In this document: one piece after another, positions 1 through 64,000 of the stretch | Layout of the letters: each line of letters starts with the position of its first letter | Position numbering within the stretch: the stretch's first letter is position 1 | Position numbers and translations under genes: made by a program | The notes under the pieces: generated by a model | Database searches by the model: none | The model's input: only the letters and a program-made list of their open reading frames with translations | What the model was told of the DNA's origin: nothing | NCBI RefSeq assembly: GCF_001693255.1 | Contig: NZ_CP016474.1 | Location: 1 to 64,000 of the forward strand | Length of the DNA: 64,000 nucleotides | Direction: 5' to 3' | DNA from: Picosynechococcus sp. PCC 7003 | Lineage (GTDB): Bacteria; Cyanobacteriota; Cyanobacteriia; Cyanobacteriales; MRBY01

Positions 1-1350
1 GTGACTCAAAATCCCCAATGGCTTTGGCAAGAAGTCCTGACAAAACTTGAACAACAACTGAGTCGCCCCACCTACGAAACCTGGATTCAGCCGACGGCGA
101 TCCAACAGTGGCGGGAGGATGAAATCGTACTCTGTGCCCCCAATGCTTTTGTCCTGAACCATATCCAGAAATACTATGGTGCATTGATCACCGAAACCAT
201 TGCCGAATTGTTGCAACAGCCCGTTAAGGTACGCCTTACTTCTCCAGAGGGAAATACCCTGGCGGCCACCCAAAGTTTTTATAGTTCCCGCAGTGGTCAA
301 TCGACTCGCCCCGGCAAAAAGACCCCAGAACTCAACTCGAAATATACGTTTTCGCGGTTTGTGGTTGGCCCCACCAATCGCATGGCCCATGCGGCGGCCT
401 TGGCGGTGGCAGAATCACCGGGGCGGGATTTTAATCCTCTGGTGCTCTGTGGGGGCGTGGGTCTGGGGAAAACGCACCTGATGCAGGCGATCGGTCATTA
501 CCGTTTGGATACCCAGCCGGACGCGAAGATTTTCTATGTTTCCACGGAGCAATTTACCAATGATTTAATTGTTGCGATTCGCAAGGATAGTCTGCAAACC
601 TTTCGGGAACATTACCGCACCGCTGATATTTTGCTGGTGGATGATATTCAGTTTATCGAAGGGAAAGAATATACCCAGGAAGAATTTTTCTACACGTTTA
701 ATACCCTCCATGAAGCGGGTAAACAAATTGTTTTAGCCAGCGATCGCCCTCCCCACCAAATCCCAGGCTTGCAACAACGGCTGTCTTCGCGTTTTTCCAT
801 GGGTCTAATTGCGGATATCCAACCCCCCGACCTAGAAACCCGGATGGCGATTCTCCAGAAAAAAGCCGAGGCGGAAAATTTAAACCTATCCCGCTCGGTG
901 ATTGAATATATCGCTACCCACTACACGGCGAATATTCGCGAATTGGAGGGGGCGCTCCTGCGGGCAGTGACGCACATTGCCATTTCTGGCCTACCGATGA
1001 CCGTCGAAAACCTCGCACCCATTTTGAACCCGACGGTGGAATATGCCCCGGCGGCCCCGGACGTGATCTTGCAAATTGCCGCAGAAGCCACGGGGGTGAG
1101 CATTGAGGATTTAAAGGGGGCTTCCCGGCGGCGGGAAATTAGTACAGCCCGGCAAATTGCGATGTATTTGATGCGCCAACACACTGATCTCAGTTTGCCC
1201 CGCATTGGGGAGATGTTCGGCGGCAAAGACCACACTACGGTGATGTATAGTTGCGACAAAATTGGTCAGTTACTCACAAAAAATCAAAAAATCTCCCAAC
1301 TGGTGAGCCAAATTAGCGATCGCATTAACCATCACCACCAGAACCTCTAG
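1..1350 (+). CDS. dnaA: Chromosomal replication initiator protein DnaA
   Basis: DnaA is the AAA+ ATPase that binds DnaA boxes at the origin and opens the duplex for replication. The 449-residue protein is full length for the family and starts with GTG at the first base of the window. Seen: an N-terminal domain I (about residues 1-90), a short linker, the Walker A motif GGVGLGKTH near residue 152, the Walker B motif LLVDDIQF near residue 211, and the C-terminal DNA-binding signature [12 protein letters not shown] near residue 407. Because the gene begins at base 1, its promoter and any upstream DnaA boxes lie outside the window, so origin position cannot be judged here. Confidence 0.98.
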
Positions 1351-1407
1351 GGAATCAAAATAAAGACGCCGTTACAATAACGAACAGTGTTATTTTCCCG
1401 TTAAACT

Positions 1408-2337
1408 ATGGTCGTTCCCTACCGGATTGTTTCCCTTCTGCCCAGTGCCACAGAAATTTTAGATTGTCTGGGTTTAACCCCGAACGTGGTGGGCCGGAGC
1501 CATGAATGTGACTATCCACCGGAGATTGGCGATCGCCCCGTTTGTACTGCGGCTCGCCTCGACTCAGAGCGCCCCAGCGGTGAAATTGACCAAGAAGTCT
1601 TGGCCTTGCTCCAGGAAACCTTGGGAATCTACGAAGTGAAGCTGGATGTACTCCAAGCCTTGCAGCCGACCCACATTGTCACCCAAGACCAGTGCGATGT
1701 CTGTGCCGTTACCCTGGCTGATGTCCAGGCGGCGATCGCCCAACTGAGTGATCACCCACCACAGCTAATTTCCCTCCAGCCCAATACCCTAGCGGATGTT
1801 TACCAGGATATTCGCCGCGTAGCCCAGCAGTTTAACCGTGATCCCCAACCTGTTTTGCAAGATCTACAACGGCGGGTGCAAGCCTGTCAGAAACGAGGCA
1901 AAACTTTGCCCAAACGTCCCCGGGTGGCGGCCATTGAATGGATTGATCCCCTCATGGGTGGCGGTAATTGGCTCCCAGAACTGATTGAGCTCGCAGGCGG
2001 CGAAAATATTTTGGGAAAATCGGGTAAACATTCTCCTTACATTAGCTGGGAAACTCTCCGCGCCAGTGATCCCGATGTGGTGGTGGTGATGCCCTGTGGT
2101 TTCGATCTAGAGCGCACCCGCCAGGAAATGCTCGCCGATTTGGAGCTGCATCCTGAGTGGAAACAATTACGAGCTGTGCAAAATGATCAGCTATTTATCT
2201 GTGATGGCAACGCCTATTTCAACCGACCAGGGCCACGCCTCGTGGATTCCCTAGAAATTCTCACGGAAATTTTGCAACCTGTCGGCGATCGCCTTTATCC
2301 AGAAACCGCTTGGCAAAAACTTTCCTTACCTTTGTGA
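1408..2337 (+). CDS. Cobalamin/metal-type ABC transporter substrate-binding protein (BtuF-like)
   Basis: The 309-residue protein opens with the motif RIVSLLPSATEIL, typical of the BtuF/FecB periplasmic-binding fold (class III solute-binding proteins) that captures corrinoids or ferric chelates. A cluster of cysteines (QDQCDVCAV near residue 93) occurs in the subgroup annotated as cobalamin-binding protein. No signal peptide or lipobox is visible at the N-terminus, and no permease or ATPase gene lies next to it, so a free-standing corrinoid-binding role is as likely as transport. The family call is firm; the ligand is inference. It starts 58 bases after dnaA and may be read from its own promoter. 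Confidence 0.75.
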   Translation: MVVPYRIVSLLPSATEILDCLGLTPNVVGRSHECDYPPEIGDRPVCTAARLDSERPSGEIDQEVLALLQETLGIYEVKLDVLQALQPTHIVTQDQCDVCAVTLADVQAAIAQLSDHPPQLISLQPNTLADVYQDIRRVAQQFNRDPQPVLQDLQRRVQACQKRGKTLPKRPRVAAIEWIDPLMGGGNWLPELIELAGGENILGKSGKHSPYISWETLRASDPDVVVVMPCGFDLERTRQEMLADLELHPEWKQLRAVQNDQLFICDGNAYFNRPGPRLVDSLEILTEILQPVGDRLYPETAWQKLSLPL

Positions 2338-2558
2338 GCAAAATCTCAACAAATAGTAACTATCCAAAGAAATATTACATCCCAGCCTAGTTTTACAACA
2401 TTTTCTATCAAGTTTATGTTGGTGAAAAAAGGATTATTCAGACAAATTAGGGGATATTGCCGCAAAAATTAGCATCCTCCCCAAAAAAGCATCCCTTTGG
2501 CTTCTTCTGGGAATTTGGCACATTAAAGACATAGCAAGATTTTGAGGGCAGGCGTTTC
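2338..2558. other. AT-rich intergenic stretch
   Basis: Between the BtuF-like gene and the next possible reading frame there are about 220 bases of AT-rich sequence with several A runs. I see no convincing hairpin-plus-T-run terminator, tRNA or small gene. Together with the weak reading frame that follows, up to 464 bases here may be non-coding. Confidence 0.5.
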
Positions 2559-2561
2559 GTG

Positions 2562-2795
2562 ATGTACCGCCGCTTTTCGATTCAAAAAATATTATCTAAG
2601 GTGAGGATGCTGTCTATGTGGCTCAAAATCAGGCACCTAGTCGATCCTGTATTGCAATATCTCAATCAACCCGTGGGACACACAGATCGGCATACGGTAT
2701 GGAACCCCAATCGTTTTTGGTATCTCTATAAAATCAACCTGTTAGAAAAATGCTGGCAAAAAGAGGCTGCCAATAAAGGCCAGCATACCTACTAG
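2562..2795 (+). CDS. Possible small hypothetical protein
   Basis: An open frame of 77 codons can start at the ATG at 2562; a GTG sits directly before it. The product is basic and rich in Trp and Tyr, with no signal peptide, clear membrane segment or family that I recognise. There is no good ribosome binding site and no HIP1 site inside. It ends just before the convergent NrtS-like gene. It may be a remnant or not a gene at all. Confidence 0.25.
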   Translation: MYRRFSIQKILSKVRMLSMWLKIRHLVDPVLQYLNQPVGHTDRHTVWNPNRFWYLYKINLLEKCWQKEAANKGQHTY

Positions 2796-2801
2796 GGGTT
2801 G

Positions 2802-3083
2802 CTAGGGGGCAATTTTTTCAACTTTTTCAGCGCCTGTGCGAGAGGTTTCGAGGTGAGATTCTATTCGTAATTGGCTAGCCAGTTGACCATGGATATTCAC
2901 GCAATAGGGAACACAGTAGCTCAAAAGTACCGAAACCCAACGACCATTGGTCATGGTACCGTCGAGGACGGCGTTGCCATGGTTAATAAAAAAGTAAAGG
3001 CTGCCCACGAAAAGGGCGACTCGGAGGGCTGTGGGTCTGAGGCGGCGATCGCCTAGGGCAGACAGGTAGGTTTTAAGGGTCAT
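2802..3083 (-). CDS. nrtS2: NrtS-like nitrate/nitrite transporter, second copy
   Basis: A 93-residue protein with two hydrophobic segments (about residues 16-34 and 45-62) separated by an INHG...GTMT...RW pattern, followed by PYCVNIHGQ. This matches my memory of NrtS, a small low-affinity nitrate/nitrite transporter described in Synechococcus sp. PCC 7002, where two subunits are encoded side by side. The ATG at 3083 is preferred over an in-frame TTG at 3125 because it follows a GGGGAAAG ribosome binding site and aligns with the start of its neighbour. It lies 42 bases downstream of the first copy, so the two are likely co-transcribed. The family is by memory of the motif; transport is inferred. 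Confidence 0.7.
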   Translation of the reverse strand: MTLKTYLSALGDRRLRPTALRVALFVGSLYFFINHGNAVLDGTMTNGRWVSVLLSYCVPYCVNIHGQLASQLRIESHLETSRTGAEKVEKIAP

Positions 3084-3125
3084 GGATCTTTCCCCGAGTA
3101 GAAGCTTTATCTCCCGATGCTGCAA

Positions 3126-3383
3126 TTAGTCCGGTTGTAGGGTTTTGGCTTTTGTTTTTTGGCGTACGCGGCTAGTCATTTGGCCATGGGTACTCACGCA
3201 GTAGGGTACAAAATAGGTCACAACGGCAGAAATCCAGCGGGTGCGTGTCATCGTACCGTTGACGACGGCGAGGCTGTGGTTGATGCAAAAGAGCACAGTC
3301 CCTACGGTTAGTGCCACCCGCAGTGCTGTGGAATGAATCGCGCGATCGCCGAGGAGTTTTAGATAGGTTTTCATGGAAGCCAT
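3126..3383 (-). CDS. nrtS1: NrtS-like nitrate/nitrite transporter, first copy
   Basis: An 85-residue paralogue of the gene that follows it: both share a KTYL...LGD start, a TALRVAL first membrane helix, INH, the GTMT...RW loop, and the PYCV...HGQ end of the second helix. Two small, similar but non-identical proteins in tandem fit a hetero-oligomeric NrtS nitrate/nitrite transporter in the inner membrane. The C-terminus is short and basic. ATG codons at 3383 and 3374 are both possible starts, and neither has a strong ribosome binding site. No clear NtcA site (GTA-N8-TAC) is visible in the 140 bases shared with the divergent Rieske gene. Confidence 0.7.
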   Translation of the reverse strand: MASMKTYLKLLGDRAIHSTALRVALTVGTVLFCINHSLAVVNGTMTRTRWISAVVTYFVPYCVSTHGQMTSRVRQKTKAKTLQPD

Positions 3384-3525
3384 CGGTCAAGCTGGGGGAT
3401 TTAGCAATAATTGTAGTCAGTTCTGATTGTTGTTGGGAAAGGCGATCGCCAAAGTATTGAGTGTATCCATTTCGATCAAATCTGCCTATTATCAATGGGA
3501 ACCGCTTTTCTCCGATGCAAGGTCT

Positions 3526-4572
3526 ATGACAGCAACCAGTCAAATCAATTTTCTTCGCAACCTTTGGTATTATGCGATGCCTAGCGATCGCCTCAAACCG
3601 AAGCAAACCGTCACCAAATTTCTCCTCAATGAACCCATTCTTTTCGGACGCGATCGCCAAGGAAAAGCTTTTGCCATCCAAGATGCTTGTCCCCACCGGG
3701 CGGTGCCCCTCAGCGACGGTCGATTTAACGGCGAAGAAATTGAATGTTGCTACCACGGCTGGCGTTTTAACCCCCAGGGTCAATGTACGGCGATTCCCTG
3801 TCTAACAGAGGAGCAAACCCTAGATATTAGTCGCTTTAGCGTGAAATCGTATCCCCTCTCAGAAAGTCAGGGCAATATTTGGATTTATATGTCTGACAAA
3901 AAAAATACGGTGCCCCAATTACCAGCCCCCACCATTCCTTTGTTTTCAGAAGGGCGATACCAAATGAAAACGACAATGCTCTTTCCCTGTGAATATGATC
4001 AGGCGGTGGTGGGTCTGATGGATCCGGCCCATGTGCCCTTTGTCCATCGGGCCTGGTGGTGGCGAGCAGATCCGACCTTGAGTGAGGAGATAAAAGCCTT
4101 TGATCCAAGTTTTTATGGTTTTACGATGCGCCGCCATAAACTTGAAAAAACAACCCTCATGTACGACTTGGCAGGGAAAGATCCAGAAGTGGAAATTTCC
4201 TTTCAGCTGCCGGGCATCCGCATCGAACAATTACTGACCCAGCAAAATAAAATTTGTAATTTGACGGTGATCACCCCCCTAACAGCGGCAGAAACGGAGG
4301 TGACGACAATGTTTTATACGACTTTACCCTGGCTGAAGTGGTTTAAACCGATTCTGATTCCTTTAACACGCACTTTTTTGGATCAAGATCGACAGATGGT
4401 GATCAAGCAAAAAACCCGTTTGCCCTACAATCCGCCGATGATGCTCATCAAGGATGCTGATACTCAAGCTCGCTGGTATTTCCGTCTAAAAAAGGAGTTT
4501 CAGGAGAGCCAAACAGCCATGCGCCCCTTTGTGAATCCAGTCAAAGAAGCGGTTTTACGTTGGCGGAGTTAA
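3526..4572 (+). CDS. Rieske [2Fe-2S] aromatic-ring-hydroxylating-type oxygenase
   Basis: The product has an N-terminal Rieske domain with the cluster ligands CPHR near residue 50 and CCYHGW near residue 70. A C-terminal catalytic domain contains DPAHVPFVH near residue 168, which fits the non-haem iron site of this oxygenase superfamily. At about 348 residues it resembles single-component vanillate demethylase or cyanobacterial Rieske oxygenases. The substrate cannot be told; a pigment or aromatic compound is possible. I chose the ATG at 3526 because the frame upstream (from 3427) adds residues unlike the family. Its stop codon overlaps that of the convergent nanE gene by three bases. Confidence 0.8.
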   Translation: MTATSQINFLRNLWYYAMPSDRLKPKQTVTKFLLNEPILFGRDRQGKAFAIQDACPHRAVPLSDGRFNGEEIECCYHGWRFNPQGQCTAIPCLTEEQTLDISRFSVKSYPLSESQGNIWIYMSDKKNTVPQLPAPTIPLFSEGRYQMKTTMLFPCEYDQAVVGLMDPAHVPFVHRAWWWRADPTLSEEIKAFDPSFYGFTMRRHKLEKTTLMYDLAGKDPEVEISFQLPGIRIEQLLTQQNKICNLTVITPLTAAETEVTTMFYTTLPWLKWFKPILIPLTRTFLDQDRQMVIKQKTRLPYNPPMMLIKDADTQARWYFRLKKEFQESQTAMRPFVNPVKEAVLRWRS

Positions 4573-5264
4573 GCTTGGGCGATCGCCTGGGATGCCTGAC
4601 AAAATTTCTGGGCCAACAAATCAACCCCGGTGATTGCAGTTCCGACAACGACACTATCAGCCCCCAGTTGGAAGGCTTTTTGCAGCATTTCTGGAGTGTG
4701 GATGCCCCCTTCACAGATGACTGGCAACTCGAAATCCTGGGTTAATTTTTCGAGCAGCTCAAAACCAGGGGGCGTTAAATGCTGGGTTTCTCCCGTGTAG
4801 CCATAGAGGGTCGTCCCCAAAATATCGGCACCAGCCTGGGCGGCTCGTTGAGCATTGTCGTAGGTATCGAGATCTGCCATCACCAATTTTCCTGTTTTCT
4901 GGTGAATCCCGGCGATCAGATCCGCGAGACTTTCTCCGTTCGGTCGGGGGCGGGCCGTGGCATCAATGGCAACGATGTCGGCTCCCGCTTTGACCACTGC
5001 TAGGGCATCTTCTAACCGGGGCGTAATGTAAACGTCTGATTCTGGAAAAGTCCGTTTCCACAACCCAATAATCGGGATCTGGGGTAATTTGGCCCGCACA
5101 GCGCGGATGTGGTCAGGGCTATCGATGCGCACCCCAACGCCTCCTTGGTTAACACAGGCTTGGGCGATCGCCGCAATCATTTCAGGGGCATGGAGAGGGG
5201 AATCAGCGGGGGCTTGGCAGGAAATAATCAGGCGATTTTTAAACTGGGCAATTAGATCAGACAT
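4569..5264 (-). CDS. nanE: Putative N-acetylmannosamine-6-phosphate 2-epimerase
   Basis: NanE interconverts N-acetylmannosamine-6-phosphate and N-acetylglucosamine-6-phosphate. The 231-residue product is full length and shows the expected TIM-barrel pattern: LIISCQAPADSPLH at the N-terminus, GVGVRIDSPDHI near residue 39, IVAIDATARPRP near residue 97, and the phosphate-binding end ICEGGIHTPE followed by VVVGTAIT. No other sialic-acid catabolic genes are nearby, so in this organism it probably serves amino-sugar recycling. It lies 18 bases downstream of purN on the same strand and may be co-transcribed with it. Confidence 0.9.
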   Translation of the reverse strand: MSDLIAQFKNRLIISCQAPADSPLHAPEMIAAIAQACVNQGGVGVRIDSPDHIRAVRAKLPQIPIIGLWKRTFPESDVYITPRLEDALAVVKAGADIVAIDATARPRPNGESLADLIAGIHQKTGKLVMADLDTYDNAQRAAQAGADILGTTLYGYTGETQHLTPPGFELLEKLTQDFELPVICEGGIHTPEMLQKAFQLGADSVVVGTAITGVDLLAQKFCQASQAIAQA

Positions 5265-5282
5265 GGGCTTGATGGGAAATTT

Positions 5283-5927
5283 CTAGGAATATTGGGACAC
5301 AGCTAAGGCGATCGCCGCTGGAAAAATACGATGTTCTTGGACTTGAATTCTGGCATGGAGCGTTTCAGGAGTGTCATCGGCCAAAATGGGCACTACCGCC
5401 TGCATAATAATGTCGCCACTATCGACTTCTGGGCTGGCAAAATGTACCGAACAGCCCGTCACTTTTACGCCAGCCGCTAAAGCCTGTTCTACAGCGCGAA
5501 TCCCTTTAAAGCTGGGTAACAAACTGGGGTGAATATTCAGGATACGATTTTCGTAGCCAGTGAGCAAAACCTCGGTGACAATGCGCATCCAGCCCGCCAT
5601 AATCACCCATTCCACCCCATGCGATCGCAAGACATCTAAAATGGCTTGGTCACAGGCTTCCCGTGAGGCAAACTCCCGGTGGTTAATCAGTTGGGTTTTC
5701 GTGCCAAATGTTGCGGCCCGTTCTAAAACCTTGGCCTTGGGGTTGTTGTAGATCAGAATCGGGATTTCCGCCTTGAGTTGATTTTCGGCAATGGCTTTGG
5801 CGATCGCCCCGTAGTTACTGCCGCTACCGGAGGCCAACACCCCTAGTTTTACCGGACGGGATAAGGGCACATCCGTCAGGGTCACAGGGGGAGAAATTAA
5901 AGCAGAATTTAGCGCAACATTACCCAT
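5283..5927 (-). CDS. purN: Phosphoribosylglycinamide formyltransferase
   Basis: PurN transfers a formyl group from 10-formyl-tetrahydrofolate to GAR, the third step of purine synthesis. Seen: the N-terminal KLGVLASGSGSNYGAI motif, GWMRIVTEVLL, NIHPSLLPSFKG with the catalytic Asn-His region, and GCSVHFASPEVDSGDII carrying the conserved Asp. The ATG at 5927 gives 214 residues. An in-frame TTG at 5954 would add nine residues and is less likely. About 25 residues precede the conserved core, slightly longer than the E. coli enzyme. Confidence 0.93.
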   Translation of the reverse strand: MGNVALNSALISPPVTLTDVPLSRPVKLGVLASGSGSNYGAIAKAIAENQLKAEIPILIYNNPKAKVLERAATFGTKTQLINHREFASREACDQAILDVLRSHGVEWVIMAGWMRIVTEVLLTGYENRILNIHPSLLPSFKGIRAVEQALAAGVKVTGCSVHFASPEVDSGDIIMQAVVPILADDTPETLHARIQVQEHRIFPAAIALAVSQYS

Positions 5928-6027
5928 CAATCGCGGCCAACCTCGGAAGTACAACCACTAAGCATATCGGTTCCCTGGCCGAAAGTCAGATATTTTTGCT
6001 CGGTAGCGTGGGGGTTTGGGGATTAAA

Positions 6028-6369
6028 CTAGGCAGAATCTCGATCCTCAAAACGAATAATATCTTCGTCTCCCAAAAATTCACCATTCTGAATCTCGATC
6101 ATCACCAGATCAATCACCCCCGGATTTTCGACCCGATGACGGGTATTCATGGGGACATATGTGGATTGGCGGGCCGTGAGGATCTTTTCTTGGTCGTTAC
6201 AAATGACTTTGGCGGTGCCAGAAACCACAACCCAATGCTCGCTACGGTGGTAGTGCATTTGGGTACTGATGTGGTGGCCGGGTTTGATTTCGATGCGATT
6301 GATGCGGTAGCGATCGCCTTCTTCGAGGATTGTGACTTTGCCCCAGGGGGGTGTACGGATTTCGGTCAT
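6028..6369 (-). CDS. Cupin of the mannose-6-phosphate isomerase type II family
   Basis: A 113-residue single-domain cupin. Seen: the first cupin motif around PGHHISTQMHYHRSEHWVVV (residues about 29-48), with the metal-ligand His, His and Glu, and the second motif around YVPMNTRHRVENPG near residue 72. It corresponds to the C-terminal cupin domain of bifunctional mannose-1-phosphate guanylyltransferase/isomerases standing alone. It could isomerise mannose-6-phosphate or bind another sugar or metal; the exact reaction is inferred. No close operon partner is apparent: purN and the ArsC-like gene are on the same strand but about 40-100 bases away. Confidence 0.8.
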   Translation of the reverse strand: MTEIRTPPWGKVTILEEGDRYRINRIEIKPGHHISTQMHYHRSEHWVVVSGTAKVICNDQEKILTARQSTYVPMNTRHRVENPGVIDLVMIEIQNGEFLGDEDIIRFEDRDSA

Positions 6370-6407
6370 ACTTGCAGGTTAAATTGATTTGCTGTCATTG
6401 TAAAAGC

Positions 6408-6767
6408 TCAATTGTCACCCAGGCGATCGCGCAACTCCGTTTCACTGACTCGAAACCCCACCAAGACTGCCTTGTTATCCTGCACAAATAGAGGTCGCTT
6501 CAACAGCATCGCATCTTGAGCAAATGCTTCGATCCACTGGTTATCATCCCAGGTTTTCTTTTCTTCCCCCAAGGCTCGGTAGGCTTGTCCGGAAGTATTG
6601 CGCATTGGTTTGCTGCCGAGTGCTTTAACCCATTGGGCGATCGCCTCTCTGCCGGGAGGTTGCTCTTTGGTATTGATAAATTCGTAGGGAATTCCGGCTG
6701 TTTCTAGCCATTTCAAGGCTTTTTTACAGGTGTTGCAGGTGGGAATGCCGTAAACTTGCAGCGTCAT
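6408..6767 (-). CDS. ArsC/Spx-family thioredoxin-fold protein
   Basis: The 119-residue protein begins with the redox motif PTCNTCKKAL near residue 9, a CxxC site of the Spx/MgsR/YffB branch of the arsenate-reductase fold. It also has NTKEQPP and the conserved RP of LLKRPLFV near residue 91. Family members act as reductases or as redox-sensing RNA polymerase partners. With no arsenic genes next to it, arsenate reduction should not be assumed. A HIP1 site in the gene marks it as resident. Confidence 0.8.
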   Translation of the reverse strand: MTLQVYGIPTCNTCKKALKWLETAGIPYEFINTKEQPPGREAIAQWVKALGSKPMRNTSGQAYRALGEEKKTWDDNQWIEAFAQDAMLLKRPLFVQDNKAVLVGFRVSETELRDRLGDN

Positions 6768-6876
6768 TTTTTTATCAAACTAAAGTTAACTTAAAATTTA
6801 TTATCTAATACTGGGTAACTGTCTCCCAGGGTGGAAGTGTTATAACGGTGGATATCCTGATCAAAAGAAAGACCCC

Positions 6877-7461
6877 ATGGTCATCGCCGAAGATAAATTC
6901 CCCCAACTTACCCCTGACGAATATTTGCGTTGGGAGGAACAGCAATCTGAAAAATATGAATATATCGATGGTCAAATTTATGCCATGGGGGGAGGCAACA
7001 AAAACCATAGTCTAATTGCCGTGAGGCTTGCGAGTTTATTTTTCAATCATCTGAATGGTAGCGGTTGTGAAACCGGAAATTCTGATCTCAAAATCAAAAT
7101 TCCCAACAGCCATAACTATACCTATCCAGATATCAACATCACCTGTGATGAACGAGATCAGTCCACCACCCAATTTATTACATATCCTTGTCTGGTTGTC
7201 GAAGTATTATCAAAAAGTACAGAGGCTTATGATCGGGGTGGCAAATTTAGACTTTATCGCCAAAATCCAGTCTTAAAAGATTATTTACTGGTGAGTTCTA
7301 CCGCCATCGAGATGGATTTATATCATAAAAATAAATCAGGAGAATGGCTGATTATCAACTACCAATCTGGAGACTTTATTTTCCTAGAAAGCATTGGTCT
7401 CACCTTTATTATTGAGCAAGCCTACCAAGGACTAAATATCAACAGCTTTGAACTTTTGTAA
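6877..7461 (+). CDS. Uma2-family (DUF820) putative endonuclease
   Basis: The 194-residue protein follows the Uma2/DUF820 pattern, a PD-(D/E)XK nuclease-like fold greatly expanded in cyanobacteria. It starts LTPDEYLRWEEQQSEKYEYIDG, then has SDLKIKI, the acidic YPDINITCD near residue 87, and LVVEVLSKST near residue 110, which carries the Glu-x-Lys part of the active site. Cellular function is unknown for the family. The gene has no HIP1 site and is more AT-rich than its upstream neighbours, a property shared with the darT-darG genes that follow. Confidence 0.85.
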   Translation: MVIAEDKFPQLTPDEYLRWEEQQSEKYEYIDGQIYAMGGGNKNHSLIAVRLASLFFNHLNGSGCETGNSDLKIKIPNSHNYTYPDINITCDERDQSTTQFITYPCLVVEVLSKSTEAYDRGGKFRLYRQNPVLKDYLLVSSTAIEMDLYHKNKSGEWLIINYQSGDFIFLESIGLTFIIEQAYQGLNINSFELL

Positions 7462-7572
7462 AAAAAACAATCGTTTAGTGTTGTTTGTTGTTATTTGGTT
7501 TATGATTAACGAGAGATCTACAAACGTCATTCCGTAACTCACTGAAATCAAATACTTTGTGCAAAAAAATCA

Positions 7573-8373
7573 ATGGATCCAATTACGATATTTGGCTTAA
7601 TAGTAGGGGGCAGTATTGCACGTGGTATTGCGCGCAAAAGTATTTCTATTTTCCAAAGAAAAAACTCAAGTGATCAAAAGCAAAAAACGATACAAAAAAA
7701 CAACAATACGTATCAGTACACTCCTCCTCAAACTGCTACATTCACTAATATAGACTGCCAAAACTTTACAAATTATGGGGTGAATTATTTTTACCACATG
7801 ACCCACCACACAAATATTACATCAATTTTTAACTATGGTCTTCTAAGTCACAAGAAAGCATCTCATGATTTTATTAATAAAAAGGATATTTCAAATCAAA
7901 ATGTCCAAGAGATAAGGAATTCAAAGAAAATTGTTTGTGGAGATAATACTTATGACATAAGACTCCATGATTGTGTTCCTTTTTATTTCAATCCCAGAAA
8001 TGCGATGCTTTATTCGCGTAAAGAAATGCAGAGAGATATTATATTTTTAGGGGTAAACACAAGTGTTTTTGCAAAAACAACCTCTTTTTTTACTGATGGC
8101 AATGCCGCATCTGCCGACACATTGTTTTACTATCAAACAAAAGACTTGGATAAACTACCGTGGGATGTATTAAAGAGTTCGCGTTGGAATAATAAGATTG
8201 ATGGAAGAAGAAAAATGTGTTCAGAAGTCTTAATCAAAGATCAAGTTGAAGTTGATTATATCTCCACTATAATTTGTAACAATGAAATTATAAGGCAAAA
8301 AATCATTGGCAAAATTCCTTTTGCATTTCGCCACCATGTTAAAGTTGTAGTCGATCACAGTTTTTATTTTTAA
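7573..8373 (+). CDS. darT: DarT-type DNA ADP-ribosyltransferase toxin with N-terminal extension
   Basis: DarT toxins use NAD+ to ADP-ribosylate bases of single-stranded DNA and stall replication. Residues about 72-266 match the DarT (DUF4433) pattern: FYHMTHHTNI near 73, GLLS near 89, YFNPRNAMLY near 138, and CSEVLI near 216, whose Glu218 fits the catalytic glutamate of the family. The first 70 residues are an addition to the usual roughly 210-residue enzyme: a hydrophobic stretch (residues about 5-20), then a Gln/Asn/Lys-rich linker. The gene is AT-rich, has no HIP1 site, and lies 13 bases before the macro-domain gene, the standard toxin-antitoxin order. The family call is by motif; activity is inferred. 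Confidence 0.85.
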   Translation: MDPITIFGLIVGGSIARGIARKSISIFQRKNSSDQKQKTIQKNNNTYQYTPPQTATFTNIDCQNFTNYGVNYFYHMTHHTNITSIFNYGLLSHKKASHDFINKKDISNQNVQEIRNSKKIVCGDNTYDIRLHDCVPFYFNPRNAMLYSRKEMQRDIIFLGVNTSVFAKTTSFFTDGNAASADTLFYYQTKDLDKLPWDVLKSSRWNNKIDGRRKMCSEVLIKDQVEVDYISTIICNNEIIRQKIIGKIPFAFRHHVKVVVDHSFYF

Positions 8374-8386
8374 GTGAAATTTTCAA

Positions 8387-9085
8387 ATGATCCACTATTC
8401 ACAAAACACGGTGTTTGATATAAAAGCACAAACTATCGTTAATACGATCAACTGTGTGGGTGTTATGGGGGGAGGTCTGGCTCTTGAATTTAAACTCAGA
8501 TTCCCTGAAATGCACCAAGATTACTTACTTAAATGTCAACGACAACAATTTGTCACTGGTGAACCACAAATTTATAAAGAGTCTAAACCGTGGATCTTGA
8601 ATTTTCCTACTAAAAGACATTGGAAATTTCCTTCAAAATTATCTTGGATTAAAGAAGGCTTACAATATTTTCAAAACGAATACAAAGACATGGGCATAAA
8701 ATCGATCGCATTTCCTAGGTTAGGATGTGATCGAGGCGGTCTGTCTTGGGATATAGTCCATGAAGTGATGCTTGATTATTTGAGTCTTGTTGATATTGAC
8801 GTTTTTATTTGTCTAGATAAAGAACCAGCATCTTCTGGTGTTGAAGCTCAAATGATAGAAAGCGTAAAAAATACTAAGTTTCTTAGAGATGTTGTCAGTC
8901 TTAATGAGAAATCAATCGAGAACATTCGCGGAAATATAGAGTTCAAACGATTTAGAGATATTGCAAAAATCAGAGGAATAGGCAAAAAAACTTATGAAAA
9001 AATTTTTATACATGCTTATTCCTACGCGATGAAAGAACAGCAAAACAATGTTCCAGAGATGGAACAACTCTCACTATTCCAATAG
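8387..9085 (+). CDS. darG: DarG-type macro-domain antitoxin ending in a clamp-binding-like motif
   Basis: DarG removes the ADP-ribose that DarT places on DNA. Residues 1-155 form the macro domain: QTIVNTINCVGVMGGGLALEFK near residue 15 binds ADP-ribose, and FPTK (Lys76) is where I expect the catalytic lysine. The loop reads GVMGGG where many DarG proteins have GVMGKG. The C-terminal part is short (about 75 residues against 150 or more in classical DarG) and contains IRGIGKKTYEKI, a helix-hairpin-helix-like DNA-binding pattern near residue 197. It ends in QLSLF-Q (bases 9065-9079), matching the sliding-clamp-binding pentapeptide. It follows darT by 13 bases and shares its AT-rich composition. 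Confidence 0.85.
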   Translation: MIHYSQNTVFDIKAQTIVNTINCVGVMGGGLALEFKLRFPEMHQDYLLKCQRQQFVTGEPQIYKESKPWILNFPTKRHWKFPSKLSWIKEGLQYFQNEYKDMGIKSIAFPRLGCDRGGLSWDIVHEVMLDYLSLVDIDVFICLDKEPASSGVEAQMIESVKNTKFLRDVVSLNEKSIENIRGNIEFKRFRDIAKIRGIGKKTYEKIFIHAYSYAMKEQQNNVPEMEQLSLFQ

Positions 9086-9188
9086 ACTGATATTGACCTC
9101 TGTCGATGAGTTTCATCTGCAAAACTTTGACGAGACTGATAAAAACATTTGATAATAAGTCGATGTTGAAGTTGTGCGTCGGTGAACC

Positions 9189-9944
9189 ATGTCCAATCTG
9201 CCCCAATCCTTTGAAGAAACCCTCGAACAAGCGAAAGCCGCAACCCTAAACAGTTTAGAAGCAGGCTGTGGGCGGATTTTAATTGAATTATGCTTTCCTG
9301 AGATTGCTCTACAGGCCCAGGCCTTGGCGTGGAATTGGGCGCAACTTTTTGTGGAGGAGTATGGTTCGGGGTTGAAAATTTTCTTTCCGGATACGGGGGC
9401 GGCGGCTCTGGCCCGGCGGGATTGGGGTGAAATTCCCTTTAAGGTGACGGACATTGGCACCTCGCGATCGCCTATCGAAAATAAAATCGGCGATGATGAC
9501 CAGATTTTTATCATTGTCTGCCCGTCGGCGGTGGAAGTTGCTCAGGTCGAAAAGCTCTGTAACTTTGCTGGCGATCGCCCGGTGATTATGTTGATTCCCC
9601 AACTAGAGGATGTGTCCATTGTGGGGATTGGCTATGCGGCGCGGCAACTGCGGGAACGGTTCATTAGCACCCTCGAAACCGCCTATTACATTCGACCCTA
9701 CGAAGGAGCTATGGTTTGGCGTTCTTACCCCTCGACTTGGGAAGTGTATCTCGAAAAAGAAGAAGACCAATATGAACTCATCGCCAGCGAAACCACTAAA
9801 CCCCTCGGCGAATATTTAGAGCGGCTGTTGTTGGCGGCAGTGGAACCCGAAGCTGGGGAAGCGGCAAATCCCAACGCACCAAAAATCAAAAAAACAGGAC
9901 TGCTTGGGGGTCTACAAAACTTCCTAAAAGCCCTCAGCAACTAA
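9189..9944 (+). CDS. DUF1995 family protein
   Basis: A 251-residue soluble protein matching DUF1995, a family shared by cyanobacteria and plant plastids whose plant members include the photosystem II assembly factor LPA3. Seen: the opening LPQSFEETLEQAKAAT, IELCFPEIALQAQ near residue 38, a central IIVCPSAVEVAQVE, and RPVIMLIPQLEDV near residue 121. No catalytic motif is evident. A role in photosystem assembly is suggested only by the plant relatives. HIP1 sites resume inside this gene, which marks the end of the AT-rich insert upstream. The next gene starts 19 bases later, so the two may form an operon. Confidence 0.75.
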   Translation: MSNLPQSFEETLEQAKAATLNSLEAGCGRILIELCFPEIALQAQALAWNWAQLFVEEYGSGLKIFFPDTGAAALARRDWGEIPFKVTDIGTSRSPIENKIGDDDQIFIIVCPSAVEVAQVEKLCNFAGDRPVIMLIPQLEDVSIVGIGYAARQLRERFISTLETAYYIRPYEGAMVWRSYPSTWEVYLEKEEDQYELIASETTKPLGEYLERLLLAAVEPEAGEAANPNAPKIKKTGLLGGLQNFLKALSN

Positions 9945-9963
9945 GTTTGAGACCGAATAACCA

Positions 9964-10878
9964 ATGATTGATAACCGTTCACTAACCATTGCAGTGGTGG
10001 GAGATGTCCACGACCAATGGGATGCCGTTGGCGATCGCCAAGCCCTGGAGATTCTCGGCGTCGATCTTGTGTTGTTTGTTGGGGATTTTGGCAACGAAGC
10101 GGTGAAATTAGTGCAACAAGTCGCCGATCTTCCCTTCCCAAAAGCCGTGATTTTTGGGAACCATGACGCCTGGTACACCGCCTCCGATTGGGGCCGCAAA
10201 AAAGCCCCCTATGACCATGCCATCGAAGATCGCGTCCAGGCCCAGTTAGACATTCTGGGGGAAACCCATGTGGGCTACGGTCATTTGGATTTACCAGAGT
10301 TTGAGCTTTCGGTGGTCGGGGCACGGCCCTTTAGTTGGGGGGGCGAGAAGTGGAAAAATGAAAAATTCTATGGCGATCGCTACGGTGTTCATGACTTTAC
10401 AGAATCCACCGCCTTAATCGAGAAAAATATTGCGGCTTGTCAGTACGAAACCTTAATCTTTCTCGGTCACAATGGCCCCATCGGATTAGGTTCTGAACCG
10501 GAGGATATGTGTGGCCGCGATTGGAATCCCCTGGGGGGGGATTTTGGCGATCCGGATTTTGCCCAGGCTTTGGCGATCGCCCGCCGTCAAAACAAGAGAA
10601 TTCCCCTAGTCACCTTTGGCCACATGCACCACAGCCTCCGCCACCGCAAAGATCGTCTGCGTACCCAATGCCAATTTTCAGACGAAACCCTCTATTTCAA
10701 TGCCGCCCGCGTCCCCCGCATCCAAACCTATAAAAACGGCGATCGCCTCCATAGTTTTTCTGTGATTACCCTCACCCAAGGCCGCCCAAGCAAAGCCGAA
10801 CTGGTGTGGGTCAATCCAATCAGCCAGCAGCAAACGAGGGAAACCATCTGGTCACAGCCCCTCAGCTCTCTTCCGTAA
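9964..10878 (+). CDS. TIGR04168-family metallophosphoesterase
   Basis: A 304-residue calcineurin-like phosphoesterase of the cyanobacterial/plant TIGR04168 family. The metal-binding motifs are all present: VVGDVHDQWD near residue 11, FVGDFGNE near residue 38, FGNHDAW near residue 58, FLGHNGP near residue 166, and FGHMHH near residue 218. The substrate is unknown. The gene contains several HIP1 sites. Its 3' end overlaps the end of the convergent VOC gene by 17 bases. Confidence 0.85.
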   Translation: MIDNRSLTIAVVGDVHDQWDAVGDRQALEILGVDLVLFVGDFGNEAVKLVQQVADLPFPKAVIFGNHDAWYTASDWGRKKAPYDHAIEDRVQAQLDILGETHVGYGHLDLPEFELSVVGARPFSWGGEKWKNEKFYGDRYGVHDFTESTALIEKNIAACQYETLIFLGHNGPIGLGSEPEDMCGRDWNPLGGDFGDPDFAQALAIARRQNKRIPLVTFGHMHHSLRHRKDRLRTQCQFSDETLYFNAARVPRIQTYKNGDRLHSFSVITLTQGRPSKAELVWVNPISQQQTRETIWSQPLSSLP

Positions 10879-11242
10879 TCTCGACCACGTTGCCGTCTGG
10901 ATCTTGCAAAAATAAGGCCCGTCGTCCCGATGCGCTCATCTCATAGGGATAATTTTCGCTATCCAACTGCGATCGCACTGCATCAAGGTCTTTTACGCCG
11001 AAAGCAATGTGGGGATTTCTGCCCAACTTCTCTGGATTGGGTAATTTCGCCTGGAACGTCGGGTCTTCAATCAGATGAACTTGCATCTGTGGTAGCTGGT
11101 ACCAAACGCCACCATATTTAAAAGGTCGTTCTACCTTGGGCAGCCCCAGCAGTCGATCATAAAAGGCCACCGCCTGTTGCACATCTGCCACCAAGATAGC
11201 TGTGTGTAAACAACGGGTCACTTGAATCTGAGGCGTTACCAT
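10862..11242 (-). CDS. VOC (glyoxalase/bleomycin-resistance) family protein
   Basis: A 126-residue vicinal-oxygen-chelate protein: CLHTAILVADVQQAVAFYD opens the first beta-alpha-beta-beta-beta unit, and RRALFLQDPDGNVVEITE closes the second. His, His and Glu residues at the expected places (H13, H75, E122 approximately) could hold a divalent metal. The family includes glyoxalase I, dioxygenases and resistance proteins, so the substrate cannot be given. The 17-base tail-to-tail overlap with the phosphoesterase gene shows tight packing. Confidence 0.85.
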   Translation of the reverse strand: MVTPQIQVTRCLHTAILVADVQQAVAFYDRLLGLPKVERPFKYGGVWYQLPQMQVHLIEDPTFQAKLPNPEKLGRNPHIAFGVKDLDAVRSQLDSENYPYEMSASGRRALFLQDPDGNVVEITEES

Positions 11243-11308
11243 ACTGACTTTTTGCTCGATGCTTGGTTTGATTTGTCGTGCTTCCTAAATCCAAATGGAG
11301 AAAATCCC

Positions 11309-11611
11309 CTAGGAATCCGTGGTTGCAAAATTAATCCAGCCTTCAATTTTAGGGCCGAGGCGAAACAACAGAGATTGGGCTAGCCCTAAATGATCAGCCC
11401 CTAACAACAGCATCATCGCCTGGGCTTTTACGATCAGCAGTTGTGTGGGGCAGGCTGCAAAATCTAGGGTCAAGACTGTTGATTCCCCCCAAACTTCTCG
11501 ATAAATTTCGCACTGACTGGGGAGCAGGGCCGTAAGCTGACGAAAACGTTCTAAAGCTTCTTTTTCAAAGGCAGCACTGCTACCTTGGGTCGAAAAAGGT
11601 TGGTGGTTCAT
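11309..11611 (-). CDS. Conserved-looking hypothetical protein
   Basis: A 100-residue soluble protein that I do not recognise. The central region alternates hydrophobic residues (TVLTLDF, QLLIVKAQAMMLLL), suggesting a small alpha/beta fold. It has no signal peptide, Cys pair or catalytic motif. The frame starts with ATG and its base use resembles the neighbours, so it is likely a real gene. It lies 66 bases upstream of the VOC gene on the same strand and could be read with it. Confidence 0.5.
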   Translation of the reverse strand: MNHQPFSTQGSSAAFEKEALERFRQLTALLPSQCEIYREVWGESTVLTLDFAACPTQLLIVKAQAMMLLLGADHLGLAQSLLFRLGPKIEGWINFATTDS

Positions 11612-11857
11612 AGTGGGATTGTCGTTGGTGACAAAACGCTGGCTTCTTCTTTTACCTTAAAGGGTTGTTTTGGGGCTGTGGGGGCAGGCGTTAGAATTTT
11701 TATCTTTGTGAATCGAGCATGACAATATATGAAGAAATATCCCGGTCTTTCTGCTGGGCCTGGAGAAAAATCTTAAATTTGGAGGGGGTTTGGGAAAATA
11801 ACGTAAGATCGAAATACCGTTTTATTACTACGGTCAATATTTTTCTGGGGAACCTCA

Positions 11858-12088
11858 ATGGTTGAGTTTAATCGACTGGTCAAAAAGGGAATTGATCGCA
11901 GTGTGCGGCGGGGTGTCCTCAATCAAATCCGCCACGGCCTAGACATCAAATTTCCCCAGGATGCGGATCGCATTTTTGCCGATATTCAACAAATTCCCAG
12001 TCTGCACGGCCTCAAAATGATCGAAAATCAACTCTACCACCTCCAGACAATCGAGGAACTGCGTTTGCTCTATCGCAATTTGCTCTGA
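11858..12088 (+). CDS. Small hypothetical protein upstream of the Ycf46-like ATPase
   Basis: A 76-residue charged, probably all-helical protein (VEFNRLVKKGIDRSVRRG at the start, MIENQLYHLQTIEEL near the end). I recognise no named family. It ends 26 bases before the AAA ATPase on the same strand, so the two are likely co-transcribed and the small protein may assist the ATPase; this is inference from position only. Confidence 0.6.
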   Translation: MVEFNRLVKKGIDRSVRRGVLNQIRHGLDIKFPQDADRIFADIQQIPSLHGLKMIENQLYHLQTIEELRLLYRNLL

Positions 12089-12114
12089 GTTGGGCGAGGA
12101 GTTTGGGGAGAACC

Positions 12115-13653
12115 ATGGGTTTTTTGGATAACATTCACAGTTTAAAAACCTTCATCTGTGCGTTTCATCCGATCATCGTCATTGAGACCGTCGAAGAGGA
12201 ACGGGTCGAGGCGCTCCTGCGGGAAGTGGTCAAGGATTTACACATGCCCTTGTTTGAATGGACGGTGAATTTGGGGCTAGCGCCGACACCGGGGACGAAA
12301 TATGCGCCCCGCACCAATGAATATGCCCGACCCGGAGCGAACAAACCGATCGCCTTTGAGAATACGGCGGATCCCCTCGATGTGCTGAAATATATCGGCG
12401 AGATAGAGCGTAATGGGATTTTTTGGCTCAAGGATTTTGCGCCCCACCTGGAGGATCCCAAAGTCATCCGGGAAGTACGGGAGTTGGCAGATATTTACGG
12501 GGTTGTGAATTCGGCGATGGTGCTGACGGGGGAATCGATCACTTTACCAAAGGCGATCGCCCATGATGCAGTGTATTTTGAGCTGACTTTACCGGATGGG
12601 GACGAGCTATACCAGACCCTTTCGGAGGTGATGCGGGAACTCAAGGTGCGCCATAAGTTAACGATTACCCTCCAGGGGGAGGAACTGAATCAATTTGTCC
12701 ATGCTCTCAGCGGGATGACCCTCAAGCAGGCCCGCCAGGCGATCGCCTATGCTGCCCTGGTAGATGGGGAGTTAAACGGGGCCGACATCCTTAAGGTGAT
12801 CCACCGCAAGGCCCAGATCCTCCGGGAAGAATCCCTCCTCGAACTTTTTCCTGTGGAAGAAAATACCGCAAAATTAGGGGGCTTTGTGGGCCTCAAACAA
12901 TGGTTAAAACGGGCTCAAGTGGGTTTTAGCACGGCGGCGAAACGGGTGAATCTTCCGGCCCCGAAGGGCATTTTAATCGTGGGGGTGCAGGGTTGCGGTA
13001 AATCCCTTGCGGCGAAGACCATTGCCCGGGAATGGCAACTGCCGTTGTTAAAACTAGATGCGGGCCGCCTGTACAACAAATTTATCGGTGAATCGGAGAA
13101 AAATTTCCGCCAGGCGATCAAACTGGCCGAATCCATGGCCCCGGCGGTGTTGTGGATCGACGAAATTGAAAAAAGCTTTGGTAATCCCAGCGGCGATGGC
13201 GATGGGGGACTGAGCTTGCGCTTATTTGGTTCGTTTTTGACCTGGCTCCAGGAAAAATCCCAGGAAGTTTTTGTCGTCGCAACAGCCAACGATCTATTGC
13301 AACTGCCGCCGGAACTGTTGCGGAAGGGACGCTTCGATGAAATTTTCTTTGTGGATTTGCCCAATGCCCAGGAGCGGGCGGCGATCTTTTCGATTCACCT
13401 GACCCGCCATCGACAAAATGTTCAGGAGTTTGATCTGCGCATCCTGGTGACGGCGGCGGCGGGTTATAGTGGCGCAGAAATTGAGCAGGCGATTATTGCC
13501 GGACTTTACCAAGCTCTTTATGCCCAAACCCCCTTGACGACGGAGGCTTTGGTGGCCCAGATGAAAAGTACGGTGCCCCTGTCGGTATCGCGGCGGGAAG
13601 ATGTGGAAAAATTACGGGCGATCGCCTCGGAACGTTTTGTGTCAGCGCGGTAG
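12115..13653 (+). CDS. ycf46: Ycf46-like AAA+ ATPase
   Basis: A 512-residue AAA+ protein of the type encoded as ycf46 in red-algal plastids and in cyanobacteria. The N-terminal half (about residues 1-240) is the family-specific region. The C-terminal AAA module has Walker [13 protein letters not shown] near residue 288, Walker [14 protein letters not shown] near residue 340, the sensor VVATAND, and the arginine-finger region [11 protein letters not shown]. Its role is not settled; it has been linked to inorganic-carbon responses. I prefer the ATG at 12115, preceded by GGGGAG, over a TTG four codons upstream. The rsmD start follows 9 bases after the stop. Confidence 0.85.
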
Positions 13654-13662
13654 AATACCGGG

Positions 13663-14202
13663 ATGCGCATCTACGGCAATCGACAAATCAAAACTCTCCC
13701 TGGCGAACTAACGCGGCCTACCCTGGCAAAGGTGCGGGAGGCAATTTTTAATATTTGGCAAGGGCAGGTGCTTGGCTGTCGCTGGTTGGATCTTTGTGCG
13801 GGTTCGGGTTCCATGGGGGCTGAAGCATTATGTCGTGGCGCTGTGAAAGTTGTTGGCATCGAGAAAAATCCCCAGGCTTGCCGCATTATTCAAGAAAATT
13901 GGCAGAAAGTGGCGAAAGCTGAGCAAGAATACCAAATTTTAAAGGGCGATCTCCTCAGACGTCTGGAGAATTTGGGGGGCGAAACCTTTGATTTAATTTA
14001 TTTCGACCCGCCCTACGCCGCGAAACTCTACGACCGAGTTTTAACCAAAATTGTTGACCTAGAATTACTCGCCCCCACCGGGGAATTGGCCGTGGAGTAC
14101 GACCCGAAACTCTGGCAACCGATTGAGTTGTCTGGTCTAGCGCTATTCAAAGAAAAAAACTACGGCAAAACGGCGATCGCCTTTTACTGCCTCGCCGAAT
14201 GA
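13663..14202 (+). CDS. rsmD: 16S rRNA (guanine(966)-N(2))-methyltransferase
   Basis: RsmD methylates G966 of 16S rRNA using S-adenosylmethionine. The 179-residue protein has the expected start RIYGNRQIKTLPG, then RPTLAKVREAIFNI near residue 21, the SAM-binding LDLCAGSGSMGAEAL near residue 43, and the catalytic motif DPPY near residue 117. It follows the Ycf46-like gene by 9 bases and is probably in the same transcript. Its TGA stop directly abuts a repeat (see the inverted repeat entry). Confidence 0.92.
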   Translation: MRIYGNRQIKTLPGELTRPTLAKVREAIFNIWQGQVLGCRWLDLCAGSGSMGAEALCRGAVKVVGIEKNPQACRIIQENWQKVAKAEQEYQILKGDLLRRLENLGGETFDLIYFDPPYAAKLYDRVLTKIVDLELLAPTGELAVEYDPKLWQPIELSGLALFKEKNYGKTAIAFYCLAE

Positions 14203-14325
14203 CACTCCCCTAGCCCTTCTCAAGCTCACACTCCCCTAACCCCTCTCAGGAGGGGAATTAATTGGTGGGGGGGCAGAAAAGTCCTAAATTTCTCCCCTGG
14301 AGGGGAGTTAGAGGGGTGTCACCCC
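14201..14325. repeat. Imperfect inverted repeat between convergent genes
   Basis: Two arms of about 32 bases face each other: one (14228-14259) reads ACACTCCCCTAACCCCTCTC and on to AATT, and the other (14286-14319) is its imperfect reverse complement. A third, shorter degenerate copy sits at 14202-14225. The rsmD stop and the hydrolase stop each run straight into a copy (TGACAC...). Similar CCCCTCTAACTCCCC repeats are scattered through many cyanobacterial genomes as MITE-like elements. Folded, it could act as a terminator for both genes. Confidence 0.75.
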
Positions 14326-15206
14326 AAACGTTGTAACCAATCAAGGATTAAAGAATTGACCAAACTGGGATTTTCGTCGTGGGGACAGTGGCCCGCTCCC
14401 GGAATGGGATGAAACTCGACCCCGGCATTTTGCGCTGCAAGATCCTGGTAAATCTGCGAGCCTTTAATCGGTGTCCAGGGATCGCGATCGCCCCAAAGCA
14501 CGAGTAAAGGATGTTGCCGTTTGGGCAGAAGTTCCGTCGGACTTTCCCCAGGGGGAGCCGTAATCACCGAGGCGAAGACCTGTTGTGCCCCCGGATCACA
14601 GGAAGGTTCGTAGAGCATCTCTACTAATTCATCGGTCACGGCTTGGCGATCGCCATAGACTTGATAAAGGGTGTTTTTAATGCGTGATTTTTGGCGTACC
14701 TGATTAAAAATCAACGGCCCCGTTAACCGCGAGCTGACTAATTTCGCAAAGGTACCCATCACCACCCGCAGCGGTAAAGCCAATTCATCGGGGCGATGGT
14801 TGAGACCGCCAGCGCAGTTAATCAAGACGCCTCCAGTACAGAGATCAGGGTGATTGGCTAACATTGCCAAGCTGAGTAGACCACCGATGGAATTCCCCAC
14901 AAATACCGTGGGCTGTTGGATTTTAGCCTGCCAAAAATCGTAAAGTAATGCCTGCCAGAGATCGAGGCTGTAGTCCCAGGCCGGTTTTGCCGAGGCCCCA
15001 AACCCCAATAAATCTAAAGCAAAAACTTGATAACCCTGGGCTGCGAGGGCGGGAATGTTGTGTTTCCAGTGACCGATCGAAGCGCCAAACCCATGGATCA
15101 GCAGGAGGGGTTGTCCTTCCCCCTGGACGGTGTAGCGGATTTGTTGGTCACGCCAAGTCCAATCGAGGGGCGTTAGGGCGGAGGTGGGGGTGACGGCCTG
15201 GGTCAT
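14319..15206 (-). CDS. Alpha/beta-fold hydrolase
   Basis: A 295-residue alpha/beta hydrolase. Seen: LLLIHGFGASIGHW near residue 38 for the oxyanion region, FVGNSIGGLLSL near residue 107 with the nucleophile Ser in a G-N-S-x-G elbow, LLVLWGDRDPWTP near residue 238 for the acid, and AGHCPHDENP near residue 274 for the catalytic His. The G-N-S-I-G elbow is usual in cyanobacterial and plastid relatives such as pheophytinase-like enzymes. Substrate unknown. The ATG at 15206 is used because a longer frame would run into the STAND gene. It starts 62 bases after that gene ends, on the same strand. Confidence 0.85.
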   Translation of the reverse strand: MTQAVTPTSALTPLDWTWRDQQIRYTVQGEGQPLLLIHGFGASIGHWKHNIPALAAQGYQVFALDLLGFGASAKPAWDYSLDLWQALLYDFWQAKIQQPTVFVGNSIGGLLSLAMLANHPDLCTGGVLINCAGGLNHRPDELALPLRVVMGTFAKLVSSRLTGPLIFNQVRQKSRIKNTLYQVYGDRQAVTDELVEMLYEPSCDPGAQQVFASVITAPPGESPTELLPKRQHPLLVLWGDRDPWTPIKGSQIYQDLAAQNAGVEFHPIPGAGHCPHDENPSLVNSLILDWLQRLG

Positions 15207-15268
15207 GGTTTTTGCGGAATGGAATCGGTGTAATGGGTTTGATGACTTACTTTTGTGAGTATAACGTG

Positions 15269-18200
15269 CTACTCCGGTGGAAGGTTGAGGAGGGTCGTAC
15301 ACAATTGGCGATCGCCTTGGCGTTGATCGGCAGGAATCCCTAAATCGCCATAGATTAGCAGCCGGCAACTTTTTTGGAGTAATTCGTCGAGATCCAGATT
15401 CCAGAGGATGAGTTGATTATTTTGATCCAAGGTGGCGATCGCCTTTCCTTGGGGGTGCCAGTGGAGTTGCGTGACGGGAGCTTGGTGCCCCGCGAGGCTG
15501 CCGAGATAGGTGCCATCCAGTTGCCAAAATTGCAGATGGTGGTTTTCTGTATTGGTGATTAGTAAAGGTAAAGCACCATAAAAACCGATGCGGTCGGGGC
15601 CATTGCTTTGGTGGTTGATCGGCAGTGCTTCCCCAAAGACGGGATTATTGTTTTCGTAGGTCATCGGGTAAACGATCACCTGATGGTCTTGCCCCATTAA
15701 GCCGAGGTGACGACTATCGGCCCCAAACTGGAGATCTATAATTTCTGTAGTAAAGGGGGGAAATTGGGTCACAAGAAAGAAAGAATTATTCCGTCGCCGC
15801 TGCCAAATTTGTACGGTGCGATCGCCTGCCGCCGTCGCTAATAATTTCCCGTCGGGGCTAAACTGCAGGGCGGTAATTGGCCCCCGGTGTTCCGTCAAGA
15901 TCTGCAAAAGTTCCCCAGTTTCCGTCCAGAGGCGCACCGTCTGATCCTGGCTACCCGCCGCGAACATTTTCCCATCACGACTCCAGGCAACGACGTTGAT
16001 TTTTTTCCGGAAGCCTCCCAGGGTTTGCACAACTTGTCCATTCCTTTGGTGGAGCGTAACCCGGCGATTTTCCCCTCCAGTAACGAAAAAGTGACCACGG
16101 GGTTGCCAGGCGAGACTGGTAATCGACTCATTGCTAAGACTCAACGCTGGATCCTGGTTGGGCCACTGCCTTAGGGGCTGGTTTGGCTGGGCGAGCAGAA
16201 GCTGGAAACTATTTCCCACAAAGGCAAAGTCCGTAATTGGCACGTCTGGAGTAATGGTTTGGCGATCGCCAGGGGGCCGAAAAGCGGTGGGGATAAAATT
16301 TTGGCCAAAGTCTCGCACTGTTGTCGAAGTGGTCGCTGCAGCGAGGGTACTGAAATTTTGTTCTAGGGCAAGGAGCACCTTGAGTCTGGTTGCAGGAGTG
16401 ACAACCTCATCATCCTTTTCATTCAGTCGTCGTAAGACCGTCGCTGCCCGGATACTTTCTCGCAGGGCCTCAACGGGTTGGGCACCGTCCTGGAGCACCT
16501 TGGTGGCCTCGGCCAATTTCATCAAAATGGTGTTTTGCGCCCCCTGCCAGCGTTGGTACCGTTGCAGTTCCACCCAGCGCAGACCAAACCCCAAGGCGAT
16601 CGCCACCAGCCCCAAGCGCCAAACGGTGCCTACAGAAACCTTCCACCAACGCCGCCAGAGCATTTCCCGTTCCCGGCCAGTGATGCGCTGGAGCCATTGT
16701 TGGGACTGAAAGGCTTGGTAGTGGTGCCGGATGGGTTCAACGAGATCAGGTCGAGCTAGTTGGTAGGACTCTTGGCCGCCATAGAGTTGGTAGCGAATTA
16801 GCCCCGTTGTTTTAAAAATATGCAAAATGAGTTCTGCTTTTTCTTCCCCAAGGCGGCGATCGCCGAGGAATTGACGACCCAGTTGGAGAATATCCGCCTT
16901 AGTGAGCACCAGTTGACTGTGGCGCAGATCCGTAAAGTAATGGAGAAATTGCCAGGCCAAATCACGATTTTCATCACCGCAGTACCGAATAATCCCCAGC
17001 AGCGATCGCTCCAACAGCAGCAATTTAGGCGGAAAACCCAACCCTAAATATTCCTCCCGGGTATAGAGATGATCCTGGTGCAGTTGGGCGCCAATGACCT
17101 GGAGTTCGAGGGGGCGAATTTCTCCGTGGCTATCCTGCAAATCTTCGATCAGTTGCTGCATTAATGCTGTTTCTAAAGGGAGTTTGGCCCAGGTTGCCAC
17201 CTGTTCTAAAAGGGCGATCGCCGCATCAGGCCGAAGATTTCCCAGGCGATGGCGCAGACGATGGTCAAAAAGATTGTGGTTTGCCTCTCCTAGATCCGCC
17301 TCGATTTCCCAATCCAACAGGGGCGCAAGGGCCTCGTTACGACAGGACAAGATCACTTTCACCGTTGGTAGTTGGAGACTCTGGGCCAAAAAGCGCAGAA
17401 AATCCTGACGTTCTTCGGGGTGGGGATATTGCAAGAAAAACTGCTCAAATTGATCAAAGATCAAAACTGTTAGGGATTCAGAATCTTGCTGCTGCTGGAG
17501 GTGAACGAGGGGATCTAAGCTGGGGGGATTTGGCCAGGGACAAAAAGGGCGATCGCCATGGAGTTGTTGTACCAGGCGGCGGCCCCACTGGCCATAATTT
17601 TTAAAATAAATAACCCGCACCGGCCGCCCATTTAGAGGCTGGCTTTGGAGCCTAGGAATCAGACCCGCCCGGAGGAGAGATGTTTTTCCCACAGCGGTAG
17701 CCCCGTGGAGCAAAATCAGGTTGGACTGGGGGCGCTGCAAGCGGTCGATTAATGCCTGGAGATCCCGATCCCGTTGGGAACCCCGGAGTATCACTAGACT
17801 AAGGGGCTCAGGGGGCGAATACAGGTTATGTCGCCACTGATCTGGTAGGGATTGAGTCCCCACAAAGGGCCGCCAACCCCAGTTGTGTTCGTACTGCTGG
17901 CGTTCCCAGGTGAGATCAAAGGCTTGACGGTAATCCTTCGTTTGTCGGTAAAGATCACCCAAGCAAGCAAAAATCTGATCATAGAGCCGTTGTTGCCAGT
18001 GGCCCCAGGGGATAGGGGCTGTCTCGGGCGTTGTGAGTTGGCTGCGGATGGGGATCAAGATTTCTTCGAGGGTGGCGATCGCCTGGGCAACTTGACCAAG
18101 GGATTGGCTGGCCCGGGCGAAAATGAGCGTACTCCAGGCCCTGACAACCACCGGAGGCGGTTCATCCAAGGTTTGAAAATGTTCTAGGGCTGTTTGAGCA

Positions 18201-19426
18201 AGGGTTTGGGCCTTATGCCACTGTTGTTCCTGAAGGGCGATCGCCGCCATCAGACCATAATGTTGGGCCAGAAGATCGGGTGGCCAAGGTTCCTGAACCC
18301 CCTTGAGGAGTGACCAAGCCAAATCCCCTAGGGCTGACCCACGCTGCCACTGCTGTAAAAATACGCCAATCAATAAACTCAGTTGACTGACCCAGGCCCA
18401 TTGTTCTTGTCGTTCCCAGAGGCAACGGCTCAGGCGGAGATATTGGAGAGCCTGTTCTCCTTCCGGACTGGGGGCTTGGTAATGCTGGGGGCGATCGCCT
18501 AGGAGTAAACCCAAATGAAACAAGATCAAGGCCATTCGTTGCCCCTGGGAAGGCGGTAATTGCTCTAACAAAGGGGAATTTGGGTTGTCCCGCAGCACCT
18601 TGAGCCAATCCATCCCCTGCTCCCCACGGCAATAGTGGCGCAAACTCTCCTGATAGGCTTGCTGGGCTGTTTGCCATTGCTGATTGTGGTGGGCTTGTCG
18701 GCCGCGGATAAAACAGAGCAAGCCAGCGCCGTTGCCCAATGTTTTAGTGGCTAAGTCTAATTCTTGAGAACGGCGTTGACCGGGCGCTAAATTCCAGCAG
18801 TGATGATCGGGAAAAGTGAGGGGGCCAGCAACCGTTAGTTTTTGAAAGTAGTCCTGTTCTGTACGTTGCCAAAAATCATTGAGGGCCTGGGGAGACCACG
18901 TTATTTCCCCTAAATCCGTTGCGGTTGTCAGCCCATCAGGCATTTGCCGCTGTTGATCATCTGCCGTCGGTAACACCACAATCCAGGGGGCAATTTGGCG
19001 TTGAAAGGTCGCCGCAGTTAATTTAACGGCTGGGGTTAACCCAAAAACCATCGCTCCATTGATGTGGAGCGGCTGGATACCAAGATTAATTAGGGTTGCT
19101 GCCAACAGGTTCAGAATGTCCTCTAGATCCTGAGCCTGGGGTGCTAGCCAAAGACAAAGTAGCCCCTTCGCTTTTCCGTTTAAATCTGCCAACGCCAGGT
19201 CACTATAATATGCCGCCGTAAATTGAGAAAAGACCTGGTGCCATCGCAATTTTAGGTTGCCCTGGAGTTGCGCCAGAAGCTCCTGTTCCTGGGCTTGGTA
19301 GTCGCAGCGAACGCAATAAAGTCCTGGCTGATCATCATCACGACGGGGGGAAGACCACAATCGGTCGGTCAACCGCTGCACAATGGGGCGTAACGTGGGA
19401 AATGACGGGCCAGGGCGATTGATCAT
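15269..19426 (-). CDS. STAND-type NTPase with WD40 repeats
   Basis: A 1385-residue multidomain protein. Residues 1-200 match nothing I know. Residues about 240-550 are helical and repetitive, with TPR-like units. The STAND NTPase module starts near residue 545: Walker A HGATAVGKTSLL near 572 and Walker B LTVLIFDQFEQFF near 655. A single hydrophobic segment (about residues 931-950) is followed by a C-terminal WD40 region (about 1090-1365) with clear units such as DGKMFAAGSQDQTVRLW. STAND proteins are ligand-triggered switches in signalling or defence. It diverges from ftsQ with only about 60 bases between the starts. HIP1 sites throughout mark it as resident. Confidence 0.85.
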   Translation of the reverse strand: MINRPGPSFPTLRPIVQRLTDRLWSSPRRDDDQPGLYCVRCDYQAQEQELLAQLQGNLKLRWHQVFSQFTAAYYSDLALADLNGKAKGLLCLWLAPQAQDLEDILNLLAATLINLGIQPLHINGAMVFGLTPAVKLTAATFQRQIAPWIVVLPTADDQQRQMPDGLTTATDLGEITWSPQALNDFWQRTEQDYFQKLTVAGPLTFPDHHCWNLAPGQRRSQELDLATKTLGNGAGLLCFIRGRQAHHNQQWQTAQQAYQESLRHYCRGEQGMDWLKVLRDNPNSPLLEQLPPSQGQRMALILFHLGLLLGDRPQHYQAPSPEGEQALQYLRLSRCLWERQEQWAWVSQLSLLIGVFLQQWQRGSALGDLAWSLLKGVQEPWPPDLLAQHYGLMAAIALQEQQWHKAQTLAQTALEHFQTLDEPPPVVVRAWSTLIFARASQSLGQVAQAIATLEEILIPIRSQLTTPETAPIPWGHWQQRLYDQIFACLGDLYRQTKDYRQAFDLTWERQQYEHNWGWRPFVGTQSLPDQWRHNLYSPPEPLSLVILRGSQRDRDLQALIDRLQRPQSNLILLHGATAVGKTSLLRAGLIPRLQSQPLNGRPVRVIYFKNYGQWGRRLVQQLHGDRPFCPWPNPPSLDPLVHLQQQQDSESLTVLIFDQFEQFFLQYPHPEERQDFLRFLAQSLQLPTVKVILSCRNEALAPLLDWEIEADLGEANHNLFDHRLRHRLGNLRPDAAIALLEQVATWAKLPLETALMQQLIEDLQDSHGEIRPLELQVIGAQLHQDHLYTREEYLGLGFPPKLLLLERSLLGIIRYCGDENRDLAWQFLHYFTDLRHSQLVLTKADILQLGRQFLGDRRLGEEKAELILHIFKTTGLIRYQLYGGQESYQLARPDLVEPIRHHYQAFQSQQWLQRITGREREMLWRRWWKVSVGTVWRLGLVAIALGFGLRWVELQRYQRWQGAQNTILMKLAEATKVLQDGAQPVEALRESIRAATVLRRLNEKDDEVVTPATRLKVLLALEQNFSTLAAATTSTTVRDFGQNFIPTAFRPPGDRQTITPDVPITDFAFVGNSFQLLLAQPNQPLRQWPNQDPALSLSNESITSLAWQPRGHFFVTGGENRRVTLHQRNGQVVQTLGGFRKKINVVAWSRDGKMFAAGSQDQTVRLWTETGELLQILTEHRGPITALQFSPDGKLLATAAGDRTVQIWQRRRNNSFFLVTQFPPFTTEIIDLQFGADSRHLGLMGQDHQVIVYPMTYENNNPVFGEALPINHQSNGPDRIGFYGALPLLITNTENHHLQFWQLDGTYLGSLAGHQAPVTQLHWHPQGKAIATLDQNNQLILWNLDLDELLQKSCRLLIYGDLGIPADQRQGDRQLCTTLLNLPPE

Positions 19427-19486
19427 GGCAAATCCAAGGGTAATTTCAAGGAAAGAGAACTAACTTCAGTAAGATAGTCATACATT

Positions 19487-20350
19487 GTGTCGGTTTTAGC
19501 GCCACCCATGACAGAAACAACCATGGCAACACGGGAGCAGCTCCGGGAGCAACGGAAGCAAAAACAACGACAGCGTACCCTCCGCTGGTTTCAAGGTCTA
19601 TGGCGATCGCTGGCCCTGATGGGTTTAGCCTATGGCGCATTTTGGGTACTCGACCGACCCGATTGGATTATTAAAAGTGCCGCCCAAATCACCATTGAAG
19701 GCAATCAAGTCCTTCCGGCAGAGCGGATTCGTCCCCTAATTCCCCTCACCTATCCCCAACCGATCCTAACCCTCAAACCCCAGGAACTAGAGCAGGCCAT
19801 TGAAGCCCAAGGGGCGATCGCCGAAGCCCTGGTTTCCCGTCGTCTAGTGCCCCCCAGCCTAGCGATCCAAGTCCAAGAGCGCTACCCTGTCGCCCGTTCC
19901 CAAACTCCCATATCGAGTCAAGGACAATCCCCCCTCGAATCGGGATACCTGGATGCCGAAGGACAGTGGTTTCCCGCCGCCGTTTATGAACCCCTCAGTG
20001 AATATCAGCCCTTACCGACCCTAGAAGTGACCGGAATTCGGGAATTGCAACTTCCCCTCTGGCCCGAACTCTATCAAACCTTGGGGCGATCGCCCGTCAA
20101 AATTTTGAGCATCAACTGGCGAGACTCTAACAATTTGATTTTGAACACCGAACTTGGTAGTTTTCACCTGGGGCCAGATCTCACGCAGCTCGAAGCACAA
20201 TTAGCGGCGATCGCCAAGCTCCAACAAACCCTCGGCACAACCATTCCCGCCCAGGATATCCAATACATCGATCTACAAAATCCCGACGAGCCCATTATCC
20301 AAAGCAATAAACCCATCGTCCCCCCCGTTCCCAAGCCCGAAACACCCTAA
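19487..20350 (+). CDS. ftsQ: Cell division protein FtsQ/DivIB
   Basis: FtsQ is a bitopic inner-membrane protein that links early and late divisome components. Seen: a very basic cytoplasmic tail (REQRKQKQRQR), one membrane helix (about residues 40-57), then a POTRA domain starting ITIEGNQVLPAERIRPL near residue 70 and a beta domain with YLDAEGQWFP near residue 151. The end is Pro-rich. GTG at 19487 or ATGs at 19508 and 19523 could start it, and the sequence does not decide. It stands 159 bases upstream of ftsZ, the usual cyanobacterial order. Confidence 0.88.
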   Translation: MSVLAPPMTETTMATREQLREQRKQKQRQRTLRWFQGLWRSLALMGLAYGAFWVLDRPDWIIKSAAQITIEGNQVLPAERIRPLIPLTYPQPILTLKPQELEQAIEAQGAIAEALVSRRLVPPSLAIQVQERYPVARSQTPISSQGQSPLESGYLDAEGQWFPAAVYEPLSEYQPLPTLEVTGIRELQLPLWPELYQTLGRSPVKILSINWRDSNNLILNTELGSFHLGPDLTQLEAQLAAIAKLQQTLGTTIPAQDIQYIDLQNPDEPIIQSNKPIVPPVPKPETP

Positions 20351-20509
20351 ACCCAAAAATGACGCCCCTGTAACAGCAACATCTCCCAAAATCTGGCAGT
20401 CTAAAAAAGCTTGAAGGTCTTATGATCTGAGAAATTTCTCCCAAAAGATACTTAATAAATTCCGTTAAACGACTAAACTTAAATATCCATATCCATCACA
20501 CTTCTCTTT

Positions 20510-21763
20510 GTGACCGTGAGCCAAAACCATCTATTCCAACCCCATAATGCTTCCTTTGATGCGACTGGAAACCATGCCGCCAGCGCCGAAGAAACCGCGT
20601 CGCAATTTCCGATCATGCCCAGCAGCGTTGCTCAGATTAAAGTCATCGGTGTGGGTGGTGGTGGCTGTAATGCGGTGAATCGGATGATTGAAGGGGGCAT
20701 GTCGAGTATCGACTTTTGGGCGATTAATACCGATGCCCAGGCCCTGACCAACTCCAAAGCCAAAAAGCGCCTGCAAATTGGTCAAAAAATCACCCGGGGC
20801 CTTGGTGCTGGTGGTAATTCAGCCATTGGTCGCAAAGCTGCCGAAGAATCTCGTGATGAAATTGCCCAAGCCCTCGAAGGCGCGGATCTCGTCTTTATTA
20901 CCGCTGGCATGGGAGGCGGTACCGGCACTGGCGCTGCCCCCATCGTTGCCGAAGTGGCCAAGGATTTAGGTTGTCTCACCGTTGCTGTGGTGACCCGACC
21001 CTTTAAATTTGAAGGACGCCGCCGCTCGAACCAGGCCGAAGAAGGCATCAAAGAACTCCAGAGCCGCGTCGATACCCTCTTGGTCATCCCCAATACAAAG
21101 CTCCTGGATATGATCCCCCAGGAAACCTCGATGTCCGAAGCCCTGCGCGCTGCCGATGAAGTGCTTCGCCAAGGGGTGCAGGGGATTTCCGATATTATTA
21201 CCATCTCTGGTCTGGTGAATGTGGACTTTGCCGACGTGCGGGCGGTGATGGCCGATGCGGGTTCTGCCCTGATGGGGATTGGTATCGGTTCCGGTAAATC
21301 TAGGGCACGGGAAGCCGCCTTAATGGCTATTTCTTCGCCATTGATGGAGTCGTCCATTGAGGGAGCCCAAGGGGTTGTCCTAAATATTACTGGAGGCCAC
21401 GATCTGACCCTGCATGAAGTCAATGATGCCGCAGAGGCCGTTTATGAAGTGGTCGATCCCAATGCCAATATTATTTTTGGGGCGGTGATCGATGAACATC
21501 TCCAAGGGGAAATCAAAATTACGGTTATTGCCACTGGGTTTGCCGCGGAGTCCCAGCCCGCAGAAACGCCCCAGCCTTTACCCCAACAGCGCCGGATGCA
21601 GGCGGTTCCCCAGCCGGATCTTTCCCAGGCTCCACCGGTGCCGGAGGCCCCTAGACCCCGTCCGGCTGCCCCACCCCAGGCCCAGCAGCCCCCCGCGCCC
21701 CGGACAGGCTTTCCTGATATTCCCGATTTTTTGATGCGCCGTTCTAATCGTTCTAAGCAGTAG
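20510..21763 (+). CDS. ftsZ: Cell division GTPase FtsZ
   Basis: FtsZ is the tubulin-like GTPase that forms the division ring. The 417-residue protein has an N-terminal extension of about 45 residues, common in cyanobacteria, then [18 protein letters not shown], the GTP-binding tubulin signature [17 protein letters not shown] near residue 130, and the T7 loop [11 protein letters not shown] near residue 228. A Pro/Gln-rich linker (about 350-400) leads to the C-terminal peptide [10 protein letters not shown], which binds partners such as FtsA/SepF-type proteins. The start is GTG at 20510 or 20516. Confidence 0.97.
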
Positions 21764-21767
21764 GTCG

Positions 21768-22571
21768 ATGGTGATAACTCCGGCGATCGCCTTAACCATC
21801 GCAGGCTCCGATAGTGGCGGTGGGGCAGGTATCCAAGCAGATCTCAAAACCTTTGCCTTCCATGGCGTCCACGGTACCAATGCGATCACCTGTGTCACGG
21901 CCCAAAATACCATTGGCGTCACCGATGTGGTGGCCCTAAATTCGGCCATGGTGACCGCTCAAATTGAGGCGGTGGTCGGGGATATCGGTGTCCAGGCAGT
22001 GAAAACGGGGATGCTCCTGAACGAAAACATCATGGAGGCGGTTTTGGCGGCCGCAGCAATCGGTAGACTCCCCAACTGGGTTTTAGATCCGGTAATGGTT
22101 TCTCGCACAGGGGTACAGCTCATCGACGATGGGGCGATCGCCTTTTTACAAAAGCAATTAATCCCCCTCGCCCAGATCCTCACGCCAAACCGCTACGAGG
22201 CGGAGATTCTCAGCGGTCTGACAATTACAAATCTCGCCACCATGGAACAGGCGGCTCAGAAAATTCATCAGCTTGGTTGTGGGGCAGTGCTCGTCAAGGG
22301 GGGAGCGATGACCGGGACATTGCAAGGGGTGGATGTGTGGTTTGATGGCGAACGGCTCGAAGTTTTAAAAACAGAATGTATCCAGACCCCCCACACCCAC
22401 GGCACGGGTTGTACCCTTTCGGCCGCGATCGCCGCTCGGTTAGCCCTGGGAGATGCGCCATTCCAAGCTGTCAACAAGGCAAAAACCTACGTTACAGAAG
22501 CCCTCAAGCATAGCCTAGCCATTGGTCAGGGGACGGGGCCAGTGGGCCATTTTTACCCCTTGTTGTCCTAG
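21768..22571 (+). CDS. thiD: Hydroxymethylpyrimidine/phosphomethylpyrimidine kinase
   Basis: ThiD phosphorylates HMP and HMP-phosphate in thiamine synthesis. The 267-residue protein shows the ribokinase-fold signatures: [18 protein letters not shown] at residue 10, [11 protein letters not shown] near residue 105, [10 protein letters not shown] near residue 139, and the C-terminal [14 protein letters not shown] near residue 211, whose Gly and Cys form the anion hole. It begins four bases after ftsZ stops, so it is probably co-transcribed with it. Its stop overlaps that of the convergent GTPase gene by four bases. Confidence 0.93.
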
Positions 22572-23923
22572 GCGACGCGGGGCATCTCCGTTTGCAGTCG
22601 GTACAGCAGGGTTTGGCGATCGCACTGGGCCAAGATTTCTTTAATGGTGGTACTCGCCCCCAGATTCCCCCAACTGCACCCATTTTGGAGATAAGTCTGG
22701 GTCACTTTCCCGATCACATAGCTACCATAGGCGGCAATTCCCCCCTGGGCGAGGGCGGCGGTGCCATAGAGACCAAGGGTGCTCGGATTGGTTAAAGATT
22801 CAAAACTGAGGGCCGTTTTTCCTAGACCCAAAAAGACGCCACTACCCAGTTCCGCCACAAACAAAATTCCCGCACTGATCAAAATATTGCGCCAGAGTTT
22901 GGCCGCCTCGTAGCTCGTCATGGGTAATCCATATAAGCGGGCCAGGGCACGGATCAAAGCTAAATCAGCAAAGGTTCCCCCAAGGATATCCAAAAAACCA
23001 ATGGGATTCAGGGCGATCGCCGCACCTTTAGATTTGGCATAGTTCCAGATCAATTCTTCGGCTTCGGCTTGGCGATGGGACAGGGTTTTTTGGGCGATCG
23101 CCGTTTGTAGTTGACGTGCCTGGACAAGGGCATGGACGGCCATCAAAGATTTTCCTTCGCGGCTGAGGATCGTAAAAATTGTTTCCCGCAGGGGATCAAT
23201 CTGGGCGTCGGGGGTTTCCCAGGCTTCTTCAATGCGGCCATCGGGATGTTCGATGCGGACGGCGAGGGGTTGGGGTTCAGCGGCAACCATGACAATTTCT
23301 TCGGGACTGAGGGGAAACTGGGTGCCCGTTGATTCTTGGCTCAGTTGTTGGAGTTGCTGGAAAATGCTTTGGCGATCGCAGTCGGGATAGAGATCAATTT
23401 TGTTAAATACCACCAGCAGCGGTTTGTGCTGTTGGCGCAGTTCGTAGAGAGATTCGTACTCGGTGCGGGTAATATCTCCAGCAATGATAAACAGAATCAA
23501 ATCAGAGTTTGCCGCGACTTCTGCCGCCATTTTTGTGCGGGCTTCCCCGGCAATTTCATCAAGGCCTGGGGTATCAACTAATTCAATTTTTAGTTTTTCC
23601 GTTGTGAGGGGCCAACGCACCGCCCTTGGATATTGGGTCACCCCATGGAGGGGGCCAGTTTCGAGCATTTTTTCGCCAATGAGGGCATTGATTACCGCTG
23701 ATTTGCCACGACTAACCAGGCCAAAGGTGGCAATACGCAATAGATTTTGATCCAGTTTGGCGATCGCCGTTTGGAGTTGTTGCAATTCGGGCCGCACGGC
23801 TGCTTTTAATGCCGGGTCGGGGGGATAGTGCCAATGGCGGCGGGTGTTGCCATACCAAGCGAGGGCTTGCTGGAGACTGGCCCGCGCCAGGGTGAAGTGC
23901 CTTTCCTGTTGTTGACTATCCAT
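22568..23923 (-). CDS. Era-like GTPase with C-terminal DUF697-type membrane region
   Basis: A 451-residue GTP-binding protein. The G1 motif is GLVSRGKSAVINAL near residue 69, G3 is DTPGLDEI near residue 116, and G4 is FNKIDL near residue 174. The C-terminal third has hydrophobic segments (around residues 345-405) like the DUF697 region of cyanobacterial YcjP/Era-like proteins, so membrane association is likely. Close relatives are common in cyanobacteria, but their function is undefined. An ATG at 23923 is preferred to an in-frame TTG at 23932. Confidence 0.8.
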   Translation of the reverse strand: MDSQQQERHFTLARASLQQALAWYGNTRRHWHYPPDPALKAAVRPELQQLQTAIAKLDQNLLRIATFGLVSRGKSAVINALIGEKMLETGPLHGVTQYPRAVRWPLTTEKLKIELVDTPGLDEIAGEARTKMAAEVAANSDLILFIIAGDITRTEYESLYELRQQHKPLLVVFNKIDLYPDCDRQSIFQQLQQLSQESTGTQFPLSPEEIVMVAAEPQPLAVRIEHPDGRIEEAWETPDAQIDPLRETIFTILSREGKSLMAVHALVQARQLQTAIAQKTLSHRQAEAEELIWNYAKSKGAAIALNPIGFLDILGGTFADLALIRALARLYGLPMTSYEAAKLWRNILISAGILFVAELGSGVFLGLGKTALSFESLTNPSTLGLYGTAALAQGGIAAYGSYVIGKVTQTYLQNGCSWGNLGASTTIKEILAQCDRQTLLYRLQTEMPRVA

Positions 23924-24062
23924 CGGCAGCAAAAAAATTTGTAGAACCCATTTTCTATGATATCGAGTTGTCGTGGGGCGATCATCATAGAATTATTTGG
24001 CGATCGCTGAACTAGATTGCCGCAAGTTAAAATTAAAATAGCTTGAAATCATAACAAAAAGT

Positions 24063-24242
24063 ATGGAAAAAGTCATCAAAAAAGTATCTTTACATAAAAG
24101 AAAAAATGATCGGCAATTTTGGCTGAAAACATCTTATTTAGAACGATTAGCAGCCCTAGAAAATATCCGCCGAGAGTACCATCAATGGCAATACAATGCT
24201 GAACCAAGATTTCAAAGAGTTTATACAGTTTCTCGACATTGA
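24063..24242 (+). CDS. Small antitoxin-like protein (59 aa), no partner seen
   Basis: An ATG-started frame of 59 codons. The product shows the pattern KKVSLH...FWLKTSYLERLAALENIR, then EYHQW and RFQRVYTV near its end. I recall this pattern from short cyanobacterial proteins, often wrongly labelled 'toxin secretion/membrane fusion', that usually sit directly upstream of a nucleotidyltransferase-type (AbiEii-like) toxin gene. No such gene follows here: the next 130 bases are AT-rich and non-coding, and the following gene faces the other way. The product is intact, so this may be an orphan antitoxin left after toxin loss. The coding call is fairly firm; the role is inferred. Confidence 0.65.
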   Translation: MEKVIKKVSLHKRKNDRQFWLKTSYLERLAALENIRREYHQWQYNAEPRFQRVYTVSRH

Positions 24243-24374
24243 CAATACTTGCAAATTAATATTTATTTTGGACATTTTTGCACAGAAGTAATCCAAGGTA
24301 AGTAACCTAGAGTTTTAAGTTTGAGATTTTCATTGCTTGCACTTGGTTTGTCTCAAAAAAGCCGAAATATTATT

Positions 24375-24848
24375 TTAAAGTTGTTCTTGGAAAGGTTGCT
24401 CACAAAGGTTTGTTTCACTACATGATTTGCCTATAGGCTCCGTTAAAACTGATGTTGCATCATCCATACAAAAGCTCCCGTCATTCCAACCTGCAACAGT
24501 TTCTTCTATGAGATCAAAATCTACAGATATATAGCTACAGTTTGGCTTATCATTCCGCCAATTAAAGGTGATTAAATCGAACCCTTGAACTGGCTCCCCA
24601 ATTTCTTGTCTGATATCGTCATTAAGAACCGTATCTGGCTGACCACCTAATAACTCTAAAACTTCTTCATACGTCATGCCAAGAGACAGAGAGGTTGCTT
24701 TATCAGAAATGGAGAGTGTGTTGTTTTCCTGATCGCTGGCAGTATTAGATGTAGATGTGCTGACTTCTTGCTCATTTACAGGTTCAGAAGTACATGACTG
24801 TAGTAATAAAAAACATCCGAATAGAGTACAGAGAAAAACATTCTTCAT
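24375..24848 (-). CDS. Putative lipoprotein with SmpA/BamE-like motif
   Basis: Starting at the ATG at 24848, the product is 157 residues long. It has a signal peptide of about 18 residues ending in the lipobox LLLQSC, then a Ser/Thr-rich linker, then SLGMTYEEVLELLGGQPDTV (near residue 54), which resembles the GMT-x-x-E-V-x-x-LLG motif of SmpA/OmlA-like small periplasmic domains. An in-frame upstream ATG (24896) would bury the signal peptide and is rejected. The gene is AT-rich with no HIP1 site, as is the DNA around it, and may be acquired. Function unknown. Confidence 0.7.
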   Translation of the reverse strand: MKNVFLCTLFGCFLLLQSCTSEPVNEQEVSTSTSNTASDQENNTLSISDKATSLSLGMTYEEVLELLGGQPDTVLNDDIRQEIGEPVQGFDLITFNWRNDKPNCSYISVDFDLIEETVAGWNDGSFCMDDATSVLTEPIGKSCSETNLCEQPFQEQL

Positions 24849-24994
24849 TTTAATTATAAAAATAGATTTTAGAATTTTAGATTTGATTTTTGTCAATTAT
24901 TACAAACACGAAAGTAGAAGATGAACTCTAATTTTTAAGATTTGCATTTAAGCTAAGAGTAAAAATTTATAAAGCAATGAGTATATTCTAAAGT

Positions 24995-26053
24995 ATGCAA
25001 CTAGAAACGATCTTAAATAATTGGCTTACGGCACAGAAACCCCAAGCGGCAGACTTTCCCTACTTGCTGACACAAGCCCAAGCAGATCCAATCCAAGCTG
25101 AAGCCCTCGACTATGATCTGAGTCTGGCAGGCATTACCCACCGGGCTAAGGATTTTTTGGCGATCGCCCCGGACATTCTTCAGCTCTGTGAGACTCTCCA
25201 ATTTCACGATCAAGGTGCAATTTTCAAAACCCTCTGGGAACTGTGGCTACCCCTGGCCCAACAAATTCGTACCGCCTGCCAACAGCAGGATCAGCCGCTA
25301 ATTTATGGCATCCTCGGTGGCCAAGGCACCGGCAAAACGACCCTCTGTCGGGTGTTACAGACGATTCTGACGCGCTGGCAATATCCCTGTGTGGCGATTT
25401 CCATTGATGATCTTTACAAAACCTATGCCGCCCGCCAGGATTTACTGAAAACTCAACCGGAATTGATTTGGCGTGGCCCCCCCGGTACCCACGATGTAGA
25501 CCTCGGCCTAGGGGTTTTAACACAACTACAACGGGCCAACCTAGGGGATAAAATCGCCGTTCCCCGCTTCGATAAGTCTTTGCACCAGGGCGCAGGCGAT
25601 CGCCAACAGCCAGAGTGGATTGATCCGGCAGAAATTGTTCTTTTTGAGGGGTGGTTTGTGGGTTGTCGGCCCGTTGCCCCGGAAGTTTTCGAAACAGCCC
25701 CAGAACCGATTTCAACTGAAGGCGATCGCCTTTTTGCGCGAAGTATTAACGAAGCTTTAGCAGAATATATCCCCCTGTGGAAAAAGCTGGATCGGCTGTT
25801 GGTGCTGTCCCCGGAAGATTATCGCCTGAGCAAACAATGGCGCAAGGATGCAGAACACCAGATGATCGCCCAGGGTAAAACGGGCATGAGTGATGCAGAA
25901 ATTGATCAGTTTGTGGATTATTTTTGGCGATCGCTCCACCCAGAACTTTTTATTCAGCCCCTCACCCAAAATCCCCATTGGACAGATCTCGTCATTGAAA
26001 TTGATGCTTCCCATCGCCCTAGTAAAATTTATCGCCCCCAGAATCCGGCATAA
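24995..26053 (+). CDS. glyK: D-glycerate 3-kinase
   Basis: GLYK phosphorylates glycerate to 3-phosphoglycerate, the last step of photorespiration in cyanobacteria and plants. The 352-residue protein has the P-loop YGILGGQGTGKTTLCRV near residue 104, AISIDDLYKTY near residue 133, RGPPGTHDVDLGL near residue 160, and FEGWFVGCRP near residue 215. These are characteristic of the plant/cyanobacterial class of this kinase, which is related to phosphoribulokinase and uridine kinase. csaB follows 26 bases downstream. Confidence 0.9.
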   Translation: MQLETILNNWLTAQKPQAADFPYLLTQAQADPIQAEALDYDLSLAGITHRAKDFLAIAPDILQLCETLQFHDQGAIFKTLWELWLPLAQQIRTACQQQDQPLIYGILGGQGTGKTTLCRVLQTILTRWQYPCVAISIDDLYKTYAARQDLLKTQPELIWRGPPGTHDVDLGLGVLTQLQRANLGDKIAVPRFDKSLHQGAGDRQQPEWIDPAEIVLFEGWFVGCRPVAPEVFETAPEPISTEGDRLFARSINEALAEYIPLWKKLDRLLVLSPEDYRLSKQWRKDAEHQMIAQGKTGMSDAEIDQFVDYFWRSLHPELFIQPLTQNPHWTDLVIEIDASHRPSKIYRPQNPA

Positions 26054-26079
26054 TAGGCTTGTTTTTTGCGGATTGCACG

Positions 26080-27111
26080 ATGCCAAACGTTGTTCTTTGT
26101 GGCTATTACGGCCAGGGCAATGCGGGGGATGAAGCCCTACTATTAACCCTCTTGCAGATGTTGCCCTCAGGGGTGAAACCCATTGTCCTCTCCCATAATC
26201 CCACCGCCACGACCCAAGCCTACGGTGTGACGGCAATTCCCCACAAATCTTGGGCGACCCTCAAGGCGATCGCCAAAGCAGATGGTTTTATCTTTGGGGG
26301 AGGCAGTTTATTGCAGGATGTCACGAGTCTTGGCAGCTTGTTGTATTACGCTGGTTTGATGAAATGGGCGCAACTCCTAGGCAAGAAAACCGTCGCCTGG
26401 GCCCAGGGTATCGGCCCGTTGCAGTCTAGTTTGGCGAATCACATCACTCGCTTTGTCCTGAGGAGTTGTACAGGAATCACCGTGCGGGATGAAGCCTCAG
26501 CAAACTTGTTAAAAAATTGGCAAATTCCCCACATTCTCGCCCCGGATCCCGTGTGGGCCTTAGCCGCACAGCCTTTTGGGGAAATGCCTGATCTGCCCCA
26601 GCCTAGAATCGCCGTTAATCTGCGTTCCCACCGCACTTTAACTCCCCCCAAAATTGCCGTTCTCCTAGAAGCCCTGAAACAATTCCAGCAGCAAAACCAG
26701 GCAAGTGTTATTCTTGTGCCGTTTCAAGAAAGTCAGGACGCGGCGATCGCCCAGCAACTTTATGACGAATTAGCAGAACCCAAGGCGATTATTACCCCGA
26801 TTCAGCCCCAGCAGTACAAAAGCCTCTTTGCCCAGGTGGATTTTTTGATTGGGATGCGTCTCCATAGCCTGATCCTTGCCGCCGCAGATTGTCCCTGCTT
26901 TGCCCTTAGCTACGATCCCAAGGTTACCCAGTTGCAACAACAATGCGGCATTCCTGGCCTCGATCTCGAACAGTTCCCCCGTGATGCCGCTGCAATTACG
27001 GCGCAATGGACAACGGCTTTCCAGGACCAACGGCCGCTGACTCCAGCCCAGCAGCAAAGCATCCAGTCCCAAGTCCAGACCCATCAGGAAATATTGAAAA
27101 CATTTCTTTAA
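26080..27111 (+). CDS. csaB: Polysaccharide pyruvyl transferase CsaB
   Basis: CsaB transfers pyruvate as a ketal to a cell-wall polysaccharide, in bacilli creating the anchor for S-layer-homology domains. The 343-residue protein has the family pattern: LCGYYGQGNAGDEALLLT at the start, DGFIFGGGSLLQDVTS near residue 69, AWAQGIGPL near residue 106, and FLIGMRLHSLILAA near residue 257. The ATG at 26080 is used rather than the TTG at 26059. Cyanobacterial outer-membrane SLH proteins that bind pyruvylated peptidoglycan-linked polymer are plausible beneficiaries; that link is inferred. Confidence 0.9.
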   Translation: MPNVVLCGYYGQGNAGDEALLLTLLQMLPSGVKPIVLSHNPTATTQAYGVTAIPHKSWATLKAIAKADGFIFGGGSLLQDVTSLGSLLYYAGLMKWAQLLGKKTVAWAQGIGPLQSSLANHITRFVLRSCTGITVRDEASANLLKNWQIPHILAPDPVWALAAQPFGEMPDLPQPRIAVNLRSHRTLTPPKIAVLLEALKQFQQQNQASVILVPFQESQDAAIAQQLYDELAEPKAIITPIQPQQYKSLFAQVDFLIGMRLHSLILAAADCPCFALSYDPKVTQLQQQCGIPGLDLEQFPRDAAAITAQWTTAFQDQRPLTPAQQQSIQSQVQTHQEILKTFL

Positions 27112-27203
27112 AAATATGTTTGGTTTTGACGCTTAAGGTGCGATCGCCAGAAAAATTGTTGATAATGGGCGTAAAAGCACTCTAACTGGAAAATCTTCAC
27201 ATA

Positions 27204-27740
27204 ATGGGTAGTAAATCCAAAACTAAGACCAAAGCAAAAGAAGAAGTCGCCATGACCACTGTCTCTGGCCCCATGCCCATCAATACCGGCATTAGCGAAG
27301 CAGATCGAGAGGCGATCGCCAAAGGACTAAGTCACCTCCTCGCCGACACCTACACCCTCTATCTCAAAACCCACAATTTCCACTGGAACGTTACTGGGCC
27401 GATGTTCCAGACCCTCCATTTACTTTTTGAAACCCAGTACAACGAACTCGCCCTCGCCGTGGATCTCATCGCTGAACGGATCCGCGCCCTCGGTGTACCT
27501 GCCCCCGGCACTTACCAAGAATTTGCCGAACTCTCCGCTATTCCCGAAGGCACAGGGGTACCCACTGCCGAAGAAATGATTCGTCTTTTGGTAGAAGGCC
27601 AAGAAACCGTCGTCCGCACTGCCCGCTCCATCTTCCCCACCGTGGACAAGGCGAACGATGAACCCACCGCCGATCTGCTCACCCAGCGGATGCAGGTGCA
27701 TGAAAAAAATGCCTGGATGCTCCGGAGCTTGCTCGGCTAA
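27204..27740 (+). CDS. dps: Dps-family ferritin-like DNA-binding protein
   Basis: A 178-residue Dps/ferritin-fold protein. The ferroxidase residues are visible in [10 protein letters not shown] (His and Trp) and [20 protein letters not shown] (acidic ligands). The N-terminus begins with [13 protein letters not shown], a lysine-rich tail of the kind that lets some Dps proteins bind DNA. If the second ATG (27252) were used, this tail would be lost. It probably stores iron and protects DNA under oxidative stress. It lies upstream of ssrA with its own 90-base leader. Confidence 0.88.
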
Positions 27741-27820
27741 AGTGCTGAGAAAAAATAAGGGAGGCGATCGCCCCAAAATCCACTGCGCAACACACTCATG
27801 TTTTGTAGGGTTTTCCCCCA

Positions 27821-27847
27821 CTGAGAACCGTAGCCCAATGCTATACT
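27821..27847 (+). promoter_or_regulatory. Possible promoter of ssrA
   Basis: TATACT at 27842-27847 fits a -10 box, with CTGAGA 15 bases upstream as a weak -35 candidate. It lies 13 bases before the mature tmRNA 5' end, so transcription would begin just upstream of the processed end. Spacing is slightly short and the call rests on sequence alone. Confidence 0.4.
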
Positions 27848-27860
27848 AAATACATTGCAC

Positions 27861-28253
27861 GGGGCCGCAACGGTTTCGACAGGTTGGCGAAAGCTTCCAC
27901 TGTGATGCAGGTCGAGAGTGGGTCTCCTCTCGCAAATCAAAGATCCAAACAAAATGTAACTGCGAACAACATCGTTCCTTTCGCTCGCAAAGCTGCTGCT
28001 GTAGCTTAATAAGACAACCTTAACTTAGGTTCGAGCATTCATAATTCGACTCCGTTAAGGATTATGACTAAACCCCCAACGGATGCACTTTAGGGATACA
28101 TCTGGTTTGAACTAAAGTTAAGCAAAGACCAGAGATTCTTGGTGACTCGGAACAAGTAGTCATTCCCGTTCTGAGGATTAGAAGAACTAAACCTGTGAAT
28201 GAGCTAGGGGTGAATACCCAGTTTGGACAGCAGTTCGACTCTGCTCGGCTCCA
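27861..28253 (+). ncRNA. ssrA: Transfer-messenger RNA (tmRNA)
   Basis: tmRNA rescues stalled ribosomes and tags the nascent protein for proteolysis. Its 5' end GGGGCCGCAACGGTTTCGAC and 3' end GCAGTTCGACTCTGCTCGGCTCCA form the tRNA-like domain: the acceptor stem pairs GGGGCCG with CGGCTCC with one G-U pair, and the T-arm is GTTCGACTC. The CCA is encoded. The tag frame runs from the GCG at 27962 to the TAA at 28007-28009 and reads ANNIVPFARKAAAVA, close to other cyanobacterial tags. The one-piece layout and length of about 393 nt are normal. A terminator follows. Confidence 0.96.
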
Positions 28254-28281
28254 TTTCCATCAATCAGTTACAACAAAAAGC

Positions 28282-28312
28282 CCCCCTAAATTAACCTAGG
28301 GGGTTTTGTTTT
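28282..28312 (+). terminator. Rho-independent terminator after ssrA
   Basis: A perfect 7-bp stem, CCCCCTA paired with TAGGGGG around an 8-base loop, is followed by TTTTGTTTTG. It lies 28 bases after the tmRNA 3' end. On the other strand an A run precedes it, so it may also serve the convergent phosphatase gene. Confidence 0.88.
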
Positions 28313-28332
28313 GCGTTGAAATTTATCGCATT

Positions 28333-29178
28333 TTAGGCTTGGTCAAGTTCTTTGAGAATGGCGATCGCCTGCTTACAAAGTGCTTCATGACATGGCCCAT
28401 TAGACGCCATAATGCCGCCCCATTTCACCACATCCCCTTGGTTATAGAGCACTTCATTTCCTTCAAAATAACTGAACTTGCCCCCTGCTTCCGTGAGGAT
28501 TAATTCTGGTGCAGCAAAATCCCAATCCTTTGCCGCCGATTTCCCCGACAAGGAAATATAAACGTCGGATTTTTGTTCAAGGATATGGGCGATTTTACAG
28601 CCGACACTACCGACATAATTTCTGTCTTTGAAGGGTAGCCGATCTAACAAATCTTGGAAGCGTTGATCCCGGTGGGTACGGCTGGCGACTAAATATAAAT
28701 CTTCCGGTTGATTGCGCTCAGAAACCCTGATGGGGGCAATTGTGCCATCGCGGGTTTCCACAAACGTACCATGACCTTTAAGGGCAAAATAAAGTTTTTC
28801 CATTTCCGGCACAACCACCACAGAAATGATGGGACGACCCTCATTGGTCAGACAAATATGAACGGCATATTCTCCGGTTTGATCAATAAAATCTCGCGTA
28901 CCATCGAGGGGATCAATAATCCACACCCAAGGATGCTCAATCTTATTGCCATCGTAGGTTTCTTCGCTGAGATAAGCAAAATCTTCGCTGCCCAACTTTT
29001 CCTGAAACGCTTCCAGAATATAGTGGTTTGCTGCTAAATCTGCCTTGGTAACGGGGCCATCTTTTTTATCAGAAATATTTTTGATATCGCCTTTGTAATA
29101 GCTCCGGAGGACATCCCCTGCGCCCCAACCGATTTGTCGGGCGATCGCCAAAACTTCCCTTAACCGTTGTTGATCCAT
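28333..29178 (-). CDS. cysQ: Inositol-monophosphatase-family phosphatase (CysQ-like, 3'(2'),5'-bisphosphate nucleotidase)
   Basis: A 281-residue lithium-sensitive-type phosphatase. The metal-binding motifs are visible: GPVTKADLAANHYI near residue 41, SEETYDG near residue 70, WIIDPLDGTRDFI near residue 85, and AAKDWDFAAPELILTEAGG near residue 214. The WIIDPLDGT and WDFAAPELIL forms fit CysQ, which dephosphorylates 3'-phosphoadenosine-5'-phosphate made during sulfate assimilation, but inositol monophosphatase activity cannot be excluded. lysS lies upstream on the same strand with a 34-base gap. Confidence 0.85.
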   Translation of the reverse strand: MDQQRLREVLAIARQIGWGAGDVLRSYYKGDIKNISDKKDGPVTKADLAANHYILEAFQEKLGSEDFAYLSEETYDGNKIEHPWVWIIDPLDGTRDFIDQTGEYAVHICLTNEGRPIISVVVVPEMEKLYFALKGHGTFVETRDGTIAPIRVSERNQPEDLYLVASRTHRDQRFQDLLDRLPFKDRNYVGSVGCKIAHILEQKSDVYISLSGKSAAKDWDFAAPELILTEAGGKFSYFEGNEVLYNQGDVVKWGGIMASNGPCHEALCKQAIAILKELDQA

Positions 29179-29212
29179 AATGCTTGATCCAAATAATTAA
29201 TAAACTAGGTGA

Positions 29213-30913
29213 TTAGGACAGGCGATCGCAGCCATATTTATCTCGAATAAACTGATTAAAATACTGACCCGCCGAGGGAGCCGATTTGAAATTTTCAAAA
29301 ACTTCCTCTGGAATATCGTGGTAGAGATAGACACCGCCCGCTTGAAATTCAACCTTCAGGATCTTTTTTTCGGCATCGTAATCGAAACTTTTAACCGCTT
29401 TACTCTGACTTTTGAGCAGCGGAAAGGCAATCACATCGCGGATACTCTCGGAATTTGTTAGCAACATCACTAGGCGATCGATGCCAATCCCCAAACCAAC
29501 AGTGGGAGGCATCCCGTATTCCAGCGCTGTGACAAAATCCTCATCCACATCACAGGCTTCCACATCTCCTGCCGCTTTCTTCGCCGCCTGTTCCTCTAGC
29601 CGTTCCCGTTGATCCACCGGATCTGTTAGCTCCGAGAAGCCATTGGCGAGTTCTCGACCCACAATGAATAGCTCAAACCGTTCCGTTAAACCGGGTTTAT
29701 CGCGGTGGGGTTTGGCAAGGGGGGAGACTTCAACGGGGTAATCGGTGACAAAGGTCGGCTGAATCAAGGTTTCCTCAACCTTTTGCTCAAAGGCTTCATT
29801 CAACAAATGTCCAACGCTGGTGCATTTTTCGGGGATATGCATCCCAATCGACTCAGCGGCTTGTTTCGCAGCGGCAAAATCAGTCAATTGCGCAAAATCG
29901 ATGCCCGTCACCTCTTTCACGACATTATGCATGGTCTCTCTGCGCCACGGCGAACCCACATCGACCATTGCATCCCCATAGGGAAGTTCGGTCGTGCCCA
30001 CGATGTCGCGAGCAAGGGTACGGATTAAATCTTCCGTGAGATCCATCATGTCGAAATAGTCACCATAGGCTTGGTAGACTTCGATGGAGGTAAATTCGGG
30101 GTTGTGTTTGGTGGAAACACCCTCATTACGGAAGATGCGCCCCAGTTCAAAGACCCGCTCAAAACCACCGACGATCAAGCGTTTCAGGTGTAATTCGGTG
30201 GCAATCCGCAGATAGAGCGGCATATCGAGGGTGTTGTGGTGGGTGATAAAGGGACGGGCTTCGGCACCACCAGCTTCAGCCTGGAGGACGGGGGTTTCAA
30301 TTTCGAGAAAATCTCTATCTTCTAAATATCGACGAATGGCGGCAGTGATTTTGGCGCGGCGACGGAATGTTTTTTTGACTTCAGGATTGATGATTAGATC
30401 AACGTAACGCTGACGGTAACGTTTTTCGATGTCGGTTAAGCCATGCCATTTGTCGGGGAGGGGGAGTAGAGATTTGGTGAGCATGGCGAATTGGCTCACT
30501 TTCACGGAGAGTTCCCCTTTTTCGGTGCGTTTGATAATGCCTTTGACGCCGATAATATCGCCGACATCAGTGAGTTTTTTGAGGTGATTAAATGCGCCTT
30601 CGAGGTCGGGCATTCCGGCATTAATCAGTTTTTTGTCGAGGTAGAGCTGAATGGTTCCGGTTTCGTCTTGGAGACTAAAAAAGGCAAGTTTCCCGAAGAC
30701 GCGGCGGGCGAGAATTCTTCCGGCAATGGATACGGTTTCTTCGACTTCTTCCCCTGCTTCAATGTCTTTGTATTTTTCCTGTAGTTCGGCGGTGTGGTGG
30801 CTGATCTCCCATTTGTAGGCGTAGGGATTCATGGCGATCGCCTTGAGTTGATCGACCTTTTCTAATCGGGTCGCGCGAATGTCATCGAGGGAGGAATGGC
30901 TAGACTCAGACAT
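29213..30913 (-). CDS. lysS: Lysyl-tRNA synthetase with C-terminal KTSC domain
   Basis: A class II lysyl-tRNA synthetase: an anticodon-binding OB fold (about residues 60-150), then the catalytic core with motif 2 in [21 protein letters not shown] near residue 256 and motif 3 in [12 protein letters not shown] near residue 475. After the core, residues about 500-564 form an extra KTSC domain ([20 protein letters not shown] ... [10 protein letters not shown]), named for its occurrence at the C-terminus of such synthetases. The total of 566 residues exceeds the roughly 505 of E. coli LysS by just this domain. The role of the tail is not known. Confidence 0.96.
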
Positions 30914-31001
30914 GGGAAAATTAAAAACTGTGAAGGCTCGTCGCAGAACTCGGCTATTATAACGGCTTCGTTCTCAAAACAGAACCGCCACGGCCTTTAA
31001 C

Positions 31002-31967
31002 TCATGGGGAACGAGGACAGGTCAGGGGGATTTGGGGCATGAGGTGCCGGAGGAAGCCCAGGAAAAATTGAGCGGCCGCTTCGGTAGCATAGGCACGGAA
31101 AGGCAGGGGCTGTTGAGGATTGCCGTAGCTTTGCACTGCCTTGATCACGATGGCAGGACAGTCCATTTGAGTGGCCAGGGTCGTGGCGGCAGCACTGCCG
31201 ATATCTAAACCAAATAGGTGGGTCTGGGTTTCAAAAGGATCATCATCGTTCGGGAAATCAGTATTAGTCATATCGGCGATCGCCCCTAGGTGGACTGCCG
31301 GAACTGCCGGATCGTGAGGGAAACCCGTCGCTAAATGGAGTGCGTGATTCTCACGGATCAAATCGATGGCCTGGGCCGTCAGGCGAATTGGGTCGGCAGT
31401 GAGTAATTTTTCTGTGAGCAATTGCTCGAAAATCAAAGGCCAGTCGGGGCAGTGGTGGCGGCGCTCAGGGTGTGCTTGGGGTGGTGGGCAATGGTCGGGC
31501 TTAAGTTCGTAGTCGTAGAGGGTGTGGAGTAACCAGCCCCGCTGGTGCAACATCGATTTGGGACGGGGCGTTTGAATTTGCTGTTGCCAAGCACTAGATT
31601 GTCCTAGGAGTCGCCCTTGCCAAGGTTGGGGGAGGGTATAGGTGGAGTCAGTAAAACTATCTGTCGGTAGCGTGAAAATTTTCTGGGCAACAATAATATC
31701 CCCTAAAACAACTTTGGCTGGGTTGCCACGACAGATGCCGACCATCACAATCAACTGCGGACTGAGATAATCTCCCACGGAAACAAGGCGCTGGGGATTA
31801 GCCAGGGATTTCGCAGAAAGATGCACAATGGCGAGTTGTAACCCGTCGTAGTCGGTGGCGAGGTAGGGAGTGCCACTGGGGGTTACGGTTTCTTGCCAGG
31901 GGTGGTGGATCGCCCTTTGGAGAGCAAGAAACTCATCGGGAAAAACCGTAAGACAGAGAATCTTCAT
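31002..31967 (-). CDS. Purine-nucleoside-phosphorylase/MTA-SAH-nucleosidase superfamily protein
   Basis: A protein of about 321 residues. It shows the nucleosidase fold signature: QLIVMVGICRGNPAKVVLGDIIVA near residue 75 in the first half, and GLDIGSAAATTLAT and AIVIKAVQSYGNP near the end, which resemble the MES(G)AA-type and SD motifs. The central part carries a His-rich insert (HPERRHHCPD). Similar proteins appear in phosphorylase-superfamily annotations without a defined substrate, some fused to signalling modules. The ATG at 31967 is used because the TTG upstream adds unlikely residues. Confidence 0.7.
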   Translation of the reverse strand: MKILCLTVFPDEFLALQRAIHHPWQETVTPSGTPYLATDYDGLQLAIVHLSAKSLANPQRLVSVGDYLSPQLIVMVGICRGNPAKVVLGDIIVAQKIFTLPTDSFTDSTYTLPQPWQGRLLGQSSAWQQQIQTPRPKSMLHQRGWLLHTLYDYELKPDHCPPPQAHPERRHHCPDWPLIFEQLLTEKLLTADPIRLTAQAIDLIRENHALHLATGFPHDPAVPAVHLGAIADMTNTDFPNDDDPFETQTHLFGLDIGSAAATTLATQMDCPAIVIKAVQSYGNPQQPLPFRAYATEAAAQFFLGFLRHLMPQIPLTCPRSP

Positions 31968-32207
31968 GGCATGGGCCGCAAGACAATGCTGGCGCAAATC
32001 ACCGCAGGAAATCTAAAAAAATTGCTGCCTTAAACTTAACGGGAGAAAAGAGGGCAAATTTTAGGATCCTGTATCTCTATTGTAATCTGGCCCACTGGTG
32101 CTATGCCCAAGCAAAAGCAGGCGATCGCCCCTAGGCTTCGTCAGGCAACTTTACAGTCTGAAACATTTGGCCGATAATCATTGGGGCATTCCACACCGTA
32201 GCGATCC

Positions 32208-33218
32208 ATGGCGAAACAGCGCATTCTCTCTGGGGTACAACCCACCGGTAATCTCCACCTCGGCAACTATCTCGGGGCGATCCAAAACTGGGTGGAAATC
32301 CAACAGGACTATGACAGTTTTTTCTGTGTGGTGGATCTCCACGCGATTACGGTGCCCCACGATCCGAAAGTTCTCGCGGCCAATACCAAGGCGATCGCCG
32401 CACTGTATTTAGCCTGTGGCATTGATTTAGCGCACTCCACGATTTTTGTTCAATCCCATGTTAAGGCCCATAGCGAACTCGCCTGGTTGCTGAATTGCGT
32501 GACGCCTCTAAACTGGTTAGAGCGGATGATTCAGTTCAAGGAAAAAGCCCAAAAACAAGGAGAAAACGTCAGCGTAGGCTTGCTCGATTATCCAGTGCTG
32601 ATGGCCGCTGATATTCTTTTGTATGACGCCGATAAAGTGCCCGTGGGTGAAGACCAAAAACAACATTTAGAGCTGACCCGCGACATTGTGATCCGCATTA
32701 ACGACAAATTTGGCACGAAGAAAAATCCCGTGCTGAAAATGCCTGATCCGCTGATTCGGACGACGGGGGCGAGGGTGATGAGCCTCACCGATGGCACCAA
32801 GAAAATGTCCAAGTCTGATCCCTCAGAACTCAGCCGCATTAACCTCTTAGATCCCCCCGATGTGCTGACCAAAAAAATCAAAAAGTGCAAAACCGATCCC
32901 GAACGGGGCCTCGAGTTTGACAATCCGAACCGCCCAGAATGCAATAATTTGCTGGGATTGTATGCTCTGATCAGTGGCAAAACCAAAGAAACCGTAGCCG
33001 CCGAATGTGCCGATATGGGCTGGGGTCAATTTAAACCCCTCCTCACAGAGACCGTTATTGCCGCCCTAGAGCCAATCCAAACGAAATACCATGACATTAT
33101 GGCGAACCCCGACTACCTCGATCAGGTGTTGCGGGAAGGCCGTGAAAAAGCCGACACTGTTGCCAATGCGACCCTCAAGCAGGTAAAAGACGCCCTTGGT
33201 TTTCTGCCGTCCCTGTAG
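32208..33218 (+). CDS. trpS: Tryptophanyl-tRNA synthetase
   Basis: A class I synthetase charging tRNA-Trp. The HIGH-type motif is GNLHLGNYLGA near residue 14, the substrate pocket contains MAADILLYDADKVPVGEDQ near residue 128, and the KMSKS motif is intact near residue 199. Length (336 residues) is normal for the bacterial enzyme. The 200 bases upstream hold a HIP1 site and no clear gene. Confidence 0.97.
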   Translation: MAKQRILSGVQPTGNLHLGNYLGAIQNWVEIQQDYDSFFCVVDLHAITVPHDPKVLAANTKAIAALYLACGIDLAHSTIFVQSHVKAHSELAWLLNCVTPLNWLERMIQFKEKAQKQGENVSVGLLDYPVLMAADILLYDADKVPVGEDQKQHLELTRDIVIRINDKFGTKKNPVLKMPDPLIRTTGARVMSLTDGTKKMSKSDPSELSRINLLDPPDVLTKKIKKCKTDPERGLEFDNPNRPECNNLLGLYALISGKTKETVAAECADMGWGQFKPLLTETVIAALEPIQTKYHDIMANPDYLDQVLREGREKADTVANATLKQVKDALGFLPSL

Positions 33219-33262
33219 AATGGTTCATTACCTGTGATTTTTTTAACCCTAAAACTGCTTCC

Positions 33263-34174
33263 ATGACCACCCGTCTGCGTCGTGCCATCGAAAATCGAGA
33301 TTTTGTCGTTACGGCTGAGGTTGCGCCTCCGAAGGGGGGTGACCCAACGAAAATGTTGCGGATGGCAAAATTGCTTGGCGATCGCGTCCATGGGGTGAAT
33401 GTGACCGACGGGAGCCGGGCTGTGATGCGGATGTCCTCCATTGCCGCCTCCACTGTCCTCTTGCAAAATGGCATCGAACCGATTTTCCAGGTGGCCTGCC
33501 GCGATCGCAATGTCATTGGTCTCCAAGCAGATTTAATGGGTGCCCATGCCCTCGGTTTACGGAATGTGTTGGCCCTCACGGGGGATCCAGTCAAAGCAGG
33601 TGATCACCCTAAAGCCAAGGCAGTTTTTGATCTTGAGTCGGTACGTTTGTTAAAGCTCATCAGCAAATTAAATAATGGTCAGGACTTTAACGACAAAAAA
33701 ATGCCCGATGGCCCCCTGGATTTATTCCCTGGGGCAGCCGTCGATCCCCAGCTGAAAAGTTGGTACACCATCGAATCTCGCTTTGCCCGAAAAGTAGAAT
33801 CCGGGGCGCAGTTTTTCCAGTCACAAATGATCACGGATTTTCAGCGGCTCGAAGAATTTATGCACCGGGTGGCGAGTCAATATGATGTGCCTGTATTTGC
33901 AGGAATTTTTCTGTTGAAGTCGGCGAAAAATGCTCAATTTATCAACCGTTGTGTACCGGGGGCACAAATTCCCGACGCCATTATTGAGCGTTTAGCCCAG
34001 GCCGAAAATCCCCTCGAAGAAGGTCTCAAAATTGCGGCGGAGCAAGTAAAAATCGCCAAGAACCTCTGCCACGGTGTGCATATGATGGCCGTCAAAAAAG
34101 AAGATTTGATTCCGCAAATTCTTGATTTAGCGGATGTTTCGATTTCAGTCCCCACAGCACCGGCCTTAGTTTAA
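33263..34174 (+). CDS. Methylenetetrahydrofolate reductase-family protein
   Basis: A 303-residue TIM-barrel protein of the MetF family, which reduces methylene-THF to methyl-THF for methionine synthesis using FAD. Seen: FVVTAEVAPPKGGDPTKML near residue 14, where the conserved Glu lies, NVTDGSRAVMRMSS near residue 47, LGLRNVLALTGDP near residue 96, and GAQFFQSQMI near residue 182 with the conserved Gln. This short form, lacking the C-terminal regulatory domain, is usual in bacteria. Cofactor choice (NADH or ferredoxin) is unknown. It starts 44 bases after trpS. Confidence 0.85.
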   Translation: MTTRLRRAIENRDFVVTAEVAPPKGGDPTKMLRMAKLLGDRVHGVNVTDGSRAVMRMSSIAASTVLLQNGIEPIFQVACRDRNVIGLQADLMGAHALGLRNVLALTGDPVKAGDHPKAKAVFDLESVRLLKLISKLNNGQDFNDKKMPDGPLDLFPGAAVDPQLKSWYTIESRFARKVESGAQFFQSQMITDFQRLEEFMHRVASQYDVPVFAGIFLLKSAKNAQFINRCVPGAQIPDAIIERLAQAENPLEEGLKIAAEQVKIAKNLCHGVHMMAVKKEDLIPQILDLADVSISVPTAPALV

Positions 34175-34192
34175 GTTTATTTTTAAGCCTAC

Positions 34193-35095
34193 ATGTCACA
34201 AACCTATACTTTCCACACCCTCGATGTGTTTACAGAGCAAATTTTCGGGGGTAATCCCCTGGCGGTGTTCCCCCAGGCCCAAGGGTTAAGCTCAAACCAA
34301 ATGCAGGCGATCGCCAAAGAGCTGAACCTCTCAGAAACTGTCTTTGTGCTCCCCACAAAAGATCCCGATACGGACTTTCAATTGCGGATCTTTACGCCCG
34401 CCGCCGAAATTCCCTTTGCTGGCCATCCCACCGTGGGAACCGCCTACCTCTTGGCCCACCTCGGTTATCTACCTGAGAATTGTCAACTTGTGCGCTTCCA
34501 GGAAGCAGTGGGGGTTGTCCCCGTCTCTATCTATTGGGAACAGGATCAAGTCCGCACCACCGCCTTGAGTGCCGCCCAGTTGCCCCAGTTTATTGAGCCA
34601 TCTCAGCCCATTGATTACGCTTCTTTGGTGAATCTCCAGACCCACGACTTACACCCGGTGCTAAAACCGGCGGTAATTTCCTGCGGACTGCCCTTTTTAT
34701 ATCTGCCCCTCAAGGATCTCGATGCCCTGAGCCGTTGCGCCCTCAACCGTACCCTCTGGGAAGAAAAATTCCAACATCAATTTGCGGCCCATATCTATCC
34801 CTTTGTGGTGACCGAAGACAATCAAATTTATGCGCGGATGTTTGCCCCCGGCCTAGGCATTGCTGAAGATCCAGCAACGGGTTCAGCGGCCACGAGTTTA
34901 GCTGGTTATCTACATCGCTACCTACCCAGCCAGGCGACATTACAAACTTGGCAAATTTACCAAGGCATTCAAATGGGGCGGCCCAGTCAGCTCATGCTGA
35001 CCATGCAACAGCAAAAAGGGGAATTAACGGAGATTGCCGTGGGCGGATCTTCGGTGTTGGTCAGTGTCGGCCACATCAATGTGCCCACGTTTTAA
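34193..35095 (+). CDS. PhzF-family isomerase
   Basis: A 300-residue member of the PhzF family, named after the phenazine-pathway isomerase and built as two diaminopimelate-epimerase-like halves. Seen: LDVFTEQIFGGNPLAVF at residue 10, LNLSETVFVLP near residue 43 with the catalytic Glu, FTPAAEIPFAGHPTVGTAYLL near residue 65, and EDPATGSAATSLAGYL near residue 223. Here there is no phenazine cluster, so the natural substrate is unknown. It starts 18 bases after the MetF-like gene. Confidence 0.85.
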   Translation: MSQTYTFHTLDVFTEQIFGGNPLAVFPQAQGLSSNQMQAIAKELNLSETVFVLPTKDPDTDFQLRIFTPAAEIPFAGHPTVGTAYLLAHLGYLPENCQLVRFQEAVGVVPVSIYWEQDQVRTTALSAAQLPQFIEPSQPIDYASLVNLQTHDLHPVLKPAVISCGLPFLYLPLKDLDALSRCALNRTLWEEKFQHQFAAHIYPFVVTEDNQIYARMFAPGLGIAEDPATGSAATSLAGYLHRYLPSQATLQTWQIYQGIQMGRPSQLMLTMQQQKGELTEIAVGGSSVLVSVGHINVPTF

Positions 35096-35129
35096 ACAAA
35101 AAAAAGATCCCTATTTTGATTAGGGATCT
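35094..35129. terminator. Terminator between phzF-like gene and ftsH
   Basis: A 9-bp perfect stem, AGATCCCTA paired with TAGGGATCT around a 7-base loop, lies between the two convergent genes. The A run before it becomes a U tract for the minus-strand transcript, so it should terminate ftsH well; the plus-strand tail (CGTTTCTC) is weaker. Confidence 0.8.
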
Positions 35130-35175
35130 CGTTTCTCACCGTAGTGATTGGAGATGATTCAATTTTCCGAGTAGC

Positions 35176-37038
35176 TTAGGCTGCGGTACTAGAGAAAGCG
35201 GCCATTTGTACGTCACTTTCCATCAGTAGGGTTTGCAACTCTTCAGCATCGACGGTTTCTTTTTCGACGAGCATTGTCGCTAATTTGTCGAGGACGCTGC
35301 GGTTACCGACGAGCACATCTTTCGCGCGCTTGTAGGCTTCCTCTACGAGGCCCCGGACTTCTTCGTCAATGACTGCGGCGGTCTCATCGGAGAAGTCCCG
35401 ATCAGAAGCAATATCACGACCCATGAAGACGTTGCCGTTCTGGCGACCTAAGGCCACAGGCCCCAGGCGATCGCTCATCCCGAAGCGGGTAATCATTTGT
35501 CGGGCAACATTAGCGACCTGCTGCAGGTCATTGGAAGCTCCTGTAGTTACTTCTTCTTCACCAAAGATAATTTCTTCAGCGATGCGGCCACCGAGGGCAA
35601 CGGCCATCTGGTTTTGCAAATAAGCACGGGAGTATAGACCAGAATCCATGCGATCTTCACTGGGGGTGAACCAAGTCAAACCGCCAGCACGACCCCGGGG
35701 GATAATGCTGATTTTTTGGACTGGGTCATAGTCAGGCATCAACGCACCAACGAGGGCATGGCCCGCTTCGTGATAAGCAACAAGAGTTTTGCGCTTTTCA
35801 CTCATCACGCGGTTTTTCTTCTCAGGGCCAGCGAGGACGCGATCAATGGCATCGTTCACTTCGTCCATGGAAATTTCCGTCAAATTGCGACGGGCTGCCA
35901 GAATTGCCGCTTCATTCAAGAGGTTCGACAAGTCTGCTCCTGTGAAGCCGGGAGTCCGACGGGCAATTTTTTCGAGATCCACATCCTTCGAGAGGGTTTT
36001 ACCCCGGGCATGGACATTGAGAATTTCTAAACGACCGGAATAGTCGGGGCGATCAACCACCACTTGGCGATCAAAGCGACCGGGACGCATTAACGCAGCA
36101 TCCAATACATCGGGACGGTTGGTTGCGGCGATGATGATGATGCCAGTATTGCCTTCAAAACCATCCATTTCTGTCAGGAGTTGGTTAAGGGTTTGTTCCC
36201 GCTCATCGTTACCACCACCGAGGCCAGCACCCCGAGAGCGACCCACGGCATCGATCTCATCGATGAAGACGATACAGGGGGCATTTTGTTTGGCCTGTTC
36301 AAAGAGATCGCGGACTCGGGAAGCACCGACCCCGACAAACATTTCGACGAATTCAGAACCAGAGATGGAGAAGAAAGGGACACCTGCTTCGCCAGCAACG
36401 GCTTTGGCCAGGAGCGTTTTACCGGTTCCAGGCGGGCCGACGAGGAGCACCCCTTTGGGAATTTTGGCACCGATTGCAGTGAACCGATCAGCGTTTTTCA
36501 AGAAGTCAACAACTTCGGTTAACTCAAGTTTGGCCTGCTCAATCCCTGCCACATCACCAAAGGTGACTTGGGTTTGGGGTTCCATTTGTACCCGTGCCTT
36601 TGATTTGCCAAAGTTCATTGCCTGGGAACCGGGGCCGCTTTGGGCGCGCCGGAGCAAAAAGAATAACCCCACAAGCAATAGGATTGGGAAAATAAGTGTG
36701 CTGAGGGCGCGGAAAATCCAGTTATCGTCACTCTGGGGCAACACGGCAATATCGACATTGTTTTCGCTGAGGATGTCGATTAGCTCTGTATCACCGGGGG
36801 GGAGGTTGACGAGAATGGGAGTTCCATCTTGGGCCGGGACGAAAGCCTTGGTGCGATCGCCACTGATTTTGACACTTTCGATATTGCCCTGCTGGACTTC
36901 TTGGAGGAACTGACTATAGCGCCAGGTCTCTCGACTTTGGGGTTGCTGATCCAAGAAAGACACAGCCAAGGAGATCACGACGATCGCCAATAGGGCATAA
37001 AGCCCGGTACTGCGCCATTTTTTGTTATTTTTGTTCAC
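35176..37038 (-). CDS. ftsH: ATP-dependent zinc metalloprotease FtsH
   Basis: FtsH is a membrane-bound hexameric AAA protease; in cyanobacteria several paralogues act in photosystem II repair and quality control. The 620-residue protein has two N-terminal membrane helices (residues about 13-30 and 112-130), Walker [14 protein letters not shown] near residue 207, Walker [12 protein letters not shown] near residue 263, the second region of homology in [20 protein letters not shown], and the zinc site HEAGH near residue 431. Translation starts at GTG. Which of the usual four cyanobacterial paralogues it is cannot be settled without alignment. Confidence 0.95.
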
Positions 37039-37179
37039 TACTGAGAGCCTCCTAGGATTTGAGGATAAGCAGAATAATTATGCGATTCTTAAAAGAGCGT
37101 CTTATCCTGTGTTTCAGGTTGGTTATTAAATAATGTTAACGTTTCTCAGGAAAGATTGTTAAATTTTCTCCTTTTATGT

Positions 37180-40100
37180 CTAAAATCGCAGGTCATATTC
37201 GACAGAAAAGCGATTATCATCATTGAGATCCGTGGAGCCCCGCACAAAAATCTCATCGTTGACCCGATACCGGAGACCAAACTGAGCGGGCTGGCTGCTA
37301 TTCAGAATCTGCAGCACCGACAGGGACAAATCTGGGCTAATGTTGGCACTGAGTTCAGCCCCAAGCCCCAAGGTCGAACTGCTCTCATCTTCGTCTTCTG
37401 TAATCACCGTCGGGAAGAGACGAAGCTCACTCAAGCCAAGGGCATTACCAATGACATCTTGGATGTTACTCAAAAGGGCCGACCCAGCTAAGTTGGCCAA
37501 GGCTAGAGTTTCGTTGGTGCTACCGCCAGCAAAGTTTTCTAAGAACGATCCTCCTAAGAGAGAAATTAGCTCTGTTTCACTACGGGGCGGACTACTGGTC
37601 AATTCGATATTTTCATCTAAGTTGCTTGCCCGGCCTCGCACATTCGCTTGGATACGGATGGTTTCGACGGTACCGATCTGACTGGGGCCAAAGACGCTAT
37701 TATCACGAATTTCGGCAGAAAGGGGATCGGTGGTGGCGAGGAATGACCGGGAATTTTCCAATAGGGAAGTCTCTAGGGTGAGGTCAAGTTCTGGGTCAAG
37801 CCCAAAGTTGGGGGTAAAGGTTGCGGTATTGCGATTACCCGCCAGCCGGAGTTGGGTGGCAAACAAATTCACTTGACCTCGATCTAACTGAATCACCCCC
37901 GTAGGACGCAGATCGTTGAGGGTGCCATTGATGGTTAAATCCCCCGTCGCCAAGAAGTTTAGGATCGGTTGCCGGGTAATTTGTATGCGATCGCCAAGGG
38001 TGATTTTGAGGTCTTTAAACTCTGTGATCGCCCGCAGATCGACATTGGAAACGCGTTTCGGCGCAGATGATGCCTCTGAATCAAGCTGTTTATTCCCGGC
38101 GGTAGTTTGTTGATCTGTCGCTCCGGTTGAGTTGCCATTGTTGCCATTTTCTTGGTTCCCCACTAGCAAAATACGTCCCTCTCGGAGGGTTAGATCGCCC
38201 CCAATGGTCGGCTCTAGGCTGGTGCCAGCAATGATCAGGTTACCCGCAACGCCCCCTTGGTAGAGATTAGGGAGCTCAAAGTTGAGATCTTCTAGGCGAA
38301 CATCGAGGGTTTGACTCCCGGTCGTCGGCTTGGCGAGGGGGAGTTGTCCGGCGATCGCCACCTGACCACCACTAAAATCACCGGTGAGTTCTTGGATCGT
38401 CAGGGTATCTAAATTGAAATCAATTTGTCCATGGACATTGGTCAGGGGGGCATCAGGTAGAACCTTGGCCTGGATTTCCGCTGCGGTGATCGCCACCTGA
38501 CCATCGGCAACCAGATCCACTGGTCGCCCCGTATCAGGATCAATTTCTCCGTCAATGGATAGATCCACTTTCCCTTCACCCCCAAGCCAAGCTATTTGAC
38601 CCCGCGTCAAGATATTTAAGAGGGCAAATCCTTCGTTCTCAAGGTTAAACGTGAGATTGAGGGCGTTACTCTCCGGGACAATCGTGGCATTGGGCAGTTG
38701 GTAAGGAATACTGCCTGTAATTTTCAGAGGGTCAGCATCGGCTACCAGTTCACTATCGACGATAAAGTTGAGGCGGGCATCATCGTAGGTGAAGTTCCCC
38801 TTAACGCTATTGATCGGCGTGTCATTGATGCTGGCATTGACCATGGTCATTTCACCCCGGGCCGAAGGATCATCAGGGGTACCCGCGAGGGCGGCATTGG
38901 CATTAATAAAGCCGTCGATCGCCACCGCTTCCGGTAAGTCCACAAATTTTTCTAAAAAAGCTACAGGGACTTCTGTCAGACGCAATTGTCCCGTTTGGGT
39001 ATCCCCCCCAAAGCTACCGATGAAGCTGAGGCGTCCCCCACCATCTTGTTCCGAGAGACGGATGCCCACGGGCCGAAGCGTTAAGACCCGGTCTCGCAGC
39101 ACACCCCGCGCGATGATCTGGGGCATGGTGATCTCACCCCACTGCCAAGGAGCACCGACAATCTGCGATTCGCCAAACACGTCTACTTCGCGGTATCCCC
39201 CGGTGAGATCAAAATCTGCCTGGAGACCAGTATCGGCATTGTAGGCAATGGTTAGATCGCCGTTAAATTCCCCCCGGAGGTCGGCTAATTCTGCGGGCAG
39301 GAGCGGTTTGCTCTCGGCGACATCCAAATTTAATTGGCTTTGGACGCAACTGAGGAGAGCGATTCTTTCGGCAAAGGACTGTTGGCGATCGCCGCGACTG
39401 TAGAGGGCTGGATTTTCGCCATTATTTTCAGGCGGATTCGCTTCAGCCATGCCGTTGAGGAGAGTCTCACAACGATATTTTTCCCGTTTGGGGGGCGAAG
39501 CATCGGCCAATTCCAGGGTAGGTTGGGCTGGTACTGCTATGGACTCAATTTCGGTGGTAATGGGAGGCAGATCCTGGGGACGGTTGGCGTAGAGATCGGC
39601 GCTCTGATCAAAGCGACTAGAACGGCCAAAATAATCAGGTAGGGATAAACTACCGAGGCTTTGGAAATCGCCGTAATCGAAAATCTGCAGGGCCGCTAAA
39701 ACATCTTCAATCCGGCCTTGCTCAATGGTGCCCGTGGTTTGAATGGTTGGGCTAGGCCGATTTTCGTTGGCCAGGGCAATGGTGCTATCGACGCTGTAGA
39801 GTCCGCCATTTTGGGCCCACTGGAAATCCTGGAGTCTGAGGGTGTCGTTGGCGAAGTAAAAGTTGCCGCTGAGGCGATCGCCTTCGAGATAACCCAGCAT
39901 CGGTTGAGCGATCGCCACTTGACCAGACACCGAATTTGCCCGGAGATCCGCCCGCAGTTCACTGGAGAGTCGTCCCCCCAAGACCATCGTTTCTAGGGGA
40001 AAATCAAGCCGTTGCAAGGCAGGTTGTCCCTGGGCCACCTGTTGGATCAAAGTGACGGGGAGGTTGCCACTGCTCAGTTCAAGTCTAATGGGTTCGAGGC

Positions 40101-42972
40101 CTGCGGGGTTGTACTCCAGGGCGAGGTCTAGGGTCGAGCCGTCAAGCTTGAACTGGGCCTGTTCTGGGCGGAGACGGGAATTCAGACGGGCAAAAATCTG
40201 GTCTTCTTCCCCTTCGATAGCGATAATGGTGCGGCGATCGCTGCGGGTTTGAATGGTGCCCTGGAGGGTCGGATCGAGGATTAATTCGGCTAGCTGCACA
40301 TTATTAAGGGCCACTTGACCGTTGATCCGGGGCTGCTGGAGCGTCCCTTGGATCGTGCCTCGAAAATCCCCTTGACCAGAGATATCGAGGGACTGGGCCA
40401 CCTCCGGTAAAGGTAGTTGCTGGAGATCTAAACCCTCGACTTCTAGGTTGAGAGCTAACTCTGTAATCGCTTGGCTTGCATTGCGACCGAGGCGATCGCT
40501 ATCAAGGGTTAAAACCCCATCGGCCCGGAAATTTTCGGCGATCGCCCTTTGGATTTGCAGTTGTCGCCCGTTCCAAGCCCATTGACTGGTTAACGGAGAA
40601 TTGATCAAGGCGACCCCTTCACTGAGGCGCAGATCCCCTTCGGCCCGCACGTTTTTCAGATCTGGCTGGGTTACATCCGCCGTCAATTGCACAGCACCAC
40701 TACCAATTCCATCGAGACTGCTGTTGAGGCGATTGAGATCCAAATTTTGAGCGGTAAAATCTCCCTGGAGTTGGCCATTCTGGAGCGTTAACAGTCCGCC
40801 GTCAATAACACCGCCTGCTAGTTGGGCGCTCAGGGAACCCTGGGCCAAAATCCCTTCTACGGAGAGATCCTCTAAATTACCCCGCACCTCAAACTGACCT
40901 TGGCTGGGAACTGCATTCGCCACATTAGCCAATTGGGGCGCAAAGTCCACCAAATCAACATTATTGAGGACAGTGCGACTGTACCATTCCCCGCTGGCGA
41001 TGGTGACCCCCTCGGTGCGAATCTCACCAGCACCTACCGTGAGACGCCCTGAACCTACCGCTTCAACGGTATTTAAGTTCACCTCGGCCAAGGTTCCCCC
41101 AGTCTGAAACTGGCCGGAGTAGTTTGCTACCAGGGTACGGGGAACAGCGGGGAGGATGTCTTTGAGATCGAGACTATTTAGGGCCAGGTCAGCGCGCCAC
41201 CGACCATCCCCGACGCGAATATTGCGGGCGATCGCCTGACCATTGGCAAAACTGGTACGGGCCTGACCGGTAATCTCGAGGGAACCACTTTGCTCCTGGG
41301 GTTCTGACTGGCCAAAGGTGCCCGCAACTTGAAAATCACCATTGACGATACTGCGCTGGAGAAAAGGAGGCAGTTCCTGTTCCGTGAGTTGTGCGAGGCG
41401 CAGCCCCTGGGCACGTGCCGGGGTTTGGAATTGGGTTTGGGTGATGCGCAGGTTGGGCATCGTCACCAGGCCCCCAGCCACGGGTACCACAGCGGTACCT
41501 GAAACCACAAATTCTGAGACTTGGTTCAAGGGCGCTTCAAACACCAGATTCGTTCGCCCTGGCCCGGCAGTGACCGGTAAATCAAGTTCGTAAAGTTGGG
41601 CCAACGCATTAGTCGGCAGTTGATCGCCCTGGGCAGTAATGGCGATCGCCCCAGGCGAAGACGTACTTTCATCGGCCAATTGAATCACCCCCTGGCCTGT
41701 AATCATGCCCCCCAGGGTGGGTTGAGCGGTGAACTGATCAAGCAAAAAACGATTCTCTACAATAGTCAGATCGCCCTGAAAACGCTCAAGGGTCAGGCGA
41801 TCTACTTTTAATTGGCTAGCATTCGTCGCGGCAACGGCCAACTGAATTTCCTCCAATGGCCCCCCAAAGGTCACCGTCGTTGCTAATTTTCCCTCCACCG
41901 GAAAGGCTGGGGATTCTAATTCAAATGTGTCCAGGATCTGGGCAATTTCTGTGGGGGCAGTCTCAATTTGTCCCGCAAAACCTGTTTCAAAATCGATATT
42001 CAGATCGCCACTGAACGGCAGTGCCCCCAGTTGGCCCGTAATCTGCTGGAGTTGAATTTCTTGATCCTGAAAGCCAATTCTGCCGGCAAAATCTTCCACG
42101 GGTTTGGCGAGGGCTGGCACGATCAGGGTTGTCCCCTCGGCCATTAACTCCCCATTCCAATTGCTGAGGTCGCCTTCCTCGAGGAATAGCTCGATGGCCC
42201 CATCTACTAAGCCTCCGGAAAAAGTGACCGGCGGAACCACCAGGTTAGAAATGGCGACGGGGTCTAATTTTTTCGCGCGAATCTTGAGATGGCTTGTTTC
42301 TTGGTCAAAATCGAGGACCCCTTGGATGTCTAATTCTCCTCCCAGGGCCAACTTGCCTTGAATATCAAAATCGATAACTTTGTTTTCGTTCGTGAGGCGG
42401 CCTTTCCCAGAGGCGATCGCCAATTGCACGGGAGGGCTTAGGGTGCCGGAACGTTGGCGGGCAATGAGAGTCAGTTGGCCCCGGCGGAGTCGGATATGGT
42501 TGATATTGACCTCGAGACCCTCGCTGTCCGAGTCATCTGGTGTAATCGTCAAATCTAGCCATTTGCGGGCTTGGTTTTGCTCGACGGTCACCTGGGGATT
42601 AATCAAGGTGAGGTTTAGGTCTAAGCGCCGTCGGGTGAGCAATGTCCACAGGTTAAAGTCAACGGCGATCGCCTCAACCAAAAGCTGATCATTAGAATCC
42701 GTCGTCGGCGGCAGTTCAGAAGGGCCGAACCGTAGCCCCCCCAAAGAAAACCCTTGCACTGACCCCAGGTTAATGGGGCGATCAATTTGTTTATTCAGCT
42801 GCTGCTCAATTTGTGGCGATAGGCGCTGGTAAATGTAGTAACGCCCATAGCCCAATCCCGCTCCCACAGCCAGCACAAGGCCCACCGCCGCCCCCGTAAT
42901 GAGACGTTTACGCCGACGAGATGGTGGAACTTGCACTGAGTTTTCGGAGGAAGGGGGGAGGTTTTGGCTCAT
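37180..42972 (-). CDS. TamB-like (DUF490) envelope protein
   Basis: A 1930-residue AsmA/TamB-type protein. It has one N-terminal membrane anchor (residues about 22-41), then a very long, repetitive, beta-rich body with phrases such as 'GxLxxxG' and 'LxLxGxxL' recurring throughout, and a C-terminal TamB domain containing ITRQPILNFLATGDLTINGT and the closing beta strands ending in DLRF. Proteins of this kind form a hydrophobic groove that bridges inner and outer membranes and moves lipids, and TamB proper helps outer-membrane protein assembly with TamA. The ATG at 42972 is preferred to a TTG at 42990. It is the largest gene in the window. Confidence 0.88.
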   Translation of the reverse strand: MSQNLPPSSENSVQVPPSRRRKRLITGAAVGLVLAVGAGLGYGRYYIYQRLSPQIEQQLNKQIDRPINLGSVQGFSLGGLRFGPSELPPTTDSNDQLLVEAIAVDFNLWTLLTRRRLDLNLTLINPQVTVEQNQARKWLDLTITPDDSDSEGLEVNINHIRLRRGQLTLIARQRSGTLSPPVQLAIASGKGRLTNENKVIDFDIQGKLALGGELDIQGVLDFDQETSHLKIRAKKLDPVAISNLVVPPVTFSGGLVDGAIELFLEEGDLSNWNGELMAEGTTLIVPALAKPVEDFAGRIGFQDQEIQLQQITGQLGALPFSGDLNIDFETGFAGQIETAPTEIAQILDTFELESPAFPVEGKLATTVTFGGPLEEIQLAVAATNASQLKVDRLTLERFQGDLTIVENRFLLDQFTAQPTLGGMITGQGVIQLADESTSSPGAIAITAQGDQLPTNALAQLYELDLPVTAGPGRTNLVFEAPLNQVSEFVVSGTAVVPVAGGLVTMPNLRITQTQFQTPARAQGLRLAQLTEQELPPFLQRSIVNGDFQVAGTFGQSEPQEQSGSLEITGQARTSFANGQAIARNIRVGDGRWRADLALNSLDLKDILPAVPRTLVANYSGQFQTGGTLAEVNLNTVEAVGSGRLTVGAGEIRTEGVTIASGEWYSRTVLNNVDLVDFAPQLANVANAVPSQGQFEVRGNLEDLSVEGILAQGSLSAQLAGGVIDGGLLTLQNGQLQGDFTAQNLDLNRLNSSLDGIGSGAVQLTADVTQPDLKNVRAEGDLRLSEGVALINSPLTSQWAWNGRQLQIQRAIAENFRADGVLTLDSDRLGRNASQAITELALNLEVEGLDLQQLPLPEVAQSLDISGQGDFRGTIQGTLQQPRINGQVALNNVQLAELILDPTLQGTIQTRSDRRTIIAIEGEEDQIFARLNSRLRPEQAQFKLDGSTLDLALEYNPAGLEPIRLELSSGNLPVTLIQQVAQGQPALQRLDFPLETMVLGGRLSSELRADLRANSVSGQVAIAQPMLGYLEGDRLSGNFYFANDTLRLQDFQWAQNGGLYSVDSTIALANENRPSPTIQTTGTIEQGRIEDVLAALQIFDYGDFQSLGSLSLPDYFGRSSRFDQSADLYANRPQDLPPITTEIESIAVPAQPTLELADASPPKREKYRCETLLNGMAEANPPENNGENPALYSRGDRQQSFAERIALLSCVQSQLNLDVAESKPLLPAELADLRGEFNGDLTIAYNADTGLQADFDLTGGYREVDVFGESQIVGAPWQWGEITMPQIIARGVLRDRVLTLRPVGIRLSEQDGGGRLSFIGSFGGDTQTGQLRLTEVPVAFLEKFVDLPEAVAIDGFINANAALAGTPDDPSARGEMTMVNASINDTPINSVKGNFTYDDARLNFIVDSELVADADPLKITGSIPYQLPNATIVPESNALNLTFNLENEGFALLNILTRGQIAWLGGEGKVDLSIDGEIDPDTGRPVDLVADGQVAITAAEIQAKVLPDAPLTNVHGQIDFNLDTLTIQELTGDFSGGQVAIAGQLPLAKPTTGSQTLDVRLEDLNFELPNLYQGGVAGNLIIAGTSLEPTIGGDLTLREGRILLVGNQENGNNGNSTGATDQQTTAGNKQLDSEASSAPKRVSNVDLRAITEFKDLKITLGDRIQITRQPILNFLATGDLTINGTLNDLRPTGVIQLDRGQVNLFATQLRLAGNRNTATFTPNFGLDPELDLTLETSLLENSRSFLATTDPLSAEIRDNSVFGPSQIGTVETIRIQANVRGRASNLDENIELTSSPPRSETELISLLGGSFLENFAGGSTNETLALANLAGSALLSNIQDVIGNALGLSELRLFPTVITEDEDESSSTLGLGAELSANISPDLSLSVLQILNSSQPAQFGLRYRVNDEIFVRGSTDLNDDNRFSVEYDLRF

Positions 42973-43278
42973 GGTGGCAACAGGTTGCAAGTGTTGCGAT
43001 CATTATAGATAGGATGACCCTATCGCAATGGCTTTTGTCGCTTTTTAATTACTATAGATTCTGGATCTGCCCCAAAAGGTCAGCCTGAAAAGTTTTGAAT
43101 CAATCCCATATAGAAGCGATTCCCAGTAGCCCAAGCATCAAAGATTCGTTGTTTGACCGTTGCCACATTGATAAATTTGCCACAAAAAAAGAGAAGTAAT
43201 TACTTCCCTTGCTAAACCCTAAATCCATAAATGGCTGTCGTTATCTCTGACAGAAATTTTTTTGACGCAAACCTTTTT

Positions 43279-43662
43279 CTAGAATTTGATGTTTTGGGCC
43301 ATGGATTTAAAAGCAGCCATGTTTGCCCCTGGACGGCGACGGCTAGAACGATTGCCGGGGTTGAGGAGATAGTTTTCGGCAAAGGCACCTGCTTCTACTG
43401 TCTGTGCAAGAACGTCTTCTCGGCTTGCAGCTTGGATCGCCGCAACAATCACATCGGTGGGGTCATTAACATTGGGGGCAGGGGCACTGGCGGCGGGAGC
43501 AGGCGCCTCTTGGGATGCAGCAGCAGCGGGGGCTTCTACCTCAGTTGTTTCCTGTACCCGCACTTCGGGCGCAACGGACGCTTCAGCGATTGTGTCGTTA
43601 CCTTGGGAAGGTAATTCCATGAAAAAGTTATCTTTCTTCTTTCCTAAAATTTTTCCTAGCAC
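43279..43662 (-). CDS. Conserved small protein with Ala/Pro-rich linker
   Basis: About 127 residues. The N-terminus is basic (LGKILGKKKDNFF), the middle (residues about 40-65) is almost only Ala, Pro, Ser and Glu, and the C-terminal 55 residues look folded, ending RSSRRRPGANMAAFKSMAQNIKF. I have no family for it. The GTG at 43662 is chosen because AGGAG lies 7 bases upstream; a TTG two codons earlier sits too close to that site. Two domains joined by a flexible linker suggests a tether or adaptor, but no function can be assigned. Confidence 0.6.
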   Translation of the reverse strand: MLGKILGKKKDNFFMELPSQGNDTIAEASVAPEVRVQETTEVEAPAAAASQEAPAPAASAPAPNVNDPTDVIVAAIQAASREDVLAQTVEAGAFAENYLLNPGNRSSRRRPGANMAAFKSMAQNIKF

Positions 43663-43888
43663 GGGCAAGCTCCTGATTATTAAAAATGGATTAAAACAGT
43701 ACTCAACGCACCAAATGATTAAGCACGAATATTTTGGCGAGATTAAGTTACGCTGATTCTATTGATTAAGTTTTATGAAGTCAAGGCAATCCCGGAAATT
43801 CGAGATTTTTTAAGTATTTATGACCATTGCTTCCGGGGAAAATGATAAAAAATAGCCACAGTGTGCAGAAAAATGAGAGGCGATCGCC

Positions 43889-45436
43889 ATGGGTCAGGTA
43901 GAAACAATTTTGGGTGCCATGCCGGGGAATCCCCTCCAGGGATTACGGGCGGCCGATCAACGGTGGCAAAATTGGCGACAGGGTAAAATCGGTGCTCCGA
44001 CGATGGTTCAAATTGGTACGGAGGATGGCCCTGATTACGATTGCGATGTACTGGTCTGTGGGGGCACGTTAGGTTTGCTCCTTGCGGCGGCCTTACAACG
44101 TCGAGGCTGGCGGGTGATTATCCTGGAACGGGGGCCATTACAAGGGCGCGTCCAGGAATGGAACATTTCCCGGAGTGAGTTACAAACGCTCCTGGATCTC
44201 GATCTCCTTAGTGAGACAGAACTGCGCGAAGTCATCATGACGGAATTTAACCCCCTGCGGATCCAGTTCCATGGGGGAGATCCCCTCTGGGTGAAAGATA
44301 TTTTAAATATTGGTGTCAGTCCCCGACGGTTGCTGGCAATTTTGAAGGAAAAATTCCTCACTTGGGGCGGCAAAATTTTTGAAAATCACCCTTGCACAGG
44401 CATTACGGTTTCGCCGCAGGGGGCGATCGCCAAGACCGAAAAGTTTACGTTTCACACCCGCTTAATTTTGGATGGGATGGGGCATTTTTCTCCCCTTGCC
44501 CAACAGGTGCGCCAAGGCCAAAAGCCCGACGGTGTCTGTCTGGTGGTGGGAAGTTGTGCCCAGGGGTTTGCGGCGAATAGTAAGGGAGATTTAATCTATT
44601 CGTTCACGCCGATTCGCAATCAATGCCAATATTTTTGGGAAGCCTTTCCCGCCCACGATGGCCGCACCACCTATTTATTTACCTATCTTGATGCCCATCC
44701 CCAACGGTTTGACCTGGCTTTTCTTCTGGAGGAATACCTCAAACTACTCCCTGACTACCAACAGGTGGATTTAGCGGCCCTAGATTTTCAACGGTTTCTG
44801 TTTGGTTTTTTTCCGAGCTATCGTCGTAGTCCCCTCCGTTATCCTTGGGACCGTATTTTGCCCATTGGTGATAGTAGTGGCAGCCAATCTCCCGTGAGTT
44901 TTGGTGGCTTTGGGGCAATGCTGAGACATCTAGAGCGACTCACCAACGGTTTAGATGACGTCCTCACCCAGGACTGTTGCGATCGCCAATCCCTCGCTCT
45001 GTTACAACCCTACCAACCGAACCTTTCGGTCACCTGGCTGTTTCAAAAGGCCATGAGCGTTGGGGTAAAGCAAACTTGCCCACCAAACCAGATTAATGAT
45101 CTGTTAAATGCGGTCTTTGGGGTGATGGCCCAGTTGGGGGAAGACACCCTTAATCCTTTCTTACAGGATGTGGTGCAATTCCAGGGACTGACGAAGACGT
45201 TACCCAGGGTGAACTTTAAAACGGTGTTGCCCCTGTTGCCCCATTTAGGGGTGGGAGCCTTGGCCGATTGGTTGCGCCACTACCTTGCCCTGGGTCTTTA
45301 TACCTCAGGCTATGCCCTCAGTCAGCGTCTGCCCATGGGGGATAGTTACCAGACTAAGCGACGGCGTGAGGCCTGGCAGTATGGGTCAGGTCAAGATTTT
45401 CATCCGGCTGGCTTACTAGAGCAGTCCCAGGAGTAG
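43889..45436 (+). CDS. cruP: FAD-dependent lycopene cyclase family protein (CruP-type)
   Basis: The 515-residue flavoprotein has a dinucleotide-binding motif CDVLVCGGTLGLLLAAALQRRG near residue 51, followed by the flavin-associated ERGPLQGRVQEWNIS, and DRILPIGDSSGSQSPVSFGGFGAM near residue 324. The EWNIS and SPVSFGGFG forms are those of the CruA/CruP group found in green sulfur bacteria, cyanobacteria and plants. At 515 residues it fits CruP better than the longer CruA. CruA cyclises lycopene; CruP in plants limits carotenoid peroxide build-up, and its own cyclase activity is debated. GAGAGG lies 12 bases before the ATG. Confidence 0.75.
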   Translation: MGQVETILGAMPGNPLQGLRAADQRWQNWRQGKIGAPTMVQIGTEDGPDYDCDVLVCGGTLGLLLAAALQRRGWRVIILERGPLQGRVQEWNISRSELQTLLDLDLLSETELREVIMTEFNPLRIQFHGGDPLWVKDILNIGVSPRRLLAILKEKFLTWGGKIFENHPCTGITVSPQGAIAKTEKFTFHTRLILDGMGHFSPLAQQVRQGQKPDGVCLVVGSCAQGFAANSKGDLIYSFTPIRNQCQYFWEAFPAHDGRTTYLFTYLDAHPQRFDLAFLLEEYLKLLPDYQQVDLAALDFQRFLFGFFPSYRRSPLRYPWDRILPIGDSSGSQSPVSFGGFGAMLRHLERLTNGLDDVLTQDCCDRQSLALLQPYQPNLSVTWLFQKAMSVGVKQTCPPNQINDLLNAVFGVMAQLGEDTLNPFLQDVVQFQGLTKTLPRVNFKTVLPLLPHLGVGALADWLRHYLALGLYTSGYALSQRLPMGDSYQTKRRREAWQYGSGQDFHPAGLLEQSQE

Positions 45437-45463
45437 CTCAAAAAACTCAATGGTTAAACCTCA

Positions 45464-46141
45464 TCAAAAGGCGATCGCCCCCAAACGATTTTGCAACATC
45501 TGAGGAAACTGGGCATAGTAGCGTTGATTTAGGGGGGATGGGTGGGGCAGAGGCGATAAAGTAACGATCTTTTGGTGTTCCAGTCCCAGATCGTCCACGG
45601 CCCGGAGGGTCACTTGTAATGAAGTTTCAAAGCGATCGCCCCGCCGAAAAAATCCATTTACTTCTCCCCGTCGCCCATAGGGGTCAAACCATTTAAAGGC
45701 CTCTGTGCCGAGGGTGATGATTTGATTCCCCTGCCAATGTAAGACCAAAAGCCGCTCCACAAAGGGACGAAATCGTTCTTTGACCGACACCGGATAGGCT
45801 TTGTTGCCTGGCGGTTTGTAGGGCACTGTATTGGTCAACAAGAGGCGATCGCAAACCGTTGCTAGTTGTGCTTTGTCATGAACCTTTTGCTGGTGGATTG
45901 CGTAATAAAATCCCTGGCGAACCAGGGTGCCCGCAGCGCCATACAGGGGTTGACGGGCGTGCACCTCATCCCGTCCCAAATCCCGCCCAAAAAAACATAG
46001 GGAAGCTTTGAGATTTCCTGCATAGAGCACTGGCTCCGTGGGGGCAAGGTGTGCCGCTTGATACACAGGCACATCAATGGGAAATGGTTCCCGTTCTGCC
46101 TCCGTTTTTACTTGGGCGATTAACGTCGCAATATCCGTCAT
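45464..46141 (-). CDS. Uracil-DNA glycosylase family protein
   Basis: A 225-residue protein of the UDG superfamily. The motif CFFGRDLGRDE near residue 48 corresponds to the catalytic loop of the family, and the middle section LLLTNTVPYKPPGNKAY near residue 100 fits the DNA-facing segment. QIITLGTEAFKWF near residue 139 follows the usual strand, and TLSPLPHPSPLN near residue 195 carries the His-Pro-Ser minor-groove loop. No Fe-S cysteines of the family 4 type are evident. It probably removes uracil or other damaged bases; the exact family number is uncertain. Confidence 0.8.
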   Translation of the reverse strand: MTDIATLIAQVKTEAEREPFPIDVPVYQAAHLAPTEPVLYAGNLKASLCFFGRDLGRDEVHARQPLYGAAGTLVRQGFYYAIHQQKVHDKAQLATVCDRLLLTNTVPYKPPGNKAYPVSVKERFRPFVERLLVLHWQGNQIITLGTEAFKWFDPYGRRGEVNGFFRRGDRFETSLQVTLRAVDDLGLEHQKIVTLSPLPHPSPLNQRYYAQFPQMLQNRLGAIAF

Positions 46142-46618
46142 GGTCTCAACTGGAGAGGGCTAGAAATCTATGTCATTGTTGGCGATCGCCACCGCCCTTT
46201 GTCAACCCAAACCATGGCTGACGGCGTCTTTTTCTATCCTAGGACACCGAAAGCTATATCAAATCTTCACAAAATTGTTTAGAAAAAATCCTTATAATTT
46301 TTTTTTTAATAACTGCTTTGAAACAGCTAACAATTAACATGTTCTTGGACTTAATAAAAATCAAAATAAATTCAGTGTTTATACGTAGAAAGTGCCAAGA
46401 AAATTAAAGATCGTTTGGATGTCTTCGCGGTAAAAAATCAAAAGAAAGCCAGCAAGCCCCAATGCCAAGAAAAAATATTGGGGACTGTTTTGCTATTTAT
46501 GTTTAAATTCATAAAATTCAGAATGATTTGTCAATTTGTATATTGTTGCAAAGCTTTTGTTAGGCTATCTAGAGGTTATGGGTATATTTAAGATCGAGAA
46601 ATGCTCTAGACACAGAAT
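46142..46618. promoter_or_regulatory. Long AT-rich leader region upstream of the chemotaxis operon
   Basis: This 477-base gap separates the UDG gene from the divergent sensory operon. It is AT-rich from 46260 on, with one HIP1 site near 46180. A possible 55-codon frame (46170-46337) has no family resemblance and is not called. A stem-loop lies at 46457-46483. The length suggests a regulated promoter or long 5' leader for the operon. Confidence 0.4.
46457..46483 (+). other. Stem-loop in the operon leader
   Basis: CCCCAAT pairs with ATTGGGG across a 13-base A-rich loop, about 135 bases before the first gene of the chemotaxis operon. The tail (ACTGTTTTGCT) is only mildly U-rich, so it could be a weak attenuator, an RNA-stability hairpin, or chance. 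Confidence 0.35.
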
Positions 46619-47827
46619 ATGACTGCTGCAGGCAATACACTCAATCTCATCGCCGATCAACTCAACCAACTGTGCCAAACACGGGCTACGGGTGAGTTGG
46701 TTGTGGGGAATAGTCAATACCAGGGGCATATTCATCTCCTGTCCGGGCGTCTTCTCCATGCCACAGCCGGCATCCACTCGACCCGTCGTTGGAACCGCAT
46801 TACCCAACGGCTCGCCCCCCAGTGGACGCCAAATCCCCAAGAACTGATGAGCCCGCAAATGTGGGAATATCAGCTCCTCTATCAAGGGATTACAACGAAG
46901 CAACTTACGGTCATGCAAGCGAAGGCCATTATTCGGGCGATCGCCCAGGAAGTCTTCTTTGATCTTGGTTGCTATGCCGATGCCACCATCGAATGGCATG
47001 AAACCCAAAAAAATGCCACAGAAATTGCCCTCAGTTTGTCCTTGTCCTATCTAGAAGTTGAACCCGACCTCAATCGGGTCACGCAACTCCAGCAACAATG
47101 GCAAGGTGCAGGTCTGGGCAACCTAAGTCCAACCCTCGCCCCGGTGCTAAAAGCGGGTATTGATGCCAGTGCCCTGGGTGGTCTGGGCCAGTATCTCAAT
47201 GGGCAATTCACCATGTGGGACATTTCTGTGCATCTCGGTAAATCAGTCAATAGCGTTGCCAATGCCCTAATTCCCCTACTCAAAAAGCGCATTGTTCAAC
47301 TGAAAAAAATTGCAGATTTACCCCATCCCCTGGCCAATCTTGTTGAACCCACCGATGCCGATGCCCCCACCTCCGGCAGTCTGAGATCCCCTGAAAAGCG
47401 TGATGCCCTCATTGCCTGTATCGATGATAGCCCCGTGATTCTCCAAACCCTGCGGAAAATCCTCGAAGGAGCTGGCTATCGCACCATTGGCATCAGTGAA
47501 CCCATGCGGGGCGTTGCCAAGCTCATCGAGAGTCAACCCGACATTATCATTCTTGACCTCGTGATGCCCAATGCCAGTGGTTATACCGTGTGTAAATTTC
47601 TCAGACAAACCTCTGTGTTTGAAAAAACGCCGATTATTGTCTTGACTAGCCGCGATACCTTAATTGACCGTAACCGAGCCAAGCTTGTGGGGGCCTCTGA
47701 TTTTCTGGGAAAACCACCAGATCCAGAGAAAACCATTGCCTTAATTGAAAAATATTTAGATGAAGTTGCCGAACAAGGTAATGAAATAGAAAATGCCACC
47801 TTGAAAGTCTCTAGTTCTGCCCGATAA
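46619..47827 (+). CDS. PatA/PixG-type response regulator (DUF4388 domain plus receiver)
   Basis: First gene of a five-gene sensory operon. The 402-residue protein has an N-terminal PATAN/DUF4388-type region (about residues 10-240, beginning LIADQLNQLCQTRATGELVV) and a C-terminal receiver domain: CIDDSPVILQTLRKIL near residue 265, the phospho-acceptor in IIILDLVMPNASG near residue 304, LTSRD, and the Lys of FLGKP. This domain order is that of PixG/TaxP1/PilG-like regulators that control type IV pili in phototaxis. The REC domain would be phosphorylated by the CheA hybrid encoded at the end of the operon. Confidence 0.85.
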   Translation: MTAAGNTLNLIADQLNQLCQTRATGELVVGNSQYQGHIHLLSGRLLHATAGIHSTRRWNRITQRLAPQWTPNPQELMSPQMWEYQLLYQGITTKQLTVMQAKAIIRAIAQEVFFDLGCYADATIEWHETQKNATEIALSLSLSYLEVEPDLNRVTQLQQQWQGAGLGNLSPTLAPVLKAGIDASALGGLGQYLNGQFTMWDISVHLGKSVNSVANALIPLLKKRIVQLKKIADLPHPLANLVEPTDADAPTSGSLRSPEKRDALIACIDDSPVILQTLRKILEGAGYRTIGISEPMRGVAKLIESQPDIIILDLVMPNASGYTVCKFLRQTSVFEKTPIIVLTSRDTLIDRNRAKLVGASDFLGKPPDPEKTIALIEKYLDEVAEQGNEIENATLKVSSSAR

Positions 47828-47917
47828 AATTTGATTTTTCAAAGTTTACTTAAGGGTTGCTCTCAAACAAAAATTGTTATTTAATTTGAATTTTGAATTT
47901 TTCCTCAGAGGTTTGTA

Positions 47918-48280
47918 ATGGCAACTTTATTATTAGTTGAAGATAGTCCGACAGAAGCACAAATTATTACAAGTTGTCTAGAAAATGCTGGGTTTAGTTT
48001 ACTAAAAGTCACAACGGCAGAGGCGGCGCGGGCCATCCTGGATAGCAAAATGATTGATGGCATTGTCCTGGATGTCGTGCTGCCGGGCCAAAGCGGCTTT
48101 GGATTTTGTCGTGAGGTCAAAAATAATCCAAAAACCCAAAATATTCCTGTCATCATGTGCTCCAGTAAAGCCGAAAAAATGGATAAAAAATGGGCCAGTA
48201 AACAGGGGGCGAATGACTATGTCACCAAACCCATTGACCAAAACGAACTGTTAAATGCGGTACGGCGTTGGATTAATTAA
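47918..48280 (+). CDS. Single-domain response regulator (PixH/PilH-type)
   Basis: A 120-residue stand-alone receiver domain of the CheY/PilH type: LLLVEDSPTEAQII at the start, Asp acceptor in GIVLDVVLPGQSGFGF near residue 52, CSSKAEKMDKKW for the Thr/Ser and switch region, and the conserved Lys in YVTKPID near residue 105. It has no output domain, so it probably acts as a phosphate sink or binds a motor protein. It is second in the operon, 90 bases after the PATAN-REC gene, matching pixG-pixH order in Synechocystis. Confidence 0.9.
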   Translation: MATLLLVEDSPTEAQIITSCLENAGFSLLKVTTAEAARAILDSKMIDGIVLDVVLPGQSGFGFCREVKNNPKTQNIPVIMCSSKAEKMDKKWASKQGANDYVTKPIDQNELLNAVRRWIN

Positions 48281-48354
48281 GCTTGGCTCTGCGTGATTTG
48301 CTGCCCCGTCTTGCGCAACTTTTGTTGATTGAAGTTTGATTTGGAGGGTTGTTT

Positions 48355-48846
48355 ATGGCCACTGTGACCTCTGTCCCGGAAAGTAGCACAACACAATACA
48401 TTAGTATTCTTTTGTCCGATGGTTTTCGGGCCATGGTGCCCACGGCTCAATTGGTCGAAACAATCAATGTCGAGTTAGGACATATTGTGCAAATGCCAGA
48501 TTTGCCACCTGCAGTGGTAGGGGTCTGTGGTTGGCGCGGCGATGTGCTGTGGCTGGTGGATTTAGCCTATGCCCTCCGTTTGTCTCCTTTATTGGATGGT
48601 GATTATTCGCGATCGCAATGTCATGTTTTACGGGTTACGGTTAACCAGCAGACGTTCGGCATTCTTGTCGCCGAGGTGCAGCATTTAATGCGCGGCGATC
48701 GCCTGGAATTATTACCGGGCCCTCCAGGGCAAATTCCCAGTGATGTTTCGGCTTTGGTGGCAGGTGAGTTTCGTCTGGCTTCAGGGGAAACCATCTGGAG
48801 CATCAACCTCGAAGCCTTGTTAGACCACCTCAAATCCCCAGGCTGA
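48355..48846 (+). CDS. CheW-type coupling protein (PixI-like)
   Basis: A 163-residue CheW domain protein linking the receptor to the CheA kinase. Seen: ILLSDGFRAMVPTAQLVETI near residue 16, MPDLPPAVVGVCGWRGDVLWLVDLA near residue 42 (the CheW core, with the W-R-G-D turn), and TFGILVAEVQHLMR near residue 99. The ATG at 48355, after the ribosome binding site TTGGAGGG, is preferred over the TTG six bases upstream. It is third in the operon and followed by the receptor gene. Confidence 0.9.
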   Translation: MATVTSVPESSTTQYISILLSDGFRAMVPTAQLVETINVELGHIVQMPDLPPAVVGVCGWRGDVLWLVDLAYALRLSPLLDGDYSRSQCHVLRVTVNQQTFGILVAEVQHLMRGDRLELLPGPPGQIPSDVSALVAGEFRLASGETIWSINLEALLDHLKSPG

Positions 48847-48935
48847 CCTTGCCAGACTGAATAGATTAGCCCAATGTCGGCCTCTCATTCTTTCCCTTCT
48901 TGCGTTTACCCAAATTGAAATTCCCTGAAACTGCC

Positions 48936-51900
48936 ATGACTCAAGCTCCCTTTCGCCCCAACAGCTCCCAGGACAACCATCTCAATCCCCAATCCCTTAG
49001 CCATGACCGCAAAGAACGGCCCATTGAAGAAACAGTAACCATTGTGCCGGTTCAGGCCACCAACGCCGACACCAACGGGAAGCATTCTACCCTCACCTCG
49101 AAGGCGGGCACCCTCGTTAGTGAACTCAGTAATCTCCGTTCTAACATCGACATGATGACGGAAGAACTCCAGTCTCTACTGGCCACGGAACGGGCGGCGG
49201 TGGAGCGGGCTGAACTTCTCAACGCGATGACTTCCCACATTCGCGAGTCCTTAAGTTTTGAATATATTCTCAATGCAACGGTCTCGGATGCGCGCAATGC
49301 CCTGGATGTGGATCGGGTGGTGGTGTATTTGTTTGATGACCCAGATTGGCTCGGCAAGGTCATGTACGAGTCCGTTGAACGGCGGTGGCCCAGTGCTTTG
49401 GGGATGCCCTATTCCCTGGTAGGTTTGTCAGACCATGCCATTCGGCTCTTTCAACAGGGTCGAGTTGAAGCCTTTAACAATCTCGGCCATGGGACGACGG
49501 CGGACGGTACCCAACTGGATCAATGGCAACAATTGGAAGTACAGGCGAGCTTAACGGCACCATTGCTTTTGGGGGGCGATTTGTATGGGTTATTAGTAGC
49601 CCACCAATGTGAGATCGCCAGGGAATGGTCAGAGTCGGAGATCGAATTTTTCCGGCAGTTAGCAGTACAAGTAGGCTACGCCCTCGACCAAGCACAATTG
49701 TTAGATCAACAGCGGGCGGCGGCGGAACAGGCCCAATGGTTAAACCAAATTAGTGCGCGGATCCGGGAGTCCCTCACGCCAGCGGATATTTTTGCGGCGG
49801 TGGTTCAGGAAGTCCAAACTGCCCTCCGGGGCGATCGCACGGTGGTCTATCACCTTGGTGAAAATGCCCTTGGGGGTCAAGTGATTGCCGAGGCCGTAGA
49901 ACGGCCGTTTCCGGCAATTATGGGTCTGGAGCTTAATCTTCCCTGGCTAGAGGCCAGCCACCAAGATGCTTATCTCCGGGGCCAGGTGAATGCCATTGAG
50001 GACACCTACGATGTCGACCTCGATGAAACAGTGCTCAATCACCTCAAAGCCAAAGGCATTCGCGCTAGTGCGATCGCCCCAATTATCGCCCGCCAAAAGC
50101 TCGTGGGTTTTTTGATGGTGCACCAATGCTCGCTGCCCCGCCGCTGGGCCGATAGTGAGCTAGAGATTTTGCGCCAGGCAGCCACCCAAGTCAGCACGGC
50201 CTTAGATCAAGCCTTTGCCCTCCAACAACAAGAAACCGCCGCCCTCCAGGCCCAAATTCTTAATGAATTGTCGTCCCGCCTCGGCAGTTTTAACGACACC
50301 GCAGAGATCCTTGAAACGGTAGTGGACGATGCCCGCGAAGCTCTCCAGGCTGACCGAGTCCTCATTTTCCGGGTCGATGGCCAACAAAAAACAATGGCGA
50401 TCGCCGAATCTGCAGATCCTCGGTGGAGAAGCCTCATGGGGAAAACCCTCCAGGACTGCGGCCTTGACGAACGCTATGTAAAGCAAGCCCAACGGGGCAA
50501 ACTCACCGTACTCAATCGCCTCAGCGATATCGGTTTGAGCAACTCCCAACTAGAAGCCCTTGACACCGCCCAGGTGCGGGCGATGATGATTGCCCCCATC
50601 ACCATTGAACGAAATCTCTTTGGTTTGATGGTAGTTCACAGTTGTCAAGGTTCACGGCAATGGCAGGACGTAGACAGCAACTTGATGCGACAAATCAGCA
50701 ACCAGGTTAACTTTGCCCTGGAGCGGATCAGTCTCATTGAACAGCGGCAAATGACCGCCGAGCGGGCCCAGCGCCTCAGTGATATCAGTGCCCGTCTCCA
50801 GGAATCCCTCGAAGTTAAGGAGATCCTCGCCGCCGCCGTTGAAGAAACCAGAGAAATCCTCGGGGCAGACCGGGCGATCGTTTATCGCTTTGACCGCAAC
50901 TGGCGTGGGTTGATCAATGCTGAATCCGTGGTGCCTGGCTTTGAATCGATCCTGGGTCTTAAGACCAATGAACCCCGAGTCACCGAAAAATTTGCCAAAG
51001 CCTATATCCGTGGAAAAGTCACTGCCTATGACAACATCTACGAAGCTGACTTTATCGATTGCCACATCAAAGAATTTGAATCCCATGCGGTGAAGGGCTA
51101 CATGGCCATTGGCATTGTGGCAAATCAAAAACTCTATGGTCTGCTGATCGTCCACCAATGTTCTGGCCCTCGTCAATGGAATGACACGGAGATCAATACC
51201 CTCAAACAAATTGCTCAACAAATTGGTTATGTGCTAGAGCAAGCTTTTCTGAAGGAAGAACAGGAACGGGCTAAGCGCCTAAATGAAACCCGTATCCGTC
51301 TCCAGGAAGCCTCAGAGGTAGAGGCGATCCTCAATGTGGCAGTGGAAGAAGCGCGGAACCTTTTGGGCACAGACCGGGCGATCGTGTATGAATTCGACTC
51401 CTCCTGGAAAGGGCTGATCACGGCTGAGTCAGTGGAGCAAGGCTACCCTGCGACCCTCGGCGTTCGTACCGACGAACCCCACGTAACGGAAAAATTGTCC
51501 AAAGGCTACATGAAGGGGAAGATTCTCGCAGTCACTGACATTTTCAATTCCGATTTCGCCGATTGCCATATCAACGAGTTTTCCCCCTACGGTGTGAAAG
51601 GTTACATGGCGGCGGGAATTAACGCGAACCAACGGCTTTATGGGCTCCTCATTGTTCACCAGTGTTCCAGTACCCGTGCTTGGACGGAGGCGGAAATTGA
51701 TACTATCCGCCAACTCTCTGAGCAGGTGGGGTATGCCCTTGACCAGGCTCTCCTCCGCCGAGAACAGGAGCAGGCGATCACCCGGACACGCCAAGTGAAC
51801 CTCATTAGTTTCCGGATCCGTGAATCCCTCGACCTAGAACGAATCTTCCGGACTGGCGTCGAAGAAGCCCTCAAACTCATGAAGTGCGATCGGGTCGTGG

Positions 51901-53336
51901 TTTACCGCTTTGACGACAACTGGGATGGCCGGATTAAATACGAAGCGGTTAAAAGCGGTTGGCGCAAACTCAGTGAAGATATGATGACCTCCGGCGATGC
52001 CCCCTGTTTCCCCGAAGATTACGTTGAACCCTACCGCCAAGGCCGGGTGCAAGTGACCCCTGACGTTTCCCAAGCTGGCCTCACCGCCTGTCATGAAGAA
52101 CAACTTGGTAAATGGCAGGTGAAAGCCAACGTGGTGGTCCCCATTCTGGTTAACCAAAAGCTTTATGGCCTTTTGGGGGCGCACCAATGTGCAAGCACTA
52201 GAGAATGGGAAGCCCCCCTGGTAGAATCCTTCCGTCAGGTGGCGATTCAATTGGGCTATGCCCTCGACCAAGCGCTCCTCCTCGAAGAAGTCGAAACGTC
52301 CCGCCGTCAAGCGGAGATGGTTTCCGAAGAACAGCGCCAACAGCGGGAGCAACTCCAAGGGCAAATTGAAAACTTCCTCGAAGAAATTGAAGAGTCCTTT
52401 GAAGGGGATTTGACCGTGCGGGCTGGGGTCACCGAAGGGGAAATGGGCACCGTAGCCGACTTTTTCAATGCCACCCTCGAAAATCTCCAACTGCTGGTAC
52501 AGCGGGTACAGGAATCGACCACCATTGTGTCGGACACCGCCCAAGAGAGTGAATCCCTCGTCCAAAACCTCTCTGGGGAAGCGTTGCGCCAAGCTGAGAG
52601 CGTTAATGTGGCCCTCGATAAGCTCTTTAAGATGACTGCATCCATCCAAGAGGTCGCCAGCAACGCCCAGGAAGCCCAAGCCAAAGTCCAATTGGCAAAC
52701 AAAACGCTCCAATCAGGGGATATGGCCATGAACCGTACTGTGCAGGGGATTGTGGCGATTCAACAAACCGTTGACGCAACGGCCCGTAAGGTTAAAAATC
52801 TGGCGGATTCTTCCCAGAAGATCTCCCGGGTCTTGAACCTGATCCGCGAACTGGCCAACCAAACCAATCTGCTAGCCCTGAATGCTTCTGTGGAGGCAAC
52901 CCGCGCCGGGGAAGAAGAACAGGGCTTTGCTGTCGCCAATGAAGTGCGTACCCTGGCGGAACAATCGGCCAACGCCACCAAGGAGATTGAGGCGATCATC
53001 GAAGAAATCCAAGCGGAAACCAACGAGGTGATCAAAGCCATGGATGTGGGCCGGAAGCGGGTTTTGATCGGGACAAAATTGGTGAAAGGAACACGCCAGG
53101 CTCTCACGGATCTTGCCAAGGTCAGTATGAGCATCAACCAAACCGTCGAAAAAATTGCGGATTCGGCATCTACCCAGGTGGATATTTCCAATGAGTTGAA
53201 CCAAACGATGCAGGATGTGGCCAATGTTTCCAATCAAACCTCTGTTCAATCGGTGAAGGTGGCGGAATCATTCACCAAGCTTCTGGGAGTCGCTGGAGAA
53301 CTGCAACAGAGTGTGTCTCGCTTTAAGGTGCAGTAA
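48936..53336 (+). CDS. Soluble multi-GAF methyl-accepting chemotaxis protein (PixJ/TaxD-like)
   Basis: A 1466-residue receptor with no membrane helix visible. After a 60-residue polar leader and a coiled coil, six GAF domains follow in tandem (approximate residues 85-245, 260-425, 435-595, 605-770, 775-935 and 945-1105). Then come a HAMP-like segment (about 1140-1190) and a C-terminal MCP signalling domain with the hairpin tip around [19 protein letters not shown] near residue 1310. GAF4, GAF5 and GAF6 carry Cys-His (C709, C877, C1052) at the site where cyanobacteriochromes attach bilin. GAF6 also has C1024 in a PCF motif. GAF1-3 lack the Cys. ATG 48936 is preferred to TTG 48900. Photosensing is inferred. 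Confidence 0.85.
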
Positions 53337-53458
53337 GTTGAATGTCGGGGTACGGGGGAGAGGCGATCGCCCTTTCCCCACCCTATCTAGAAATATCGCA
53401 TCGCAACATTATTTACTTTCATCATCACATCGGTTGAGTAGGGGATCACAATCCAATC

Positions 53459-56400
53459 ATGGCCAAGGAAACAGTTGATACAAACGATCAAGCCTATGAA
53501 TTCTTTGTCCAGGAATCACAGGCGCTTTTGCAGCACCTCGAAACGGGTTTGATGAGCCTCTGCCAAGACCACGAAACACCAACAATCCACGGATTGATGC
53601 GGGCAGCCCATTCCATTAAAGGGGGAGCAGCCTGTGTGGGCTTGATGGCCATCCAAGCGATCGCCCATGATTTAGAAAACGGAATCCGGGCTTTATACAA
53701 AGAAGATACCGTGTTTGATGTGGAGCTAGAAAATCTCTTGCTCAAAGCCTATGACGCCCTCCAAGATCCCATCAATCAGCAAATCCACCAGGGAGAATAT
53801 GACCCCGACCAAGCTTTGGGGCGGGCGAAGCCGATCTTTAGCCAGTTAGAACAAAAGTTAGGCCATGCCCTGGATGAAGCGGCAGAACTGCCAGAAATGC
53901 AAATGGAGGGGGATATTACCGAGTTTATTTTCAAAGAAGAAGTTCCCCAGGCCCTTGGTCGCCTCGAAAATTACGTCAAAAAACCGCCAACGAAAAATCC
54001 CCATGGGGAACTCGTTTCCCAAATGGAAGTTTTGGCAACCCTAGGCGATATGTTGAACCTTGAAGGATTTGCGGCGATCGCCCAGGTGGCCCAAGCCGCC
54101 CTCGAAACCAATACCGAACAATACCTAGAGATTGCCCGTTGCGCCCTTGCTGATTTTCAAGCGGGCCAAGCCGCAGTCCTCGAAGGCGATCGCACCCAGG
54201 GGGGAGAACCCAGCGCCGCCCTCCGCCAACTTAGCCAAATCCAGACTGCGCCCCCGTCACAGGAACCAGAAATCCCCCCCCAGGAGACAGTCAGTGACAG
54301 CGTGAGTGGTGACAATGGCGAAGATTTAGGGAACGGTCTTTCCCTCGATGCCGATGAACTGGCGGCCCTGCAATTTTTGACCCAAAATGCCCGACCAGAA
54401 GCCGAAATTCGACCTGTCCTGAGTGACACGGATCTGGCTGAACTGATCCTTGAAGCCGATGATGTCCTCGCAGAGGTCGATGTGGACCTCACGAGCCTTG
54501 TACTCATGGATGAACCGGAACCCAGCGAACCCATCACCCAGAATGATGATGTCGTCTCCACCGAGGACAAGACCTCCCCCAGCACGCCTCAGGCCACTGT
54601 ACTAGAACCAAGTTTGCGCCCAAATGCCGATGTGGCTCCGGTTCCAGAGAAGACCCCAGTCACAGAAAAGGCGATCGCCCCCCCTCCTAATCCAGTTCTC
54701 CCCACCATCGACACCAATAACCTCAGCGTGCGCCTCGACATGGGTCGCCTCAATCACCTCAACAATTTGGTGGGAGAATTAGTCACCCAGGACAACAGTG
54801 CCCTGCTCCGCAACAAGCAAAGTAGCGACGCCCTTAATTCCCTCAAACGCTGGTACGGCCGCTTAGACAAAATTACTACTCAATTGCAAGAATATGCCAA
54901 AGAACTGGTGGCCAAAAATCCCCAGGCCCGGACTCAGTTGGCACAATTCGTAATTTTCGCCTCAACAATGGCTGAAGAAATGGCCCAGCTCAGTGAAACC
55001 ATTGAAGATACCACCCTCATCGCCCAGCAGGATCAACAGGCCCTCAAACAACGACAACAAACCCTCAAACAATTAGAAAATAATCTGATTCAAGCCCGAA
55101 TGTTGCCCATTGGGGAGCTCCTCAACCGTTTTCCCCGTACCGTGCGCGATCTCTCCGTTAAAGACAATAAACCCGTCACCCTGAACCTAGAAGGAACAGA
55201 TACCCTTGTGGATCGCGCCATTTTATCGAAGCTCTATGATCCTCTAGTTCACTTAGTCCGTAATGCCTTTGACCATGGCATCGACTCCCCTGAAGAGCGG
55301 GCCGCCCACAATAAATCGGAGGCGGGCACCATTACAATCAAGGCCTACAACCGGGGCAACTCTACCTACCTTGAAATCCAAGACGACGGTCGCGGCATTG
55401 ACATCGAGAAAGTCCGCACTAAAGCAGTGCGCAAAGGCTTAGTCAGTGCCACTGAAGCGACAGAATTATCTCGGTCACAACTGTATGAATTACTCTTTGT
55501 TCCGGGTTTTTCGACAGCAGAACAAGTCAGTCATTTGTCCGGTCGCGGGGTGGGTCTTGATGCGGTACGACTACAAATTCGTGCCCTCAAGGGGAATATT
55601 ACCTTGACTTCCGAGCTGGGCCAAGGGACAACATTTACCCTCCGGCTTCCCTGGAGTATGACCATTACAAAATTGTTGATTTTCCGTTGTCAAGAGAGTT
55701 TCTTTGCGGTGCCCATCAATAGTTTGTCGGCGATCGCCGCTGCTAAAAAAGCAGATTTCACACAGGATGGTCACCAGGAACAGTTCCACTGGCAAGGGAA
55801 AACAGTGCCCCTCGTTCAAACTCTACTGAGTGGCTTTAATTATCCCGCTGCAGCCATTGCCAGTCGGCAACAAATTGGCTCTTTAGCCCAGGGCAATATC
55901 AGCAATATTTGGAATCAAGTGGGCCAACAGATGGTTTTGGTCATGGCCCAGGCCAATGAAGTGATTGGTTTGCGGGTTGATCAAATTCTCCTCGAACAAG
56001 ACCTCGTGATTAAACCCTTTGGGACGGCGATCGCCTCGCCTCAGTATATTTCTGGTTGCACCATTCTAGGGGATGGTCGCCTGGTGCCCGTCCTGGATAG
56101 TGCCGCCCTCATCGAACGGGTCTGCCAAAAAGACAACCAGAACACAGCTATCATTGATCCCCAATTCCGGGCCCGCCAGCCGAAATTGACCTTGCCCACT
56201 GTCCTCGCCATTGATGATTCGCTGACGACACGACAAACCCTTTCCACCACCCTGCAAAAGGCCGGTTATCGCGTCATCCAGGCTCAAGATGGTGCTGACG
56301 GCCTCAATCAACTGGAGCTTCACCCTGAAGTGGTTGGGATCATCTGTGACGTGGAAATGCCCAATATGAATGGCTTTGAATTTCTTGGCCGCTGTCGCAA

Positions 56401-56593
56401 AAAACACCCGAAAACAGAACTGCCGGTGTTGATGCTGACGTCCCGGGGCAGTAAACGTTATCGTCAGTTGGCCCAGCAGTTAGGGGCGAGTGGCTATCTA
56501 ACAAAGCCTTATTTGGATCAAGAGTTGGTCGAAACCCTCCAAGGGGCGATCGCCGAAACAAAGGCAAAACCAACGGCGATCGCCACCGTTTAA
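53459..56593 (+). CDS. CheA-type histidine kinase with C-terminal receiver (PixL/TaxAY-like)
   Basis: Last gene of the operon. The 1044-residue protein starts with an Hpt domain whose phospho-acceptor is His51 in AAHSIKGGAACVG. A long acidic, Pro-rich linker (about 220-410) follows, then the dimerisation region, the HATPase with LVHLVRNAFDHGIDSPEER near residue 599 and DDGRGIDIEK, a CheW-like domain, and a C-terminal receiver with LAIDDSLTTRQTL near residue 918 and Asp in GIICDVEMPNMNGF. This is the CheA-CheY hybrid layout of the cyanobacterial Pix/Tax and Pil systems. It lies 122 bases after the MCP gene. Autophosphorylation and transfer to the two small regulators are inferred from the family. 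Confidence 0.9.
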   Translation: MAKETVDTNDQAYEFFVQESQALLQHLETGLMSLCQDHETPTIHGLMRAAHSIKGGAACVGLMAIQAIAHDLENGIRALYKEDTVFDVELENLLLKAYDALQDPINQQIHQGEYDPDQALGRAKPIFSQLEQKLGHALDEAAELPEMQMEGDITEFIFKEEVPQALGRLENYVKKPPTKNPHGELVSQMEVLATLGDMLNLEGFAAIAQVAQAALETNTEQYLEIARCALADFQAGQAAVLEGDRTQGGEPSAALRQLSQIQTAPPSQEPEIPPQETVSDSVSGDNGEDLGNGLSLDADELAALQFLTQNARPEAEIRPVLSDTDLAELILEADDVLAEVDVDLTSLVLMDEPEPSEPITQNDDVVSTEDKTSPSTPQATVLEPSLRPNADVAPVPEKTPVTEKAIAPPPNPVLPTIDTNNLSVRLDMGRLNHLNNLVGELVTQDNSALLRNKQSSDALNSLKRWYGRLDKITTQLQEYAKELVAKNPQARTQLAQFVIFASTMAEEMAQLSETIEDTTLIAQQDQQALKQRQQTLKQLENNLIQARMLPIGELLNRFPRTVRDLSVKDNKPVTLNLEGTDTLVDRAILSKLYDPLVHLVRNAFDHGIDSPEERAAHNKSEAGTITIKAYNRGNSTYLEIQDDGRGIDIEKVRTKAVRKGLVSATEATELSRSQLYELLFVPGFSTAEQVSHLSGRGVGLDAVRLQIRALKGNITLTSELGQGTTFTLRLPWSMTITKLLIFRCQESFFAVPINSLSAIAAAKKADFTQDGHQEQFHWQGKTVPLVQTLLSGFNYPAAAIASRQQIGSLAQGNISNIWNQVGQQMVLVMAQANEVIGLRVDQILLEQDLVIKPFGTAIASPQYISGCTILGDGRLVPVLDSAALIERVCQKDNQNTAIIDPQFRARQPKLTLPTVLAIDDSLTTRQTLSTTLQKAGYRVIQAQDGADGLNQLELHPEVVGIICDVEMPNMNGFEFLGRCRKKHPKTELPVLMLTSRGSKRYRQLAQQLGASGYLTKPYLDQELVETLQGAIAETKAKPTAIATV

Positions 56594-56605
56594 CCGTTAT
56601 GGGGA

Positions 56606-57259
56606 CTAGCTCATTTTCGGACGGCGCACCTGTTGGTCTTCCATCTGGGCCTTCGCCTTAGCGGCACTCTTGCGTAAAAACTGGAGGCGCGTTTCGTAAT
56701 CCTTGCGTTTGCGACGGTTGGGGGTTTGTTCAATCAGGGTTTTGAGGGCACTCCCCAAACTCTTGTAAGCATTCGGCAGGGTATAACCAAACCGGGTGGC
56801 GAGGCGGATCGCCTGTTCATCGGCATCAATGGCAATAGTCATCCGTTTTTCACCGCTATTTTTTTGCCACAGTCGGTAGCCCGAAAAACCACAAAGGGCG
56901 ATCGCCAAAACCAAAAGTAGGCCATCTTGCACCCAAAGCTCACCCACAGCACCCCCAAGACCAATGGCGAGGGCTGCCATTTCCCAACCTTCCCGGGGAA
57001 TTGTATCGTTCTGGATCTTCGCTACTTCATGCCAAAACAAGAGGTTGCGCTGGTCAATGGCAAGATTTTCCCATTTCGCCAAATCAATTTGGATTTCAAC
57101 TTCGTCTTTACCCAATTCTTCGCAGCGTACTAGGGGTGGATTGACCTCTGTGGTGCCCTCAACCATCACCCAACTTTGCAACTCAGGGGGTAACAACGTC
57201 TTGAGGCGACGCAGCTCACTCATTTCGGCTCTGGCAGAAAAAGTGGAATAGGAAGTCAT
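56606..57259 (-). CDS. DUF3318 family membrane protein
   Basis: A 217-residue protein of the cyanobacterial DUF3318 family. Seen: SELRRLKTLLPPELQSWVMVE near residue 14, LLFWHEVAKIQND near residue 73, two adjacent hydrophobic segments (about residues 92-132), and a basic C-terminal tail (RRKRKDYETRLQFLRKSAAK). It is probably an inner-membrane protein with a soluble tail; function is unknown. It faces the chemotaxis operon tail-to-tail with only 12 bases between them. Confidence 0.8.
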   Translation of the reverse strand: MTSYSTFSARAEMSELRRLKTLLPPELQSWVMVEGTTEVNPPLVRCEELGKDEVEIQIDLAKWENLAIDQRNLLFWHEVAKIQNDTIPREGWEMAALAIGLGGAVGELWVQDGLLLVLAIALCGFSGYRLWQKNSGEKRMTIAIDADEQAIRLATRFGYTLPNAYKSLGSALKTLIEQTPNRRKRKDYETRLQFLRKSAAKAKAQMEDQQVRRPKMS

Positions 57260-57378
57260 AGGATCGGCAATCTGTAGGTGGGCTAGGAGATAAATTCTGG
57301 CTTCGTTATAAAATAATTGTAAACTTTCGTGACCTAATCCTTTTGTTAACCTTGGACAGCATCAAAAAAGGCGATCGC

Positions 57379-57726
57379 CTAGGAAGTCAAAGAGGCATTC
57401 CGGAATTTCTTCGCCTGTTCTTCAATGCGCTCAGCTAAGCGATTACAAACCAGATTACACAGGTCATAGATTAGTTCGTCGCTGACCCGATAGTAGGCAG
57501 AAGTCCCTTCACTCCGCCGCTGTAGGATTCCTGCTTGGAGCATCACCTTGAGGTGTTTAGATACATTCGCTTGGCTTGTATCCGTTGCCTGAACTAAATC
57601 CTGGACACAGCGTTCTCCGTCCTGCAAGAGACTTAAAATCCTTAATCGCATCGGCTCTCCCAGAACACTAAAGTACGAAGCTACCTGTTGGAGCACTTCT
57701 GGGGGCATCTGATGGTCGTCAGGCAT
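57379..57726 (-). CDS. ArsR/SmtB-family transcriptional regulator with three cysteines
   Basis: A 115-residue winged-helix repressor: LGEPMRLRILSLLQDGERCV at residues 22-41, recognition helix in TSQANVSKHLKVM near residue 50, and a wing ending in YYRVSD. The cysteine in ERCVQDL (C40) is where ArsR and SmtB proteins place an alpha-3 metal or thiol ligand, and C90 and C94 (LCNLVC) in the last helix form a second pair position. A thiolate-rich metal or redox sensor is plausible, but the ligand cannot be read from sequence. No metal-efflux or metallothionein gene adjoins it. Confidence 0.88.
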   Translation of the reverse strand: MPDDHQMPPEVLQQVASYFSVLGEPMRLRILSLLQDGERCVQDLVQATDTSQANVSKHLKVMLQAGILQRRSEGTSAYYRVSDELIYDLCNLVCNRLAERIEEQAKKFRNASLTS

Positions 57727-57789
57727 TGGTTTTCTCAGAAAAAAGAATAGATAGTTTAAGACTATTGTATCAATTGATTATTGGAGCGC

Positions 57790-58287
57790 TTAGGTTGGGT
57801 TGACCCACATGAGCGTTTGACCAAATTCAATGGGCTCACCGTCTTCAACGGCAATTTTAACAACTTCACCGCTGACTTCTGCATCAATCTCATTCATTAA
57901 TTTCATCGCTTCAATGATGCAAACGGTTTGGCCATTGCCAACGCGATCGCCGACGGCCACAAAGGGATCTTCACCAGGGGCCGGCGCACGGTAGAACGTT
58001 CCCACCATGGGGGAGGTAATCGGCACCCACTTATCATCAATGCTTGCACTGGGAGCTGGGGTCTCAGCGGGAGGTGTTTCTGGGGTTGCAGTCGGTTGAG
58101 AAACAACGGGAGTGGACGTCGCTGGTTGGGCGATCGCCTCAGGCATCACCATCATCTGGGGAGCCGCCACAACGGTACCTTTGCTCACACGGAGTTCAAA
58201 ATCATCGGTTTTGAGTTCAAACTCAGTGACATTGGTTTGGCCGATGGTGGATAGAAGTTCTTGGATTTCTTGTAAATTAATAGCCAC
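57790..58287 (-). CDS. accB: Biotin carboxyl carrier protein of acetyl-CoA carboxylase
   Basis: AccB carries biotin between the carboxylase and carboxyltransferase of acetyl-CoA carboxylase, the first step of fatty acid synthesis. The 165-residue protein has an N-terminal helical segment, a Pro/Ala/Thr-rich swivelling linker (about residues 45-85), and a biotinyl domain with SPMVGTFYRAPAPGEDPFV and the biotinylation site EAMKLMN near residue 130. Translation starts at GTG. It follows efp by about 84 bases; efp-accB is a conserved bacterial pairing. The carboxyltransferase subunit gene accD lies near 63 kb. Confidence 0.95.
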   Translation of the reverse strand: MAINLQEIQELLSTIGQTNVTEFELKTDDFELRVSKGTVVAAPQMMVMPEAIAQPATSTPVVSQPTATPETPPAETPAPSASIDDKWVPITSPMVGTFYRAPAPGEDPFVAVGDRVGNGQTVCIIEAMKLMNEIDAEVSGEVVKIAVEDGEPIEFGQTLMWVNPT

Positions 58288-58371
58288 AGAACAGGTTATT
58301 CCTCACAACTGCATGGGTAGGGGGAGATCCAGATCAAGATTAGTGCAGATCTCCCAAAAAGCTTTGGTGCT

Positions 58372-58929
58372 CTATTCGCGACCGAGATAGGTATCGGTGC
58401 GGGTGTCGATCTTGATGCGCTCACCAATCGAAATAAAGAGAGGCACATTGACCTGGGCCCCTGTGGAAACGATGGCGGGCTTGGTGCCCCCTGTGGCCGT
58501 ATCTCCCTTGACCCCAGGATCTGTTTCGGTGACTTCGAGGACAACGGTATTGGGGAGTTCAACGTCAATGACTTGGCTGTTCCAGAAGAGGACATTGACT
58601 TCCATTTCTTCCATGAGGTATTTAACGCGATCGCCAATTTGTGCTTCGGTGAGGCGGACTTCCTCGTAGGTCTCCATATCCATAAAGACAAACTGCTCGC
58701 CCTCTTTATAGGTATGTTGCATCGTGCGTTTGTCGAGGATCGCTTGGGGAACAGTTTCACCAGCGCGGAACGTTTTTTCAACGACACTTCCCGTTTGGGC
58801 ATTTTTTAGTTTTGTCCGGACGAAGGCGGAACCTTTACCGGGTTTAACGTGGAGAAATTCGACGACGCGCCACACTGAACCGTCTAATTCGATGGATGTA
58901 CCAGTACGAAAGTCATTACTTGAAATCAT
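58372..58929 (-). CDS. efp: Translation elongation factor P
   Basis: EF-P relieves ribosome stalling at proline stretches. The 185-residue product is full length, with the N-terminal KOW-like domain around [20 protein letters not shown] (residues about 25-44; the loop-tip Lys is where modification occurs in some bacteria), two OB domains, and the C-terminal signature [13 protein letters not shown]. It is upstream of accB on the same strand. Whether the tip lysine is modified cannot be told, since no modification gene is nearby. Confidence 0.96.
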
Positions 58930-58997
58930 GGAGCTTTAGCAACATTACGGGCTTGCATAATCAAACCATATTCTACCGTTGATAGGGAAATTTCCAG

Positions 58998-59690
58998 CTA
59001 AATTCCTCGACTGCCTTCGGGGGGCGGATTTTTTCCAGTTTTCGGAGTGGCGATCGCCGCCATGCCATAGACTTTTAGCCCCGCCTTCCTCAGGGTTTGT
59101 TGGGCTTCGGTGGCTGTTGTTCCCGTTGTGTAGATGTCGTCGATCAGTAAAATGGGCTGTCGAAACCCTTGGGAAAATGCCTTGGGATTGAGGGAAAAAG
59201 CTTGCTGGAGTTCCCGTTGCCGTTGGGGTACCGTCAGTTCAAAGAGGGCTTGGGTCGCTTTTGTGCGTTGCAGCAGCTGGGCTTCGTGGCGTAAGCCGGT
59301 GACTTGGGCAAATTGGCGGGCGATAATCTCGGCTTGGTTAAAACCCCGTTGTTTTTGCTTATCGGGATGCATTGGAATGGGGATGACAGTTAATGTTTGC
59401 GGGCCGGGAAAGGATTTTCGCCATTGCAAACCCAATTGAGCACCGAGCCACCGCCCCAGTTGGGGGGATTTGTTGTACTTCATGGTGGCGATCGCCCGTT
59501 TGAGGATGCCGTCGTACTGGCCCCAGACAAATAGCGGCAGATCGCCTTGCCAGTGGCGTTTGGGATTGATGAGTTTTGTTTTTTGCAATTGGCGATCGCA
59601 GTCCCGACAGACGATATTTTCTCCAGGGCGATCGCAGAGGGGACATTTATCCTGAAGAAATAGGGAGAGGAAATCTTGAAAAAGTTTCAT
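58998..59690 (-). CDS. comF: ComF-family phosphoribosyltransferase-like protein
   Basis: ComF proteins function in natural DNA uptake, apparently handling incoming single strands. The 230-residue protein has an N-terminal zinc-binding cysteine set (DKCPLCDRPGENIVCRDCDR, near residue 14) and a phosphoribosyltransferase-like core ending in the PRPP-loop motif PILLIDDIYTTGTTATEA near residue 186. ATG 59690 is used rather than TTG 59699. Its ATG overlaps the vapC stop as ATGA, which implies translational coupling to the toxin-antitoxin operon upstream. Synechococcus relatives are naturally transformable, which fits. Confidence 0.85.
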   Translation of the reverse strand: MKLFQDFLSLFLQDKCPLCDRPGENIVCRDCDRQLQKTKLINPKRHWQGDLPLFVWGQYDGILKRAIATMKYNKSPQLGRWLGAQLGLQWRKSFPGPQTLTVIPIPMHPDKQKQRGFNQAEIIARQFAQVTGLRHEAQLLQRTKATQALFELTVPQRQRELQQAFSLNPKAFSQGFRQPILLIDDIYTTGTTATEAQQTLRKAGLKVYGMAAIATPKTGKNPPPEGSRGI

Positions 59691-60106
59691 GATTGCCAAG
59701 GATTAACAACATCAATTCCACAATGATGAAAATCGTCAATATTGCGAGTCGCGATAATACCTTGGTTGATCAAACAAATCGCTGCAATCTGAGCATCAAA
59801 TTGAGATATTGGTCTTCCTTGTCTTCGCCGCGCCGATGAAATATCTGCAAAAGCAATGGCGGCCTCATCATCAAAAGAGAGGATCTTATGGCGAAACTCC
59901 ATTTGAAACATCTTCCGAGCCGCTTGAGTGAGCTGCTCCCGTCGCTGTCCCCCTGGCAAAGTAGCAATACCATAAAGAATTTCTGCTTGAGTGATCGCCG
60001 TAATAAAAAGTTCTGCACGGTTTTTTTTGGCAATCCATGTTTTCACCAGATGGGAGCCTTGGGGCTTCATTAGTTCAGAGAGAACATTTGTATCTAAAAT
60101 AATCAC
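59687..60106 (-). CDS. vapC: VapC-type PIN-domain toxin
   Basis: A 139-residue PIN-domain ribonuclease. Acidic active-site residues are visible: Asp5 in MIILDTNVLSELM, Glu43 in TQAEILYGIA, Asp near residue 105 in ISQFDAQIAAIC, and Asp in ATRNIDDF. VapC toxins cut tRNA or rRNA when freed from their antitoxin. Start is GTG. The length and motifs fit the FitB/VapC branch. It follows its antitoxin by 6 bases, and its stop overlaps the comF start. Confidence 0.9.
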   Translation of the reverse strand: MIILDTNVLSELMKPQGSHLVKTWIAKKNRAELFITAITQAEILYGIATLPGGQRREQLTQAARKMFQMEFRHKILSFDDEAAIAFADISSARRRQGRPISQFDAQIAAICLINQGIIATRNIDDFHHCGIDVVNPWQS

Positions 60107-60112
60107 CGTGCT

Positions 60113-60352
60113 TCAAGCTAGAAAAACATCACGAATTTTTTCCCGAGGGGGTAAGGGGATTTCAAATTCATCGAATTCTTGAAAATGTTGGGCGATCGCC
60201 TCCGCTAAATTTTGTGGTGATTCCTCTGCAACTAAAGCTTTTTGCAATATATCAATAATTTCTGCTTCGAGGGTGCGTCCATGTTTCTGGGCGCGTGCTT
60301 GTAAACGCTCGCTGAGATGCCGATCTAAATCGTGAATTGAGATGCTGGCCAT
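60113..60352 (-). CDS. vapB: FitA/VapB-type ribbon-helix-helix antitoxin
   Basis: A 79-residue antitoxin: the N-terminal strand and helices (MASISIHDLDRHLSERLQARAQKHGRTLEAEIIDIL) form a ribbon-helix-helix DNA-binding fold, typical of FitA-like antitoxins (GRTLEAEI motif). The C-terminal part (EFEIPLPPREKIRDVF) would block the toxin active site. Antitoxins of this type repress their own operon. It lies directly upstream of vapC, and the IS5-type element sits only 24 bases before its start, so its native promoter may have been displaced or replaced by one inside the element. Confidence 0.88.
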   Translation of the reverse strand: MASISIHDLDRHLSERLQARAQKHGRTLEAEIIDILQKALVAEESPQNLAEAIAQHFQEFDEFEIPLPPREKIRDVFLA

Positions 60353-60411
60353 ATTTTTTTAGGCGTAATTGTCTAAGAGGATGTCTGAGAAGGGTATGGC
60401 GGATAAAAAAA

Positions 60412-60446
60412 TAGAGATTTAGCCTGTAGAAGTACATAAATCTCTA
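60412..60446 (+). promoter_or_regulatory. Stem-loop upstream of the transposase start
   Basis: TAGAGATTTA at 60412-60421 pairs perfectly with TAAATCTCTA at 60437-60446 around a 15-base loop, 12 bases before the ATG. It could hinder ribosome loading on read-through transcripts, a known way for insertion sequences to limit transposition. The effect is inferred. Confidence 0.6.
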
Positions 60447-60458
60447 ATCTCAAAAATC

Positions 60459-60803
60459 ATGTCTACATCCTATCCGACAGACCTCACCGATGACCAATGG
60501 TCTCTCCTTAAACCCCTACTTCCCTCAGCTAAATCGGGTGGTCGTCCCCGCTCCACTGACCTGCGTCAAGTCGTTAATGCTCTCCTCTATATCCTCATGG
60601 GTGGTATCGCCTGGCGCTTACTGCCCCATGATTTCCCCAAATGGCAAACCGTCTATCACTACTTCCGCCAATGGCGTGACGATGGCACCCTCGAACGTAT
60701 TAACCAAACTCTCCATCAGTGGGAACGCACCACAGGTCATGACCACCCTCCTCACCGAGCTATGGGGTGGTGGATTCTCAATCGGTGGATACAGCAACAA
60801 TGA
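60459..60803 (+). CDS. IS5-family transposase, N-terminal frame (orfA)
   Basis: A 114-residue frame with the IS5/IS427-type start [18 protein letters not shown] and [23 protein letters not shown] (DUF4096-like DNA-binding part). The stop at 60803 falls inside the second frame. Because its last dozen residues ([12 protein letters not shown]) leave the family pattern, the functional protein most likely continues by a shift to the -1 frame before this stop, near the GGGG at 60764-60767. Confidence 0.88.
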
Positions 60804-61252
60804 TTCATCAGGATGTTGGAGTTGATGGAAATAAGAAAGTTAAAGGTCGCAAACGACACATCATGGTGGATAGCTTGGGCATTTTGATGGCCGTAGTGGT
60901 AACTGCCGCCAACACCGCGGAAGGTCAAGGATTAAAGCTATTGTTGGCACGAATCCAAAGGATGGGACTGAATCTAGAGTGTTTTTACCTGTTGTATGTG
61001 GATGGGGGGTATCACGGAGAAAGTCTTGTGCGCTGGGTAATGGACAAGTTTGGCTGGATATTGGAGAAAGTATTACGTCCGGAGGAGTGCAAAGGATTCA
61101 CAGCATTACCAAGGCGATGGGTAGTGGAGAGAACCTTTGGCTGGTTTTACTGGTGCCGCCGTTTGAGTCGAGACTATGAATGTAATACGAGGAGTGCGGA
61201 AGCGTGGATATATCTAGCATCCATTCGCATCCTTCTGAGGCGCTTGGCGTAA
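60743..61252 (+). CDS. IS5-family transposase, C-terminal frame (orfB)
   Basis: This frame is open from 60743 and carries the DDE catalytic core: first Asp in VDSQSVDTA, the [15 protein letters not shown] block, second Asp in [11 protein letters not shown], and Glu in [12 protein letters not shown]. An independent GTG start at 60767 is possible but would begin at the catalytic motif, so expression as an orfA-orfB fusion (about 262 residues) by -1 frameshift is more likely. The alternative is that an indel has disabled this copy. Confidence 0.88.
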
Positions 61253-61303
61253 TCTTTACAATATTTTCTCAGACATCCTCTAACTTCGATTGTAATGTGT
61301 CAT

Positions 61304-61330
61304 AAAAAAACTCCCTCAGATAGAAGGAGT
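61304..61330 (-). terminator. Rho-independent terminator of the bicupin gene
   Basis: On the minus strand, ACTCC and GGAGT form a stem followed by seven T residues, 26 bases past the end of the cupin gene. It lies next to the right end of the insertion sequence, which suggests the element entered just outside this transcription unit. Confidence 0.75.
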
Positions 61331-61355
61331 GATCTGCACTAACGAGTGTTTTTCA

Positions 61356-62267
61356 TTACTTGGCGAATTGGATATCGAGGGTACGCATATAAATTTGCAT
61401 CCCTGCATCCTGCACCGGAAACACAAATGCATCTTCATCCGACTCATTATGGTGGGAATGCCAAAGGCCTGGCGGCGTCACAAACACGCTATTGGGCTGC
61501 CACATCACCTTGACAGGGTTGATAATGTTGCCGTCATTATCGAGGGATTTACCGATGAGGGTATAGGTATTTTCCTTCGCAGAAACCGCTAAATCTAAAG
61601 CAATGGAATTGTGGCGGTGGGGCTTTTGGGAGGAGTGGGGCGGCACCAGATTATACAAAGACCACATGGTGTGGGTGGCGGTGCGGGTGGCTTCGCTCTC
61701 AGGATTGCCGAGAATCACGCCATTGCGGTTGAGGTTGCGACGGATGCCTTCTTCCCGAATGCGCTCAATTTCATTGTTGAGATATTCGCTGGCGTAGAAA
61801 GCCGGTTCAAAGCGGGGGGCAGTGGGTCGAACGCCGAGATAAGCCAACATTGGGGCGTCGTGAACCCAATATAAAGCACTGTCTGCGTCGGCATAGTGGG
61901 TAACGCCCGCATTCATCGGCAGGGTAAAAGAATCCCCTTTTTTCCATTCCAGGGTGCCATATTCGGTTTCAGTGCGCCCAGCGCCGCGCATCACATAAAA
62001 AACTTCGGAACTGGAAGCGGCGATCGCCTGAATCTGTTCCCCAGCATTAATTCGAATATAATTTGCCAATAAATTTGGGGTCGTGGCAGGGTATTTTGTT
62101 CCTAGTTCCACCGCCAGGTCGAGGGGGATGATCCGTGTTTCACCGGATTCATGGAGACTGGCCGGAAATGCGCGAATAGGCACATCTGCTAAACGTGGAT
62201 TGGCTGCCTTGTGATATTCCCAGCTGAGTGCTGTCTTTTGCCAAGTCTGATTCATGACATTTTCCAT
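61356..62267 (-). CDS. Bicupin domain protein
   Basis: A protein of about 303 residues with two cupin domains. The first (about residues 65-140) includes SSEVFYVMRGAGRTETEYG and LPMNAGVTHYADADSALYWV; the second (about 205-295) includes PHSSQKPHRHNSIALDLAVS, with a His-rich metal site, and TPPGLWHSHHNESDEDAFVFP. The layout recalls gentisate 1,2-dioxygenase-like bicupins, but the substrate cannot be assigned. ATG 62267, with GGGAG 8 bases upstream, is preferred; ATG 62255 is an alternative. It is an independent unit with its own terminator. Confidence 0.78.
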   Translation of the reverse strand: MENVMNQTWQKTALSWEYHKAANPRLADVPIRAFPASLHESGETRIIPLDLAVELGTKYPATTPNLLANYIRINAGEQIQAIAASSSEVFYVMRGAGRTETEYGTLEWKKGDSFTLPMNAGVTHYADADSALYWVHDAPMLAYLGVRPTAPRFEPAFYASEYLNNEIERIREEGIRRNLNRNGVILGNPESEATRTATHTMWSLYNLVPPHSSQKPHRHNSIALDLAVSAKENTYTLIGKSLDNDGNIINPVKVMWQPNSVFVTPPGLWHSHHNESDEDAFVFPVQDAGMQIYMRTLDIQFAK

Positions 62268-62477
62268 ATCCCGACTCCCGCTCAACCTAAATTGATTGCC
62301 TAAAGAAAAATGTCTCTTCGCGACGCCTGATCACTACATTGTTCGGGCTGAGGCAAAGAGATGTTTAACCAAAGTTAACATAAATGCCAGTAATAACAGT
62401 ACATTTAGCAACAAAATCCCTAAAGGGTACCATTGTCTAGGCTAATCACTCCAATGTACTTTTTCCCATCAATTTCC

Positions 62478-63437
62478 TTACTTATAAAAGTCGTTGGTCG
62501 AAGTTGATGCAATGGGCTCGTAAACTTTTTCTTTTTCCACGTGGGGGTCTAATTGTAGCTCCGGCAAAATGGGGTGAAAGGGCTGATGCAGACTGATCAT
62601 CTGGGCGAGGGTCTTTTTCAATTCGGTGCGGGGCACAATCGCATCTACAAATCCGTGTTGGAGTAGATATTCAGAGGTTTGAAAATCGTCAGGGAGTTTT
62701 TCTCGTAATGTCTGTTCAATGACGCGGCGTCCCGCAAAACCGATGGTTGCTTTAGGTTCGGCGATGATTAAATCTCCCAACATCGCAAAGCTAGCAGTGA
62801 CGCCCCCGGTGGTGGGATTGGTGAGGACGGGGATGTAGAGTAATTTTTTGGTGCGGTGACGTTCGAGGGCACCAGAGATTTTCGCCATCTGCATCAGACT
62901 AAGCATTCCCTCTTGCATTCTCGCCCCACCAGAAGCGCAGACGACTACCACGGGTAAACCTTCGGCGGTGCCATGTTCTACGAGGCGGCAAATTTTTTCA
63001 CCGACAACAGATCCCATACTGCCCCCCATAAAGCCAAAGTCCATCACGGCGAGGGCCAGGGGCAGACCGTCAATAAGTCCTGTGCCAGTGATTACAGCAT
63101 CAGTGAGGCTGGTTTTTTCTTGGTAATCTTTGAGGCGATCGCTATAGGCTTTTTTGTCACGGAATTTCAGGGGGTCGGTCGGCGCGACATTCTGACCAAT
63201 TTCTGTCCAGGTGCCTTCGTCAATGAGTTGGCGTACCCGTTCCCGACTGCCGACTCGGTTATGGAAGCCACACTCTTTACAGACCATTTGATTGTTGCGG
63301 AGGTCTTTGGTGTAGGTTAGGGCATCGCAGGATTTGCATTTCGTCCAGAGGCCATCGGCAATCTCTCGCTCCTGTTGGGGCTGGAGCTGGGTTTCAGAAT
63401 TTTGGCGATTTGCGGCAAACCAATCAAAAAGAGACAT
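62478..63437 (-). CDS. accD: Acetyl-CoA carboxylase carboxyltransferase subunit beta
   Basis: AccD pairs with AccA to move the carboxyl group from biotin to acetyl-CoA. The 319-residue protein has the N-terminal zinc ribbon CKSC...CKECG (residues about 34-57), followed by the crotonase-fold core with [25 protein letters not shown] near residue 118, [23 protein letters not shown] near residue 160, and [15 protein letters not shown] near residue 206. Length and zinc site are normal. The DUF2007-like gene lies 26 bases upstream and may share its transcript. Confidence 0.96.
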
Positions 63438-63463
63438 AGGCGGTTAGGGCGAAACACAAGGGT

Positions 63464-63673
63464 TTAGGGGTCATTTTCGGGGGGACTGAGCAGCAGTAAG
63501 GCGGTCCATTGATCAGGCGATCGCACCTGGAGAGCAGCTTGACTACCCTGCCCAAAATAAATGCCCAGTCCAATATCTAAAACACGATTGGGGATGCTGT
63601 GGGCTTCTAGGATCTGTCCCATCATTTCAGCTTCCCAACGGGCTTTTGTGGTTTTAATTGTAATCCAAGTCAC
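63464..63673 (-). CDS. DUF2007-like small protein
   Basis: A 69-residue protein starting at GTG. The pattern TTKARWEAEMMGQILEAHSIPNRVLDIG and ALQVRSPDQWTALLLL resembles the DUF2007 'putative signal transducing' fold, a small ferredoxin-like domain that often stands alone. Function is unknown. It is directly upstream of accD, 26 bases away, and is likely co-transcribed. Confidence 0.65.
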   Translation of the reverse strand: MTWITIKTTKARWEAEMMGQILEAHSIPNRVLDIGLGIYFGQGSQAALQVRSPDQWTALLLLSPPENDP

Positions 63674-63822
63674 AGTTTAGAAAAAGACAAAGGGTTGAGG
63701 GGCTTTTAGCACAAGGATAATTTTAAGGGGTTTATTTGGGCAAAGATCTACGATGGCGTTGGTCAGATTCAGCCGGAACCATCTTCTATAATGATCGGGT
63801 TTATCGTGTGTGGAGCTAAAAA

Positions 63823-64000
63823 ATGTCGTCTTTGCCCCATAAGCAGATCGGTGTCGCCGTTATTCGCGATCGCCAGGGAAAAATTTTAATTGATCGCCGT
63901 TTAGACAAAGGGGAAATGGCGGGCCTGTGGGAATTTCCTGGGGGGAAGATTGAACCAGGGGAAACCGTAGAAGCCTGTATTGCGCGGGAAATCCAAGAAG
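63823..64000 (+). CDS. mutT: Nudix hydrolase, MutT-type 8-oxo-dGTP diphosphatase (cut by window end)
   Basis: The first 59 codons of a Nudix protein that continues beyond the window. It shows the MutT start IGVAVIRDRQGKILIDRR and the Nudix box GGKIEPGETVEACIAREIQE, with the catalytic Glu residues present. MutT clears 8-oxo-dGTP from the nucleotide pool to avoid mutation. A TATAAT-like -10 box (63787-63792) lies 31 bases before the ATG. Other Nudix specificities remain possible until the rest is seen. Confidence 0.85.
   Translation, partial: MSSLPHKQIGVAVIRDRQGKILIDRRLDKGEMAGLWEFPGGKIEPGETVEACIAREIQE

Follow-up and report, generated by a model that had tools for sequence, protein, structure and literature searches.

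A DarTG-type toxin-antitoxin locus of Picosynechococcus sp. PCC 7003 whose helix-hairpin-helix antitoxin ends in a putative sliding-clamp-binding motif

DarTG is a DNA-modifying toxin-antitoxin system with anti-phage activity, and the trigger that upsets its balance on infection is described as unknown (PMC11481870). The toxin, DarT, marks thymidine in single-stranded DNA and stalls replication, with gaps handled by RecF (PMC7003065). Canonical DarG counters it in two ways, by removing the mark and by occluding DarT with a C-terminal domain (PMC11481870). SocAB of Caulobacter is a type VI toxin-antitoxin pair tied to the sliding clamp by a clamp-binding motif, and in that pair it is the toxin, SocB, that binds and blocks the clamp (PMC9690074). 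The bacterial clamp-binding consensus is QL(S/D)LF, or more generally QxxLF (PMC9690074, PMC12309361). Binding of QxxLF can be weak, at ~78 uM for a B. subtilis DnaE peptide, and the E. coli peptide QLSLPL is a tight binder (PMC12309361). Bacterial IS1634 transposases carry a clamp motif at the C-terminus and archaeal ones a PIP-compatible motif, and binding of their peptides has been shown, also across the bacterial and archaeal domains (PMC4549789). Here we describe a DarT gene and its neighbouring antitoxin gene in a window of Picosynechococcus sp. PCC 7003, the window being the whole stretch of DNA analysed (64,000 nucleotides).

The antitoxin gene starts 13 bases past the DarT stop, on the same strand. 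The features of the pair are as follows.

7573..8373, + strand: DarT toxin gene, 266 aa (Pfam, PADLOC)
8387..9085, + strand: antitoxin gene with macrodomain, helix-hairpin-helix (HhH) domain and clamp-motif tail, 232 aa
8387..8821, + strand: DarG-type macrodomain, residues 1-145 (Pfam Macro 1.1e-14; Foldseek 5m3e)
8828..9046, + strand: HhH domain, residues 148-220 (family profile, model)
8975-8992, + strand: HhH hairpin GIGKKT
9047..9082, + strand: flexible C-terminal tail, residues 221-232 (pLDDT 60-66, no secondary structure)
9065..9079, + strand: QLSLF, putative sliding-clamp-binding motif, residues 227-231 (family enrichment)

The toxin was recognised as a DarT ADP-ribosyltransferase by both Pfam (2.5e-41, residues 74-266) and PADLOC (4.4e-44), and it scored under the NCBIfam DarT equivalog cut-off (135.3 vs 150 bits). 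Its glutamate 218, in MCSEVLI, aligned opposite an alanine in the solved chains 7omu and 7omv, which are presumably Glu-to-Ala mutants, and we take this residue as the probable catalytic glutamate. An extension of ~70 aa precedes the DarT domain (window 7573-7790) and opens with a short hydrophobic stretch (ITIFGLIVGGSIA). The DNA around the pair has a GC content of 33-40%, compared to ~46-54% in the flanks, and 5 further genomes from this genus were searched without a match; for these two reasons the pair looks acquired. The low-GC segment spans 6877-9085 and contains, in this order, genes for a Uma2-family nuclease, DarT and the antitoxin, with flanking genes at ~50% GC.

The first-pass annotation had called the second protein a DarG homologue, and this name fits one half of it. 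The macrodomain superposed on the Thermus DarG macrodomain 5m3e with a TM-score of 0.90 on the target (Foldseek), and the top rows for the whole antitoxin, among the matches listed, were macrodomains. Lysine 76 of the NFPTK motif, which by analogy with Thermus DarG we take to be the catalytic lysine, was invariant in 59/59 aligned members of the family described below. The PADLOC DarG profile matched at 2.7e-53, yet only over profile positions 1-147 of 329, and the NCBIfam DarG profile matched over positions 1-165 of 338 only, under its cut-off. The DarT-occluding C-terminal domain of canonical DarG was thus undetected with these profiles, and a profile of 58 C-terminal halves found HhH proteins instead: ComEA at 6.2e-6 and 2e-5 and, more weakly, a ski2-type helicase (7e-4) and TdT (0.008). 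On the single sequence, Pfam HHH_3 reached 17.7 bits, below its cut-off of 27. The model of the HhH domain and tail had a mean pLDDT of 84.9, and its VIA-align comparison to the HhH folds of DisA, ComEA, TEFM and the RAD51 N-lobe gave a middling Z of 5-7; Foldseek with the HhH domain alone gave no match at E 0.001 or better, a result compatible with a known fold. The assignment of the HhH domain draws on the hairpin sequence, the family profile and the fold, the fold comparison alone being middling. By sequence, an HhH domain stands where canonical DarG holds its DarT-occluding domain. It is likely to bind DNA, although it might instead bind DarT. In four other loci (L005, L006, L008 and L038; LEIQKLAYFLQ...GPY), the canonical DarG C-terminal half resembles by eye the DUF4065/Panacea antitoxin domain.

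The locus thus shares with canonical DarTG (Thermus, M. tuberculosis, EPEC) the DarT beside a macrodomain antitoxin, the macrodomain fold and the NFPTK lysine. It differs in that an HhH domain and a clamp-motif tail replace the undetected C-terminal DarG domain, and in that neither window protein reaches its NCBIfam equivalog cut-off. Judged by sequence, the pair is a DarTG-type toxin-antitoxin with a non-canonical antitoxin, and both of its enzyme activities are predicted ones.

The antitoxin ends in ...KEQQNNVPEMEQLSLFQ followed by TAG, its last residues being EMEQLSLFQ. An exact clamp motif at the extreme C-terminus had been claimed at the outset, and its coordinates proved exact: QLSLF lies at 9065-9079 and is followed by Q232 alone and then the stop. 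The stretch before it had been called likely disordered, in agreement with AlphaFold2, whose mean pLDDT was 96-99 in blocks over residues 1-140 and 82-94 over residues 141-220, dropping to 66 over residues 221-230 and to 60 over the final two. The protein therefore presents a QL[SD]LF peptide within its last six residues, in an exposed, flexible terminal segment (pLDDT 60-66). In this it resembles clamp-bound repair and regulatory proteins such as the Y-family polymerases (which have HhH and a C-terminal motif), Hda and MutS, in which an HhH and/or enzymatic domain is joined to a terminal QxxLF-type peptide; the difference is that the cargo here is a macrodomain of the ADP-ribose hydrolase type that belongs to a toxin-antitoxin pair. 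In SocAB the clamp motif belongs to the toxin (PMC9690074). Here the toxin is a DarT that ends in VVVDHSFYF, and it is the antitoxin that carries the motif.

To place the tail in its family, relatives were gathered from genome searches, a contig scan (best 80 of 371), viral contigs (44 loci) and one plasmid. The contig scan was ranked against the window protein including its tail and may favour like tails. Membership was defined by a profile of the linker and HhH domain built without tails. This gave 95 ORFs (with the best 80 of 371 from the contig scan), reduced to 69 by clustering at 80%, of which 65 are bacterial (two from viral contigs) and 4 archaeal. Relatives with a macrodomain and an HhH domain, so defined, are spread over many bacterial phyla and also turn up in a few archaea. 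Among the 65 non-redundant bacterial members (contig scan limited to its best 80 of 371), the last 14 residues contained the exact QL[SD]LF (6 members), Q..LF (27), Q..[LIM]F (29) or a relaxed motif (41), leaving 24 with none, some of which have near-miss ends. The corresponding means over 500 shuffles of the last 20 residues were 0.008, 0.5, 0.84 and 4.6, and the maxima were 1, 3, 4 and 11. In 252 neighbouring ORFs of at least 100 aa from the same loci the counts, in the same order, were 0, 2, 3 and 6; of the three with Q..[LIM]F, two were by eye a RuvB and a TnpB-like transposase, and one was the DarT partner in L106. In 79 macro proteins without HhH, a set that was unclustered and included fragments, they were 0, 0, 1 and 3. 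Fisher tests gave P values of 8e-20 against the neighbouring ORFs and 2e-11 against the macro proteins without HhH, which are indicative only, the rows being related. With the window protein removed, Q..LF was found in the last 8 residues of 26/64 members and in 0/13,724 internal 14-mers of the same proteins.

In 44 members the tblastn match stopped short of the tail, which thus played no role in their retrieval; 15/44 had Q..[LIM]F, compared to 14/21 of those in which the match extended into the tail. The enrichment stands, but since the query used for ranking contained its own tail, the overall figure of 29/65 may be somewhat inflated. Taxonomically, Q..[LIM]F is found in members from Bacillota, Bacteroidota, Cyanobacteriota, Pseudomonadota, Thermodesulfobacteriota, Mycoplasmatota and Aminicenantes, and also on a Klebsiella plasmid and a viral contig. 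An expectation-maximisation search of 64 tails, run without any motif as input, recovered QLSLF at width 5 in 91% of tails, with a log-likelihood of 256 vs 108-123 in eight shuffled sets, and EQLSLF at width 6. As in clamp motifs, its most constrained positions were the Q at position 1 (3.47 bits) and the L at position 4 (2.33 bits); Ser/Thr was favoured at position 3. The stretch between HhH and motif was unconserved, with a median of 17 and up to 182 residues after the HhH match, and the motif stayed terminal. On these sequence comparisons the terminal motif is not a chance occurrence at the level of the family. That the tail is a chance or neutral end of an ordinary DarG, as several close relatives without the motif might suggest, has a negligible probability and was rejected at family level, where the shuffle, neighbour, internal and non-HhH controls all oppose it.

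IMG/VR searched with the single antitoxin protein for close relatives gave no pattern match. Among phage homologues (316 records, then 58 records) none covered 80% of the query, and that of Klebsiella phage Eowyn (L235) was a macrodomain only. The Klebsiella plasmid pair had no megablast match in E. coli genomes.

In cyanobacteria the picture was uneven. The absence of the motif from close cyanobacterial homologues, which the first-pass annotation had named as evidence against its own reading, was found in part: of 18 non-redundant members, counting the window protein, 5 had a strict Q..LF in the last 14 residues, 9 had a relaxed motif, and 5 (L004, L022, L029, L030 and L126) had no recognisable motif. 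The close relatives L022/L047, 50% identical to the window protein, lack the relaxed motif, as do L003 and L071 (47% and 43% identical), which the HhH profile did not reach. Frameshift as a cause was examined in L022, L003 and L071, and their other frames had no clamp-like end. Six cyanobacterial members have 121-182 residues after the HhH match (L002, L023, L048, L050, L051 and L056) and end, in that order, in QLSLFSL, QLELNLTY, QLECFAV, QLEYEFAV, QLEFKLAK and QQLELIK; only QLSLFSL is a strict motif, the others being variants or near misses. The signal was stronger outside the cyanobacteria, where Q..[LIM]F occurred in 24/47 members. An extra C-terminal region is present in these six antitoxins and in L003, with matches below cut-off to a phage integrase in L003 (weak, E 0.024) and to a TrmB-type winged helix in L048 (E 0.00096).

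A quick maximum-likelihood tree of 70 rows, built without tails, divided with good support into groups of 34 and 36 rows, in which Q..[LIM]F was found in 14 and 17 rows respectively, the archaeal L175 and L204 being counted. Because the motif is present in both deep groups, it is, as far as these sequences tell, either an old motif that was lost repeatedly or one that arose on many occasions. It is missing, for example, from L022 and from a cyanobacterial group made up of L004, L029, L030 and L126.

Two archaeal members have ends that resemble the PIP box, Qxx[I/L]xxFF (PMC9690074). L057 (Syntrophoarchaeum), on a contig with Orc1/Cdc6- and thermosome-like genes by eye, ends in SQARISDF, and L074 (Methanomassiliicoccaceae) has QSGLSDF followed by eight residues. 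QARISDF and QSGLSDF both fit the core Qxx[I/L]xxF, and the two proteins lie on separate branches; L074 falls in the Bacillota group of the tree, and its archaeal assignment rests on the genome label. PIP-like ends were found in 2/5 intact archaeal vs 2/65 bacterial members (P 0.02, from small and related samples), and searches of 58, 59 and 147 genomes at class and order level returned no additional archaeal places. A change of motif with clamp type between bacteria and archaea, as expected of a clamp motif, is suggestive only. An unqualified archaeal swap was rejected, since L065 has neither a clamp nor a PIP-like motif and L175 and L204, from genomes of archaeal phyla, have QTPLF and QLPLF near their ends; the contig of L175 carries archaeal-looking genes by eye. 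The QxPLF ends of L175 and L204 are no clean contradiction, because archaeal PolB1, which contains QLTLF, is a PCNA2 binder (PMC3504372). The bacterial and archaeal ends recall the IS1634 transposases, an unrelated family with which only the mode of hitching to the clamp is in common (PMC4549789). Three further archaeal sequences are noted here: a decayed, frameshifted darTG (L177, the same place as L229 from 4485 onward) with a full PIP-like end, QTKLNSFF, and two macro proteins without HhH (L206 and L181) with the PIP-like ends QLNLYSFA and KPNLSDFGIS.

We then compared the host clamp with that of E. coli. The genome to which the window belongs gave one DnaN match (L226:694-1878). At positions that we take to be the peptide-cleft residues of E. 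coli DnaN, the host protein is identical to that of E. coli K-12 at L155, T172, G174, H175, R176, L177, P242, M362 and P363, and E. coli V247, S346, V360, V361, M364 and R365 are replaced by L, P, L, I, V and Q. The cognate clamp thus has an intact cleft at its core residues, and some of the other residues differ. Collectively, the terminal recurrence across phyla, the de novo recovery of QLSLF and the conserved DnaN cleft give strong comparative support to the earlier proposal that the tail is a clamp-binding motif.

The antitoxin is therefore probably, as judged by comparative evidence, a DarTG variant held at the sliding clamp through QLSLF. Points against this reading are the 24/65 bacterial members without even a relaxed motif, the differing residues in the DnaN cleft, the incomplete archaeal swap and the weak binding seen with some QxxLF peptides. 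Its macrodomain would strip the ADP-ribose placed by DarT from thymidine of single-stranded DNA, its HhH domain would contact DNA, and its flexible tail would dock QLSLF in the beta-clamp (DnaN) cleft. In this way the antitoxin would be kept at replication forks and post-replicative gaps, the source of the single-stranded substrate of DarT, and the mark would be erased locally, on nascent and gapped DNA. Direct occlusion of DarT would be absent from the HhH-type antitoxin. Such an eraser with an address label is a reasonable mechanism because the occluding domain was undetected.

The alternative that survives best is that the tail does bind the clamp, but for timing or sensing and not for repair: the antitoxin would be active or stable only when docked, and loss or takeover of the clamp, as at stalled forks or during phage takeover, would free DarT. 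We consider this unlikely, though the comparative evidence behind it is the same as for simple tethering. Hda, a clamp-dependent regulator with a QLSLPL motif, offers a precedent.

The gene neighbourhoods bear on another alternative, in which the tail binds DarT. A same-strand match to the DarT profile was found in 60/69 loci, upstream in 55. Four of the 9 loci without a match have <1 kb of upstream sequence, and the other five have ~3 kb with no DarT found (L060, L074, L082, L108 and L131). Length and N-terminal region vary greatly among the partner DarTs. Long N-terminal regions occur at L126:33-2990, L091:41-2953, L120:269-2986, L073:1042-2940 and L072:1364-3001; they reach up to ~685 residues, an upper bound since the first start codon was taken. 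In 10 partner DarTs scanned, no Pfam match exceeded the cut-off in these regions, with a sub-threshold Sacsin match in L126. Two observations concern other ends in these data. In a Clostridia genome, an ORF that looks RuvB-like by eye (L080:98-454) ends in TQLNIFND, a possible clamp motif. Two macro proteins with another C-terminal half, L116 (Hyphomonadaceae) and L232:1579-2412 (Agrobacterium plasmid), have the ends QLSLSWH and QMTLQWH, respectively, which may be clamp motifs of the hexapeptide type; in L232 the macro gene is upstream of darT.

If the tail were a DarT-binding element, QxxLF would take over from the canonical occluding domain, docking on DarT and blocking it, and its likeness to a clamp motif would be convergence. 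The DarT neighbour in most loci fits this, as does the occlusion of DarT by the C-terminal part of canonical DarG (PMC11481870). We nevertheless find it quite improbable: the motif recovered de novo is the clamp consensus and no other peptide, and it is constant while the lengths and N-terminal regions of the partner DarTs are diverse. Moreover, three of the five members with no DarT found keep a clamp-like end (QKSLF, QAELKF and the PIP-like QSGLSDF), although a diverged DarT could have been missed, and PIP-like motifs occur in two archaeal members. The composition of the motif likewise speaks against a protease degron. Many antitoxins are labile, and a hydrophobic C-terminal end could make this one so: ClpXP often recognises hydrophobic tags at the C-terminus, and the tail is flexible (pLDDT 60-66). 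A degron is very unlikely here, however, as it needs neither the Q at position 1 (3.47 bits) nor the favoured Ser/Thr at position 3, and in 16/29 Q..[LIM]F members one to three residues follow the motif.

Tethering to the clamp remains the preferred reading. By titles and passages, no report of a clamp-recruited DarG was recognised in the open-access literature, which is weak evidence of absence, and no open-access paper was found that brings DarTG and helix-hairpin-helix together. A further proposal, speculative and unlikely, is that tethering discriminates self from non-self: DNA handled by the host clamp would be continually freed of ADP-ribose, and DNA made by a phage replisome with its own clamp or polymerase would not. 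If this were true, basal DarT activity could poison the replication of the invader only, and the PIP-like ends in archaea would adapt the same device to PCNA. An antitoxin with a replisome address tag offers a concrete and cheap test of replication-coupled de-ADP-ribosylation. If it is clamp-bound, the sliding clamp would here recruit the antitoxin of a pair, in mirror image to SocB.
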